The notes beneath the pieces are model-generated. The model did not search any database and was not told the DNA's origin. It was given only the letters and a program-made list of their open reading frames with translations. 64,000 nucleotides of DNA. It comes from Streptomyces thinghirensis (GTDB lineage Bacteria; Actinomycetota; Actinomycetia; Streptomycetales; Streptomycetaceae). The stretch covers positions 1 to 64,000 of the forward strand of contig JAKFGP010000044.1 in NCBI GenBank assembly GCA_021502835.1. The letters are read 5' to 3'. How positions within the stretch are numbered: position 1 is the first letter of the stretch; each line of letters starts with the position of its first letter. The translations under genes were made by a program, and so were the position numbers. Positions 1 through 64,000 of this stretch are shown piece after piece.

Positions 1-2857
<2,857 letters not shown>

Positions 2858-2874
<17 letters not shown>

Positions 2875-3365
2875 CCAGGTCGCGTCACTGCGCGCCCAGC
2901 TGAGGGTGCTCACCGACCGCCTGGAGATCAAGGAGCTCTTCGACAGGTACGTCGTCGCCCTCGACCGCGCCGACGAGGCGGAGTTCGACGACGCCTGGTA
3001 CCGGACCGTCTTCACGCAGGACGTGCGGTTCACCTTCCCCATCGGTGTCCACAAGGGCGTGGAGGGTTTCGCGGAGTTCCAGCGGGCGGCGAAGGCTCGC
3101 TGGGCGCGGACCCACCACCTGTGCGCGAACCACCTCGTGGAACTGGAGGGCGACCGGGCCCGGCTGCGGGTCCACCAGGTGGCGACGCATCTGCACCTCC
3201 CGAGGGCGAAGCCGGGAGGCGGGTGAGGACCCCTTCGTCGTCAGCGGGTACTACGACGTGCACGCCGTGCGTACCCACGTCGGCTGGCAGTTCGACGACG
3301 TGTCGTTCCACGTCGTGTCGGCCATCGGCAGGCGGCTGCCGTCGATGGCCGACCTCCCGTTCTGA
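2858..3365 (+). CDS. SnoaL-like / NTF2-fold protein
   Basis: Small alpha+beta-barrel protein of about 165 residues with the SnoaL_4-type pattern: an N-terminal LEIKELFDRYVVALDRADEAEF helix pair, then DDAWYRTVFTQDVRFTFP, and a C-terminal SGYYDVHAVRTHVGWQFDDVSFHVV strand set. The family contains polyketide cyclases, dehydratases and many enzymes of unknown substrate; nothing here identifies the substrate. It begins inside the end of korB, so it is probably co-transcribed, although a functional link to KorAB is not obvious. One frameshift near 3205-3215 separates the N-terminal from the C-terminal part. Confidence 0.75.
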
Positions 3366-3443
3366 GGGAAGGAAGACGGATGAACGGCGCTGTCCCGATC
3401 CGCCGGCTCGTCCGGCGGCGCTTCACGCGGTGCCTGCTCGTGG

Positions 3444-4213
3444 TCAGACCGAGGCGGTGGCCTGCGACGGCACGCCCTCGAAGGCCCCTGCGGCCGCGGC
3501 CGTCGCGGTGAACGCGCCGGCGAGTTCCGTGAGGCGCGCGACCCCTGCGGCACCCAGGTGTTCGTACGGGGCCCGGTCCAGTCTGTCGGTCTCGGCCTCC
3601 AGGTCCTGACGCAGGCGCACGCCCTCGTCGGTGAGGTGTCCGCGGCCGTCCATCAGTCCCCGGGCGCGCAGCCGCTGCTCCGCGCCGGCCCAGTCCTCCT
3701 CGGTCCAGCCGTGGCGGGCCATGACGAACTCCTTCGGCAGGCCGTCGCTGCTCGCGGTGTGTGAGACGAGGGCGTCCAGGCCGAGGAGTCCGGCCGTCGT
3801 GAGCGCGGCGACATGCCCGTCCCCGCGGTACTCCCGCAGCAGGGTGGCGGCGTGCCACAGCGCCAGGTGCGGCTCGTCCGGTACGGGGTGGTCGGCGTGG
3901 GCCGAGTACATCGGGCGGCCGCGTCACCCGCATGCCTCGCCGGCCCGGAGGGCGAGCTCCGCGGCCTCCGCCATCTCGGCGGACGCGACGGCCTCGTCAC
4001 AGGCACCGTCGCAGCAGCGCGTCGACGGCGCGCAGGCGCAGGTCCAGCACGGTGGCGGGATCGACCCGGCGCCACAGAGCGGGGAGGTGACGTGCGATCA
4101 GCTCGTGCTTGAGCCCGTTGAACGAGGCGGTGACCGACCCCGCCCCCACCGCGCCCCCAGGGAGCGGCCCGGCAACGCGGTCCCGCGCCGTCGGGCAGTG
4201 AGGTCATGTCCAT
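3444..4213 (-). CDS. SCO6745-like helix-turn-helix protein
   Basis: Matches the Streptomyces SCO6745-like family as I know it: a TASFNGLKHELIARHLPALWRRVDP segment, then HADHPVPDEPHLALWHAATLLREYRGDGHVAALTTAGL, and a winged-helix-like end (RHGWTEEDWAGAEQRLRARGLM...LTDEGVRLRQDLE). The second half (3444-3911) is in one frame; the first part runs through at least two other frames. Relative to relatives the extreme N-terminus looks about 30 residues short, which could be a real deletion or a wrong start. Function is unknown; it is probably regulatory or a modified MarR-like fold. It is convergent with the SnoaL-like gene and divergent from the hydrolase gene. Confidence 0.65.
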
Positions 4214-4272
4214 GCGTGGACGCTACTGAGCGGCACGTCATGGGAGGAAGGATCCTGTTGAAGAAGGATGAA

Positions 4273-5251
4273 ATGAACGTCCGAAGACGGTCAGACCGGG
4301 CGACCCCGGTCGTGGACACGACATCCCGCCACGTCCGCGAGATCGTCGTGGAGGCGAACGGCATCGCGCTGTCCGGTCTGCTGGCCGAACCGGACACGCC
4401 CGTGCCCCCGGGCCGTGGTGGTCGCCGTGCACGGTGGCGGCATGCGCGCCGGGTACTTCGACAGCCGGGCGCTCCCCGGACTGTCCCTGCTGGAACTGGG
4501 CGCCCGGCACGGATACACCGTGCTGGCCCTGGACCGGCCCGGTTACGGCCTGTCCGCCGAGCGGCTGCCCGAGGGACAGTCGCTCTCCGACCAGACGGAC
4601 ACCCTGCACGCCGCCCTCGCGTCCTTCGCCCGCGACCACGAGGTGGGCGCCGGGTTCTTCCTCGTGGCCCACTCCAACGGGGGAAGCTGGCGTTCAGCGC
4701 CGTGGCCCGGGACGGCGGCACCGGCTTCCTCGGGCTGGACGTCTCCGGCCTCGGCACCCGGTACGCCGTCGACCTGCCGCAGCTGCCCGGCGCGGGCGTG
4801 CCCGGGGACTGGCGCCGGCACTGGGGAGCGCTGCGGCTCTACCCGCCGGGCGCCTTCGCGCTGGGCCGGGCGCTGGTCGTGCCGGTACCGCGGCTGGAGG
4901 CCGAGGAGCTGCCGCGGTGGCCCGGGATGTACCCGTCCATCGCCGCCAGGGTGCACCTGCCGGTCCGGCTCACCTTCGCCGAGCAGGGAGCGGTGGTGGT
5001 GCCACGACGACGAGGCGGTGGCGGACATGACGGGCCGGCTGGCCACACGGCGGGTGACGGTCGCCCGGCAGCCCCACGCCGGGCACAACATCAGCCTGGG
5101 GTGGGCGGCCCGTACGTACCACCTGCGGGCGCTCGCGTTCCTGGAGGAGTGTCTCCTGGCCAGGGACGCGGCGGGGACGCCGCCCGTCCGGTCCCGCGAA
5201 GGAAGTCCGAGACAGAAGACCCCCCACCAGCTTGACTTCAACCTTGGTTGA
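4273..5251 (+). CDS. alpha/beta hydrolase, frameshifted
   Basis: An alpha/beta-hydrolase-fold enzyme of about 325 residues. The segment REIVVEANGIALSGLLAEPD is followed by VVAVHGGGMRAGYFD (oxyanion region) and LVAHSNGGSW, where the serine of AHSNGG is the likely nucleophile. A late ARQPHAGHNISLG gives the expected catalytic histidine. Homology changes frame near 4410, 4680 and 5005. The start ATG at 4273 is chosen because AAGAAGGA sits about 5 bp upstream; an alternative ATG is at 4240. It lies head-to-head with the SCO6745-like gene and directly before the DsbA-like gene. Substrate is unknown. Confidence 0.75.
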
Positions 5252-5269
5252 GGTCGGAGAGTCGAGACC

Positions 5270-5916
5270 ATGGAAGCCAACACCGCCCAAGCCCCCGCAT
5301 CGTCGAGTTCGTGCTCGACCTCATCTGCGTCCACTCGTATCTCGCGTTCACCCGCTTCACCCGGGCGGCCCGGCGCTTCCGGGAGTCGGGAGGGGAGCTG
5401 GAGGTCGTGTTCCGGCCCTTCCTGATCGCCCCGGAGGCGCCGGCCACCGGACGGCCGCTGTTCGAGGTCCACAAGGCGGCCTTCGGGGAGGAGACGGCCC
5501 GTGCGATCACGGCGGACAAGGCGTTCGGTGCCGAGGACGGACTGGACATCGACTTCGAGCGCGCCATCCACACCAACACCTTCGACGCGCACCGGCTGCT
5601 CGCCGCCGCCGCTGCCCAGGGGTCGGGCGAGGCCATGGCCGAGCGTCTGTTCCGCGCCTACATGACGGACGGGCTGAACATCGGCGACCCCGGAACCCTC
5701 GACCGGCTCGCCGCCGAGGTCGGTGTCGAACCGGCCAAGGACGGCGGTGCCGGTGACGGCGCGGTGGTGCGCGAGGAGATCAACAGCATGCGCCGGCTCG
5801 GCGTCACCTCGGTGCCGCTGCTCTTCTTCAAGGAGGGGCCCACCCTGTCCGGCGCGCAGCCGGAGGACACCTACCTCAAGGCCCTCCGCACGCCCCCGGT
5901 GCCCGTACGCGGCTGA
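5270..5916 (+). CDS. DsbA/FrnE-like thioredoxin-fold oxidoreductase
   Basis: About 215 residues with the FrnE / 2-hydroxychromene-2-carboxylate-isomerase layout: an N-terminal strand IVEFVLDLICVHSYLAF at the active site, a helical insert, and a C-terminal MRRLGVTSVPLLFF with the typical cis-Pro (VP). The usual CxxC is reduced to CVHS, so a classical disulfide exchange with two cysteines is unlikely. Reactions such as isomerisation or glutathione/mycothiol-type chemistry are possible. The ATG at 5270 needs one inserted C near 5300 to join the main frame. A perfect hairpin terminator follows at 5931-5964, ending this transcription unit. Cytoplasmic; no signal peptide seen. Confidence 0.75.
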
Positions 5917-5930
5917 CGTCGTTAGCCCTC

Positions 5931-5964
5931 GCGGGTGTGCCCGGTCCGCACCGGGCACACCCGC
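5931..5964 (+). terminator. Strong hairpin terminator
   Basis: Perfect 15-bp inverted repeat GCGGGTGTGCCCGGT / ACCGGGCACACCCGC with a 4-nt loop, followed by CTTTCC. It lies 15 bp after the DsbA-like stop, so the small ORF and MFS gene beyond it probably have their own promoter. Confidence 0.85.
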
Positions 5965-6014
5965 TTTCCGTTCCCGCCCGTTCCCGCCCGCGGAAGAGAG
6001 AAAGGTCGTTCCCC

Positions 6015-6143
6015 GTGGATCCCGCACCGATCGGCCCCGGCGCCGTACACCTCGACGAGTTCGCCATGGCACCTCCGGTCCTGCTCGCCGGTGAGGACGA
6101 CGAGGAGAGCGCCGACGCGCACATCGTCCGCGGCATCGACTGA
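6015..6143 (+). CDS. 42-residue ORF before MFS exporter (possible leader or precursor peptide)
   Basis: GTG-started ORF with AAAGG 9 bp upstream, placed after a terminator and 47 bp before the MFS gene. The peptide begins VDPAPIGPGAVHLDEF, contains an acidic patch GEDDEESADAH and ends IVRGID. It has no cysteine, no signal peptide and no membrane segment. I do not recognise the family. Context allows three readings: a translated leader that controls the exporter, a ribosomally made precursor peptide exported by the MFS protein, or a chance ORF. No RiPP maturation enzyme is apparent next to it, which weakens the second reading. Confidence 0.4.
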   Translation: MDPAPIGPGAVHLDEFAMAPPVLLAGEDDEESADAHIVRGID

Positions 6144-6190
6144 CGGCGCGTGGGCGCACGGGGCAGCACCAGAGCACGAGGAGCCGGGAA

Positions 6191-7444
6191 GTGAGCACGC
6201 TGAGACGGATGTTCGAGGCCCTGACCGTACGCAACTTCCGGCTCTTCGCGGCCGGACAGCTGCTGTCCGTCACCTGCACCTGGATGATGTTCATCGCCCA
6301 GGACTGGCTGGTGCTCTCCCTGTCCGGCGACTCGGCCACCGCGCTGGGCCTGGTGACGGCGCTCCAGTTCACGCCGATGCTCCTGCTCACGCTGTACGGC
6401 GGCCGGCTCGCCGACCGGCACGACAAGCGCCGGCTGCTGGTGGCGGCCAACCTCGCCGCGGGTGTACTGGCCCTCCTGCTGGCCGTGCTGACCTTCACCG
6501 GCGGCCTGCGGCTGTGGCACATCTGGGTGTTCGCGGCCGCGCTGGGCACCGTGAACGCGATGGAGGCGCCCGCCCGGATGGCGTTCGTCAGCGAGATGGT
6601 CGGCGCGGCTCTGCTGCCCAACGCCTCGGCGTTGAGCGCCGCGTACTTCAACGCCGCGCGGGTCGTCGGGCCCGCCCTCGCCGGCCTGCTGATCAGCCGG
6701 TTCGACGCCGGGCCGGTGATCGCGCTCAACGCGGTCAGCTATCTCGCCAGTGTGTGCGCCCTGCTGCTGATGGACCCGGCCGAACTGGTACGGCCCGCCG
6801 AACGCCCCGGCCGCACCGGCGTCCTGGACGGTCTGCGGTATCTGCGCGGCCGTTCGGACCTGATGCTGCCCTTGGCGCTCGTGGGCGTGATCGGCATGTT
6901 CGGCTTCAACTTCCAGCTGACGCTGCCGCTGATGGCGAAGACCGTCTTCCACGCGGACTCCGCCTCCTTCGGGCTGCTGGCCAGCACTGGCCGCGGGTTC
7001 GCTGCTCGCCGCGTTCGCCACGACCGGCCGGCGGAGCCGGCCGTCCGCCGTCCTGGTCATCGGGGCCGCCGTCGCCTTCGGGGCACTGGAGACCCTTTCC
7101 GGGCTGGCCCCGACCTTCGCCGCGGCGCTGGTGCTGCTGGCCGCCACGGGCTTCGCGACGATCTACTTCGCGCAGGCCGCCAACCACCGGGTGCAGCTGG
7201 GCACCGATCCGCGCTACCGGGGCCGGGTGATGGCCCTCTACACGCTGACCCTCCAGGGCTCGACCCCGCTGGGGGCCCTCCTGACCGACTGGCTCAGCGA
7301 ACACTGGGGAGCGCGGGCCGGCCTGTCCGCCGGGGCGTGGTGTCCCTGGCCGCGGGGCTGCTCGCCCTGTGGGCGCACCGGCGCCGGCGGCCTCCGGCCG
7401 GGGACCCGGCCGGGGCGGCCTCCGGCGCCAAGGTCGGCCTCTAG
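6191..7444 (+). CDS. Major facilitator superfamily exporter
   Basis: Integral membrane transporter of about 417 residues. N-terminal FRLFAAGQLLSVTCTWMMFIAQDWLVLSLSG and the loop 2-3 motif YGGRLADRHDKRRLL are typical of the MFS group that includes enterobactin-exporter-like and macrolide-efflux proteins. The second half contains FATIYFAQAANHRVQLGTDPRYRGRVMALY. GTG start at 6191 with GAGGAG about 8 bp upstream. The frame changes near 6990 and returns near 7340. Drug or metabolite export is inferred; substrate unknown. Its stop overlaps the convergent stop of the Nramp-related gene. Confidence 0.85.
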   Translation: MSTLRRMFEALTVRNFRLFAAGQLLSVTCTWMMFIAQDWLVLSLSGDSATALGLVTALQFTPMLLLTLYGGRLADRHDKRRLLVAANLAAGVLALLLAVLTFTGGLRLWHIWVFAAALGTVNAMEAPARMAFVSEMVGAALLPNASALSAAYFNAARVVGPALAGLLISRFDAGPVIALNAVSYLASVCALLLMDPAELVRPAERPGRTGVLDGLRYLRGRSDLMLPLALVGVIGMFGFNFQLTLPLMAKTVFHADSASFGLLASTGRGFAARRVRHDRPAEPAVRRPGHRGRRRLRGTGDPFRAGPDLRRGAGAAGRHGLRDDLLRAGRQPPGAAGHRSALPGPGDGPLHADPPGLDPAGGPPDRLAQRTLGSAGRPVRRGVVSLAAGLLALWAHRRRRPPAGDPAGAASGAKVGL

Positions 7445-8762
7445 AAGAACTCCGCCCACGGCTGGTCCCAGATCTCCTTCAGGCACAGCACCAGGAACAG
7501 CAGGCCCGCGACCGCGAGCATCGTGTTGCTCAGCCAGCCGTTGCGCCCTCCACGTGGTGTGCGGGAGGAGTTGAGGAGCCAGATCAGGGTCAGGGCGAGG
7601 AAGGGCATGAAGGCCGCGCCCAGGACGCCGTAGATGATGACCAGGCGGGAAGGGCTCACCCTGGAAGAGCAGGACGATGGGCGGGAAGGTGAGCCCAGCA
7701 GGCAGGCGCGGAAGGGCCAGGAGCGTTCGTGCTCGCCGGAGGCGATCTCCTTGCCCTTGCCCGCCGTCTTGTCGCGCTGCCGGGCCACGAAGTCCGCGAA
7801 CATCAGGCTCACGCCGTGCTCACGCCGATGAGCGAGGTGAAGGACGTGGCGAAGAAGCCGATCAGGAAGAACTTGGACGTCGCCGTGCCGTACTCGTCCG
7901 CCAGGATGTCGCCGAGCTGCACCAGGCCCTTGCCGCCGCCGGAGAGCGCGATGTTCGCGGCGTGCAGCATCTCCGCGCCGACGAACAGCATGGCGACGAC
8001 GAAGACACCGGTCGTGATGTACGCGACCCGGTTGTCCAGCCGCATGACCTTCATCCAGCCGGTGTTGGCCCAGCCCTTGGCGTTGACCCAGTAGCCGTAC
8101 GCGGCGAGCGTGATCGTGCCGCCGACGCCGCCGATCAGGCCGAGGGTGTTGAGGACGGAGTCCTCGCCGTCCGGGATGACCGGGAGGAGGCCGGCGAAGG
8201 CGTTCCCCAGGTTGGGCGTGACCCGGATCGCCAGGTAGACCGTCACCACGAACATGACGCCCACCATGACCGTCATGACCTTCTCGAAGACGGCGTACTT
8301 GTTGAACCAGACGAAGACCAGGCCGACCACGCCGCAGGCCACGCCCCACCATTCGAGGTCCATCACGCCGGGGAACAGGGCCTGCAGCGGCAGAGCGCTG
8401 GACGACATCGCCGCCGCGCCGTAGGAGAAGCCCCAGATCACGACGTAGACCGCGAAGAAGTACGTGGTCCAGCGGCCGAGGCTCGCCCAGCCGTCGAAGA
8501 GGGTGCGGCCGGTGGACAGGTGCCAGCGGCCCGCCGCCTCGGCGAGGGAGATCTTGACCAGGCAGCCGAGGACCGCCGCCCACAGCAGGGTGTAGCCGAA
8601 GTTGCTGCCCGCGATCAGGGTCGCCACGAGGTCGCCGGCGCCGACCCCGGTCGCCGCGACGACGATGCCGGGGCCGATGTAGCGCCAACTGGATTTACGA
8701 GGTGCCGAGCCGGGGTCGGGTGCTGCCCCGACGTCGCTGGTGTTGCCCGTGGTGTCCGCCAT
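7441..8762 (-). CDS. Nramp-related divalent metal transporter
   Basis: Polytopic membrane protein of about 440 residues. TM1 shows GPGIVVAATGVGAGDLVATLIAGSNFG, the arrangement of Nramp-related proteins, but canonical Nramp transporters carry DPGN there and an MPHN-type motif in TM6. Here those positions read GAGDLVAT and LAAYGYWVNAKG. Substrate may therefore differ from Mn/Fe, for example Mg or an uncharged solute. Start ATG at 8762 (MADTTGNTSD). Frame breaks occur near 7810 and, in a compensating pair, near 7650-7700. The family is clear; the transported ion is inferred only. Confidence 0.8.
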
Positions 8763-8830
8763 GCGGGCCAACAAAGCTCATGGCGGCCGGTGGGACAAGA
8801 GGGGCGTGCGGGGATCTTCACGCGATGCGC

Positions 8831-9515
8831 CTACTCGTCACCGTCCGCCTCGCGCTTCGCGTCGGCCTTCGCCTCAGGCTTCGTCCCGGACTTAGCCTCG
8901 GGCTCCGCGTCCGCCTCGGCCTCGGACTTCGCGTCCGCCTCGGCCTCGGGCTCCGCCTCGTCCCGTGTCTCGCCGTCCTCGAAGTACGCGTCCAGGACCT
9001 CGTCCAGGGCCGACTCCCACTCCGGGAAGCGGCTCCGCGACGACGCCTCGATCTCGATCGGGTACCAGCGGCGGTCCGGCGTGTGCACCGTGACGGTGAA
9101 CCGCTTGCCGAAACGGCCCGTCTCCGTCTCGACGGCCCCGACCTCGTTCCAGCGGAACTCGCAGCTCTGGTCGTCGAGGGAGAGACGTACGCCCTTGTGG
9201 TCGGCGACGATCCTGGCGCGGCGGTCGGCGGCCTCGAAGACGGGGCCACCGGGGTCCGGGGCCTCTTCTTCCTCCTCCGGCTCCCCGGCCTGTTCGGCGG
9301 GTTCGGGAGCCGCGGGTCCCGTCCGCGACGCGATCGTCCTCGGGCTCCTCCTCCGCCTCCTTCTCCGCTCTCACGTCCTCCGGCTCACCGGTCACGGGCG
9401 CGGTGAGCCCGGGGACGAATGCCGGGTCGAATCCGGCGCCTTCCAGGGGCTGGCTGGTCGATCCTCTGCGCTGCTCCACAGCGGGCAGTATGGTCGACGA
9501 TCCTGTGTCGGACAC
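8831..9515 (-). CDS. Conserved hypothetical protein with acidic, Ala/Glu-rich tail
   Basis: About 225 residues; no enzyme motif recognised. The middle part (RIVADHKGVRLSLDDQSCEFRWNEVGAVETE... VTVHTPDRRWYPIEIEAS) looks like a small beta-rich, PH-like domain. The last 45 residues are low-complexity EA(E/D)-type repeats encoded by short degenerate DNA repeats (about 8870-8960). GTG at 9515 is the likely start; one frameshift lies near 9325. It is 40 bp downstream of the permease gene and could be in the same transcript. Function unknown. Confidence 0.6.
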
Positions 9516-9538
9516 AGCCAGCCCCAACTTCGTTATCA

Positions 9539-9564
9539 GACGCCTACACGAGACGCCTACACGA
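9539..9564. repeat. 13-bp perfect tandem duplication at permease 3' end
   Basis: The unit GACGCCTACACGA occurs twice back to back (9539-9551 and 9552-9564). The permease stop codon lies in the second copy, so the duplication repeats the last codons and stop. Confidence 0.8.
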
Positions 9565-11069
9565 ACAGGCTCAGCACCGCCGCCACCACGAACCCGGCGA
9601 CGGACAGCACGCTCTCCAGCACGGTCCACGTCTTCAGCGTGTCCCGTTCGCTGATGCCGAAGTACTTGGCGACCATCCAGAAGCCGCCGTCGTTGACGTG
9701 CGAGGCGAAGATGGAGCCCGCCGAGATGGCCATGATGACCAGGGCGACGAACGCCTGGGAGTGATCGCCCTCGGCGAGCAGCGGTGCCACGATGCCCGCC
9801 GTCGTCACGATGGCCACCGTCGCCGAGCCCTGGGCGACCCGCAGCACCAGGGAGATCAGGTAGGAGAGGACGATCACCGGCAGGCCGACGTCGTTGAAGG
9901 TGTCGGAGAGGGCCTGGGCGACGCCGCTGGCCTTGAGGACGGCACCGAAGACACCGCCCGCGCCGACCACCAGCAGGATGTTGCCGACCGGCTTCAGCGA
10001 GGCCGTCGAGACGGTCTCCAGGGACTTGCGGGACCAGCCGCGCCGGATGCCGAGCAGGTAGTAGGCGAGGAACAGGGCGATGGTCAGGGCCACGAACGGG
10101 TTGCCGAAGAACTCGATCACCGAGCGGAGGGTGGACTCGTCCAGGGCGATGGAGGAGAAGGTCGCGGCGAGGATGAGGACCAGCGGGGTGCCGATGATGC
10201 CGAGGACCGTGCCGAGCGCGACGGGGCTCTCGTGCGGCGCGACGCCGGCCTTGCTCTGCTCGTCGATGACGGCCTGCTTGGCCTCCTCGGCCGCCTCGAC
10301 CATGTCCTGCGGCACGGGCACGAAGATGCGGCGGCCGATCCAGGCGGAGAACACCCAGGCGGCGAGCACGGCCGGGATGCCGCAGACGATGCCCATGAGG
10401 ATCACCCAGCCGAGGTCCACGTGCAGCAGTCCGGCCGCGGCCACCGGGCCGGGGTGCGGCGGCAGGAAGGCGTGGGTCATCGACAGGCCGGCGAGCAGCG
10501 GCAGGCGGTAGAGCAGGACCGACTTTGCCGGAGCGCTTGGCGGCGGCGTAGACGATGGGCGCGAGGACGAAGATGCCGACGTCGAAGAAGACCGGGACAC
10601 CGAAGATCAGGCCGGTCAGGCCCATGGCGAGCAGGGCGCGCTTCTCGCCGAAGAGGCCCAGCAGCCGGGAGGCCAGCACCTGGGCGCCGCCGCTGACTTC
10701 GAGGATCGCGCCGAGCATGGTGCCCAGGCCGATGATGATGGCGACATAGCCGAGGATGCCGCCCATGCCGGACTCGATGGTGGAGACGGCGTCGGACTTC
10801 TGGACGGTGCCGAAGAGTTCGGTGACCGACAGGCCGGCGAGCAGGCCGACGGCTATGGAGACGGCGAGCAGCGCGACGAACGGCTGCAGCCGCACCCTGA
10901 TGATCAGGAAGAGCAGCAGCACGATGCCGATCGTGGCGACGGTCAGCAGGCCCGCCGTGCCGTCGATCAGGTGGAGCAGACCACCGGTGTGGGGCGGTGT
11001 CTCCGCCGGGGCGGGGGCGGCGAGCTGGAGGGACACAGGGGGACATACGGGGGTCCTCGCGGTAAACAC
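9557..11069 (-). CDS. GntP-family permease (gluconate or D-serine type)
   Basis: Membrane symporter of the GntP family, about 500 residues. N-terminal segments include LLTVATIGIVLLLFLIIRVRLQPFVALLAVS and GMGGILGYVAIIIGLGTMLGAILE. The later SGVAQALSDTF, RVAQGSATVAIVTTAGI and SHVNDGGFWMVAKYF are GntP/DsdX hallmarks. One frame change near 10525. The start is uncertain: GTG at 11069, or a later GTG near 11033 (VSLQLAAPA). The family includes gluconate permeases and the D-serine permease DsdX. The adjacent RidA, D-serine-dehydratase-like and D-aminoacylase genes make a D-amino-acid substrate plausible, while the PfkB kinase keeps a sugar acid possible. Confidence 0.85.
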
Positions 11070-11168
11070 ATACAGCTTTCGAGCAGGGCGGGGCGCGGCA
11101 CGGCGCCCCGGGGGTGAGGGGCGCCGGGCCGTGCGACAGTCAGACGGAAGGAGAGACGGAGGCGAGGG

Positions 11169-11577
11169 TCAGCCGAGGACGGCCAGCGCGTCGATCTCGA
11201 TGAGGAGTCCGGCGGGCAGACCGACGTAGACGGTCGTGCGCGCGGCGGGCGGCTGGGTGAGGCCCTGCTCCTCGAAGTAGGCGTTGTAGATCTCGTTCAT
11301 CTCGGCGAAGTGGTCCACGTCCGTGAGGTAGACGCGGATCATCATCACGTCGTCCCAGGAGGCGCCGCCCTCTTCGAGGATCGCCTTGACGTTGGCGAGG
11401 GTCTGGAGGGTCTGCTCGCGCAGGGTCGGGCCGGCCGGGGTGGGGGCCTTGCCCTCCTCGTGCGGGAGGAAGCCGACCTGGCCGGCGACCTGGAGGATGT
11501 TGCCCTTCCTGACGCCGTGGGAGAACTTCGCCGGCGGGGTGGTGTGGGTCGCGGGGTGAGCGCGGTCTTGTCGGTCA
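11169..11577 (-). CDS. ridA: RidA family enamine/imine deaminase
   Basis: About 136 residues. Family motifs: KGNILQVAGQVGFLPHEEG, TLANVKAILEEGGASWDDVMMIRVYLTD and the C-terminal PPAARTTVYVGLPAGLLIEIDALAVLG with the conserved arginine. RidA proteins hydrolyse reactive enamines such as 2-aminoacrylate that escape from PLP dehydratases. ATG at 11577 overlaps the IclR stop (ATGA). A one-base shift near 11550 separates the first nine residues from the rest. A PLP dehydratase is encoded across the divergent promoter, so protection from its intermediate is a natural role. Confidence 0.85.
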
Positions 11578-12381
11578 TACCGTGTCCTTCTCGGGGCGGT
11601 GCTCGGGGTGGTGCACAGGATCTGTGTGCCGCACGGGGGTCCTGCCGGAGTACTCGCCGCTGATGGCGTCCGCGGTACGGCGGACCAGCGGGAGCAGAGT
11701 GAGGAGTTCGTCGGCGGTGACGACGACGTTCGGCGCGGAGACCGACATCGCGGCCGTCACCCGGCCGTCGGCGCCCCGGATGGGCGCGGCGACGCAGTTG
11801 ATGGACTCCTCGTGGCCACCGAGGTCGGTGGCCCAGCCCTGTTCGCGCACCTTGGCCAGCTCCTTGAGGAAGCCGTCGGCGTGCGGTGTCGAACGGGCCG
11901 TGTACAGGGGGTAGTCGAGCTTCTCGACGACGGCTCGGCGCTCGTTCTCGGGGAGGTCGGCGAGCAGCAGCTTGGCCACCGCCGCGACGGTGATGGCGAC
12001 GGGCTTGCCGATCCGGGGAGTACATGCGGACCGGGTAGCGGCTCTCCACCTTGTCGATGTAGAGGACCTCGTTCTCCTCGTAGACGGCGAGGTGGACGGT
12101 GTGTCCGCACTGCTCGTTGAGGCGTACGAGGTGGGGGTGGGCGATCTCGCGGACGTCGAGGTTCTCCATCGCCTCCTGGGCCAGCGCGATCAGCCGGGCG
12201 CCGAGGCGGTAGCGCTGGGTCGGACTGGCGGTAGACGAAGCCGTGCTCGTGCAGCGTCCGCAGGAGGCGCAGGGCCGTGGACTTGTGGACGCCGAGGCGG
12301 TCGGCGACCCGGCCCAGGTCGGCGGGGCCCTCGGCGAGCAGCGGCAGGGATGCTCAGCGCGCGGTCGACGGTCTGGCTCAT
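11575..12381 (-). CDS. IclR family transcriptional regulator
   Basis: N-terminal winged HTH (PADLGRVADRLGVHKSTALRLLRTLHEHGFV), then the IclR effector domain (GHTVHLAVYEENEVLYIDKVES; later GGHEESINCVAAPIRGADGRVTAAMSVSAP). About 265 residues. Frame changes near 12345, 12228 and 12020. It overlaps the kinase stop (ATGA at 12381-12378) and its own stop overlaps ridA, so kinase-iclR-ridA are translationally coupled. It is the obvious candidate to bind the GCAACG repeats at 13514-13540 and to sense a pathway intermediate. Confidence 0.85.
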
Positions 12382-13422
12382 GGGGTTCGTACCTCCTCCT
12401 CGGCCCTCTCGCCGGCCTGTGTCCAGCCGGGGCCGAGTCGAAGTGTCCCCACGCGTCGTCGTCGAGGGCGGCCAGACGGTCGGCGTGGTCGCGGGCCGGG
12501 GGTGCGGCGAGGTCGCCGGGGACGGTGAGGGCGGCGGCGGCCATCAGGTGGCCGAGCTGCAGGCGCTCGCGGACGGGCAGGTCCCGCAGGGTGGCGGAGA
12601 GGAACCCGGCGGCGAAGGCGTCGCCCGCGCCGACGGCGGCCACGACGTCGACGGTGAGGGCGGGGACGGAGGTGGCGTGCGGCCCGTGGAAGGCGGTGGC
12701 GCCGGTCGCGCCCTGCTTGACGACGAGCAGCTCGGGCTCGGGGCAGCGCGGCGCGCACGGCCTCCGGCGCCGCCCAGTCCCCAGGCCTCGTCCTCGCCGA
12801 CGAAGACGATGTCGGCGCCGCGCGCCAGCTCCAGCAGGCACCCGCGAGCCGTCGTCGTGTCCGCGCCGCAGCCCGGGGGCGGTGGTTGACGTCGAAGGAG
12901 ACGAGGGGCCGGCCGGGGGCGGCGGGCGGTGAGTTCGCGCATCAGGGCGAGGCAGTCGGCGGAGAGCGCGGGCGTGATGCCGGAGAGGTGCAGGACGCGC
13001 CCGGAGCGGATGGCGTCGAGGTCCATGTTCCGGGCCGACATCGCGGAGGCCGCGGAGCCCGCCCGGTAGTACGCCACCTCGTGCGTCGGTGGCCCGGTCC
13101 CCGGCGGTGCGGGAAGTACACGCCGGTGGGGCGGTCGGGGTCGCGGCGCACCGCGGAGACGTCCACGCCGTAGGCGCCGATCGCCTCGACGAGGTGGTCG
13201 CCGAAACCGTCGGCGCCGACCCGGCCGACCCAGCGGACGGAGTGCCCGGCGGCGGCCAGCACGCAGGCCACGTTGGACTCGGCACCGCCGATGGCCCGGT
13301 CGAAGGAGGGTACGTCGGCGAGCCGCCCGGGCACGGAGGGAAGGGAAGGTGACCATGGACTCGCCGAGCGCGACGACGTCCACGACGCCGGGGGCGGTGC
13401 TCGTGGGTCCGGTGGCGGTCAC
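12378..13422 (-). CDS. PfkB family carbohydrate kinase (2-keto-3-deoxygluconate kinase-like)
   Basis: Ribokinase-fold sugar kinase, about 345 residues. N-terminal VVDVVALGESMVTF; substrate-side PSFDRAIGGAESNVACVLAAAGHSVRWVGRVGADGFGDHL; C-terminal ATP/anion-hole motif VDVVAAVGAGDAFAAGFLSA, with the catalytic Asp in GAGD. KDG-kinase-like by overall pattern; the substrate is not proven. At least four frame changes (about 13335, 13110, 12900, 12760). GTG start at 13422 with GAGGAG upstream on this strand. First gene of the leftward operon kinase-iclR-ridA-gntP. Confidence 0.8.
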
Positions 13423-13513
13423 GATGGTGGGGGCTCCTCGTCTCTCTCGCGGGCCTCGGCGGATCCGTTGACCCCGCGTTGGCCGAGATGTTAGACAGCA
13501 GTAAGCGATATAC

Positions 13514-13540
13514 GCAACGATCGTTGCACCGCTCGCAACG
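13514..13540. promoter_or_regulatory. Candidate IclR operator: three GCAACG half-sites
   Basis: In the 141-bp divergent region, GCAACGATCGTTGC (13514-13527) is a perfect 14-bp palindrome. A third half-site GCAACG (13535-13540) makes a second inverted repeat, CGTTGC-7 bp-GCAACG. The position between the kinase-iclR operon and the deaminase gene fits a shared operator bound by the local IclR protein. Binding is inferred from position and symmetry. Confidence 0.6.
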
Positions 13541-13563
13541 CATCAGATCAGGGGAGGCTCCGC

Positions 13564-14849
13564 ATGGCCCTCGACATCGGCACCGAAGCCCTCGCCCGTC
13601 TGGCCGAGGAGCGCGTCGACCACCGTCTCAAGGGCCTCCGCCGGACGCCGACGGCCTGACCGTCGCCGAGCTGACCCGTCAGGGCCGCAACCTCTTCACC
13701 GGCGGTTTCACCACCCCCGTGCTGGCCCTGTCCGCCGAGCGCCTGGAGCACAACCTGCGGCTCATGGAGACGTACGCCACCCGGCACGGCCTCGCCTTCG
13801 CACCGCACGGCAAGACCTCCATGGCCCCGCAGCTCTTCCACCGCCAGATCGAGCACGGCGCCTGGGGCATCACCCTCGCCGTGCCGCACCAGGTACGCAG
13901 GTGGCGCGGGCCTTCGGCATCCAGCGCGTCTTCCTGGCCAACGAGCTGGTCGGACGCCGCCGCCCTGCGCTGGATCTCCTCCGAGCTGGACGCCGACCCG
14001 GACTTCCGCTTCGTCTGCTACGTCGACTCGGTGCGCGGCGTCGGGCTGATGGACGCGGCGCTGTCGGACGCGGGCGCCTCCCGCCCGGTGGACGTCGTGG
14101 TCGAACTGGCCGCCGGTGAGGGTGCCCGGACCGGCGTCCGCACGGAGGCCGAGTGCGCGGCGGTCGCCGACGCGGTGGCCGGCGCGCGGACGCTGCGGCT
14201 GGCCGGTGTCGCCGGGTACGAGGGCGAGGTGCCGGACGCCGACGCCGAGAAGGTGCACGCCTGGCTGCGGCGGCTGGTCGCACTCGCCGTCGACTTCGAC
14301 AAGGCCGGACGGTTCGACGGCTTAGCGGACATCGTGGTGAGCGCGGGCGGCAGCGCCTGGTTCGACGCGGTCGCCGACGTGTCCGCCGAGGTCCCCGACC
14401 TGTCCCTGCCGGTGCTGAAGCTGCTGCGCTCGGGCGCCTACGTCTCCCACGACGACGGCCCACTACCGCGAGCTGACCCCCTTCAACCGGGTCCCCGAGG
14501 AGGGCGCCCTGGAGCCCGCCTCCGCCTGTGGAGCCAGGTCGTCTCCCGTCCCTCCCCCGAGCAGGCGTTCACCAACGCGGGCAAGCGGGACGCGGCGTAC
14601 GACCTCCACCTGCCCCTCGCCCAGGTCGTCCGCCGCGACGGCGCCGAGCGTCCGGCCACCGGCGTCGAGGTGACCGGCCTGTCCGACCAGCACGCCTGGC
14701 TGCGCACGACCGCGGAAGCGGACCTGGAGGTGGGCGACCGGCTCGGCACGGGCCTGTCCCACCCGTGCACGTCCTTCGACAAGTGGCAGCTCATCCCGGT
14801 CGCGCAGGCGGACGGGACGGTCGTCGACTACATCCGCACGTTCTTCTGA
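13564..14849 (+). CDS. D-serine dehydratase/D-threonine aldolase-like amino acid deaminase (PLP, alanine-racemase fold)
   Basis: Fold-III PLP enzyme of about 428 residues. The segment TPVLALSAERLEHNLRLMETYATRHGLAFAPHGKTSMAPQ contains the likely Schiff-base lysine in HGKT. The C-terminal part (GTGLSHPCTSFDKWQLIPVAQADGTVVDYIRTFF) matches the DSD1-like domain, where His and Cys bind the metal in eukaryotic D-serine dehydratases. Expected reaction: deamination of D-Ser or D-Thr to a 2-oxoacid and ammonia. Start ATG 13564 with GGGGAGG upstream. Frame changes near 13632, 13895, 13940, 14460 and 14520. The D-aminoacylase gene follows after 25 bp. Confidence 0.8.
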
Positions 14850-14874
14850 GACGCCTGGGGAAGCGGAGCAGGAC

Positions 14875-16485
14875 ATGGAAGAGCTGGTCATCAGGGACGC
14901 GGACGTCGTCGACGGCTCCGGCACGGACTCGTACCGCGCGGACGTCGTGGTCGACGGCGGCCGGATCGTCTCGATCGTCAAGGAGGCGGCGGCCGCCGGC
15001 TGCCAGCGCCCGAAGGCGCGCCGCGAGCTGGACGCCGAGGGCCTGGTCCTGTCCCCCGGCTTCATCGACATGCACGCCCACAGCGACCTGGCGCTGCTGC
15101 GGGACCCCGACCACAGCGCCAAGGCCGCCCAGGGCGTCACCCTGGAGGTCATCGGCCAGGACGGGCTGTCGTACGCGCCGGTCGACGACCGCACCCTCGG
15201 CGAGGTGCGCCGCGCCATCGCCGGGTGGAACGGCCCCGGTGACGACGTCGACTTCGACTGGCGGTCGGTCGGCGAGTACCTGGACCGGCTCGACCAGGGC
15301 ATCGCGGTCAACGCCGCCTACCTGATCCCGCAGGGCATGGTGCGCGCACTGGCGGTCGGCTGGGACGACCGGGAGGCGACCGAGGCCGAGCTGGAGCACA
15401 TGCGCCGCCTGGTGGCCGAGGGCATGGAGCAGGGCGCGGTCGGCATGTCGTCCGGGCTGACGTACACGCCCGGCATGTACGCCAAGGACGCCGAGCTGAC
15501 CGAGCTGTGCCGGGTGGTGGCGTCGTACGGCGGCTACTACTGCCCGCACCACCGCTCGTACGGCGCCGGGGCCCTCCAGGCGTACGAGGAGATGGTGGAA
15601 CTGACGCGGAGGCGGAGTGCCCCCCTCCACCTGGCCCACGCCACCATGAACTTCGGCGTGAACAAGGGCAAGGCGCCCGAGCTGCTGACGCTGCTCGACG
15701 ACGCGCCGGCCACCAGGGCCGACATCACCTTGACACGTACCCCTACACCCCCGGCTGCAACCCACCTCGTGGCCATGCTGCCGAGCTGGGCGAGCGAGGG
15801 CGGCCCGGAGCAGATCATGAAGCGGCTGTCGGACGACGACACCGCCGAACGCATCCGCCACCACATCGAGGAGATCGGCTCCGACGGCTGCCACGGCGTG
15901 CCCATGGAGTGGGACACGATCGAGATCTCCGGCACGGGCGACCCGGCGCTCGGCGAGTACGTCGGCCGTACGGTCCCGGAGTCGGCGCGGCTGCGCGGCG
16001 AGACCCCGTGGACGACCGCCCGCCCCCTCCTCCTGACCGACCGGCTGGCCCCGACCATCCTCCAGCACGTCGGTCACGAGGAGAACGTCCGCGCGATCAT
16101 GCGGCACCGGGTCCACACCGGCGGTTCGGACGGCATCCTCCAGGGCGCCAAGCCGCACCCGCGCGCCTACGGCACCTTCCCGCACTACCTGGGCCACTAC
16201 GTGCGCGAGCTGGGCGTGCTGTCGCTGGAGGAGTGCGTCGCCCACCTCACCTCGCGCCCGGCGGCCCGGCTGCGACTGCCGGACCGGGGCCTGGTCCGCG
16301 AGGGTACCGGGCCGACCTGGTGCTCTTCGTACCCGGCGACGGTCGCGGCGGGCAGCACGTACGAGACCCCGCGCGTGCTGCCGACGGGCATCCCGTTACG
16401 TGCTGGTCGACGGGCGGTTCGTGATGGAGGACGGGCGGCGGACGGACGTACTGGCGGGGCGGTCCGTGCGGCGGACTCCCGCTAG
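14875..16485 (+). CDS. N-acyl-D-amino-acid deacylase (D-aminoacylase), amidohydrolase superfamily
   Basis: Zn amidohydrolase, about 536 codons as read. N-terminal LVIRDADVVDGSGTDSYRADVVVDGGRI, metal-site LVLSPGFIDMHAHSDLALL (HxH), QGVTLEVIGQDGLSYAP, GMSSGLTYTPGMYA, CPHHRSYGAG and the late HTGGSDGILQGAKPHPRAYGTFPHYL with the catalytic Asp. Releases free D-amino acids from N-acyl forms, feeding the upstream deaminase. Local frame slips near 15730-15760 and 16300-16400. The stop at 16485 depends on the frame after the last slip. AAGCGGAGCAGG lies before the ATG. Assignment is strong; substrate range unknown. Confidence 0.85.
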   Translation: MEELVIRDADVVDGSGTDSYRADVVVDGGRIVSIVKEAAAAGCQRPKARRELDAEGLVLSPGFIDMHAHSDLALLRDPDHSAKAAQGVTLEVIGQDGLSYAPVDDRTLGEVRRAIAGWNGPGDDVDFDWRSVGEYLDRLDQGIAVNAAYLIPQGMVRALAVGWDDREATEAELEHMRRLVAEGMEQGAVGMSSGLTYTPGMYAKDAELTELCRVVASYGGYYCPHHRSYGAGALQAYEEMVELTRRRSAPLHLAHATMNFGVNKGKAPELLTLLDDAPATRADITLTRTPTPPAATHLVAMLPSWASEGGPEQIMKRLSDDDTAERIRHHIEEIGSDGCHGVPMEWDTIEISGTGDPALGEYVGRTVPESARLRGETPWTTARPLLLTDRLAPTILQHVGHEENVRAIMRHRVHTGGSDGILQGAKPHPRAYGTFPHYLGHYVRELGVLSLEECVAHLTSRPAARLRLPDRGLVREGTGPTWCSSYPATVAAGSTYETPRVLPTGIPLRAGRRAVRDGGRAADGRTGGAVRAADSR

Positions 16486-16580
16486 CGGTCCGCACGATTG
16501 GAAAAACCACCCGAACCGTACCGTCCCACGTGGCGGACAACACGACCCATGAGGCGCAACCGGGTCGTAAGCTCACGGAC

Positions 16581-17777
16581 ATGCAGGTGATCCAGTCGAC
16601 CAAGCTCGCCAACGTCTGTTACGAGATCCGGGGCCCGGTGCTCGAGGAGGCGATGCGGCTGGAATCGGCCGGGCACCGCATCCTGAAGCTGAACACCGGC
16701 AACCCGGCCGCCTTCGGTTTCGAGTGCCCGCCGGAGATCCTGGAGGACATCCTCCGCAACGTCTCGACGGCCCACGGCTACGGCGACGCCAAGGGACTGC
16801 TGGCCGCGCGCCGGGCGGTCGTCATGCACAACCAGACCCTCGGCATCGAGACGGACGTCGAGCACGTCTTCATCGGCAACGGCGTCTCCGAGCTGATCGT
16901 GATGGCGATGCAGGGACTGCTGGACGACGGCGACGAGGTCCTCGTCCCGGCGCCGGACTACCCTGTGGACGGCCGCCGTCTCGCTCTCCGGCGGTACGGC
17001 GGTGCACCACCGGTGCGACGAGCAGTCCGACTGGATGCCGGACCTCGCGGACGTCGAACGGAAGATCACCGACCGCACCAAGGCGCTGGTCATCATCAAC
17101 CCGAACAATCCGACGGGCGCGGTGTACGACGAGGCGACGCTGCGCGGGCTGACCGGACATCGCGCGCCGGCACAACCTGCTGGTCTGCTCCGACGAGATC
17201 TACGACAAGATCCTGTACGACGAGGTCACGCACACCCCGACCGCCGCGATCGCCCCGGACCTGCTCACCCTCACCTTCAACGGCATGTCGAAGGCGTACC
17301 GGGTGGCGGCTACCGGGTCGGCTGGATGTCGATCTCCGGCCCGCGCGCGCACGCCGAGTCCTCACATCGAGGGTCTGACGGTCCTGGCGAACATGCGGCT
17401 GTGCGCCAACATGCCGGGCCAGCACGGTGTGGTCGCGGCGCTCAGCGGGCGGCAGACCATCAACGAGCTGGTGCTGCCGGGCGGGCGGCTGCGGGAGCAG
17501 CGGGACGCCGCGCACGAGGCGCTGACCAGCATTCCGGGCGTGACCTGCGTGAAGCCGAAGGGGTGTGCTGTACTCTTCCCGCGGCTCTACCCCAAAGTCT
17601 TCAGATCAAGGACGACCGGCGGATGGTCCTGGACCTGCTGCGCCAGGAGAAGATCACCGAGTCGTCCAGGGCACCGGCTTCAACTGGCCCCAGCTCGCCA
17701 CTTCGGTGGTGACCCCTGCCGACGGCGAGCGACTTCACGCGATCCGCGGTGGGGGCGGATCGGCACCTCTCCATTGA
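16581..17777 (+). CDS. PLP-dependent aminotransferase, alanine aminotransferase (AlaA)-like
   Basis: Fold-I class I/II aminotransferase of about 400 residues. MQVIQSTKLANVCYEIRGPVLEEA and ILKLNTGNPAAFGF are typical of the AlaA/AspC-like group. It also shows GNGVSELIVMAMQGLLDDGDEVLVPAPDYP, VIINPNNPTGAVYDE, SDEIYDKILYD and the PLP lysine in FNGMSKAYRVAGYRVGW. Likely interconverts pyruvate/glutamate and alanine/2-oxoglutarate. Start ATG 16581 preferred over in-frame ATG 16530 because relatives start MQVIQ. Frame changes near 16965, 17150, 17315, 17360 and 17570-17680. Confidence 0.8.
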
Positions 17778-18468
17778 CGGCGTAGGCCAGCCCTGGCCAA
17801 TCGCGGATCACTATCCAACTTTTGAATTGAATCCAATGTAGGGATGGTTTCCTCAAGGCACCTCAGGAGGTCATCCCACGAACAAACTGATCCAGCTTTT
17901 AAGTCCTGGTCCACAGCACGATGGACGGCAGCACCTCGGACTTCCCCCACCAGTTCATGAGGAAGAGCTGGACAGTCCAGCTCGCGGGTCACCTATTCTC
18001 CCTACTCCTGCTGCACGACAGCGTGCAATGGCCCCATGACTGGTCTGGATACCGTTGCTGTATCGGCTCGCTGAGCAGGTGGCCCGCCTGCGGGAGGGCA
18101 GACCCCGGGTCCGCTGCCGGTGGCCGCCTGCCTGCCCCCTAGCCGCACCTGGCGGCCCTGCACCGGCGGGCGCACACCTCGTGGGCCCGCGCCCTGGTGG
18201 TGGCGGCCTCCCGTGCCGACACGGCGGTCGCGATCCTGACCGCCGAGTGCATGGACTGCGCACGCAGCGGCCCTCGAATCTGCGCGAGTTCGCGTCCCAC
18301 TGAGCCCCTCCGGGCCCCCGACGGCCTTGGCCTGCGCGCGCACCCGCAGTGACGTGCGGGCCGGGTGCCATTCACTGCGCGGGCTGGAGCGGCGGTTTGC
18401 ACACGCGCCGTGGGGCTGGCTGCCGGTTGGCGGCTTTCCGTCGTCGAGGGCTGGCCGCGCAGTTCCCC
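17778..18468. other. Non-coding or decayed region after the aminotransferase
   Basis: About 690 bp without a convincing gene. The first 200 bp (17800-18010) are clearly less GC-rich than the surroundings. On the minus strand they can be read as part of an 85-codon ORF (17735-17992, with SVCSWDDLLRCLEETIPTLDSIQKL), which I cannot assign. The remainder has short ORFs on both strands with no recognisable domain. It could be a remnant of a transferred or deleted gene; no inverted-repeat ends or transposase motif were seen. Confidence 0.4.
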
Positions 18469-18485
18469 GCGCCCCTTTGGGGCGC
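18469..18485. repeat. Hairpin element of a kind common in Streptomyces intergenic DNA
   Basis: GCGCCCC-TTT-GGGGCGC is a perfect 7-bp stem with a TTT loop, preceded by CGCGCAGTTCCCC. I recall this GCAGTTCCCCGCGCCCCTTT-type element as recurrent in Streptomyces spacers. Role unknown; it may act as a weak terminator. Confidence 0.55.
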
Positions 18486-18511
18486 GTCACTCGCCCGCGT
18501 GCAATGGTGAA

Positions 18512-18552
18512 GGGCCGGGTCCTCCGCACGCCGTTGTGCGGGGACCCGGCCC
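18512..18552 (-). terminator. Terminator downstream of pck
   Basis: Inverted repeat: GGGCCGGGTCC-T-CCGCAC pairs with GTGCGG-GGACCCGGCCC, a 17-bp stem with a one-base bulge and 6-nt loop. It lies about 100 bp past the pck stop on the minus strand. Confidence 0.75.
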
Positions 18553-18648
18553 GGTTGGGACCTCCCCGTGCTCCGGGGTACTGCTGAGCTACTGGAGCGC
18601 GGGAGACCCCTCGCGGCCGGCCTTCGTGATGACTTCCGCGGGTCAGGG

Positions 18649-20521
18649 CTAGTCGGACCGGACGGCGCGGAGCTGGTGGGGACGGTCGGCCCAGGCGCTG
18701 CACCAGGTTGCGGTACTGGTCCCACAGCTCGGTGGGCGTGTGGTCGCCGAAGGTGTTGAGGTGCTCGGGGACGAGCGCCGCCTTCCTCGCGCCACACCTC
18801 CTTGTCGACGCTGAGCAGGAACTCCAGGTCGGCGTCGGCGAGGTCGAGGCCGTCGGTGTCGAGGGACTCCTTGGTCGGCAGCACGCCGATCGCGGTCTCG
18901 ACGCCGTCCGCCTTGCCCTCCAGGCGCTCCACGATCCACTTCAGGACGCGGCCGTTCTCGCCGAAGCCCGGCCAGACGAACTTGCCCTCGTCGTCCTTGC
19001 GGAACCAGTTGACGTAGTAGATCTTGGGCAGCTTGGACTGGTCCTTGTCCTTGGCCACGTCGACCCAGTGACCCATGTAGTCGCCCATGTTGTAGCCGCA
19101 GAACGGCAGCATGGCGAAGGGGTCGCGGCGCAGCTCGCCGACCTTGCCCTCGGCGGCGGCGGTCTTCTCGGAGGCCACGTTGGCGCCGAGGAAGACGCCG
19201 TGGTTCCAGTCGAAGGACTCGGTGACCAGCGGTACGGCGGTGGCCCGGCGGCCACCGAAGAGGATCGCCGAGATCGGCACGCCCTGGGGTCCTCCCACCC
19301 GGCGCGATGATCGGGCACTGCGCGGCGGGGGTGGTGAAGCGGGCGTTGGGGTGTGCGGCGGGCGTGCCGGACTCCGGGGGGTCCAGTCGTTGCCCCTTCC
19401 AGTCCGTCAGGTGGGCGGGCGTCTCCTCGGTCATGCCCTCCCACCACACGTCGTTGTCGTCGGTGAGGGCGACGTTGGTGAAGACGGAGTTGCCCCACAG
19501 GGTCTTCATCGCGTTGGCGTTGGTGCGCTCACCGGTGCCGGGCGCGACGCCGAAGAAGCCGGCCTCGGGGTTGATGGCGTACAGGCGGCCGTCCTCGCCG
19601 AAGCGCATCCAGGCGATGTCGTCGCCGATGGTCTCCACGGTCCAGCCGGAGATCGTCGGCTCCAGCATGGCGAGGTTGGGCCTTGCCGCAGGCCGACGGG
19701 AAGGCGGCGGCGACGTACTTGGGCTCGCCGGTGGGCGGGGTCAGCTTCAGCACGAGCATGTGCTCGGCGAGCCAGCCCTCATCGCGGGCCATGACGGAGG
19801 CGATGCGCAGGGCGTAGCACTTCTTGCCGAGAAGGGCGTTGCCGGCCGTAGCCGGAGCCGTGGGACCAGATCTCGCGGTCCTCGGGGAAGTGCGAGATGT
19901 ACTTGGTGCTGTTGCACGGCCACGGGACGTCCTCCTGGCCCTGCCTCCAGCGGGGCGCCGAGGGTGTGCACGGCCTTGACGAAGAAGCCGTCGTCGCCCA
20001 GCTCGTCCAGGACCGGCTGTCCCATACGGGTCATGGTGCGCATGGAGACGGCGACGTACGCGGAGTCGGTGATCTCGACGCCGAGCGCGGAGAGCGGGGA
20101 GCCGAGCGGGCCCATGCAGAAGGGCACGACGTACATGGTCCGGCCGCGCATGGAGCCGCGGAACAGGCCCCCTCGCCCTTCTCACCCGTGAAGATCTCCC
20201 GCATCTCGGCGGGGTCCTTCCAGTGGTTGGTCGGGCCGGCGTCCTCCTCCTTGGCGGAGCAGATGAAGGTCCGGTCCTCGACGCGCGCGACGTCGGAGGG
20301 GTCGGAGGCCGCGTAGTACGAGTTGGGGGCGCTTGATCGGGTCGAGTTTTACGGAAGGTGCCCTTCTCGACGAGCTCCCCGCACAGGCGCTCGTACTCGG
20401 CCTCGGATCCGTCACACCAGACCACTTCGTCCGGCTGGGTCAGTTCGGCGATCTCGTTCACCCACGAGATCGGCCCCTGTTGTGGCGGTGGGGACGGGGG
20501 AGCAGCGATGTCGCGCGCCAC
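18649..20521 (-). CDS. pck: Phosphoenolpyruvate carboxykinase (GTP)
   Basis: Converts oxaloacetate + GTP to PEP + GDP + CO2, the entry to gluconeogenesis, in the cytoplasm. About 610 residues. The nucleotide P-loop FPSACGKTNLAML is near 19665-19700. It also has [72 protein letters not shown] and [10 protein letters not shown], all GTP-PEPCK signatures. GTG start at 20521 with AGGAG spaced about 6 bp. Frame changes near 20340, 20170, 19945, 19850, 19685, 19290 and 18785. The stop is taken at 18649, but the final residues are uncertain because of a last frame slip near 18690. Confidence 0.92.
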
Positions 20522-20816
20522 GATTGCTCCTAAATGAGGGGTTTTTTGTTTGGAGGCCCCGTGGGGCTGCGACCCGGATGCGTGACGTTGACCTCTTGGG
20601 CGCTCATCCGGTGTCGACCGCACTCATTTGATCATCCGACGTGAGCGCCCATCTGTCCAGAGGGCGTCACACCTGAGCGGCGTGAGGATCGCCACGTGCC
20701 CAAACCGGGGCTTTACGGGGGTGCGTCGCCGGGTACCCCATGAGACGATGACCACTCACCACCCACGACCGTCCGTACTGATGCGTAACTTACGGTCCCG
20801 TAGGTACGATGCCCCC

Positions 20817-21526
20817 ATGACTGCGTCCGCCCCCGACGCGCCCAGGGACACGCCCGCCGACGGCCGCGGTCCCGTAGCGCTCTCCCTGCCGCATCCGGTC
20901 AAGCCGAAGCTGCGCGGCTGGCTGCATCTCGGTATGTTTCCGGCCGTCCTCGTCGCGGGCCTGGTCCTCACCGCCCTCGCCGAGTCGACCGAAGCACGCA
21001 TCGCCTGCGGGATCTACGTCCTGACGGCCTGCCTGCTGTTCGGCGTCAGCGCGCTCTACCACCGGGGCGACTGGAGCCGCGCGGATGGACGGCGTACTGC
21101 GCCGTCTCGACCATGCCAACATCTTCCTGATCATCGCGGGCACCTACACCCCGCTCACGATGCTCCTGCTGCCGGAGGCTCAAGGGCCAGTGGCTGCTGT
21201 GGGGCATCTGGGCCGCCGCCCGGCGGCGGGCATCCTCTTCCGCGTCTTCTGGGTCGGCGCCCCACGCTGGCTCTACACCCCCTGCTACCTCGCCATGGGC
21301 TGGGCGGCCGTGTTCTACCTCCCCGAGTTCATGCGGGCCGGCGGCATCGCCGTCCTCGTCCCTGGTGATCACGGGCGGGCTGCTCTACAGCGCGGGCGGC
21401 GTGATCTACGGCCTCAAGCGCCCCAACCCGTCACCGCGCTGGTTCGGCTTCCACGAGGTCTTCCACTCCTTCACGCTGGCGGCCTTCATCGCGCACTACG
21501 TGGGGATCTCGCTGATCGCGTACTAG
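20817..21526 (+). CDS. Hemolysin III (TrhA) family membrane protein
   Basis: Seven-TM protein of about 235 residues in the hemolysin III / PAQR-like family. LRGWLHLGMFPAVLVAGLVL, LFGVSALYHRGDW (conserved S...H), LRRLDHANIFLIIAGTYTPL and C-terminal FHEVFHSFTLAAFIAHYVGI hold the conserved His/Asp residues thought to bind zinc. Frame changes near 21088 and 21360, with a possible compensating slip near 21180-21230. It shares the 295-bp spacer with the divergent pck gene. Physiological role unsettled; membrane lipid or stress functions have been proposed for the family. Confidence 0.85.
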
Positions 21527-21593
21527 GCGCTCCGCCCAACGTCCGGTGCATCACCCGGCGGTTCCGCGCCGCCCCATGGCCGACAATGACCCC

Positions 21594-22237
21594 ATGACGG
21601 CCGCACGCTCCGCTCTCCCCGCTCCCCCGCCGACGGCCCCCGGTCGCCCGGTCTGCGGGAGCGGAAGAAGGCCAGGACCCGCGAGGCCATCCGCGCCGCG
21701 GCCTACGCCCTGATCCGGGAGCAGGGGTACGACGCGACGACCACGGAGCAGATCGCCGACCGCGCCGAAGTGTCGCCGTCGACTCTCTTCCGCTACTTCC
21801 CGGCCAAGGAGGACATCGTCCTCACGGACGAGTACGACCCGGTCCTGGCGGCGGAGCTGGCCGCCCGGCCCGCCGACGAGCCGTGGCCGGCCTCCCTGCG
21901 GCACGTCATGCGCAAGGCCGTCGAAGGCGGCGCCGGCGAGGAAGCCGAGCTGACCCGGCTGAGGGCACGGCTGCTGGCGGAGGTGCCCGCGGTCCGCTCG
22001 CGGATGCTGGAGAGCATGTCGGTCACCGGCCGCCTGCTCGGCCGCGCCATCGCCGACCGCACCGGCCTCGCCCCCGAGGACCTGGAGGTGCGGGTCCTCT
22101 CCATGTCCCTGGTCGGCGGCCTGCTGGAGGTCTCGCGGTACTGGGCCGAGCACGACCACGAGGAGAACCTGGCCGACCTGGTCGAACGCGCCCTGGACGT
22201 CCTGGAGCACGGCCTGCCGGCTCCCGGAAAAGACTGA
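21594..22237 (+). CDS. TetR family transcriptional regulator
   Basis: N-terminal HTH: RTREAIRAAAYALIREQGYDATTTEQIADRAEVSPSTLFRYFPAKEDIVL, then an all-helical ligand domain (LRHVMRKAVEGGAGEEAELTRLRARLL... SRYWAEHDHEENLADLVERALDVLEHGL). About 213 residues. Start ATG 21594 (MTAARSALPAPP), with ATG 21576 as alternative; one frame change near 21655. No obvious divergently regulated partner; target genes unknown. Confidence 0.85.
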
Positions 22238-22271
22238 GGCCACGCCCCCTGCCCCATGGCATCCTGACCGG

Positions 22272-23003
22272 GTGAACGGTCCCGAGATCCACGTCGAGTT
22301 CGCCCCCGAACTGCACCTGTTCGTGCCGCGCGCCCGCCCCACCGGCGCCGCCCGCGCGGCCACCGACGGCGTCTCCACCCTCGGCCATGTCGTCGAGTCC
22401 CTCGGCGTTCCGCTGACCGAGGTCGGCACGCTCCTCGTGGACGGCCGCGAGGTGCCGCCCGGACATGTCCCCACGGGCGGCGAGACGGTGAGCGTACGGC
22501 CCGTGGAACGTCCCCAGCGGGTCCCGGGCGCTCCCCTGCGCTTCCTGCTCGACGTGCACCTCGGCACCCTCGCCCGCCGGCTGCGGCTGCTCGGCGTGGA
22601 CACGGCGTACGAGTCGACGGACCTCGGCGACCCGGCGCTCGCGGCGCTGTCGGCGGCCGAGAAACGGGTCATGCTCAGCCGCGACCGCGGCCTGCTGCGC
22701 CGCCGCGAACTGTGGGCCGGCGCCTACGTCTACAGCACCCGACCCGACGACCAGCTCCGGGAGGTCCTGGACCGGTTCCGGCCCGAGCTGCGCCCGTGGA
22801 CCAGGTGCACCGCCTGCAACGGACTGCTGAAGGAAGCCACCAAGGACGAGGTGGCGGACCAGCTCGAGGGCGGGACCGAGCGGTCGTACGACGTGTTCGC
22901 GAAGTGCCTCGCGTGCGGGCGCGCGTACTGGAAGGGCGCGCACCACGAGCAGCTGGAGGCCATCGTGGAGCGCGCCCTCACCGAGTCGCGGCGGGAGCGT
23001 TAG
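22272..23003 (+). CDS. Mut7-C RNAse domain protein with N-terminal ubiquitin-like domain
   Basis: Intact 243-residue protein. Residues about 1-85 form a ThiS/MoaD-like beta-grasp domain (VEFAPELHLFVPRAR... LLVDGREVPPGHVPTGGETVSVRPV). Residues about 90-235 form the PIN-like Mut7-C domain: RFLLDVHLGTLARRLRLLGVDTAYES, LSRDRGLLRR, then a zinc knuckle CTACNG...CLACGRAYWKG. This fusion is a known bacterial architecture with presumed RNA-processing activity. GTG start at 22272. Its stop overlaps the convergent stop of the copper oxidase gene by 4 bp. Confidence 0.88.
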   Translation: MNGPEIHVEFAPELHLFVPRARPTGAARAATDGVSTLGHVVESLGVPLTEVGTLLVDGREVPPGHVPTGGETVSVRPVERPQRVPGAPLRFLLDVHLGTLARRLRLLGVDTAYESTDLGDPALAALSAAEKRVMLSRDRGLLRRRELWAGAYVYSTRPDDQLREVLDRFRPELRPWTRCTACNGLLKEATKDEVADQLEGGTERSYDVFAKCLACGRAYWKGAHHEQLEAIVERALTESRRER

Positions 23004-25419
23004 CGCTTCTTCCCGCGCACGTCCCCCTTCCCGCAGGCCACGCCGTCGCGGTCGCGGTCCAGCTTCAGCGGGTCGTCCTTGCCGTTGACCTTCAGGCGGC
23101 CGTAGTCGTGTTCCTCGAGCCAGGCGCAGCGGGTCGGCCGTCGTCGCCTCGACCTCTTCCGGGAAGGCGGTCGGCACGCAGACGTTGGCGGAGCCGTAGT
23201 GCCGGTCGCAGCCGGAGACGGTGGGGGCCGACCGGGTGCGACTCACGCTTCTCGCCGGGTCCCGCGACCTTGCCGGACGGGGCGTCGGCGAAGGAGTGGA
23301 CGTGCGCGGAGGCGTCCTTGGTGCTGAGCGCCTGCGGGCCGTCCAAGTGCACCCACTTCGCCACCGACGGCACGCCGTTCGCGTCGACCGCGAAGAGCAT
23401 GTACCAGCCGGGCGGCGCCAGGTTCGGGTTGCTCGTCACGTTCAGGTCGACGTTGTCGCCGTCCACCGACAGCGGCAGGTCCACGAACCGCTGGTTCGGG
23501 TCCGAGGAGTGCGTCACGGCGGCCGGGCGGATCAGCTCCGCCTTGGCGATGGGCCGGTCGACGGTGATCCGCTGGGTGTCGCCGTAGTTCCACTCGGTGT
23601 CGATGACCGAGGTGATCGCCGGACGCTCGCCCCTGAGCAGGTAGGGCGGGGTGTAGATCGACACGTCGTGGTTCCAGGAGCCGTTGCCCGGGTTGTCGCC
23701 GGTCGTCATCACGCGCCCGTCGGGCAGCAGGAACGCCGAGGAGTGGTAGCCGCGCGCCTCCGGGTCCACGGCCACCGGGTCGAAGGTCTCCGTCTCCGGG
23801 TCGAAGATCGACGTCTCGAAGACCGGGTTGGCCCGGTTGTGCAGGGCGCCGCCGGTCTCCAGCACCGTGCCGTCGGGCAGCAGGACAGCGGAGACGTACA
23901 TCTTGCCCTGGTCGCCGGCCTGCGGGACCGGGCCGTTGCCGAGGTCGACGGTGCCCTGCGGAAGCGGGGGCCCGGCCACGTACGTCGGGTTGGGCTCCTT
24001 GAGGTCGATGATGTCGGTCAGGCGGTTGGCGTCCGGGTTGGAGTCGATGTTGCCGCCGCCGATGGTCAGCACCCTCTGGTCCTGCGCCGGGGGCAGCAGC
24101 ACGCTGGCGGACTGGTCGCGTTCGTCCTTGTCCTGGAGGCCCGGCACCTGGGTGATGCTGTTGGCGTCGTAGTCGTAGATCGCCGAACCGGTGCCCGGGA
24201 TGTTGTTGCCGAAGACGTGGCTGCCCGAGTAGAAGAGCCGCCCGTCCTGCATCAGGATCATCGACGGGTACAGGCCCCAGTACGACCAGGTCTGGTTGAC
24301 CTGCCAGGTCGGCAGCCACTTCTGCTGCTCGTCCGACCACAGGTCGGCCGTCACCGACCCGGTGGAGTCCTCGCGCAGACCGCCGAAGGAGATGACGTCG
24401 CCGTTGCCGAGGATCGTCGCCGACGGGTACCAGTGGCCGTCGTTCATGTCGTTGGTTTTGACGTAGGTCTCGGTCTCCGGGTCGAAGATGTACGAGTCCT
24501 TGTAGCCCTGGTAGCCGATCGTGCCGTCCGCGGACGGATAGCCCTTGTTGCCGCTCATGACGAGGACACGGCCGTCCTTGAGCTGCACGTGCCCGGCGCA
24601 GAACATGTCCTTGGGCGTCGGGATCGTCTCGTAGTCGCCGGTCCCCGGGTCGTAGACCGCCGACGTGAAGGTGCCCGCCTCGAACATCTCCGGATCGTTG
24701 CCGGAACCCGCGATCAGCAGCACCTTGCCGTTGTGCAGGACGACCGAGTGCATGGAGCGGACCGGGTTCTGCGTGGGCAGCACGTCCCAGCGGCCGTTCG
24801 CGCACTCCTCGGCGGTGCCCGTGCACTCCGGGTCCGGGACCGGGTCGGCGACCTGCTCCATCGCGTAGTCGTCGGTGGTCGCCGAGCCGGTGCCGTAGAC
24901 GGAGACGCCCCAGCTGATGCGGTCGGTGCCGGCCGGGACCTCGGGCGTGCGGACGCTCGCCTCGGTCCAGTCGGCGGCCAGGTCCAGGGTCTTGAGATCG
25001 GTCCAGTACTGCCAGCCGGCGGTGGGGTCGTGCCGGAAGAGCGTGAGGGAGGTGTCCGGAGTCGTCGACTTGTACCAGAGGGACAGGTCGTACTGCTTGC
25101 CCTCCGTCACCACCGGCGCGCACTCGGTGGACTCGGTGATCAGGGCCTTGCGGTCGCCCTCGGCCCGGCGGGTCAGCTCGACCTTCATGGCCTTGCTGCC
25201 GGAGTGGGCGTCGGCGACCGTCTCGAAGGTGAAGTCGTTGTCGCCCCAGCCGGACTTCGACCAGCAGTACGGCATGTCACCGGTGCCTGCGGTCTCGAAG
25301 CCGGGGTTCTTGATGAGGTTGGCGGCGGATGCGGGCTGGGGCGCGGTGAGGAGGAGCCCGCCGGTGAGGGCGGACACCGCCAGGAGGGCGGAGGTTCTCC
25401 TTCGGGGTCTGGTTCTCAT
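23000..25419 (-). CDS. Secreted copper radical oxidase (galactose/glyoxal oxidase-like) with C-terminal Excalibur domain
   Basis: About 800 residues. Signal peptide at residues 1-32 (MRTRPRRRTSALLAVSALTG... ASA), then an N-terminal carbohydrate-binding-like domain (NLIKNPGFE..., about 34-190). Next is a kelch propeller and a DUF1929 Ig-like domain. Residues aligning with the galactose oxidase Cu site are present: Cys274 (DMFCAGH) and Tyr331 (HWYPSAT) for the Cys-Tyr cofactor, Tyr558-His559 (RGYHSSAFLLPDG) and His637 (VTHSSDPNQR). The C-terminus has an Excalibur motif (KLDRDRDGVACGK), reached after frame changes near 23225 and 23120. Its ATG overlaps the upstream GT2-GtrA stop. Likely oxidises a cell-surface glycan or aldehyde and makes H2O2. 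Confidence 0.85.
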
Positions 25420-26605
25420 GCCTCACTCCTTGCTGTGCGGGCCGTGCGGCGTCGGCGCGGGAGGTACACGAGCGCCTCCGTCCCGGCGAAGCGCAGGACG
25501 AAGGTGATGACGAGGGCCAGGGCGGTGGCCGGCAGCACGGTCAGCCCGAACTCACCGACGAGCAGGGCGATCAGCGGTATCCGCAGCACCAGGTCGGCGT
25601 TGGCGATCAGCCCGAACCGCAGGGTCCGGTCGGCCCAGTGCCGGTGCCGGCGCCGGTCGCGGAAGAGCAGCCGCTCCAGGAGCAGGAAGTTCCAGGCCAC
25701 GCCGAACTGGTTGGCGACGATCTCCGCGGGCAGGTAGTGCACGCCCGCCTCGGTCAGCGCCCACAGCGCGGCCAGGTTCGGCACGAAGCCGCTCAGGCCG
25801 ATCAGCCCGAAGGCGACCATGCGGGCCAGCGGCGAGGTGGTGCGCAGTCCGGCCAGGTGGTGCAGGAAACGCAGCCCCTCCTGCGCCGTGGACTTGGACT
25901 CCCCGGCGAACCGCTCTCGAAGACGAACGGCACCTCGGTGACCGCCTGGGGGCGGCTGCGGACGGCCAGTTCGAGGAGGATCTTGTAGCCGAGGGGCTTG
26001 AGGACCTCGGCGGTGACCTCGCTGCGGCGGATGGCGAAGAAGCCGCTCATCGGGTCGCTGATGCCGTGCAGCCGGCGCGGGAAGAGCGCCTTGGTCAGCC
26101 AGGTCGCCACGCGCGAGACGGCGATCCGGTAGCTGCCCGCCAGCCCGGCGCGGCTGCCGCCCTTGATGTAGCGGGACGCGACGACGAGTCCGGCGCCCGC
26201 CCGCTCGCCGGTGGCGACCAGCTCCGGCACCAGGGAGGGCGGGTGCTGGCAGTCGCCGTCCATGACGACGATCCAGTCCGACCCGGCCGACTTCATACCC
26301 TCGACGACCGCGCCGCCGAGCCCGCCGGCCGGTTCGTCCCGGTGCAGGACGATGACCGGGAAGGGGCAGTCGAGCGCCGCCTCGCGGATCACGTCCGGGG
26401 TGTCGTCGGTGGAGTCGTCCACGAAGACGACCTCGCAGGGCAGCCGGGCGGGGACGGACTCGGTGATCAGGCGCAGCAGCCGCCGTACGTTCCCCGACTC
26501 GTTGAAGGTCGGTACGACGATGGTGACGGCGCCCGGCTCGGGCACCTCCGATGCGCCTACGGCCGGACGTCCCAGCTCGTCGGGGACGGTGGACTCGTGG
26601 CTCAT
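25416..26605 (-). CDS. Fused family-2 glycosyltransferase and GtrA-like membrane domain
   Basis: About 395 residues. The N-terminal GT2 domain of polyprenyl-phosphate sugar transferase type has VTIVVPTFNESGNVRRLL, VVFVDDSTDDTPDV, WIVVMDGDCQHPPSLV (DxD) and MSGFFAIRRS. One frame change near 25915 leads to a GtrA domain with four TM helices (VAFGLIGLSGFVPNLAALWALTEAG; VANQFGVAWNFLLLERLLF). It probably makes or flips a lipid-linked sugar donor for the neighbouring membrane transferase. ATG at 26605 overlaps the upstream stop (ATGA), and its own stop overlaps the oxidase ATG. Confidence 0.85.
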
Positions 26606-28256
26606 CGGGCGGCTCCGGAGGACTGGATGCGGCGGATCTCGATGCGGTCCGCCCCGGTGCCGAAGACGGCGACCGGGGCCGAATGGTTCATGGCGGCCTT
26701 GACGTTGGGCAGGTCGACCGCGTCGCGCCGCACCGTCGGGGAGGCGACCACGTAGTCGATGTCGCGCCAGCCGCCCGGCATCGTCTTCGTCACCGCCGGG
26801 TCGAGGTCGGCCTTGTAGAACCAGATGACCCCGAGGCCGGGTTCGTATCCGGCGTGCACGAGGTCCAGCCACAGGGCGTCGTCCACGAGGACGCGGGTGT
26901 CCTCCGGGTTCGGCACCTCGGTCGCCAGCCAGTCGGCGGCGGCCTCGTAGGGGGCGTTGGCGTCGGCCGTGACCGCGGTGCGGTCGCCGTCGTACCAGCG
27001 GGGTACGACACAGGCCCCGGCGGCCAGCACCAGGACGCCGGCGAGTGCGTACCGGCCGAGGGTGAGCCCTCGTTTCTCGGCCTCGGTGCGCCATCTGCGC
27101 AGTACGGCGTGGGCGACGCTCGCCGCGCCGCCTGCCAGGACCAGGGCGAGGAAGGGCAGGGCCTGGATGACGTACATCGCGGGCAGGTAGCCGGTGGGGC
27201 GCAGGGCGAGGCCGGCGAGGATCGCGACCGTCAGGGCCGGTCCGGCGAGCGCCCGCGCGGTGACCGACCAGCGCCAGGTGGCCAGCAGGAGCAGCGCCCC
27301 GGCGAGGGCCGCCGAGCGGCAGGACGCGGTCGTAGTAGAGCCAGGACTGGAGGACGCCCCACGAGCCGGAGCCCTCGTCGAGGATGAAACCGGAGCCGGG
27401 GCGGGTCAGCTGGTACTCGATGCCCTCCCACAGGGAGACGTGCCCGCTGCCCGGCAGCAGCTCGCCCTTGAGCAGGGCGAACAGCGGATACGAGAACCCG
27501 ATGAGCGCGCAGGCCGTGACGGCGCCGGTCAGCGCGAACTTGCGGGTGTCCCGGTGGCTGTGCCGCCACATGGTGACCAGCAGGGCGGGCAGGACGACGA
27601 GCATCGTCTCCTTGGTGAGCACGGCCGTGGCGGCGGCGATGCCCGCGCCGAAGTGGTGCCACAGGTGGCGGCTCGGGGAGGCGGCCAGCGCGAAGGCCAG
27701 CAGCGTCCACATCACCGCGAGGTTGTCGAGGAAGATCTCCCGCTGGAGGACCACGGACAGCGGGGAGAGGCCGAAGAGGGCCATGGCGAGCCCGGCCGCC
27801 CAGCGGGGCAGGGGAGAGCCGGCGGGCGATGACGTAGACGAGGACGGCGGAGACGGCGCTGACGATCAGCATCACGCCGCGCATGGCGCCGACCGTCATC
27901 GACTCGGGGCTGAGCAGCGCGGGGATCCAGGTCAGCACGGCTATCTGGATCCAGCCGAGCGGCGGGTGGTCGTACCAGTAGGTGTAGTGGGCCAGGCCCT
28001 CGCCCCCTGCTGGACGGCCCAGGCCTGGGCGAGGTAGGTGCCCTCGTCGTCGCTGAGGGTCGGGTAGTCGGAGATGTTCCAGCCCTGCACGAGCATGATC
28101 GCCACGAGGAGCCCGCCGCACAGCAGCAGGTCGGGGCGCGAGGAGCGCAGGCGGCCCGGCGGCGCCTTCGGTTCGGGTGCCGGGCCGGTGTCGTGGGCAG
28201 GCCGGCGCTGCGCGGGGACCTTGGTGCCGGTCGCCAGCGGGGAGGGTGGAGGTCAC
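26602..28256 (-). CDS. GT39/ArnT-like polytopic membrane glycosyltransferase
   Basis: About 550 residues with many TM helices. The first periplasmic-loop motif YTYWYDHPPLGWIQIAVLTW carries the HPP/acidic pattern of PMT/ArnT-like GT-C enzymes. It is followed by LQREIFLDNLAVMWTLLAFALA and TKETMLVVLPALL. The C-terminal soluble part has WLATEVPNPEDTRVLVDDALWLDL. It would use a polyprenyl-phosphate sugar on the outer membrane face. GTG at 28256 overlaps the upstream GT2 stop (GTGA). Frame changes near 28180, 28010, 27815 and 27315. Confidence 0.82.
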
Positions 28257-29517
28257 GCGGGAACGTCCTCTCGTTCCACGGGCGCGAGGTGCGCGCCCAC
28301 GTGGCTGGTCAGCTCCCAGTCGTTGCGGCCGCGCTGCTCGCGCCATACGGCGCGGACGGCGGCCCCGGCGAGGAGTACCTGGTAGAAGGGGCCGCCGACG
28401 ATCAGCTTCAGGTAGTGCGTGAAGCGGACCCGCAGGCCGTACTGCTTGCCGAAGTCGTGCAGCCCGACGACCTCGAAGACGAAGGTGACCAGGGCGGTGA
28501 CGGCCGGCAGGAAGGTGACGAAGGCGATGCCGACGGGCACGTCCAGGAAGAGCGCGATGGCCGCGTTGAGCGGGGATGATGACGCCGGTGAAGGCTTGCA
28601 GGAAGGGCGTCATCAGGGTGTAGCAGGCCAGCAGCCGCTGGGTGAAGGTGGGCAGTTGCTTCCAGTCCTTCTTCCGGTACACCTGGAGGAAGCCCTGGTT
28701 CCAGCGGGTGCGCTGCTTGAGCAGGGAGACCAGCGAGCCCGGGGTCTCCTCCCGGGTCACCATGTCGGAGTCGTAGGCGACGACGACCTTCTTGCCGATG
28801 CTGGAGAGCCGGACGCCGAGGTCGCAGTCCTCGGCCAGGCAGTTCGGGTCCCAGCCGTCGGCCGCCCGGAGCACTTCGGTGCGGACGAAGACGGTGTTGC
28901 CGCCGAGCGGGATGAACCCCTTCTGCGCGTGCAGGTGCAGCCGGGAGCGGAACCAGAAGAAGTACTCCAGGCAGTTGCGCAGGCTGTACCAGCTGGAGTG
29001 GAAGTTGATCAGCTGGACCCCGCCCTGCACGACGTCGGCGCCGGTGGTGCGGGAAGGCGTGGTCGACGTGGGCGAGCAGTTCGGGATGGACCTGGTCCTC
29101 GGCGTCGAAGACCCCGACGACGTCGCCGCGGCAGTGCGGCAGCGCCGTGTTCATGGCCTTCGGCTTGTTCTTCTTCTCGTGGGTGTCGACGACGACCCGG
29201 ACGCGCGGATCGCGGTCGGCGGCCTTCTCGGCGACGGCGGTGGTCTCCGGATCGTCGTGTCCGACGATCACGATGATCTCGAAGTCGGTGTGGGACGAGG
29301 TCAGCAGCCGCTGGATGGTGTGGTCGAGCACGGCCTGCTCGTGCCGCGCGGGCAGGAGCAGCGAGAACGACACGTGCTCGTCGCCGTCGGGCCGGCTGAA
29401 CCGGGTGGAGGCGAGTACCTCCGGCGTACGCCAGGCATGCATCTGCCACCAGAGCGTGAACGCCGCCATCCAGAAAAGTGCCAGTGAAACGGCAGCGATG
29501 AAGACGGACGTAAGCAA
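28253..29517 (-). CDS. Processive family-2 glycosyltransferase (cellulose/hyaluronan synthase type)
   Basis: About 420 residues. N-terminal TM (VFIAAVSLALFWMAAFTLWW), GT-A domain with FSLLLPARHEQAVLDHTIQRLL, GVFDAEDQVHPEL (DxD-like), LAEDCDLGVRL (ED) and KQRTRWNQGFLQV (QxxRW). The last motif marks processive enzymes such as BcsA, HasA and CslA. C-terminal TM helices follow (VGIAFVTFLPAVTALVTFVFEVVGLH). Frame changes near 29048 and 28573. First gene of a four-cistron operon with 4-bp overlaps at each junction. Polymer identity cannot be read from sequence. Confidence 0.85.
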
Positions 29518-29725
29518 GAAAGATCCCCCCAGATCTTTGAACTCCCCCTGCGCGGCGGAGCAACCCGAATCGGGCGCCCGCTCCGCCGCGTCATGGTGAA
29601 GAGATTAGGGGCAACCTGTGAAACCCATAAGGTGTTTGGGTGAAGAGCGTGTTTCCTCACAATGAGGACCGGCTCTGAACAATTCGCCCGCCGGTCGCGT
29701 TCCGGATGCTTCCGTTTATGTCGTT

Positions 29726-31769
29726 TTAGCTGTTCAAGGCCCCGCGCAGCGCGGCACGCAGCCGCTCCGGGTCGGTCGTCGGCGCGTCACAGGTGAAGTT
29801 CCGGCAGACGTACGCGGCCGGTGCCCCGTCCACCAGGGGCCGGTCGGCGAGCAGGGGGAACTCGTCGCTCCCCGCGGCGCCGAAGGCGACGACCGCTCCG
29901 GGCGCCGTCCCCAGCAGCGCCGTACGGTGCAGGCCCTTCGCGGCGCTGTCGTCCAGCCTCGGCCCGACGACGGCGACTTCGCGCGGGCCGTCGAGCAGCG
30001 CCTCGGCGGCGGCCAGCCCCCAGCCGACGAAGCGCGGGACCCGCGGGCCGAGCGCCTTCACCACGCCGAGGGCATGCTCGGCGGCGGTGCGGTGCGGCTC
30101 CGAGCCGGTGTGCGCGGCGTAGGACAGCAGGGCGCCCGCGGCCGCGGTCCAACCGGACGGGGTGGCGTTGTCGGTGGGGTCCTGGGGGCGGCGGATCAGT
30201 TGCTCGGCGTCGGCCGCGGTGTCGTAGAGGGAGCCGGACTCGTCGGTGAAGCGGGTGAGGACGTGGTCGAGCAGCAGCCCGGCGAAGTCCAGCCAGACGC
30301 CCTCCCCGGTGACCGACGCGAGCGCCAGGAAGCCCTCCGCCACGTCGGCGTAGTCCTCCAGCACCCCCGCGTTGGCGCCCGCCCGCCCGTCCTTGCTGGT
30401 GCGGAAGAGCCGGGCCTGCTCGTCGAGGTGCAGCCGCACGAGCAGGTCGGCGGCGGCGACGGCGGCCTCCACCAGGTCGGGGCGCTCGGAGTAGGCGCCC
30501 GTCTCGGCGAGCGCGGCGATCGCGAGGCCGTTCCAGGCGGCGACCACCTTGTCGTCCCGGGCCGGGGCGGGACGCCCGTCCCGCGCGGCCAGCAGCCGCT
30601 CCCTGACCGAGGCGATCCGCTCGGCGTCGAACACGCCCTCCTGCTGCGGCAGTTGCAACACCGAGGACCCGTGCTCGAAGGTGCCCTCCTCGGTCACGCC
30701 GAAGTACTGCGCGGCGAGCGCGGCGTCGTCGGCGCCCAGGACCTCGGTGAGCTGCGCGGGCGTCCACACGTAGTACGCGCCCTCGACGTGCCGGCCCGTG
30801 CCGTCGTCGCTGTCCGCGTCCAGCGCGGGAGGCGAAGCCGCCCTCCGCGGTGCGCAGTTCACGCACCATGAAGTCGGCGGTCTCCAGGGCGACGCGGCGG
30901 GCCAGCTCGCTGCCCGTGGCCCGCCAGAGATGGGCGTAGACGCGGCACAGCAGGGCGTTGTCGTAGAGCATCTTCTCGAAGTGGGGCACCACCCACTCGC
31001 GGTCGACGGAGTAACGGGCGAAGCCGCCGCCCAGCTGGTCGTAGATCCTGCCGCGCGCCATCCGCTCGCAGGTGTCGCGCGCCATCTCCAGGGCGCCGTC
31101 GGCGCCGGTGCGGGCGTGGTGGCGCAGCAGGAACTCGACCACCATGGACGGCGGGAACTTCGGCGCCCCGCCGAACCCGCCGCGCTGCGGGTCGTACTCC
31201 CGGGTCAGCCCGAGCAGCGCCTGTCCGAGCTCCGTCTCCCCGGGTGGCCGCGCGTCGCCGTAGGAGATCTCCCGCCCGGCGAGGTCCCGCACGATCTTCC
31301 CCGCGACCTCGGTGACCTCGTCCCGGCGCTCGGCCCAGGCCTGCCCGACGCCCTGGAGCACCTGGCGGAAGGACGGCATGCCGTGCCGGGGCTCGGGCGG
31401 GTAGTAGGTGCCGAAGTAGAAGGGCTCGGCATCCGGGGTGAGGAACACCGTCATGGGCCAGCCGCCCTGCCCGGTCGCCGCCTGCACGGCCTCCATGTAG
31501 ACGGCGTCGACGTCGGGACGCTCCTCGCGGTCGACCTTGACGCTCACGAAGTGGGAGTTGAGGAACTCGGCCGTGGGGCCGTCCTCGAAGGACTCGTGCG
31601 CCATCACGTGGCACCAGTGGCACGCGGAGTAGCCGACGCTCAGCAGGACGGGTACGTCGCGGCGCCGGGCCTCTTCGAAGGCGGCGTCCTCCCATGGCCA
31701 CCAGTCGACCGGGTTCTCCGCGTGCTGGAGGAGGTACGGGGACGTCGCCTGCGCAAGTCGGTTCGGCAT
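29726..31769 (-). CDS. DUF255 thioredoxin-fold / YyaL (spermatogenesis-associated protein 20-like) protein
   Basis: About 680 residues. The N-terminal thioredoxin-like domain has the characteristic [24 protein letters not shown] (CHWC). It is followed by [18 protein letters not shown] and [22 protein letters not shown]. The C-terminal alpha/alpha-barrel resembles N-acylglucosamine epimerases or glycosidases ([48 protein letters not shown]). One frame change near 30830. ATG at 31769 ([23 protein letters not shown]). A widespread family whose biochemical role is unknown. Confidence 0.9.
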
Positions 31770-31893
31770 ACCTCCATCCTCGCGCACGCGCCGCCGCCCC
31801 GCCGATACGCCACGGTGACGGGACGCGCGGACGGGGCAGCCGGCACCACGAAGAGGCCCTCGCGGGAGCCGGCGGCTCAGTGGTCGTGCTTTG

Positions 31894-32740
31894 TCAGTCG
31901 GACCGGCGTGCGGAAGGTGTCGGTCCGGGGTCGACGCCCTCGGTCTCGAAGGTGCGCAGCAGATCCGCCGCGACGCTCACGGCGATCGTCGCGGGTTCCT
32001 TGCCGGTGATGTCGGCCAGCCCGATCGGGGTCTTGATCCGGTCGATGGTGGCCTCGTCGTGACCGCCCTCGGTGGCCAGACGCTTACGGAACCGCACCCA
32101 CTTGGCCGCCGATCCGATCAGCCCGATGGAACCGAGGTGAGTGGTGCGCAGGGCGGCGTCGCACAGCGCGGCGTCCTCGGCGTGGTCGTGCGTCATGATC
32201 AGGATGTGGGTGCCGTGCGGCAACTGCGCCAGGACCTCCTCGGGCAGCAGCGGCGTGTGATGCACGTGCACCTGCGCCACCGCGTCCGCCAGCACGTCGA
32301 GCCGCTCCTCGGTGAGCATGTCGGAGCGGTTGTCGACCAGGTGGAGGTCGAGGTCCTGGCGGGCCAGGATGCGCGCCAGTTCGAGCCCGACGTGCCCGAC
32401 GCCGAAGACCGCCACAGCCCGTACCACCGGCAGCGGTTCCAGCAGTACCGAGACCGTGCCGCCGCAGCACTGCACGCCGTGCCGGTTGGTCACCTTGTCG
32501 TTCAGGGCGAAGTCGATCAGCTCCGGTCCCGGCTCGGACGCGGCGATCATCTCCCGGGCCCGGTCGATCGCGACGGCCTCGACATTGCCGCCGCCGATGG
32601 AGCCCCACGTCCCGGTCCGCCCCACGACGAGTTTCGCACCGGCGTCGCGCGGGGCGTGGCCGCGCACGGTCGCGACGGTCACCAGCACGCCGGCCTCCCG
32701 GCGTGCCCGCAACCGCGCGACCGCGGCGACCCATGTCATG

Positions 32741-32748
<8 letters not shown>
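31894..32748 (-). CDS. xdhC: XdhC/CoxI family molybdenum cofactor insertion protein
   Basis: Intact, about 284 residues. The N-terminal XdhC domain has [37 protein letters not shown] and [13 protein letters not shown]. The C-terminal Rossmann domain has [21 protein letters not shown] and [14 protein letters not shown]. XdhC proteins bind Moco and deliver the sulfurated cofactor to xanthine dehydrogenase. GTG at 32748 overlaps the xdhB stop by 8 bp; ATG 32739 is an alternative start. Last gene of xdhA-xdhB-xdhC. Confidence 0.9.
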
Positions 32749-35180
<2,432 letters not shown>

Positions 35181-35184
<4 letters not shown>

Positions 35185-36657
35185 GACGGCACCGCCTCGG
35201 TGGTCTGTGCGTACAGCTTCAGCAGGCTCTGGCCGAGCATCGCGGAGCGGTAGTCGGCGCTGGCGCGGTGATCGCTCATCGGCGTGCCCTCGGCCCGCAG
35301 CACCTCGGCCGCGGCCTCGACGGTCTCCGCCGCCCACGGCCTGCCCTCCAGGGCCGCCTCGGTGGCGAGCGCGCGGACCGGAGTGGCGGCCACGCCGCCC
35401 AGACCGATGCGCGCCCTGCGGACGACCCCCGACTCGATGTCGAGCGCGAAGGCGACCGCCACGCTGGAGATGTCGTCGAAGCGCCGCTTGGCGATCTTGT
35501 GGAAGGCCGCGACCGGCGACAGCGGCAGCGGGACGCGCACCGCGCGGATCAGCTCGCCGGGTCGGCGCACGCTCTGCCGGTAGCCGGTGAAGTAGTCCGC
35601 GAGCGGGACCTCACGCTCACCGTCGGCGCCGGCGAGCAGCACCGACGCCTCCAGCGCGAGCAGCACCGGCGGACTGTCGCCGATGGGCGAGCCGGTTCCC
35701 CAGGTTGCCGCCCAGGGTCGCGCCGTTGCGGATGAGCCGGGACGCGAACTGCGGGAACAACTCCCCCAGCAGCGGGACCGTTCCGTCGAGGCGGCGCTCG
35801 ATCTCGGTGAGCGTCAGCGCCGCCCCGATCTCGATGTGGTCGGATTCGACGCGCAGTTCCCGCAGTTCGGGCAGCCGGTCGATGGCGACCACGCAATCCG
35901 CGCGGCGGGAACGGATGTTGACCTCGACGCCCCAGTCGGTGCTTCCGGCGACCACCACCGCGTCGGGCCGCTCGCGCAGCAACCGCAGCGTCTCGGCCAG
36001 GGTGCTCTTCCGCAGGAACTCGCGGTCGTCCTGGTGGTATTCGGTGGCGACCGGCGCGGGCGGGGACTGCTCACGACGCCGCGCCAGCGGGTCCTCGTCG
36101 GTGGGCGTGCCGACGGCGAAGGCCGCGTCGCGGATCGGGCGGTAACCGGTGCAGCGGCACAGGTTTCCGCTGAGGGCGTGCAGATCGAAGCCGTTCGGGC
36201 CGTGCTCGGCGTCGGTGTCGACGGAGTCGTCAGTGCCGACGGCCGCGTGCGCGCAGCGGTCGGGCCGGTAGTACTCGGCGGCCATGCTGCAGACGAAGCC
36301 CGGCGTGCAGTAACCGCACTGGGAGCCGCCGCGGACCGCCATCTCCTCCTGCACCGGGTGCAGGGTGGGCGGCGTGCCCGGCCCGCCGGCGGTGGCGAGA
36401 CCTTCGGAGGTGACGACCTCCTGACCGTCGAGCGCCGCGACCGGAACCAGGCAGGCGTTGACCGGCACCCAGTCGGTGGGCTTGTTCACCCCGGGGCGGG
36501 CCACGAGGATCGAGCAGGCGCCGCATTCGCCCTCGGCACAACCCTCCTTGGTGCCGGTGAGGCCGCGGTCGCGCAGGAAGTCCAGCACCGTGGTGTGCGG
36601 TGCGGCCGGTGCGATCGGCGTCTCTTCACCGTTGACCGTGATCCGTGCCGCTACCAC
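35181..36657 (-). CDS. xdhA: Xanthine dehydrogenase, Fe-S/FAD subunit
   Basis: About 490 residues. The plant-type [2Fe-2S] ferredoxin domain has Cys40, Cys45 and Cys48 in GCAEGECGACSILV and Cys69. The second [2Fe-2S] domain shows CGYCTPGFVCSM and LCRCTGYRPI. The FAD domain has VVAGSTDWGVEVNIRSR and LIRNGATLGGNLGTGSPIGD, where the frame changes near 35697. It carries electrons from Moco to NAD+ in the XDH complex. First gene of xdhABC; ATG at 36657. A possible 25-codon leader ORF lies about 185 bp upstream. Confidence 0.93.
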
Positions 36658-36841
36658 GACAGACCTTCATTTCGACTCGGGACGGGTCGATTCATCGTGT
36701 TCGCCAATTTCAGGCAGCTTTCTGTTCGGACGCGCCGCACAGGAGAAGCGAGCGCACATCGGCACGCGACAGGGGCATGCCGTGAAGTGGTGAAGGGGAA
36801 ACCCGAGATGTGCCGCTCACGGGCACAGCAGGACGGCGTGC

Positions 36842-36919
36842 TCAGCAGCCGTGCGCGACCCGACCCGAGACCCACACCGTGCGGCGGGCGAGGCGACCCA
36901 GATCGGAGTTGGTGTACAT
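36842..36919 (-). CDS. Possible 25-residue leader peptide upstream of xdhA
   Basis: ATG at 36919 with GGAGG at 36930-36934 (10-nt spacing) opens a 25-codon ORF: MYTNSDLGRLARRTVWV, then SGRVAHGC and a TGA. It is basic, ends in a single cysteine and has no TM segment. Position before the xdh operon suggests a translated leader or attenuator. It may equally be chance. I do not recognise the sequence. Confidence 0.35.
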   Translation of the reverse strand: MYTNSDLGRLARRTVWVSGRVAHGC

Positions 36920-37185
36920 CCGGCGGTCGCCTCCTCTCGGTAGTCATGGGTGTACTTCTCTCGCAAATTAGTGGCCTCGGTCACCGGGGTCAAGAGGGGA
37001 ATTCGTCGACTGTCCCGGGCGCATGTGGGGGGGAGACCCTGGAGGCCGCCCCCTCCCCAGGGTCCCCCGTCGCAGGACACTTGACCGAGGCACAACTGGG
37101 GGAAGGACCCGGGGACGGGCCGGGAGAGACCCAGCGAGGTCTGGGGACACCCGGGTGACACCGATGCCGCCGGAGGGGGCGCGAC
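36920..37185. other. Divergent spacer between xdh operon and STAND gene
   Basis: Contains the leader ORF's ribosome site and, at 37030-37068, an inverted repeat: GGGG-A-GACCCTGG pairing with CCAGGGTC-CCCC around a 14-nt loop. The hairpin lies in the presumed 5' untranslated region of the STAND gene, about 118 bp before its ATG, and could be a terminator-like or regulatory structure. No other gene seen. Confidence 0.45.
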
Positions 37186-40100
37186 ATGCGGGACAGTCAT
37201 CGGTCGGAGGCCGAGCGGCTACTGAGGCGGGCCGTGGAGGAGGAGGTACGGCGCTCGGGCGGGCGCACGGACGGGAACGTGCTGCTGTCCCGGGCGCGCG
37301 GGTCGCTGGACGCGATGGCGGGGCACGGCCGCCGAGGAGTACGAGGCCTACACCCGCGCCCTCGACGAGGCGGCGGCCGGCCAGCTCACCTTCCGGCAGC
37401 GCTACGCCCGGGAGGGCGCCGGCACTCCCCTGCTGGTGGCCGCCGTGGCGGCGGTCGCCGCGGTGGTGGCCGACATGGCGCTCGGCACCGGCACGGGCAC
37501 GGCGGTGGGCGCGGGAGTCACCGTCGGGGTCGTGGGCGCCGCGGCGACCGTGGTGAAGGTCGTCGGCTCGCACGTACCGGCCGCCCACCACCGCGCCGGG
37601 GCCGCCAGCCAGCCCGGCGGGCCCGAGCAGTTGCGGTTGCAGTGGCTGACGGCGCTGGAAGTACGCGGCATCCGGCCGTTCCTGGACCAGCAGCGGATGC
37701 TCGCCGCGTCCACCGGGCCGAAGAAGACCGGGCCGAAGCTGAGGGGTGCCGACAAGAGCGCCGCGCCCGGGGACGCAGCGCGCTGGAACAGTCGTTCGCT
37801 CACCTCCCGGAGCCGAAGGGCACCTTCGCGGGCCGGCGGCAGGAGATGGCGCGGCTGCGGCAGTGGGTGCAGGCGGCCCGCGCGAGCACGGAGACGAAGC
37901 CGACGGTGGTCGTGCTGCACGGGGTGCCCGGCAGCGGCCGTACGACGCTCGCGGTGCGCGCCGCCCATGAGTTGCGGGACTACTTCCGTGGGGCGTGCGT
38001 GGTCGATCTGCGCGGGGACGGTCCCGCGTCGGGCGATGAGTCGCCGCTGAGCACGCGGGACGCCCTGCTGCATCTGCTGAACCGGCTCGGCGCGCCCCGC
38101 GAGCAACTGCTGTTCCGCGAGCGGTCCTCCGCGGACCAGCAGGTCAAACGGCTCAGCGAGCTGTACCACCAGCACCTGACGGGCGTCCCGGTCACCGTGG
38201 TCCTGGACGACGCCTCGGACGCCGAGCAGGTGCGCGCGCTGGTGCCGGAGCGGTCGGACAGCCTGGTGCTGGTCACCGCGCGGGAGGCACTCCGGCTGCC
38301 GCCCGACCTGCCCGCCCGGGTGTACGACCTCCCGGTCGAGGCACTGGACGCGGCGGGGCGCGGAGGAACTGCTGGGGGCGGCCGCCCAGGACGCGTCGGG
38401 GCCCTACGACGCCGAGTCCACCGACGGGATCCGGCAGCTGTGCGGCGGCCTGCCGCTGGCGCTGCGGGTGGCGGGGTCGTCGCTGGGACCGCGCTCCGCC
38501 CGCGCCCTGGCGACCGACCTGGGCGCCTACGGGCCGGTGGAGCCGGTCGAGCGGGCGCTGTGGCTGCGCTACACCGACCAGCCGGAGCCGGCCCGGCGGC
38601 TGCTGCGCCGGCTGGCGCTGGCCGGCCGCACCTCGCTGGGGGCCGCTGCCGCCGCCGCGCTGCTGGCCACGGACGAGACGGAGGCGACGCGGCAGCTGGC
38701 GGCGCTGTCGCGCGCGGGTCTGCTCGACCACGTCCGGGGCAGCCGCTACCGGCTGCACGACGTGGTGCGCGCCTTCGCCCGGGCCCGGCTCGCCGACGAG
38801 GGAGGAGCCGGCCGAGCGGACGGCGGCGCAGGAACGGCTGATCGCCAACTACGCCGAGCTGGCCGACTCGGTACTGCGCCTGGTCGACGGCAACATGTCG
38901 ACCCGCTCGAACCAGTTCGGCAGCTACGGCTTCACGTCCCTGGACGAGGCACTGCGCTGGCTGGACGACGAGTCGAGCTTCATCACGGCGGCGCTCAGAC
39001 ACGCGGAGGGCGTCGACCAGGGCGCGGTGCTGAACCTGCTGGGCGCGCTGTGCGACTACTGCTTGCTGCGCGGCGACCTCTACCGGCTGGGTGAGATCAG
39101 CGAGCTGGCGCAGTCCGTGGACCAGGGGCTGCTGGTGCGTTCGGTGCAGTGGCGTACCGGTATCGCGGCCCGGCAGCTCGGCGAGCTGGACAAGGCGCGG
39201 ACGACGCTCACCTCCGTGGTCGACCTGTACATGGAGGCCCACCACGACGCGGGGGCGGCCCGCGCGCTGTGCTCGCTGGGCATCACGCTGCACCACCAGG
39301 GGCAACCTGACCGAGGCGGCGGCGAAACTGCGGGAGGCGCTGGACCTCCAGGCCTCGCCCGAGCTGGACACGGACCGGGCCTGGACACTGCACGCGCTGG
39401 CGGCGGTGCAGCGGGACCGGGCCCGGCTGGCGGAGGCCCTGGACCTGCTCACGGAGTCACTGGTGCTGCACCGCGCGGGCGAGTCGGTGCACGGCCAGGC
39501 GTGGGCCCACTTCCAGCTCGGCCAGCTGCACCTGCGCATGGGCGACGTCCCGCGCGCGGAGACGGACCTGCGCACGGCCCTGGCGCTGTACGGCCGCACC
39601 CAGGACGCCCGCGGCGAGGCGTGGGCACTGACCCAGCTGGCGCGGGCCCGGCTGATGGACGGTGACGTGTCCGCGGCGGTGGAGGAGCTGCGGCGGGCGG
39701 CGACCCTGCACCGCGAGAACGAGGACGCGCGCGGCAAGGCGTGGAGCATCTACTACCTGGGCCATGCGCTGGAGGAGACGGGCGCCCTGGACCAGTCGGT
39801 GCGTGCGCTGGAACGCTCCCGCACGATGTTCTCCCGGATGCGCGACGTGTACGGCCTGGCCTGCGCCCGGCACCACTCGGCGCGGGTCACCCGCGACCAG
39901 CGCGCCGCGCAGACCGGCTCGCTCCGCAACTCCGGCTTCGCCCGGCAGCTCCTGGTCGACGCCCGCGCGGACTTCCAGCGCATCGGCGTCGGCCACGGCG
40001 AGGCGTGGACCTGCCTGGAGCTGGCGGTCGTGGACGCGGGCAACGCCCGTACGCCGCAGGCGCTGGCGCTCTGCGACGAGGCGGCGGCACTCTTCGCGGC

Positions 40101-40395
40101 GTACGGCGACCGGCGGGGCGACGACTGGGCCCGCTTCCTGCGCTGCACGCTGCTGCCGTACGCCGCTCCGGGCGGCGTCGAGGTCGGCACGGCGGTGGCG
40201 CAGGAGGAACTCGCCCAGCTGTCCCGCGCCCGCCACCCGGCCCGGGACGCCAAGCTGGACGACTACATCGATGCGTACCAGCTCCTCCTGGAACGCGGCG
40301 TCCAACTGGAATCCGGCTGGCAGGCCTGGCACCTAGGCATGGTCCCGAACCGCCAGGCCCGGGAGGTGATGGGGGTGGCGGTGACAACCGCCTAG
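37186..40395 (+). CDS. STAND (NB-ARC-like) NTPase with C-terminal tetratricopeptide repeats
   Basis: About 1,070 residues. Order: N-terminal helical region; hydrophobic Ala/Gly/Val-rich stretch (about 85-130, likely membrane-associating); HLPEPKGTFAGRRQEMARL; Walker A VVVLHGVPGSGRTT; Walker B VTVVLDDAS; GGLPLALRVAGS (GLPL); a winged-helix-like segment RYRLHDVVRAFARARL; then many TPR-like repeats (GEAWALTQLARARLMDG and similar). Resembles AfsR/GutR-type signal-transduction ATPases but lacks the N-terminal SARP DNA-binding domain. ATG 37186 has GGAGGG about 9 bp upstream. Frame changes near 37325, 37770, 38360, 38810 and 39300. Ligand and output unknown. Confidence 0.85.
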
Positions 40396-40601
40396 CCGCG
40401 TGCAGCCGCGCGGCCCCCAGCTGCGGGCAGTCGCGCGCCGCTGCGGGCAGTCGTGCCGCTGGGGCGGCACGGGTGGGCGCAGCGGCACGACGGTCAGCGC
40501 CGGGCCGCGTCACCCACCCGGCGTTCAGCCCCGCGCCGGGCACCGGGAGGCCGGGTCAGCCCTTCTGCGGCCCCACCCGGCCGGAGGCCTCCGCCTCCGC
40601 G
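40396..40601. repeat. Convergent spacer with a Streptomyces-type repetitive element
   Basis: CTGCGGGCAGTCG occurs twice (40421 and 40441). GTGCCGC-TGGG-GCGGCAC (40453-40470) is a perfect 7-bp hairpin, and GCAGCGGCAC follows at 40479. I recall CTGCGGGCAGTCGTGCCGCT-type elements as recurrent in Streptomyces spacers. A further GGCCGGGT/ACCCGGCC pair (40549-40582) may add a weak terminator between the two convergent genes. Confidence 0.55.
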
Positions 40602-40799
40602 TCAGCGTCCGGCGCCTCCCTTGAAGTCCACCTTCCCCATGTGCCGGCTCATGGACCGCATCAGCCCCCACACCGCCAGAGCCATCACCGCGAAGACGAT
40701 GAACCCGAGGACACCGGGCGTGACCTTGTCCTCGTCGAGTTCGGCGAGAGTGACGAGGTGCGTCATTGCCATGCTTGCGCTTGCACTCATGTCAGGCAT
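40602..40799 (-). CDS. Small single-pass membrane protein
   Basis: 65 codons from ATG 40799, or 62 from ATG 40790 (MSASASMAMTH). One central TM helix (GVLGFIVFAVMALAVWGLMRSM) and a basic, glycine-rich C-terminus (HMGKVDFKGGAGR). It follows mca directly, with its ATG overlapping the mca stop, so it is probably co-expressed. The pairing with mca is, as far as I recall, conserved in Streptomyces; function unknown. Confidence 0.75.
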   Translation of the reverse strand: MPDMSASASMAMTHLVTLAELDEDKVTPGVLGFIVFAVMALAVWGLMRSMSRHMGKVDFKGGAGR

Positions 40800-41673
40800 T
40801 GTCCCGGATGCCCGCGAAGAGGTCGTCCTCGGGGAGGGAGGTATCCACGAGGGACTTCGCGAGCTCGTACTCCTCGGTGGGCCAGACCTCCTTCTGGATG
40901 TCCATCGGCACCCGGAACCAGCCCCCGTCGGGGTCGATCTGCGTGGCGTGCGCGATCAGCGCCTTGTCCCGGATCTCGAAGAAATCGGCGCAGGGCACGT
41001 GCGTGGTGAGCGTGCGCTCCTTGCGCTCGAACTCCGACCAGCGCTTGAGCCGGTCCCCGTAGGGCGACTCCAGTCCGCGCTCCAGCAGCGCGCTGTGCAG
41101 CGCCTCGGTGCGCGGGCGGTTGAAGCCCTGGTTGTAGTACACCTTCTGCGGCTGGTACGCCGTCCCGTACTCGCTCTCCGGGTACTTCTCGATGTCGGCC
41201 GCGCCCTCGAAGGCCACCATCGTGATCTTGTGGGTCATGATGTGGTCGGGGTGCGGGTAGCCGCCGTTCTCGTCGTAGGTGGTGATCACCTGGGGACGGA
41301 AGGAGCGGATCTTCCGCACCAGCTCACCGGCCGCCTTGTCGACGTCCTCCAGGGCGAAGCAGCCCTCCGGCAGCGGCGGCAGCGGGTCGCCCTCGGGCAG
41401 GCCGGAGTCGACGAAGCCGAGCCACTCCTGCCCCACGCCCAGGATCTCCCGGGCCTCGTCCATCTCCTTCTTGCGCACCTCGTGGATGTTCTCCTCGATG
41501 TACGCGTCGCCCTGGAGCTTGGGGTTGAGGATGGAGCCGCGCTCCCCGCCCGTGCAGGTCACCACCAGCACGTCCACCCCCTCGGACACGTACTTCGCCA
41601 TGGTGGCCGCGCCCTTGCTCGACTCGTCGTCGGGGTGGGCGTGCACGGCCATCAATCGCAGCTGGTCAGTCAA
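40792..41673 (-). CDS. mca: Mycothiol S-conjugate amidase
   Basis: Intact, 293 residues, MshB/LmbE fold Zn deacetylase family. Zn site VHAHPDDES (His13, Asp16) and GGYPHPDHIMTH (His145). Length and GSILNPKLQGDAYIEENIHEVRKKEM distinguish Mca from MshB. It cleaves mycothiol conjugates of electrophiles and antibiotics into a mercapturic acid, exported from the cell, and GlcN-Ins. Diagnostic for an actinomycete host. Its stop overlaps the downstream small membrane protein start. Confidence 0.95.
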   Translation of the reverse strand: MTDQLRLMAVHAHPDDESSKGAATMAKYVSEGVDVLVVTCTGGERGSILNPKLQGDAYIEENIHEVRKKEMDEAREILGVGQEWLGFVDSGLPEGDPLPPLPEGCFALEDVDKAAGELVRKIRSFRPQVITTYDENGGYPHPDHIMTHKITMVAFEGAADIEKYPESEYGTAYQPQKVYYNQGFNRPRTEALHSALLERGLESPYGDRLKRWSEFERKERTLTTHVPCADFFEIRDKALIAHATQIDPDGGWFRVPMDIQKEVWPTEEYELAKSLVDTSLPEDDLFAGIRDNA

Positions 41674-41887
41674 GACTCAATCCTCGGTCAGTCGGCGCCC
41701 GTGTGCGTCGGCGCAATCCAATAGGTGCCGCCCCGCAGGGGCGTCGTTGAGGGGCGGCGGTCGGGTGGCGGGTGGGAGGCTTCTATAGTGACCGAATCGG
41801 GAGCCGAATAATTCCGCAGCCCGGGAAGGCCGGGTGCCGGGGCCCCTTTCGGGACACGCCCGTCCCGCTCCTGCCGAGAGGACGATC

Positions 41888-42286
41888 ATGAGTACGGCGA
41901 GCACGCAGACGCCCGAGAGCCGGTACGGCCGCTCCTCGGACGAACGGGCCGACCGCACGCTCAAGATCGTCGGCGCTGTGCTCGGTGCCGTCCTGCTCGC
42001 CGTGATCGGCTGGTTCGGCTACCACTACGTCGGACAGAACAAGATCAGCGGCGAGTTGATCGGGTTCGAACTCGCCGAGGACTCGGTACAGGTGCACCTG
42101 GAGGTCCGCAAGGACGCCGGTGCCGCCGGCTACTGCACGGTGCGCTCCCAGGCGGAGGACGGCGACGAGGTGGGCCGGGCCGACTTCCGCTTCGACGGGG
42201 ACTCCACGCGCATCGACAAGGTCGTCACCCTGCGGACCAAGGCCGCCGGCACGACGGCCGAGTTGCTCGGCTGCCACGCGGACTGA
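41888..42286 (+). CDS. DUF4307 membrane-anchored protein
   Basis: Intact, 132 residues from ATG 41888 (GAGAGGACG upstream). Cytoplasmic N-terminus (SRYGRSSDERADRTLK), one TM helix (IVGAVLGAVLLAVIGWFGYHYV), then an extracellular beta-rich domain with two cysteines (AGYCTVRSQ; LLGCHAD). A conserved actinobacterial family of unknown role. It sits between mca (divergent) and greA (same strand, 184 bp gap). Confidence 0.85.
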   Translation: MSTASTQTPESRYGRSSDERADRTLKIVGAVLGAVLLAVIGWFGYHYVGQNKISGELIGFELAEDSVQVHLEVRKDAGAAGYCTVRSQAEDGDEVGRADFRFDGDSTRIDKVVTLRTKAAGTTAELLGCHAD

Positions 42287-42469
42287 TCCCGCAGAGCCCG
42301 GTCGGCACGAATACATGGGCGCTGACCTGCGGTGACACGAATCTGGTGGCTTATGTCCCTCCCCCCTTTGGCCACTGAATTGTTAGGCTCGTGGTTTCGC
42401 CCTTCCGTGAAGGAACATCCTTCCGGGTAGGGCGTTGATTTGTATTCCCAGTACCAACGAGGAGCACCC

Positions 42470-42968
42470 GTGACCCAGACCAGCGAGAACGTCACCTGGC
42501 TGACCCAGGAGGCGTACAACAAGCTCAGGGAGGAGCTTGAATACCTTACTGGTCCTGCGCGCACCGAGATCTCTGCCAAGATCGCCGCGGCCCGTGAGGA
42601 GGGGGGACCTGCGCGAGAACGGCGGGTACCACGCGGCGAAGGAGGAGCAGGGCAAGCAGGAGCTCCGCGTGCGCCAGCTGACCCAGCTGCTGGAGAGCGC
42701 CAAGGTCGGTGAGGCTCCGGCCGCGGACGGCGCGGTGGCGCCCGGCATGGTCGTCACGATCGCCTTCGACGGCGACGAGGACGACACGCTGACCTTCCTG
42801 CTCGCCTCGCGCGAGTACGCGAGCTCGGACATCGAGACCTACTCGCCGCAGTCCCCGCTGGGCTCGGGCGTCATGGGCCACAAGGTCGGCGAGGACGCGC
42901 AGTACGAGCTGCCCAACGGCAAGCCGGCGTCCGTGAAGATCCTCAAGGCCGAGCCCTACAACGGCTGA
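42470..42968 (+). CDS. greA: Transcription elongation factor GreA
   Basis: About 165 residues. N-terminal coiled-coil domain (WLTQEAYNKLREELEYLTG...[37 protein letters not shown]), where the acidic tip DLRENGGY inserts into the RNAP secondary channel to stimulate transcript cleavage. The C-terminal FKBP-like domain ends YSPQSPLGSGVMGHKVGEDAQYELPNGKPASVKILKAEPY. GTG at 42470 with CGAGGAG upstream. One extra G in the six-G run at 42601-42606 breaks the frame, a clear homopolymer error. Confidence 0.95.
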
Positions 42969-42983
42969 CCAGGCTCCCTCCCC

Positions 42984-43053
42984 CGGCCGGTGGCACACCC
43001 GGCCGTCTGTCGTTGACGAGCCCCCGGCGTCCCGGTGACGCCGGGGGCTCGTC
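42984..43053 (+). terminator. Tandem terminators between greA and ABC permease
   Basis: First hairpin CGGCCGG-8 nt-CCGGCCG (42984-43005). Second GACGAGCCCCCGGCGTC-CCGGT-GACGCCGGGGGCTCGTC (43015-43053) is a perfect 17-bp stem with a 5-nt loop. The second can serve both convergent transcripts. Confidence 0.88.
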
Positions 43054-43054
43054 G

Positions 43055-43913
43055 TCATGTGGCGGCCGAGCGGTACTTGCGCACCGCCAGGGTCCGGAAG
43101 ACCGCGATGATCAGAACGGACCAGATGACCGAGGCCCAGACGGGATGCTGCATCGGCCAGGCGTCGGACTGCACGACGCCCGGGTTGCCGAACAGTTCCC
43201 GGCAGGCCTGCACCGTGGCGCTGAACGGGTTCCACTCGGCGATGTGCCGGAGCCATGGGGTCATCTGGCTGGAGTCCACGAAGGCGTTCGAAACGAAGGT
43301 CACCGGGAACAGCCAGATGATGCCTCCCGAGGTCGCCGCCTCCGGGGTTCGCACGGACAGGCCGATCAGCGCGCCGATCCAGGTGAAGGCGTATCCCAGG
43401 AGAAGCAGCAGGGCGAAGCCGGCCAGGATCTGTCCGAGGTTGGTCGGCTCCGCGGAGCCGGTGCGCCAGCCGACGATCAGCGCGACGATCGCGAGGACGA
43501 GCAGCGTGATGGCCGTCTGCACGAGGTCGGCGACGGTGCGGCCGGTCAGCACCGCGCCACGGGCCATCGGCAGGGAGCGGGAAACGGTCGACGAGGCCCT
43601 TCTGCATGTCGTCGGCGATGCCGGCCGCCGATCCCGCGGTGGCGAACGTGACGGTCTGCGCGAAGATGCCCGCCATCAGGAAGTCCTTGTAGACGTCCGG
43701 GTCGGTGGTGTTCCCGATCTTCATCGAGCCACCGAAGACGTACGTGAACAGGACGACGAACATCACCGGCTGGATGACCCCGAAGAGGACCATCTCGGGA
43801 ATCCTGGTCATCCGGATCAGGTTCCTGCGGGCGATGACCAGGGAGTCCCGGACGGACTGGCCGAGGGGATTGGTGGGCGCCGCAGCCCGAGCGGCGTCGG
43901 TGGTGGCGCTCAC
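43055..43913 (-). CDS. ABC-2 type transporter permease (DrrB-like)
   Basis: About 286 residues, six TM helices. SLVIARRNLIRMTRIPEMVLFGVIQPVMFVVLFTYVFGGSM and MAGIFAQTVTFATAGSAAGIADDMQKGLVDRFRSLPMARGAVLTGRTVADL are the daunorubicin-resistance DrrB pattern. GTG at 43913 overlaps the ATPase stop (GTGA), with AAGGAG upstream. One frame change near 43580. Forms an exporter with the upstream ATPase; substrate unknown. Confidence 0.9.
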
Positions 43914-44934
43914 TTGGCGTTCTCCTTCTTGGCCTTGTGGCCGGCGTCCTTGTCCTCGCGGCCGGCGTCGGCCGCGAGGCCGTTCTCCCTTCACCTCGGC
44001 CACATGGCCGGTGAGAGAGAGGAAGACGTCGTCGAGGGTGGGGCGGCGCAGGCCGATGTCGTCGATCTCGATACCGCGGGTGTCGAGTTCCCGGATGACC
44101 TCGGCGAGCAGCTTGGCGCCGCCGGTGACGGGGACGGTGAGCTTGCGGGTGTGCTCCTCGACGGTGGTCGAGCCCTTGCCGAACCCTCCGAGCACCTCGG
44201 CGGCCGTCGCCATGTGCTCGCGCTCGTGGACCACGACCTCGACGCGCTCTCCGCCGGTGCGGGCCTTGAGCTGGTCGGAGGTGCCGCGGGCGATGACGCG
44301 GCCGTGGTCGACGACCGCGATGTCGTGCGCGAGGTGGTCGCGCCTCCTCCAGGTACTGCGTGGTCAGCAGCAGGGTCGTCCCGCCGGCGACCAGCTGTTT
44401 GATGACCTCCACAGCTCCTGGCGGTTGCGCGGGTCGAGGCCGGTCGTCGGCTCGTCCATGAACATGACGGGCGGGGAGACGACCAGGGCGGCCGCCAGGT
44501 CGAGCCGGCGGCGCATGCCTCCCGAGTAGGTCTTCGTCGGGCGGTCGGCGGCGTCCGCGAGGTGGAACTGTTCGAGCAGCTCGCCGGCCCGGGCCTTCGC
44601 GGCCTTGGCCCTCATCTGGTAGAGCTGGCCGACCATCTGGAGGTTCTCCCGGCCGGTCAGATATTCGTCGACGGCCGCGAACTGGCCGGAGAGGCCGATC
44701 GACCGCCGTACCTCGTTGGGCTGTTTGAGCACGTCGATGCCCGCGACGACCGCCTTGCCGCTGTCGGGTCGCAGCAGGGTCGTGAGGCAGCGGACGGCGG
44801 TCGTCTTGCCCGCGCCGTTCGGCCCGAGCAGGCCCAGGACCGTGCCTTCGGGGACGTCGAGGTCGACGCCGTCCAGAGCCCTTACGTCGCCGAAGGTTTT
44901 TCACCAGGCCTTCGGCATAGATGGCGCCTGGCAT
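43910..44934 (-). CDS. ABC transporter ATP-binding protein (DrrA-like)
   Basis: About 340 residues. Walker A GPNGAGKTT, Q-loop IGLSGQFAAVDEYLTGRENL, signature YSGGMRRRLDLA, Walker B VMFMDEPTTGLDP, H-region LLLTTQYLEEADHLA, and the DrrA-type C-terminal domain (LDTRGIEIDDIGLRRPTLDDVFLSLTGH). ATG at 44934 (MPGAIYAEG). Frame changes near 44895, 44415, 44345 and 43990. Coupled to the permease by a GTGA overlap. Likely drug or lipid export. Confidence 0.9.
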
Positions 44935-45083
44935 ATGAGTCTCCACGTCGTCGGGGATTCTTCGGAAAGCCTAGGTTTGTACGTTTCGCTCGGCGCAGCG
45001 AGCGAATTACGACACACCATAACGCGATGTATCGCGTCTCACAATGGAATTACTCGAACGAGTGACCCCAAGTCGATGACGGG

Positions 45084-46325
45084 TCAGCCGATGACGGGAT
45101 AGCCCGCCTCCCGCAGCGCCCGGCCGACCTCGGCGCAGTGCTCCGGGCCCTTCGTCTCCAGGTGCAGTTCGACCTCCGCCTCCGTGGAGCCCGAGCCGCG
45201 GATCGGTCCGGACGTGGCTCACATCGAGGACGTTAGCGTCGACCACGACAACTCCCCGAGAAGCGTGGCGAGGGCGCCGGGGACGGTCCGTCAGACGCAG
45301 CCGGACCGCCAGGTAGCGGCCCTGCGCGGCCATGCCGTGCCGCAGCACTCCCTGCATCAGCACCGGGTCCACGTTGCCACCGGACAGCACCGCCACCACC
45401 GGTCCCTCGAAGGCCCCCGGCTCACTCAGCAACGCCGCCACCGGAGACGCCCCGGCCGGCTCCACCACCAGCTTGGCCCGCTCCAGGCACAGCAGCAGCG
45501 CGGTGGACAGCTCGTCCTCGGAGACCGTACGGACCTCGTCCACCAGCTCGCCGACGATCCCGAACGGCACGTCACCGGGCCGCCCCCCACCTTGATGCCG
45601 TCGGCCATCGTCGCCGGATGCTCGACGGCCACCCGGGCGCCCCCGCCGCAAGTGACGGCGGATGCGCCGCCGCGCCCCCCCCCCCCGCCTGGACGCCCAC
45701 GATCGCACGTCCGGCCGCAGCGCCTTCACCGCGACCGCGATCCCGGCCGCCAGCCCGCCCCCCGCCGATGCCGACCACGACGGTCCGCACCTCGGGGCAC
45801 TGCTCCAGGATCTCCAGCCCGACCGTGCCCTGGCCCGCGATGACGTCCGGGTGGTCGAAGGGGTGAATGAACACCGCGCCGGTCCGCTCCGCGTACTCCT
45901 GCGCGGCGGCCAGCGTCTCGTCGACCACCTGACCTTGCAGCCGCACCTCGGCGCCGTAGTCCCGGGTCGCGCTGATCTTCGGCAGCGGGGCGCCCTTCGG
46001 CATGAACACCGTCGAGGCGCACCCCGAGCGGTGACGACGCCCAGTGCCACACCCTGCGCGTGGTTGCCCGCGCTCGCCGCGACCACACCGGCGGCCCGCT
46101 GCTCGGGCAGCAGCCCGGCGATGCGGACGTAGGCGCACACGCAGCTTGAACGAGCCCGTCCGCTGGAGGTTCTCGCGCCGGGGTGCACCGGCGCGCCGAC
46201 CAGCTGGGACAGGTGCGCCGCTGCCCTCCATCGCCGTCCTGCGCCACACCCGAGAGCATCTTCTAGGCACCGCGCACGTCGTCGAGGGTGACGGGTCCGA
46301 CAAGGGAGGCCGTGCTGTAGCTCAT
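45084..46325 (-). CDS. ilvA: Threonine ammonia-lyase (threonine dehydratase), heavily frameshifted
   Basis: First enzyme of isoleucine synthesis, L-Thr to 2-oxobutyrate + NH3; also deaminates serine. PLP lysine in LQRTGSFKLRGAYVRI, VVAASAGNHAQGVALG, VGIGGGGLAAG (phosphate loop), SGGNVDPVLMQGVLRHG, and a C-terminal ACT-like region ending REAGYPVIG. ATG 46325 (MSYSTASLVGPVTLDDV). At least six frame changes. A run of 12 C at 45675-45686 replaces the expected VQAEGAAAYP-type codons and is almost certainly an assembly artefact. Function is assigned from motifs across frames. Confidence 0.85.
45675..45686. other. 12-base C homopolymer inside ilvA
   Basis: Uninterrupted run of 12 C on the plus strand, the longest single-base run I noticed in this window. 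It falls where ilvA homology should continue smoothly, so it marks a low-quality base call. Confidence 0.9.
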
Positions 46326-46466
46326 GTCTCCAGCATCGCGTTCACGGGCGTCCGGGACCGTTGTGACCAACCTCCGAGACCCGCTTTGCGCAGCGCCGGT
46401 ACGCCTCGCCGCCCGGCCGCGTACCCTGTCCCCCAATTAGCAGCCCTCCACGGTGGAGCCCCGGCC

Positions 46467-47039
46467 ATGCCCACAGCACCTGAAATGTCGATGGACATGA
46501 CGACCCGCCGGTGACACCGGTCTTCTCGGTAGAACGCTCCAGCACGAGGTGGCACTCTTCGCCCGTCGTGCCGAACAGACCCGGCTCGGCGGGGTCGGGC
46601 AGGTACGCAACTCCATGGACCGCGCCGCATACCTGCTGCTCAACCGCCTCGACAAGAGGGCCCGATGGGCGTCAAGGCGCTCGCCGCGAGCATGGGAATC
46701 GACTACCTCGACGGTCACCCGGCGGGTGGCACCGCTCGTCGACACCCGGACTCGTCAAGCGGACCTCGCACCCGAGGACGGGCGCGCGGTCGTGCTCCAG
46801 CTGTCCCCGCCGCGGCGTGTAGCGGCTGGAGAGGGTCCGGTCCTCCCGGCGTCAAGCTCATGGCCGAACTGACCCACGACTGGGCACGGAGGCGCGAGGC
46901 GTTCTGCGCGCTCCTCGCGCGCTTAACGGCGCCCTGTCCGCCCCGTATAACCCCGTCGGGCGTGGCGGGCCCAGGTCGTCGTCGGCCTCCTGAGCCACCC
47001 TCCACGCCATTCGCGGCGGTTTCCGCGCCGAACTCTTGA
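46467..47039 (+). CDS. MarR family transcriptional regulator, frameshifted
   Basis: About 165-190 residues. The MarR pattern is visible across frames: HEVALFARRAEQTRLGGVGQVRNSMDRAAYLLLNRLD, then GVKALAASMGID-STVTRRVAPLVD, the wing RTSHPEDGRAVVLQLSP, and helix LMAELTHDWAPEEREAFCALLARFNGAL. At least five frame changes. Start ATG 46467 (MPTAPEMSMDMTT) is a best guess. Divergent from ilvA. Target unknown. Confidence 0.7.
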
Positions 47040-47148
47040 CCGGCGGGCCACCCCTAGCCTGATATGAGACCCAGGGGTCGTCGTACGGAACTCAGGGTCG
47101 TCGCCCTCTGGGCGGGAGGCGCGGTGCGAGAACGGCAGGCATTCCACA

Positions 47149-47720
47149 GTGCCCCGCCGGGCCCGGGAGTTCGAGGCGTTCGTCGCGGGCGCGGCAGGGC
47201 GGCTGCTGCATGCCGCCACCCTGCTCACGGCCGAGCCACCGGGCGACAACCCACGCGCGCGGCGCCTGCTAGCCCTGTCCCCTCGCCCCACGTACGCCTG
47301 CCGGGACCCGGCTGCGGGGAGGACCCGTACGACCGGGCCCGCCCGAGTACCTGGCCACCGCTTCGCCCCGCGAGGCCTGGCACCGGTACGGCGGTGGCAT
47401 CAGCCGAGCCCGCCGGCACGCCGCCGCCCCTGCGCGGACTCACCCCGCAGGAACGCCTGATCCTGGTGCTCCAGGCTCTACGGGGGCGTCGCCGAGGAAC
47501 AGGCGGCCGCCCTGCTGGGCCTGCCGCGGAACGCGTACGGACGATCTGCGACCGTGCGACGGCCACCCTGCTGCACCCGCCCGCGCAACCGGCGCCGGTG
47601 GCGGCAGGCGAAGGCGGCGACGCCGTGAAGGGCGCGGCACTCGATACGACGGCCGCCGGGACGACGGGCACGCGCGTCCAGCACGGGCACGCGCGCGTGG
47701 GGACCGGGGGGCGCCGGTGA
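47149..47720 (+). CDS. Sigma-factor-like helix-turn-helix protein (ECF/SigE-family-like)
   Basis: About 190 residues. The start (REFEAFVAGAAGRLLHAATLLTAEPP) resembles region 2.1 of actinobacterial SigE-family ECF sigma factors. The C-terminal LRGLTPQERLILVL, then GVAEEQAAALLGLPAERVRTICDRATATL, is region 4-like HTH. The core of region 2 is degenerate, so it may not be an active sigma factor. Frames change near 47270, 47400 and 47480. GTG start at 47149. Its stop overlaps the next gene's start by GTGA. Confidence 0.55.
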
Positions 47721-47975
47721 ACCGCCCCCCAGCGAGAGGCCGCCGCACGGCGGATCATGGAGCAGTCGGCGCCCCGGGTGCCGCCCGAGCTGCACGCGGA
47801 CGCGGTGCCGCGGCAGCCGATGCTGCGGCGCAGGACCGCCGCCCGCCGCCTGATGCTGGCTGGTGCTGTGCGCCGCCGCCGTGGTGTTCACGGTGTGGGC
47901 GCTGACCGTCCAACCCCTGGGTGGAGCCGCCGTCGGAGACGACCCCCACCCGTGACGGGCTGGGAGGGCTGGTGA
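47717..47975 (+). CDS. Small membrane protein coupled to the sigma-like gene
   Basis: GTG at 47717 overlaps the upstream stop (GTGA). About 75-85 residues: a basic cytoplasmic N-terminus (RIMEQSAPRVPPELHADAVPRQPMLRRRTAARR), then one TM helix (LVLCAAAVVFTVWALTVQP) reached after frame changes near 47740 and 47865. Size, topology and coupling are compatible with an anti-sigma or membrane tether, but no zinc-binding or anti-sigma motif is visible. The stop is uncertain (47955 or 47975). Confidence 0.5.
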
Positions 47976-48002
47976 GCCCACCCCGCTCGTCGGACTGTCG
48001 GA

Positions 48003-49151
48003 CTAGCCGAGGGCCTGCTGGAGGTCCCCGAGCAGGTCGTCGACGTTCTCGATACCGACCGACAGACGCACCAGGTCGGCGGGCACCTCCAGGGCCGAAC
48101 CGGCGGCGGACGCGTGCGTCATCCGGCCGGGGTGCTCGATCAGCGACTCCACACCGCCCAGGGACTCACCCAGCGTGAAGACCTTCGCGCGGTTGCAGAC
48201 CTCGACCGCCGCCTCCTCGCCGCCCTCGACGCGGAACGACACCATGCCGCCGAACGCCTTCATCTGCTTGGCGGCGACCTCGTTGCCCGGGGTGCTCCGG
48301 CAGCCCCGGGTACAGGACGCTCGTCACGCGCGCGTGCCGGGACAGCATCTCGGGCGACCTTGGTGGCGTTCTCGCTGTGCCGGTCCATGCGCACCGCGAG
48401 CGTCTTGGTGCCGCGCAGCACCAGCCAGGAGTCGAAGGGCCCGGCGATGGCGCCCATGGCGTTCTGGTGGAACGCCAGCTCCTCCCAGCTCCCCGGTCGC
48501 CCACGATCAGCGCACCGCCGACGACGTCCGAGTGGCCGCCCATGTGCCTGGTAGGGGGTGCACGACGACGTCCGCACCGAGCGCCAGCGGCTGCTGGAGG
48601 TACGGCGTGGCGAAGGTGTTGTCGACGACGAGCCGGGCGCCGGCGTCCCGGGCGACCTGGGCCACGGCGGCGATGTCGGTGATGCCGAGCAGCGGGTTGG
48701 AGGGCGTCTCCACCCAGACGGCCTTGGTCTTCGGCGTCCAGCGCGGCCCGCACGGCGGCGGGGTCGCTCGAGTCGGCCACGGACCATTCCACGCCCCACC
48801 GGGTGGCGACCTTGGCGAAGAGCCGAGGTCGCCGTACGCGTCGTTGGGGATCACCACGTGGTCGCCGGGACGCAGCAGCGTACGCAACAGGCAGTCCTCG
48901 GCCGCCAGTCGGACGCGAACGCGAGGCCGCGACGGCCGCCCCAGGGCGGCGAGGTTGTCCTCCAGGGCCGTACGGGTCGGGTTCGCGCTGCGGCTGTACC
49001 TCCGTATCCGCCGCGCAGCCCGCCGACGCCGTCCTGCTGGTAGGTCGACACCTGATAGATCGGCGGGACGACCGCACCCGTCTGGGGATCGGCGGTGTTG
49101 CCCGCGTGAATCGCGGGCGTCTCGAAGTGCTGACTGATGCCTGTCGCTCAT
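48003..49151 (-). CDS. metB: Cystathionine gamma-synthase (trans-sulfuration PLP enzyme), frameshifted
   Basis: About 383 residues. [11 protein letters not shown], the segment [63 protein letters not shown] (the PLP lysine region just upstream is garbled), and C-terminal [51 protein letters not shown] 49151 (MSDRHQ). Seven or more frame changes. Could be cystathionine gamma-lyase in specificity; the family is clear. Methionine/cysteine metabolism. Confidence 0.85.
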
Positions 49152-49247
49152 GGGCACCGAGGGTAGCGGCGCGGACGACTCCGCGCGTTTTCCACAGGGC
49201 GGGGGACAGGTTGGCCAATTGTCGGCGCGGTCTGGTTCGCTTGAGAC

Positions 49248-50393
49248 ATGGAGATTCTCTGGGTCCTGATGGCACTGGCCATGCTGGCTGTGGTGCTGCT
49301 CCCCGTTCTGCGGCGCCGACGGAGCGCGGGTCGGTCTGGTACCCGCCGGCCACCCGGACGCGGCGGACCCCCGCGAACTACGGCTTCGCGCGCGAGGAGG
49401 AGCTGGACATCCGCATGCGGGCCCCGACCAGGACCTGCTGGACGTCCTGGACCTGGTGCAGCGCACGCAGGACTACCGGGGCGCGCAGCAGCTCCTCGCC
49501 GGTACGGAGGCGGAGGGTGAGCGGCGCTGGCAGCGGGTGCGGGCCTTCTGCGGGCGCCGCGTCGCTGGAGCTGCGGCAGCGGCCCGGTGGCGTCGGCGAG
49601 ACGCCGGGCGGGCAGTGGCTGCGGGTGTGGCGGGCCGAGGCCCCAAGGACGCGGGCGGCGCGGCGGTGCACGCCGAGTTCCTGATGCAGCAGGCGTGGCG
49701 GACGGCGACGCCGGGCACGGACGACTTCCGGATCATCATGGAGGAGGCGAAGGCGGCCTGCGGTGAGGCGGCGCTGCTCGCCCCCGGCGACCCGATCCCG
49801 TACATCGTCGAGCTCTCGGTCGCCCGCGGGCTCGCCTACCCGCGCCGAGGACTTCGAGCAGCTCTGGCTGAAGATCCTCGACCGCGCCCCGGACCATGGG
49901 CGCGCACCTGGCCGCCCTGCACTACTGGTGCGAGAAGTGGCACGGCTCCCGCGACCTGGCGTACTCCTTCGCGGAGGCGGCGGCGGCCCGCGCCCCGAAG
50001 GGCTCGCTCCTCGCGGCGATGCCGCTCTTCGCGGTCTTCGAGCATCTCCCCGAGGTCAACCTGGTCAGGGGCTTCTATCAGAGCGAGGTCGTCACCAAGG
50101 CGGTCCACGGCGCCCTGCACGCGGTCCACTCGGCCCGCCCGGACGACCCGATGCAGGCGCGTCCGCCATCTGCTCGTCTTCTTCCTGGTCCGCGGCGAGC
50201 GCTGGGCCGGGCGATGAACCAGCTGATACTCATCGGACGGCCACGTCGGTGCCCTGCCCTGGACCCTCTCCCCGACCCGGCGGCGGAGTTCGCGGTCTAC
50301 CGCGCGCTGGCGGTCGCGGGCTACAGAGGCGAACGGCGGCAGCCGGCGACACTCCCCACTGACGGTTCCGCGACGGGCGGCCCGGCGCGGTAG
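49248..50393 (+). CDS. Conserved hypothetical membrane-anchored protein
   Basis: About 380 residues. ATG 49248 opens an N-terminal TM helix (ILWVLMALAMLAVVLLPVLRRRR). A helical, TPR-like soluble domain follows (YGFAREEELDIRM, LDVLDLVQRTQDYRGAQQLLAG, HLAALHYWCEKWHGSRDLAYSFAEAAAARAPKGSLL, FYQSEVVTKAVHGALHAV). It resembles proteins annotated as DUF4034-like in actinomycetes, but I am not certain. Frame changes near 49330, 49420, 49555, 49850, 49895, 50160 and 50235. Function unknown. Confidence 0.65.
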
Positions 50394-50428
50394 ACGCCGA
50401 CCGGGCCGCCTCCCGGTGCGGGTACGAA

Positions 50429-50941
50429 TCAGCCCTCGGCGCGTGCGGGCAGCCGCCATCCCGGGCGCGGGAAGTGGCAGGTGTAGCCCTCCGGGTAACG
50501 CTGCAGGTAGTCCTGGTGCTCGGGCTCGGCCTCCCAGAAGGGGCCGACCGGCTCCACCTCGGTGACGACCTTGCCCGGCCACAGCCCGGAGGCGTCCACG
50601 TCCGCGATCGTGTCCTCGGCGATCCGCTTCTGCTCGTCGTCCACGTAGTAGATCGCCGAGCGGTAGCTGAGGCCGATGTCGTTGCCCTGGCGGTTCTTGG
50701 TGCTCGGGTCGTGGATCTGGAAGAAGAACTCAGCAGCGCGCGGAAGTCGGTCTTTCGGGGTCGAAGAGGGATCTCAATGGCCTCCGGCGTGCATTGCCGT
50801 GGTTGCGATACGTCGCGTTCGGCACGTCTCCCCGGTGTATCCCCACCCGGGTCGCCGTCACCCCCGGCGGGCGGCGGATCAGCTCCTCCATCCCCAGAAG
50901 CACCCACCCGCAAGCACGGCCCTCTGCGTCTGCGCAGCCAT
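50429..50941 (-). CDS. msrA: Peptide-methionine (S)-S-oxide reductase
   Basis: About 171 residues. The catalytic Cys lies in [16 protein letters not shown], then [71 protein letters not shown] and [29 protein letters not shown] 50941 (MAAQTQR) with GGAGGG 6 bp upstream. Frame changes near 50900, 50830, 50800, 50765 and 50735. Repairs oxidised methionine residues with thioredoxin. Confidence 0.88.
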
Positions 50942-51126
50942 CGCGGCCCTCCACAATCTGTCGGTTCCCGGTCACTCGGGCTACTCGGCTCGCACACCAC
51001 CTCCCGGCATCCCCGGCTTTTACCTTCTCAACGCGCGAGGTCCCCGGCGATTCCATGCCCGCCCGACCGCCCGCCCGGACGAAAACCGGTGGCCACCGGG
51101 GTCCGCCGGCTCCACGCCTGTACGTC

Positions 51127-51738
51127 ATGGAGAGAACAGCGAGGCGAGATCCGGGCAGCCCTACGGCATCCACCGCATCACCGTCTACCAGGCGTACTCC
51201 CCGGAGATCGGCCTTCCCGCCGTCCGCGGGGGCCGCTTCCCGCGCGGCGTGGAAGCGCGACGGGAATGACGTGGATCAAGCCGTCGTTCCGGTGGATGAT
51301 GTACCGCTGCGGCTGGGCCACGAAAGTGGATCAGGAGACCGTGCTGGCCGTCGAGATCACTCGGCGTGACGGCTTCGAGTCGGCGCTGCGCGGCGCGTGC
51401 CTTTCGAGCGCTACGTTCCCGGGGTGCACCCCGACCGTGCCACCTGGCGGCGGCAGTTGAAGCGCACTTCGACCCGGATCCAGGCTGGGATCCCCGAGCG
51501 GGACCTGCGCCTGCAACCGCTGCCGTACCGCTCCCTGCAACTCGGCCTCTCCGGCGGGAGGCCGCACGGCTGTGCGCCGACGAATGGACGGTCGGCATCC
51601 CGCGACGTGACCCCGCTCGCCCACGAGATACACGCGCTCGTGCGGGACGGCACGCCCTCGGCCCGGCGAGCCGTCTGCTGCCCCGCGAGGGAGCCCTATC
51701 CTGCCGCGCCCGGACTGCTCACCCACCTGCGACCGTGA
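51127..51738 (+). CDS. DUF4291 domain protein
   Basis: About 200 residues. [24 protein letters not shown], then [33 protein letters not shown], followed by [48 protein letters not shown] and [18 protein letters not shown] match the DUF4291 pattern. Frame changes near 51165, 51250, 51370, 51400, 51560 and 51665. The start is uncertain; ATG 51127 is the nearest plausible. DUF4291 resembles RNA-ligase-like folds in some analyses, but no reaction is established. Confidence 0.75.
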
Positions 51739-51887
51739 GGGGGCGACCCCCGGTCCGGTACCCACCGGGCCAGAAGGCTTTCCAGAGCACTCACGGCGGG
51801 AGCTCCAACCAGGACGGCGTCCACTGGTGGACGGAGGTCGGAGGGAGGACGACCCCGACCCCGAGTTCCACGTACCCACACACGCCT

Positions 51888-52658
51888 CTACGCCGACCGG
51901 CGGCGCCGGCGGCGCGGACTTATCATCCTCGCCACGCCCGCCGAACGCGACCGGTTGCAGCAGCGGCAACGCAGCGACTGGCTCTCGGACCGCTCCGGTC
52001 CGGCCTGTGACGGCGCCGGTGCCCACGGCCGCGCCGGTCCAGTCCGGTCGGCGCAGCCCCGCGATGAGGTGGGCGACTGAGGCGTCCGGGCGTCGTAAGC
52101 GCGGGTCGTTCTCCGCGCCGATGCCGAGGAGTTGCCGACGCCGCGCCATGAGTTCCAGGGCGGACAGGTCCGGACCCGGATCTCGCCCGGAGGCGGTCGC
52201 GGCGTCGAGGAGGCGGGTGCACACGGGCACGAGGCGGTCGGGGAAGTACGCGTGCGGCGTCTCGAAGCCGGCGTTGTCGGACTGCGGTACGGCGGCGAGT
52301 CCGTTAGCTTGGTGACCAGGAAGTCGACGAGGAGGTCGATCCACCGACCGAGTGCGGCGGCGTACGAGGTCCGGGCCGCTCGCCAGCAAGGGCCGAGGCC
52401 GGCCTCGGCGCAGAGCCTCCACCTGGTGCCGGTAGACGCCGATGATGAGGTCCGCCCGCGTCGGGAGTGGCCGGTAGAATCGGTGGCCGTTCCGACGCCC
52501 GCCTCCCCGGCCGCGATGTCGCGGACCGCCCCGCCTCCACCCCGGACCTCCACGAAGACCGCGGCGGCCGCGTCCAGAAGGGTCTCCTGGTTGCGCCGGG
52601 CGTCCGCCCGTTTGGGGCGGCTGGTGTGCGCCCTGCGGCCTTCGTCGGCGTCCGCCAT
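51888..52658 (-). CDS. TetR family regulator adjacent to aldo/keto reductase
   Basis: About 200 residues. RPKRADARRNQETLLDAAAAVFVE, VRDIAAEAGVGTATFYRHFPTRADLIIGVYRHQVEAL is the HTH. The ligand domain has YAALGRWIDLLVDFLVTKHG and PVCTRLLDAATASGEI, ending near LIAGLRRPDW. Frame changes near 52555, 52495, 52410, 52310, 52250 and 52150. ATG 52658 (MADADEG). The C-terminal end is uncertain: after LRRP no expected stop appears until 51888 in the open frame. It is divergent from the reductase, with two palindromes between. Confidence 0.75.
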   Translation of the reverse strand: MADADEGRRAHTSRPKRADARRNQETLLDAAAAVFVEVRGGGGAVRDIAAGEAGVGTATDSTGHSRRGRTSSSASTGTRWRLCAEAGLGPCWRAARTSYAAALGRWIDLLVDFLVTKLTDSPPYRSPTTPASRRRTRTSPTASCPCAPASSTPRPPPGEIRVRTCPPWNSWRGVGNSSASARRTTRAYDARTPQSPTSSRGCADRTGPARPWAPAPSQAGPERSESQSLRCRCCNRSRSAGVARMISPRRRRRRSA

Positions 52659-52691
52659 CGCGTCGTTCCCCTCCAAAAACCGGCGTTGCTA

Positions 52692-52731
52692 AACGGGACA
52701 CCGTTCACGTATCGTCAAACGGGACGGCGTT
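52692..52731. promoter_or_regulatory. Candidate TetR operator: two related 14-bp palindromes
   Basis: AACGGGACACCGTT (52692-52705) and AACGGGACGGCGTT (52718-52731) share 12 of 14 bases, have symmetric ends (AACGG/CCGTT; AACG/CGTT) and are spaced 26 bp start to start. They lie between the divergent TetR and reductase genes, as TetR operators usually do. Confidence 0.6.
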
Positions 52732-52823
52732 CCGGTTGCCATGATGCCAGAGGCCGGAGCCGTCGTGCCACGCCGTGCGCCCGCGCGCACCGCGTCCCCT
52801 TCCCTCGACGGAGGAACACGATC

Positions 52824-53850
52824 ATGCAATACCGCACCTTGGGCCGCACCGGCGTCCAGGTCAGTTCTCTCGCGCTCGGCGCCATGAACTTCGGCAGCAT
52901 CGGGCGCACCACTCAGGACGAGGCCACCGCCATAGCGAGTCGACGCCGCCCTGGAGGGCGGGGTCAACGTCATCGACACCGCCGACATGTACGGCCAGGG
53001 CGAGTCGGAGGAGATGGTCGGCAAGGCCATCGCCGGCCGCCGCGACGACATCGTGCTGGCCACGAAGGCGAGCATGCCCATGGGCGAGGAGCGCAACCAC
53101 CGGGGCGCCTCGCGCCGCTGGCTGGTCACCGAGCTGGACAACAGCCTGCGCCGCCTCGGCGTCGACCACGTCGACCTCTACCAGATCCACCGGTGGGACC
53201 CGGCCACCAGCGACGAGGGACACTGTCGGCCCTGACCGACCTCCAGCGCGCGGGGAAGATCCGCTACTTCGGCTCCTCGACCTTCCCCGCCTACCGCATC
53301 GTCCAGGCCCAGTGGGCCGCCCGCGAGCACCGCCCTGAGCCGGGTACGTCACCGAGCAGCCCAGCTTACTCCGTCCTGCAGCGCGGGATCGAGAGCCACG
53401 TGCTGCCCGTGGCCGAGGAGTACGGGCTCGGCGTGCTGGTGTGGAGCCCGCTGGCGTCGGGATGGCTGTCGGGGGCGGTGCGGGCGGGCCGGGAGATCGC
53501 CACCCACCGGTCGGCCTTCATGCCGGAGCGTTTCGACACCTCGCTGCCGGCCAACCGGGCCCGGCTCGACGCCGTCGAGCGGCTGGCCACGGTTGCCGAC
53601 GAGGCCGGCCTGACCATGGTCCAGCTCGCGCTCGGATTCGTGACCGCGCACCCCGCCGTGACCAGCGCGCTCATCGGCCCCCCGCACCCTGGATCACCTG
53701 CACGCGCAGCTCGCCGCCGCCGACACCGTGCTGTCCGCCGATGTCCTCGACGCCGTCGACGCGATCGTGGCCCCCGGGACCGACCTGTCGGCGCAGGAGA
53801 AGTTCGACACCCCGCCCGCGCTGCTGGACGCGTCGCTGCGGCGCCGCTGA
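52824..53850 (+). CDS. Aldo/keto reductase
   Basis: About 342 residues, NADPH-dependent (beta/alpha)8 barrel. MQYRTLGRTGVQVSSLALGAMNFGS, GVNVIDTADMYGQGESEEMVGKAI (catalytic Asp and Tyr), DIVLATKASMPMG (Lys), SLRRLGVDHVDLYQIHRWDP (His), KIRYFGSSTFPAYRI, and LGFVTAHPAVTSALIGPRTLDHLHAQLAA. ATG 52824 with GGAGGAAC upstream. Frame changes near 52938, 53215, 53335, 53350 and 53690. Substrate unknown; likely regulated by the divergent TetR protein. Confidence 0.9.
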
Positions 53851-53890
53851 CGAGCACGCCGGGCGGCGCCGGGGTCACGAGCGGCGCGCG

Positions 53891-54693
53891 TCAGCCGTCA
53901 CCGTCCCGCGTCCCGCCCGCTCCGTCAGGAACTCCGCCCACGTCCGCCGGCCCACCCGCGCCCCCTCCAGCGTGAGGTTCGCCCCCGCGCGGTAGGCGCG
54001 GCCCGCCTTGCCGGGGATGCGTACCGGCAGCGTCGGGCGGCGGCGCCGGGCGTGCAGGGCGAGGTACGGGCGGGCCAGGGGCGGCCAGGTCGTGGACCTC
54101 GGGGCCGGTCATGTCGGGGACCCGGCCGGCGGGTGCCGCGAGGGTCAGTTCGGCCAGGCGGGCGGCGACCTCGCGGGAGTCGACCGGCTGGAGGCGCAGG
54201 CCGCCCGGGACGGGCAGGACCGGCAGCTTGGTCATCTTCTCGATCATCGTCAGGGTCAGCTCGTGGAACTGGGCCGCCCGCAGCACCGTCCACGCGATGC
54301 CCGAGTCGGCGATCGCCCGCTCCGAGTCCAGCTTGGTGCGCAGCCACGCCAGCGGCACGCTGTCCGCGCCCACGACCGAGATGTACACGAGGTGCCGTAC
54401 GTCCGCGTGCGAGGCGGCGCGCACCAGCGGTGCGGGTCGCCTCGTCGTCGCCCTTCGGGCCGCCCGCCAGGTGCAGGACGGTGTGCACGCCGTCGACCGC
54501 GGCATCGACGCCCTCACCGGTGAGGAGGTCGCCGGTGACGTAGGAGACGCCGTCCTCGGCCGGGCGGGGGCGCCGGGTGAGGATCCGTATCTCGTGGGCC
54601 CGCCGCCCGCAGCAGCGGGACGACGTGGCCGCCGAGGGTGCCCGTGCCGCCGGTGACCAGGAGGGGGTGGTGGGGGGACGAGGGGTACGTCAT
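53891..54693 (-). CDS. NAD(P)-binding NmrA/SDR-like protein
   Basis: About 267 residues. N-terminal Rossmann motif LLVTGGTGTLGGHVVPLLRAAGHEIRILTRRPRPAEDGVSYVTGDLLTG. Then VHTVLHLAGG, HLVYISVVGADSVPLAWLRTKLDSERAIADSGIAWTVLRAAQFHELT, and LRLQPVDSREVAARLAELTLAAP. Atypical SDR of the NmrA-like type; no Tyr-x3-Lys catalytic pair seen, so a redox-sensing or non-catalytic role is possible. ATG 54693. Frame changes near 54600, 54435 and 54080. Confidence 0.8.
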
Positions 54694-54836
54694 GGCTGCT
54701 CCCGAGGGTCCTGGCGCCCGGACGGACAGGGTCGACAGATGTCTGGTTCCCTGCCCCGTCCGGGCGTCCGCCGTGTGTGTCTACGGCGGTATGACCCGGG
54801 GCGGCGCGGCTGTAGTGACAGGGAGGGGGAAGATAC

Positions 54837-54878
54837 CCCGAGGAAACTCCCGAGGGAGTTCCCGAGGAAACCCCGAGG
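54837..54878. repeat. Four short tandem CCCGAGG repeats
   Basis: CCCGAGG recurs at 54837, 54849, 54861 and 54872 (period 12, 12, 11). One inner part (AACTCCC-GA-GGGAGTT, 54845-54860) is self-complementary. It lies just past the alcohol dehydrogenase stop and upstream of the NmrA-like gene. Confidence 0.65.
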
Positions 54879-54890
54879 AAGCCCGGCCCG

Positions 54891-55934
54891 TCAGATCGTC
54901 GCCGTGTCGATCACGAAGCGGTACCGCACGTCGCTCGCCAGGACCTCGCTCGTACGCCTCGTTGACCTCGGACGCGGCGATCAGCTCGATCTCGGCGCCG
55001 ATGCCGTGCTCGGCGCAGAAGTCCAGCATCTCCCTGGGTCTCCCGGATGCCGCCGATCATGGACCCGGCGAGGGTCTTGCCGCCGCCGAGCAGCGCGAAC
55101 AGGTTGAGGGAGACCGGCTCCTCGGGGGCACCGACGTTGGCCAGGGCGCCCTCCGTCTTCAGCAGCCCCAGGTAGGCGCCGAGGTCGAGCGGGGCGGAGC
55201 CGTCGAGACGGATCAGGTCGAAGGTGCCGGCCAGCTCCTCCGAAGGTGGCCGGGTCGCTGGTCGCGTAGTAGTGGTCGGCGCCCAGCTTCAGGCCGTCGT
55301 CCTTCTTGCGCAGGGACTGCGAGAGCACCGTCACCTCGGCGCCCAGGGCGTGCGCGAGCTTGACGGCCATGTGGCCGAGGCCGCCCATGCCGACGACGGC
55401 GACCTTCTTGCCGGGGCCGGCGTTCCAGCGCCGGGCGGGGAGTACGTGGTGATGCCGGCGCACAGCAGCGGCGCGGCCTCGTCCAGCGCGATGCCCTCGG
55501 GGATGCCGAGGACGAAGTTCTCGTCGACGACGACCTTCTCGGAGTAGCCGCCGTAGGTCGGCTCGCCGTCTCTTGCCGACGCCGTTGTAGGTCATCACGT
55601 TGCCGCCGGTGCGGTACTGCTCCAGGCCGGCCCGGCAGTTCTCGCACTCGCGGCAGGAGTCGACCATGCAGCCGACGCCCACCCGGTCGCCGACGGCGAA
55701 CTTGGTGACGCCGGGGCCCACCTCGGAGACGATGCCCGCGATCTCGTGGCCGGGGACCATCGGGAAGATGGCCTCGCCCCAGCCCTCGCGGACCTGGTGG
55801 ATGTCGGAGTGGCAGATGCCGGCGAACTTGATGTCGATCAGGACGTCGTGCTCGCGCACCTCGCGCCGCTCGATGGTGGTCCGCTCCAGCGGAGCCTTGG
55901 CGGCGGGTGCGGCGTATGCGGCGACAGTGGTCAT
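54891..55934 (-). CDS. Zinc-dependent NAD(P) alcohol dehydrogenase (cinnamyl-alcohol dehydrogenase type)
   Basis: About 347 residues, MDR family. Catalytic Zn: [16 protein letters not shown] and [10 protein letters not shown]. Structural Zn: [24 protein letters not shown], with the fourth residue here reading YR. Cofactor: [29 protein letters not shown]-terminal [18 protein letters not shown] and [17 protein letters not shown]. Belongs to the YahK/CAD-like group. ATG 55934. Frame changes near 55570, 55435, 55245, 55035 and 54945. It is divergent from the XRE regulator. Confidence 0.9.
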
Positions 55935-56026
55935 GCCGGGTTCTCCGGGTTCCTCGTTACTGATCTTCTTCGGGATGCCTCCAGCCTGCCGCCCCGGCGG
56001 GCATCCACCCAGACCACGGCTTTGCC

Positions 56027-56091
56027 TACGACCAGCGTGCGTACCACTGACGGGGACAGGCTCACGGGCGTACGACCGGGAATACGACCGG
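56027..56091. promoter_or_regulatory. TACGACC repeats between ADH and XRE regulator
   Basis: TACGACC occurs at 56027, 56071 and 56083; the last two are within a tandem TACGACCGG(G/C)AA unit with 12-bp period, ending 15 bp before the regulator ATG. Likely operator for the adjacent MmyB-like regulator; inferred from position. Confidence 0.5.
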
Positions 56092-56105
56092 CAATACTGG
56101 AGGGC

Positions 56106-56983
56106 ATGGATGGACAGCTGGACCGGCGTGCCGAACTGAGCGAGTTCCTGCGCACCCGGCGCGCCCGGCTGAAGCCGGAGGACGTCGGGCTGCCGTCGTA
56201 CAGGGCGGCACCGCCGGGGTGCCGGGGCTGCGGCGGGAGGAGCTGGCGCAGCTGGCCGGGGTGTCCGTGGCGTACTACACGCGCTTGGAGCAGGGCAACG
56301 GACGGAACGTGTCGGCGGAGGTCCTCGACGCGATCGCCCGCGCGCTCAGGCTGTCCGACGCCGAGCAGGCGCACCTGACGCACCTGGCGAAACCGCAGCA
56401 GCAGCGCAGGCGGGCGGCGGCGTCACGGGCGCAGCAGCCGGTACGGGTGGCGCTGCTCCAGCTGCTGGAGTCGATCGACACGGTCCCGGCGTACGTGACC
56501 GGACGGCGGTCGGAGATCCTCGCCTGGAACCGGATGGCGGCGGCCCTCTTCGGCGACTGGGGCAAGCTGCCCGCCCAGGAGCGGAACTGGGCGCGGCTGG
56601 TCTTCCTGAACCCGGACTACCGCGATCTGTTCGTGGACTGGGACCAGAAGGCGCACGACATGGTCAGCTTCCTGCGCATGGACGCGGGCCGGCACCCGGA
56701 CGACCCGCGGCTGTCCGCCCTGGTCGGCGAGCTGTCCGTGAAGAGCGAGGAGTTCCGGCGCCTGTGGGCCACGCACGACGTCAAGGAGAAGTCCTACGGC
56801 GTCAAGCGGATGCGGCACCCGCTGGTGGGTGAGATGACCCTGTCCTTCGAGACGTTCCGCCTGGTCGACGACGACGAGCAGGCGTTCATCACGTACCACG
56901 CCGAGCCGGGCTCACCGTCGGCGGAGGCGCTGCGGCTGCTGGCGAGCTGGGGCACGGACGCGGCGGCTTCGCTGCGGACGTGA
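56106..56983 (+). CDS. XRE family regulator with MmyB-like ligand-binding domain
   Basis: About 292 residues. N-terminal HTH_31 ([74 protein letters not shown]). The MmyB-like PAS-type domain follows ([66 protein letters not shown]). One frame change near 56205. This group often sits beside short-chain or zinc dehydrogenases in Streptomyces, as here, and probably controls the divergent ADH gene; MmyB domains bind fatty-acid-like ligands in known cases. Confidence 0.9.
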
Positions 56984-57015
56984 CCTGGCCGGGGCCGCCG
57001 GGCTCCGGCCAGGTC
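56982..57015. terminator. Bidirectional terminator
   Basis: GACCTGGCCGG (56982-56992) and CCGGCCAGGTC (57005-57015) form a perfect 11-bp stem with a 12-nt loop, starting at the XRE stop codon and facing the convergent subtilase gene. Confidence 0.75.
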
Positions 57016-57052
57016 GTTCGCGTGGCGCGGCCTGCTTACGGCAGTCCGCGGT

Positions 57053-60000
57053 CTACTTGCCGTGGTACGCGTCGTAGATCGTGATCACCGACTCGTTCTT
57101 CTTCTTGTCGACGATCTCGGCGCGGAAGGAGAGGGACTTCACCTTCGCCGGGTTCTTGACGCTGATCTTGCCCTTCTTCACGGTGACCTTCTTCCACGTC
57201 TTGCCGTGGTCGTACGACACGTGCACCGTGAGGGACTTGAGGTTGCGGCCGGCGGCCGCGCCCTCGACGGTGACCGGAACGGTGACCGTCCTGCCGGCCG
57301 TGACCTTGCTGTCCAGGCCGGTGGCCGCGGCAAAGCGGGCGGTGGAGGCGGGCAGTTCGGTGCGGTCGGCCGTCTTCTTTGGAGCGGAACGTCCAGCTCG
57401 CGTCGATGCGGCTGGAGGCCGCGGCGACCTTGGCGGAACGCTTGACCGACGTCGTCAGCCGGTACCGGGCGTCACCGGAGGGGGACCTTGAACTCGCCCT
57501 CGCCGAACAGCGGGTCCTTGTGGGAGCCGACCTTGGTGCCGTTGCGGTAGAGCGTGGTGGCGACCGAGGTGAAGGCCGAGGAGCCGGCGTGGCCCTTGCC
57601 GTCGGCGAACAGCGGGACCGTGCCGGTGATGGTGTCGCCGTCGCGGTGGAGGCCGAAGTCGGCGTTGAGGCGCGGGCCGAAGACGGCGGTGTTGAAGGTC
57701 GCCGAGTAGCTCTTGCCCGCCTTGTAGCGCTGCGGGGCGCCGAGGACATAGCCCGCCTCGACGACCGGGAAGCCGTCGGCGTCCCGGCCGCCGTACTGCT
57801 CGAAGCCGAGCTCCCACGTCACGCCGTTCGCGGTGGACAGGTGCAGGGTGCGGGTGCCGGGCAGGGGCTGCTCGATGCCGATCGAGGAGCCGCCGACGCC
57901 GCCGGGCAGCCAGCCGGTCGCGGAGACGGCGCCCTTCTTGCCGCTCGCGGAGGCGCCGAGGCCGGCCTTGAGGGTGGCCAGTTCGCCCCGCCTTGTAGTG
58001 CCGGGTGTAGCCGGTGGCGAGCTGCTCGACCGGGCCGCCGGCGACGGTGTCGTACTGCTCCTTGGCGCCCTTGGTCCAGTGGCCGTCCCACTGCTGGCTG
58101 AGCGAGCCGTCGGTGATCCGCGGGCCGAGGTGCTTGGTACGCAGGCCCTTGTAGGAGTCCAGCCACCAGCCGTAGCTGTAGCTGTTGCCGCCCGCCTCCA
58201 CCGTGAAGTCCGCGGAGGCGAACTCGGGCTTCGCGGCCTTGTCCGGCACGGTGATGTCCACCGGCTTCGCGGTGCGCGCGTCGAGGGTGACGGTGGTCTT
58301 CTTCGTGACGTTCAGCTTCGGCTGCGCGATCCAGTCGGCGCCCTTCCACTTCTCCGGGTCGTCGCTCACGCGGATCGAGGAGTTGAGGATGTAGGCGCCC
58401 CTGGGCACCCGCACGGTGACGGTGCCGTCGGCCTCGTACGGTGTGAACCAGGTGTCCGTGGCGAGGCCGGAGACGCCGGTCAGGTCGGTCTCGTAGTTCG
58501 CGGTGGGCCTGCCGTCGCGGCCGAGGGCCTTCAGCGTGACGTCGTACGACTCCACCTCGCGCTCCCACGGCGGCGGCCGTGCGGACGGTCTGCCCGCCGC
58601 CGGTCGCCGTGACGTACGCCGAGTAGGCGCCGTCCACCGTGCCGCCGAGCCTGGTGTCGGCGGTGAGGGCCACGGTGGCCTTGCCGCCCGCCGGGACGGT
58701 GACCGAGCCGGCGCCCAGCTTGAAGAAACCGGCGGGGGCCGCCTTGCCCTTGGGATCGGTGGCGGTCGATGTCAGCTTCAGCGTGACGGCCTTGGTGCCG
58801 AGGTTGCGGTAGGTCAGCTGCTTGGTGACCGGCTTGTCGTCGGCGTGCGGCCACTGCTGGGTGCCGAAGGTGGTCGACACGGGGTCGGCGATCACGGTCT
58901 GCTTGACCGCCTTGTCGACCTGGACGCGGCCCGAACCCTGCTGGAAGGGCGTGTACTTGCCGCCCTTCGCCGATCCCGTCAGCGCGCCCTTCAGCTCGGC
59001 GTACGTCCAGTCGGGGTGCTGCTGCTTGAGCAGGGCCGCGGCGCCCGCGACGTGCGGGGTCGCCATCGACGTACCGGAGATGGTGACGTATCCGGCGGGC
59101 TTCTCGCCCTCCTCGCGGGCGATGAGGCTGCCCTTGGCGGAGGCGGCGGTGATGTCGACGCCGGGTGCGGTCACGTCGGGCTTGACGGCGCCGTCGAGGC
59201 CGGGGCCGGTGCTCGAGAAGGAGGCGAGCTTGTCCCCGTCGTCGACCGCGCCGACGGTCAGCGCGGCGGCGGCGCTGCCCGGGGAGCCGACGGTGCGGTC
59301 GCCGAGTTCGCCGTCGTTGCCGGCGGCGATGGCGAACAGGATGCCCTTCTCCTCGGAGAGCCTGTTGACCTCGGCTTCCAGCGGGTCGATCTCCGGGGTG
59401 TCGCCGCCTCCCAGGCTGAGGTTGATGACGTCGGCGCCCTGCGCGGCCGCCCACTCCATGCCGGCGAGGATGCCGGAGTCGTCACCGAAGCCCTCGTCGC
59501 TGAGGACCTTGCCGTTGAGCAGCTTGGCGCCGGGGGCCACGCCCTTGTACGTGGCGCCCGCCTTCGCGCCGGTGCCGGCGGCGATGGAGGCGACGTGGGT
59601 GCCGTGGCCGTACTTGTCGGTGGCGTCGGGTGAGACGGAGAAGTTCCTGGACGCGACGACCTGGTTCTTCAGGTCGGGGTGGGTGGTGTCGACGCCGGTG
59701 TCCAGTACGGCGATCTTGACGCCCTTCCCGTCGTAGCCGGCGGCCCATACCTTGGGGGCGCCGATCTGCGGGACGGACTTGTCGAGGCTGGCCGTGCGAA
59801 CGCCGTCGAGCCAGACGCGCGCGATGCCGGAGGCGGTCTTCTCGCCGTCGGTCACCGCGTCCCACAGCTCGGGCGCGTTCTCGTGCGGGGTCTGTACGGC
59901 GTCGGCGTTCAGGGCGGTGAGGGCGCGGCGGAGGGTGCCCGCGTCGCGGACGTCGGCCTTGGTGGCCCGCGCGCTGCCCCGGTAGCCGACGATGACCTTC

Positions 60001-60434
60001 AGGCCGTTCTTCTGGGCCTTGCGAGTGGTGGCCTTGTTCAGCTCGGTGATGTCGAAGAGGCGCTGGTCCAGTCTGCCGGTGGCGACCAGGCGGGCGGCGT
60101 CGGCCGGGACGACGAGGGTGTGCCCGCCAACCCTGCGGATCTGGACGGGTATGTGCTCGCGGCCCTCGGCCCGCTCCAGGCCGACGACGCGGCCCTTGGC
60201 GTCGACGGCGACCCGGTCGCCGGTGATCAGCGTGACGCGGTGCCTGGCCGTGCCGGAGGCGGCCCGCGCGGCACCGTCCCGCGCGGTCTCGGCCCGCGCC
60301 GAGGCGGCCGTGCGGTCCGCGTCCGTCGTCCGTGCCCCGTCCGCCGCTGCCGGGCTGGTCATGCCCGCCGCGAGGGCCACGGCCGCCGCCGTGGCGACGG
60401 TGGCCGCGCCGGCCTTCTTCACTTGTCTACGCAA
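57053..60434 (-). CDS. Secreted S8 family serine peptidase (subtilase)
   Basis: About 1,125 residues. Signal peptide at 1-31, then a propeptide-like region. The catalytic triad is Asp245 (IAVLDTGVDTTHPD), His277 (YGHGTHVAS) and Ser456 (ISGTSMATPHVAG), with oxyanion Asn373 (AAGND). Beyond the protease domain are about 550 residues of Ig-like and beta-rich modules (TFGTQQWPHADDKPVTKQLTYRNLG; LHLSTANGVTWELGFEQYG; NLKSLTVHVSYDHGKTWKKVTV). TTG start at 60434 with AAGGGGA just upstream; a GTG lies four codons in. Frame changes near 58567, 57990, 57480 and 57380. Extracellular proteolysis expected. Confidence 0.92.
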
Positions 60435-60767
60435 CGTTCCCCTTGCGGAAGTACCGGGAGAATTCCCCGTTCACCCGGCCGGGGGTGGTCCAGCACGCGT
60501 GTGCACCCCCGGAACTCGGAGTATGGCGAGGGGGGATCAGCCGCTCAAGAGCGCGTAGGGCGGTCGCGGGGACGGTCGGGAAACCGCCTGCCAACTGTTA
60601 CGTGATCGCCGTCCGGTGTTACGCGTCCGCGCGAACTTCGTTACGTGCCAGCGGGGTTGGGCGACGGAGACGTGCCAGTCGCGCTGGACGACGGACGCCC
60701 GCCGCCCCGGTGAGGGGCGGCGGGCGCCGGATGCAGCGAAGTCGCGGTGGGCGCGGTGTGTTCGGCG
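60435..60767. other. Spacer upstream of the subtilase gene
   Basis: About 330 bp between the subtilase start and the corrected stop of the L,D-transpeptidase gene, both on the minus strand. It should hold the subtilase promoter and the transpeptidase 3' end; no clear hairpin or conserved gene was seen. The uncorrected transpeptidase frame reads through it to 60619, which I attribute to a frameshift. Confidence 0.5.
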
Positions 60768-62031
60768 TCAGACCGCCGAACCCGCCTTCCCACTGGGCCC
60801 AGTCCATGTTCCAGCCGTTGAGGCCGTTGTCCGGGGCGATGGTCTTGTCGCCGGTGTTCTGGACGACGACCACGTCACCGATGATCGAGTTGTTGTAGAA
60901 CCACGCGCCCGGCGTGTTCGGGTCGTCGGCGCCCTGGGTGTCGGCGAGGCCGACGCAGCCGTGGCTGGTGTTGGCGCTGCCGAAGATGCCCTTGCTCCAG
61001 TAGTTGCCGTGGATGAAGGTGCCGGAGGTGCTCAGGCGCATGGCGTGGGGCACGTCCTTGATGTCGTACTCGCCCTTGCCGTCGTCGTCGGTGAAGCCGA
61101 CCGTCGAGCCGTCCATCCGGGTCTCCTTGAACTTCTCGGAGATCACCATCTGGCCTTCGTAGGTCTTGTTCTCGGGGGAGCCGGCGGAGATCGGGACCGT
61201 CTTGACGGTCTTGCCGTCCTGCGTGATCTTCATCTGCTTGGTCTTCGCGTCGACGTACGAGACCTGGTTGCGGCCGATCTTGAAGGTGACCGACTTCTGC
61301 TGGACGCCGTAGACGCCCTCGGCGCCCTCGACCCCGTCGAGCGCCAGCTTGAGGGTGACGGTCGACCCCTCCTGCCAGTAGTTCTCCGGGCGGCAGTCCA
61401 TCCGCTGGGTGCTGAACCAGTGGCAGGCGACCTCCTGGCCGCTGCTGGTGTTGACCGTGATGCCCTTCTGGACGGCGGCCTTGTCGGTGATCTCCTTGTC
61501 GAAGTTGATCGACACCGGCATACCGACGCCGACGGTCTTGCCGTCGTCCGGGGTGAAGGTGCCGATGAAGCTGTTCTTCTGGGAGACCGTGGTGAACGAC
61601 GCGTTCTCGTGGGCGGCGCGGCCCTCGGAGTCCTTCGCGGTCGCCGTCAGCTTGTAGGTGGTGGCCCGCTCCAACTGACCGCTGGGCTTCCAGCTGGTCT
61701 TGTCGGCGGATATTTCGCCGCTGACCTCGGTGCCGTCGGTGGCGGTCATCTTCACCTCGGTGAGCGTGCCCTTGCTCACGGTGACGCCGGCGGAGTTGTT
61801 GATGGAGGCGTTGTCCGAGTTGTCCTTGGGCGTGATCTTGATCTGGGCCTCGGACGACTTCTTGGCCGCCGCCTCGTCGGCCTCGGCCTGCGAGGTCCTG
61901 CCGTCCCCGCTCCCGGAGGTGTCGGCGTCGCTACTGGAACATGCCGAGAGCACCAGCACACCGCCGAGCAGTGCGGACGCGGCCGCCAGACCCTTGCGCC
62001 GCTTACCGTCCGTCATCACACGCTTCTCCAT
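60768..62031 (-). CDS. Lipoprotein L,D-transpeptidase with Ig-like domains
   Basis: About 420 residues. Lipobox LVLSAC with lipidated Cys31, then a Ser/Asp-rich linker. Two Ig-like domains follow (VTVSKGTLTEVKMTATDGTEVSGEIS; FIGTFTPDDGKTVGVGMPVSINFDKEI). The YkuD domain has NQVSYVDAKTKQMKITQDGKTVKTVPIS, HAMRLSTSGTFIHGNYWS and catalytic SANTSHGCVGL. Forms 3-3 cross-links in peptidoglycan, as Mycobacterium LdtMt2 does. ATG 62031 (MEKRVMTD); alternative 62016. The in-frame end reads WEGGFGGL, but a one-base correction gives WEAGSAV and a stop at 60768, the ending I expect from relatives. Confidence 0.9.
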
Positions 62032-62192
62032 CGTTGCCGAGTCCGGAAACCCCGAGATTCCCCCGTCAAGAACTTCAACGCTACGACCGGTTCGTCCCGT
62101 TCCACATCGCTCACGGGTGTGGGGCATACCACGTTTGCCGCGGAGGCGGCGGCGGCGCGGGGGTCGGCCGGTGCGCCCCTTGAGACGACGAA

Positions 62193-62220
62193 ACCCCGGA
62201 CGACGGTTGCCGCCCGGGGT
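62193..62220 (-). terminator. Hairpin downstream of the acidic protein gene
   Basis: ACCCCGG / CCGGGGT, 7-bp stem with a 14-nt loop; on the minus strand it is followed by TTTCG. It lies about 23 bp past the stop of the gene ending at 62243. Confidence 0.55.
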
Positions 62221-62242
62221 CACGTTTTTCCCCCACACTGCG

Positions 62243-62594
62243 TCAGCCGACCGTCATTTCATCGTCTTCCGGGTCGTTCTCGTCGCCATCTTCCTCGTCC
62301 AGGTCCCACTCGGGCGAATCGGGGTCGTAGTCGATCTGCTCGCTGCTCCAGGAGGCCTGTTGGAGCTCGACCCCGGGCACCGCGCTGACCAGGTCGAACG
62401 GGTCCACGAGGTGAGCCAGGGCCTCCGCGGTGTCCTCCGTCACAGCACGCTCGGCGTGCGCCCTTTCCGCGTCGGGCAGGTCGGCGTCCTCGGCGAGCGC
62501 CTGCAGCGCGGCCCCGGTGACGGCCTCGTCGTCGTCGACCTCGAGAACGAGCTCGACGCGAATCCGTACAAAACGTGATGTCTCTGGAGTACTC
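62243..62594 (-). CDS. Small acidic conserved hypothetical protein
   Basis: Intact, 116 residues. MSTPETSRFVRIRVELVLEVDDDEAVTGAALQALAEDADLPDAERAHAE, then a highly acidic C-terminus (YDPDSPEWDLDEEDGDENDPEDDEMTVG). No known motif. ATG at 62594. It is divergent from the LAxTG protein gene with a 111-bp spacer. Cytoplasmic; function unknown. Confidence 0.75.
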
Positions 62595-62705
62595 ATGCCC
62601 GGAGCGTAAGGCCGACCGCTCCCGTGACTTTCCTGTGACCCGCGACTTTCACTAACATCTGCCCACACGGCCAATTCGCCAGCGCCACAAGGGGATCGAT
62701 ATTCC

Positions 62706-63023
62706 GTGTCATCCGCTCGCCGACCGTTGCTGACCGCCGCCGCCGCAGGCGGCCTGCTGTGCGCCATGTGGTTCGTCCCGTCCGCCAACGCGACACCCGA
62801 CACACCGGTGCTCAAGTCCGCCTCCGCGAGCCCGTCTCCGCAGGTCACCGAGCAGGCCAGAGTCGCTTCCACGGGCACGGCGGCCACCGGTGAGGGCACG
62901 GCCCGCCTGGCCGACACCGGCAGCTTCGACAGCACGCCGTACGTCGTCGGCGGCGCCCTCTGCCTCGGCCTCGGCGCCGGGTTCGTCGGGTATTCGGTGC
63001 GCCGGGAACGCCTCGATTTTTGA
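62706..63023 (+). CDS. Small cell-wall-anchored protein with LAxTG-type sortase signal
   Basis: Intact, 105 residues from GTG 62706 (AAGGGG upstream). Signal peptide (RRPLLTAAAAGGLLCAMWFVPSANA), a short Ser/Thr/Pro-rich linker, then LADTG at residues 68-72. A TM helix (YVVGGALCLGLGAGFVGYSV) and a basic tail (RRERLDF) follow. This is the class E sortase signal typical of Streptomyces (LAxTG). The exposed part is only about 40 residues, so it may act as a small surface peptide or adaptor. Confidence 0.85.
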   Translation: MSSARRPLLTAAAAGGLLCAMWFVPSANATPDTPVLKSASASPSPQVTEQARVASTGTAATGEGTARLADTGSFDSTPYVVGGALCLGLGAGFVGYSVRRERLDF

Positions 63024-63090
63024 CAGCGCTTGACGTTCTTTTGGCTTTTTGACCGTTCGGGGGCGGCAGGTCCTTCGGAAACAGCGCAGC

Positions 63091-63117
63091 GGGGCCCCGT
63101 CCTCCCAACGGGGCCCC
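63091..63117. terminator. Bidirectional terminator before hutH
   Basis: GGGGCCCCGT / ACGGGGCCCC, perfect 10-bp stem with a 7-nt loop, between the convergent LAxTG gene and hutH. Confidence 0.8.
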
Positions 63118-63136
63118 TCCGACTTCACCGGCTCGG

Positions 63137-64000
63137 CTAGCGCAGCGGCCCGGTGACCGACTCCACGGCCGTGACCAGGTGCCCGGCGCGCACGAAGGCG
63201 TCCGCCGCGGCGAGATCGGGCGCCAGGAACCGGTCCGGTCCGGGACCATCGACACCGGCCGCCCGTACGGCGTCGATGACGGCCTGCGAGGCCGGGGCGG
63301 GGGTGAGTCCCTCGCGGAGCTGGATCGCGCGCGCGGCGGCGTACAGCTCGACGGCGATCACGCGGGTGAGGTTGTCGACGGCCGTGCGCAGCTTGCGCGC
63401 CGCCGACCAGCCCATGGAGACGTGGTCCTCCTGCATCGCGGAGGACGGGATCGAGTCCGCCGAGGCCGGTACGGCGAGCCGCTTCAGCTCGCTGACCAGG
63501 GCGGCCTGCGTGTACTGGGCGATCATCAGACCGGAGTCGACACCGGCGTCGTCGGCGAGGAACGGCGGCAGGCCGTGGCTGCGGTTCTTGTCCAGGAGCC
63601 GGTCGGTGCGCCGCTCGGCGATGGAGCCGAGGTCGGCGACGGCGACGGCGAGGAAGTCGAGGACGTAGGCGACCGGGGCGCCGTGGAAGTTGCCGTTGGA
63701 CTCCACGCGGCCGTCGGGCAGGACGACCGGGTTGTCCACGGCCGCGGCCAGCTCGCGCTCGGCGACGAGCGCAGCGTGGGCCATCGTGTCGCGTCCGGCA
63801 CCGGCGACCTGCGGGGCGCAGCGCACCGAGTAGGCGTCCTGGACGCGAGGGGCGTCGTCCTGGTGGTGGCCGGTCAGGCCGGAGCCCTTGAGCACGGCGG
63901 CCATGTTGGCGGCGCTGGCGGCCTGCCCGGGGTGCGGGCGGATGGCGTGCAGCTCAGGAGCGAGCACCCGGTCGGTGCCGAGCAGGGCCTCCATCGTCAG
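63137..64000 (-). CDS. hutH: Histidine ammonia-lyase, C-terminal part (cut by window end)
   Basis: C-terminal 288 codons; the start and the MIO-forming Ala-Ser-Gly lie beyond base 64000. Family residues present: LHAIRPHPGQAASAANM, QDAYSVRCAPQVAGAGRDTMAHA, ELAAAVDNPVVLPDGRVESNGNFHGAPVAYVLDF, IAERRTDRLLD and SSAMQEDHVSMGWSAARKLRTAVDNLTRVIAVELYAAA. Converts L-histidine to trans-urocanate + NH3, the first step of histidine use. Intact in the visible portion. Confidence 0.95.
   Translation of the reverse strand: MTMEALLGTDRVLAPELHAIRPHPGQAASAANMAAVLKGSGLTGHHQDDAPRVQDAYSVRCAPQVAGAGRDTMAHAALVAERELAAAVDNPVVLPDGRVESNGNFHGAPVAYVLDFLAVAVADLGSIAERRTDRLLDKNRSHGLPPFLADDAGVDSGLMIAQYTQAALVSELKRLAVPASADSIPSSAMQEDHVSMGWSAARKLRTAVDNLTRVIAVELYAAARAIQLREGLTPAPASQAVIDAVRAAGVDGPGPDRFLAPDLAAADAFVRAGHLVTAVESVTGPLR

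What the first reader, a model, noticed from the sequence alone, without database searches (positions are those of the whole stretch)
23000..29517. Four-cistron overlapping operon pairing glycan synthases with a secreted copper radical oxidase
Four genes each overlap the next by exactly 4 bp (GTGA or ATGA at 28256, 26605 and 25419): a processive GT2 synthase (QxxRW), a GT39-like membrane glycosyltransferase, a GT2-GtrA fusion, and a secreted oxidase. The oxidase keeps all galactose-oxidase copper and Cys-Tyr residues (Cys274, Tyr331, Tyr558, His559, His637). Such strict coupling implies a single machine. The known Streptomyces analogue is the CslA/GlxA pair, which makes and modifies a tip glycan during hyphal growth. 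This locus differs: it adds two lipid-linked sugar enzymes, and the oxidase carries an N-terminal binding domain and a C-terminal Excalibur motif. I propose a second surface-glycan synthesis and oxidation system, with the oxidase acting on the polymer or generating H2O2 at the wall.
Basis: partly seen in the sequence, partly recalled or inferred. Interest (0 to 1): 0.8.

Follow-up and report, generated by a model that had tools for sequence, protein, structure and literature searches.

The report
Second actinobacterial glycan synthase–oxidase operon
Many Streptomyces, and their distant relatives in the Frankia family, carry a four-gene set that looks built to make a cell-surface sugar polymer, add extra sugars to it and oxidise it with a copper enzyme, separate from the known tip-cellulose pair of such bacteria.

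Summary
Four minus-strand genes (29517 to 23000) overlap by 4 bp at each junction. The broken window frames are sequencing errors: the nearest held genome has all four intact, and the window's PEPCK gene shows the same kind of indels. All copper and Cys-Tyr residues are present, with a GlxA-type Trp beside the Tyr. The set is a conserved unit. Among 121 Streptomyces genomes, 46 have the oxidase and 47 the synthase; 46 are shared. In 45 of 45 usable Streptomyces loci synthase, GT-C and oxidase lie together, in 41 with the GtrA fusion. Nine of nine complete Frankiaceae loci keep all four in another order, with an SCO1 copper chaperone and a small protein between oxidase and synthase. That small protein is a stand-alone form of the four-Cys domain fused to the C terminus of the Streptomyces oxidase. 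The oxidase is related to GlxA but is not GlxA: separate clade, no GlxA barrel, NCBIfam score 413 against 800. Most likely a second surface-glycan system: a BcsA-like GT2 makes a polymer, GtrA fusion and GT-C add a lipid-carried sugar (perhaps mannose), and the oxidase makes aldehydes on it. Substrate and product are inferred. Nine literature searches found no description.

The parts
28253..29517 (-). GT2 glycan synthase (TTG start; DAE, ED and QRTRW motifs; hydrophobic N- and C-terminal segments by eye); two indels in the window
26602..28256 (-). GT-C-type glycosyltransferase (Pfam PMT / PMT_2 above cut-off); four indel events in the window
25416..26605 (-). polyprenyl-phosphate sugar synthase fused to a GtrA membrane domain (closest solved structure: P. 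furiosus dolichol-phosphate mannose synthase 5mlz); one indel in the window
23000..25419 (-). copper-radical oxidase with a signal peptide by eye (811 aa in G001); two indels near the 3' end in the window
24850..25320 (-). oxidase N-terminal all-beta domain, sub-threshold CBM_4_9 match
23347..24816 (-). oxidase kelch propeller and GO-like E-set catalytic core (Cys274, Trp330, Tyr331, Tyr558, His559, His637)
23000..23230 (-). oxidase C-terminal four-Cys domain (approximate limits; frame broken by indels in the window), homologous to a stand-alone Frankiaceae protein
29519..29538 (-). AAAGATCTGGGGGGATCTTT: small hairpin that holds the G-rich ribosome-binding site before the TTG start

Best explanation
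A dedicated second surface-glycan machine of filamentous actinobacteria. Step 1 (family inference): the BcsA-like GT2 makes a polymer from a nucleotide sugar and passes it through the membrane. Step 2 (family inference): the DPMS-like GT2-GtrA fusion loads a sugar, most likely mannose, on polyprenyl phosphate, and its GtrA part flips it or presents it outside. Step 3 (inference): the GT-C enzyme transfers this sugar to the exported chain as a side group. Step 4 (residues and fold shown, reaction inferred): the secreted copper-radical oxidase, held at the product by its N-terminal beta domain and its C-terminal four-Cys domain, oxidises primary alcohols of the glycan to aldehydes with release of H2O2, giving a reactive, cross-linkable surface layer. 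What the data show is that the four genes are one inherited unit; the chemistry is not shown.
Against: No substrate, product or phenotype is known. The GT-C acceptor could be a protein. The third overlap is missing in 10 of 36 loci. The GtrA fusion is absent from L061, L062, L072, L075 and L162, so it is not strictly required. The DxD position of the synthase reads DAE, the synthase is far below the NCBIfam CelA threshold (34 against 699 bits), and its AlphaFold model failed (pLDDT 47), so processivity and a translocation channel are not shown. Five Streptomyces loci (L172-L176) have a paralogous synthase+GT-C pair with no oxidase in reach, so such a pair does not need one. SCO1 is not special to this operon: two of four Frankiaceae cslA-glxA loci also have an SCO1 match in the fetched DNA.
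Confidence: 0.6

Rival explanations
1. The GtrA fusion and GT-C form a protein O-glycosylation module: they mannosylate the oxidase, or another secreted partner, and not the polymer.
For: The GT-C matches the PMT protein-mannosyltransferase families. In the paralogous loci the synthase+GT-C pair is followed by another apparently membrane-anchored secreted protein (seen in L172-L175; read in full in L175; by eye) in place of the oxidase.
Against: The GT-C is tied to a polymer-type synthase, 4-bp coupled in 39 of 39 tandem loci. Glycosylation sites in the oxidase were not examined.
Confidence: 0.2
2. The oxidase is mainly a structural partner of the synthase, as GlxA is for CslA, and its oxidation chemistry is secondary or absent.
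For: CslA and GlxA form a functional cellulose synthase complex that needs the anchor and the outer part of GlxA (PMC11022532: title and abstract start in the listing, passages).
Against: All copper, Cys and Trp residues are invariant in 45 of 45 and a copper chaperone gene is embedded in the Frankiaceae loci; the Streptomyces oxidase seems to have a cleavable signal peptide and no anchor (by eye only).
Confidence: 0.12
3. The oxidase is a stand-alone H2O2 generator for antagonism or peroxidase supply and is merely co-transcribed with glycan genes.
For: Copper-radical oxidases release H2O2 by their known chemistry (established knowledge). Four distant oxidases (L206, L207, L209, L210) have no partner genes in the fetched DNA.
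Against: In 121 Streptomyces genomes oxidase and synthase orthologues are found together in 46 and apart only in G074, where the contig ends; the genes stay together through three different gene orders.
Confidence: 0.05

Closest known systems
CslA-GlxA(-CslZ) tip cellulose system of Streptomyces (SCO2836-SCO2837)
   Same: A GT2 synthase coupled by a 4-bp overlap (in G001) to a copper-radical oxidase with the same active-site residues, including the Trp beside the Tyr.
   Different: Separate clade; no GlxA barrel PF21110; synthase from a distant GT2 branch; extra GtrA-type sugar module; four-Cys domain; distributed independently of GlxA: 38 of 46 genomes have both, 8 lack GlxA.
Three-component (GtrA-type) extracellular glycosylation systems of Gram-positive bacteria (described in the introduction of PMC13390465, passages read; PMC8035078 and PMC11127046, search listing only)
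   Same: GT-A lipid-sugar synthase, GtrA domain and GT-C transferase.
   Different: Synthase and GtrA are fused, and the module is linked to a second, polymer-type GT2 and a copper oxidase.
Extra cslA-glxA copies in S. griseus, S. albus and S. roseosporus (Liman et al. 2013, PMC3543389, passages and section 5 read)
   Same: A second synthase-oxidase pair in one genome.
   Different: Five second copies that I fetched from two-GlxA genomes (L083, L085, L087, L088, L090; about 55% GlxA) are CslA plus GlxA with none of the present four genes in reach. Whether the three named species also carry the present operon was not checked.
Copper-related gene order in Frankia (Petrus et al. 2016, PMC4736821, passages read)
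   Same: They report a sco homologue beside the cslA-glxA cluster in Frankia, and GlxA maturation that is perturbed in sco and dtpA mutants and rescued by copper.
   Different: Their supplementary figure could not be seen, so which Frankia locus they meant is open; no GtrA module, GT-C gene or small four-Cys protein is mentioned in the passages read.

Membership tests
Copper-radical oxidases (galactose oxidase fold, AA5-like) | Cys-Tyr cofactor pair plus Tyr, His, His copper ligands | tested here: met
   45 of 45 oxidases; window residues
Copper-radical oxidases (galactose oxidase fold, AA5-like) | kelch propeller plus GO-like E-set fold | tested here: met
Copper-radical oxidases (galactose oxidase fold, AA5-like) | copper-dependent oxidation with H2O2 formation | not testable with these tools
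   needs protein
GlxA (NCBIfam NF052501 equivalog) | score above the curated cut-off of 800 bits | tested here: not met
   413.5 bits; the CslA-linked GlxA of G001 scores 1144.6
GlxA (NCBIfam NF052501 equivalog) | GlxA beta-barrel domain PF21110 | tested here: not met
   not listed for P0002, 154 bits in GlxA P0006
GlxA (NCBIfam NF052501 equivalog) | lies inside the GlxA clade | tested here: not met
   27 operon oxidases and 13 GlxA are separate groups, each supported 100/99 (midpoint root, long-branch warning)
GlxA (NCBIfam NF052501 equivalog) | Trp directly before the cross-linked Tyr | tested here: met
   Trp in 45 of 45 oxidases and 9 of 9 GlxA
Processive GT2 / bacterial cellulose synthase (BcsA/CelA) | ED and QxxRW motifs | tested here: met
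   45 of 45
Processive GT2 / bacterial cellulose synthase (BcsA/CelA) | DxD motif (recalled) | tested here: not met
   reads DAE in 45 of 45, followed by D
Processive GT2 / bacterial cellulose synthase (BcsA/CelA) | NCBIfam CelA equivalog cut-off | tested here: not met
   34 against 699 bits; a synthase profile matches BcsA chains at E 2e-16
Processive GT2 / bacterial cellulose synthase (BcsA/CelA) | membrane channel for the polymer | tested here: inconclusive
   AlphaFold model pLDDT 47
Three-component GtrA-type glycosylation system | lipid-sugar synthase and GtrA domain | tested here: met
   PF00535 97.6 bits and PF04138 60.8 bits, both above cut-off; 5mlz E 2e-53
Three-component GtrA-type glycosylation system | GT-C transferase | tested here: met
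   PF02366 39.4 against 22.7 bits; no meaningful solved relative
Three-component GtrA-type glycosylation system | sugar transferred to a surface polymer | not testable with these tools
   needs chemistry
Excalibur domain (PF05901) | Pfam gathering score | tested here: not met
   14.8 against 22 bits; the acidic motif is absent in the Frankiaceae form
CBM_4_9 (PF02018) | Pfam gathering score | tested here: not met
   19.3 against 25.9 bits

The most novel reading that the evidence does not exclude
The operon builds an enzymatically cross-linked bacterial wall glycan: a polymer decorated from a lipid-linked sugar and then oxidised to aldehydes by a docked copper-radical oxidase. The four-Cys domain, fused to the oxidase in Streptomyces and a separate, apparently membrane-anchored protein in Frankiaceae, is a new partner module that places the oxidase at the synthase.
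Probability: 0.3. Interest if true: 0.8.

Novelty: new variant of a known kind. Interest (0 to 1): 0.6.

Why it matters
In the papers seen here, CslA/GlxA is the glycan synthase-oxidase system of Streptomyces. A second system, in 46 of 121 sampled Streptomyces and in nitrogen-fixing Frankia relatives, adds genes to consider when morphology, pellet formation, copper dependence or surface chemistry is studied, and 8 of the 121 genomes have it without GlxA. The fused-versus-separate four-Cys domain and the embedded copper chaperone give direct, testable predictions about protein partners.

Tried and rejected
Gene decay as the cause of the broken frames: rejected, because neighbouring housekeeping genes show the same kind of indels. 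Orthology with GlxA: rejected. Excalibur calcium domain as a full description of the C terminus: rejected. A known riboswitch in the leader: no Rfam family reaches its gathering score anywhere in the window. AlphaFold model of the synthase: too poor to search. Solved relatives of the GT-C: only two chlorophyll-binding chains at E 0.006 and 0.017, taken as chance, and none by profile. The Actinoplanes gsf cluster (PMC13390465, passages read) as the same system: different gene content; its imp cluster was not detailed in the passages, but the word 'oxidase' does not occur in the text. Literature: no paper describing this operon was found in searches; that library is open-access only. The N-terminal domain was not folded alone, so its fold is not settled. 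Oxidase relatives in Actinoplanes and Pseudonocardiaceae (P0199, P0209, P0215) were not followed to their gene neighbourhoods. The genome searches score a limited number of candidates per genome (8, 14, 10, 2), so second copies, above all, are lower bounds.
Full report
OBSERVATION. The window holds four minus-strand genes from 29517 to 23000 with GTGA, ATGA and ATGA overlaps at 28256, 26605 and 25419. The window frames are interrupted, but comparison with the nearest held genome G001 (94.8-97.5% identity over five aligned blocks) shows scattered small indels also in PEPCK (14 events), an aminotransferase gene (10) and HlyIII (4), against 9 in the four genes together; TetR has 1 and Mut7-C none. 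In G001 the same four genes are intact and overlap in the same way.

DISTRIBUTION. In 121 Streptomyces genomes, 46 have an oxidase match of at least 850 bits and 47 a synthase match of at least 600 bits; these are the same 46 plus G074. In G074 the contig ends 60 bases after the synthase frame and no operon gene lies on the upstream side, so it cannot be judged. One more genome, G044, counted as negative, has fragments of both genes, a decayed remnant. GlxA (E up to 1e-100) is in 97 of 121; 38 genomes have both systems, 8 only the new one, 59 only GlxA and 16 neither (counted; Fisher p 0.65), so presence of one does not predict the other.

GENE ORDER. Of 47 Streptomyces loci examined, one is cut by a contig end (L081) and one is the remnant (L082); of the other 45, 36 have synthase>GT-C>GtrA fusion>oxidase, 3 the same without the fusion (L061, L062, L072), 5 are rearranged into divergent pairs with all four (L076-L080), and 1 is divergent without the fusion (L075; a 46-residue trace remains). 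The 4-bp overlap is present at the first junction in 39 of 39, at the second in 30 of 36, at the third in 26 of 36; four of nine GT-C>oxidase junctions and four of five synthase>fusion junctions in the other arrangements have it too. In the best 80 of 295 named loci, 76 have the four-gene order, 3 are cut by contig ends and 1 (L162) lacks the fusion; the overlap counts are 75 of 77, 77 of 77 and 66 of 79. The two sets share some genomes and are not independent. All 80 are Streptomyces; the pattern used lies in the Streptomyces-type N-terminal domain.

FRANKIACEAE. In 394 genomes of the class, 59 have an oxidase match at E up to 1e-60, with only two candidates scored per genome. Family f18 is Frankiaceae by the names of the closest proteins (Frankia torreyi, Parafrankia, Protofrankia). 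Seventeen f18 genomes have a match above 500 bits; I fetched the loci of 11. Nine are complete and all 9 read GtrA fusion>oxidase>small protein>SCO1>synthase>GT-C; L193 shows five of the six and is cut by the limit of what I fetched, L200 is cut by a contig end. Some of the nine are near copies of each other. Four of four oxidases scanned with Pfam carry PA14 domains on the N-terminal side. Four f18 loci, found by weaker oxidase matches, hold a separate cslA-glxA pair (L204, L205, L208, L211), two of them with an SCO1 match further downstream. Four distant oxidases (L206, L207, L209, L210) have none of the partner genes in the fetched DNA.

THE FOUR-CYS DOMAIN. The small Frankiaceae protein has an N-terminal hydrophobic stretch (by eye, clear in L193, L194, L197, L202) and a domain that aligns to the C terminus of the Streptomyces oxidase: 13 columns share the same majority residue in at least 80% of both sets, including three of the four Cys; the fourth Cys is displaced by a few columns. 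A profile of the Streptomyces domain finds 8 of 10 Frankiaceae proteins above the inclusion threshold with the database size set to one million (E 1e-6 to 6e-3); the other two score 0.011 and 0.11. A search of seven genomes with one Streptomyces copy found it once in each of four Streptomyces (the oxidase itself), once in G138 next to its second oxidase, once weakly (E 0.0097) elsewhere in G175, and not in G158. That search missed the small proteins known in G138, G158 and G175, so it is not sensitive and does not show that the domain is absent elsewhere. The stand-alone form was found in 8 proteins of the large database (25 candidates scored); the four that bear an organism name are Frankia or Protofrankia. 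I read this as one domain that exists fused or separate, a Rosetta-stone link to the oxidase; the order of events is not known.

TREES. With 16 of the 45 Streptomyces oxidases, 11 from Frankiaceae, 13 GlxA and 4 distant ones, operon oxidases form one group (100/99) apart from GlxA of both families (100/99). Synthase and GT-C trees split likewise into Streptomyces and Frankiaceae groups, with support of 92/98 and 87/86 for the Streptomyces groups; the join of both synthase groups against the paralogues has only 86/93. The tool warns of long branches, and the roots are midpoint roots.

RELATED PAIR WITHOUT OXIDASE. Five Streptomyces genomes have a paralogous synthase (43-45% identity) plus GT-C pair with no oxidase in reach. 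In L172-L175 an apparently membrane-anchored secreted protein follows. In the one locus scanned for its neighbours (L175) GH5, GH6 and subtilase genes lie alongside. Cellulase genes beside this pair hint at a beta-glucan product, by inference only.

MECHANISM. See the best explanation. Shown: conserved unit, intact active sites, fold of the oxidase, copper chaperone gene in the Frankiaceae locus. Inferred: product, donor sugar, acceptor, oxidation site and cross-linking. The idea that mannose is the donor rests on the DPMS relationship and on a DPMS-like enzyme (30-34% identity) elsewhere in all 8 genomes tested, among them four whose operon lacks the fusion and which hold no close copy of it.

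LITERATURE. CslA and GlxA form a functional cellulose synthase complex (PMC11022532; title and abstract start in the listing, passages). GlxA maturation is perturbed in sco and dtpA mutants and rescued by copper (PMC4736821; passages). Liman et al. (PMC3543389; passages and section 5) found a single GlxA-architecture protein in 25 of 28 Streptomyces and extra cslA-glxA copies in three; their search by domain architecture may have passed over the present oxidase. No description of the four-gene operon was found in nine searches of an open-access library.

CHECK. On the second reading I corrected the motif (DAE, not DxD), the reason why L193 is incomplete, the list of extra cslA-glxA copies, the number of Frankiaceae oxidases scanned and the sensitivity.

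Noticed in passing
29519-29700 (-): The leader of the operon is conserved in the 74 Streptomyces loci aligned (of 80): TTG start in 69 of 74 and GATCTGGGGGGATC, which can fold with the ribosome-binding site in its loop, in 62 of 74; translational control is possible.
   Followed up: partly
16961-21360 and 23131-31819: Frequent one- or two-base indels against the close relative in several genes; the assembly looks uncorrected.
   Followed up: yes
L172-L176: A paralogous synthase+GT-C pair without oxidase; in L175 GH5, GH6 and subtilase genes lie alongside: possibly a third Streptomyces surface-glycan locus.
   Followed up: partly
L083, L085-L090: A GlxA lineage about 55% identical to the usual one, next to its own CslA, is common in Streptomyces; in several genomes (G025, G069, G075, G084, G096) it is the only GlxA found.
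   Followed up: partly
L193 and L202 (genomes G138, G286): Some Frankiaceae loci carry a second oxidase copy, each with a four-Cys-domain match just downstream.
   Followed up: no
L082 (genome G044): Fragments of the synthase and oxidase close together: a decayed remnant of the operon.
   Followed up: partly
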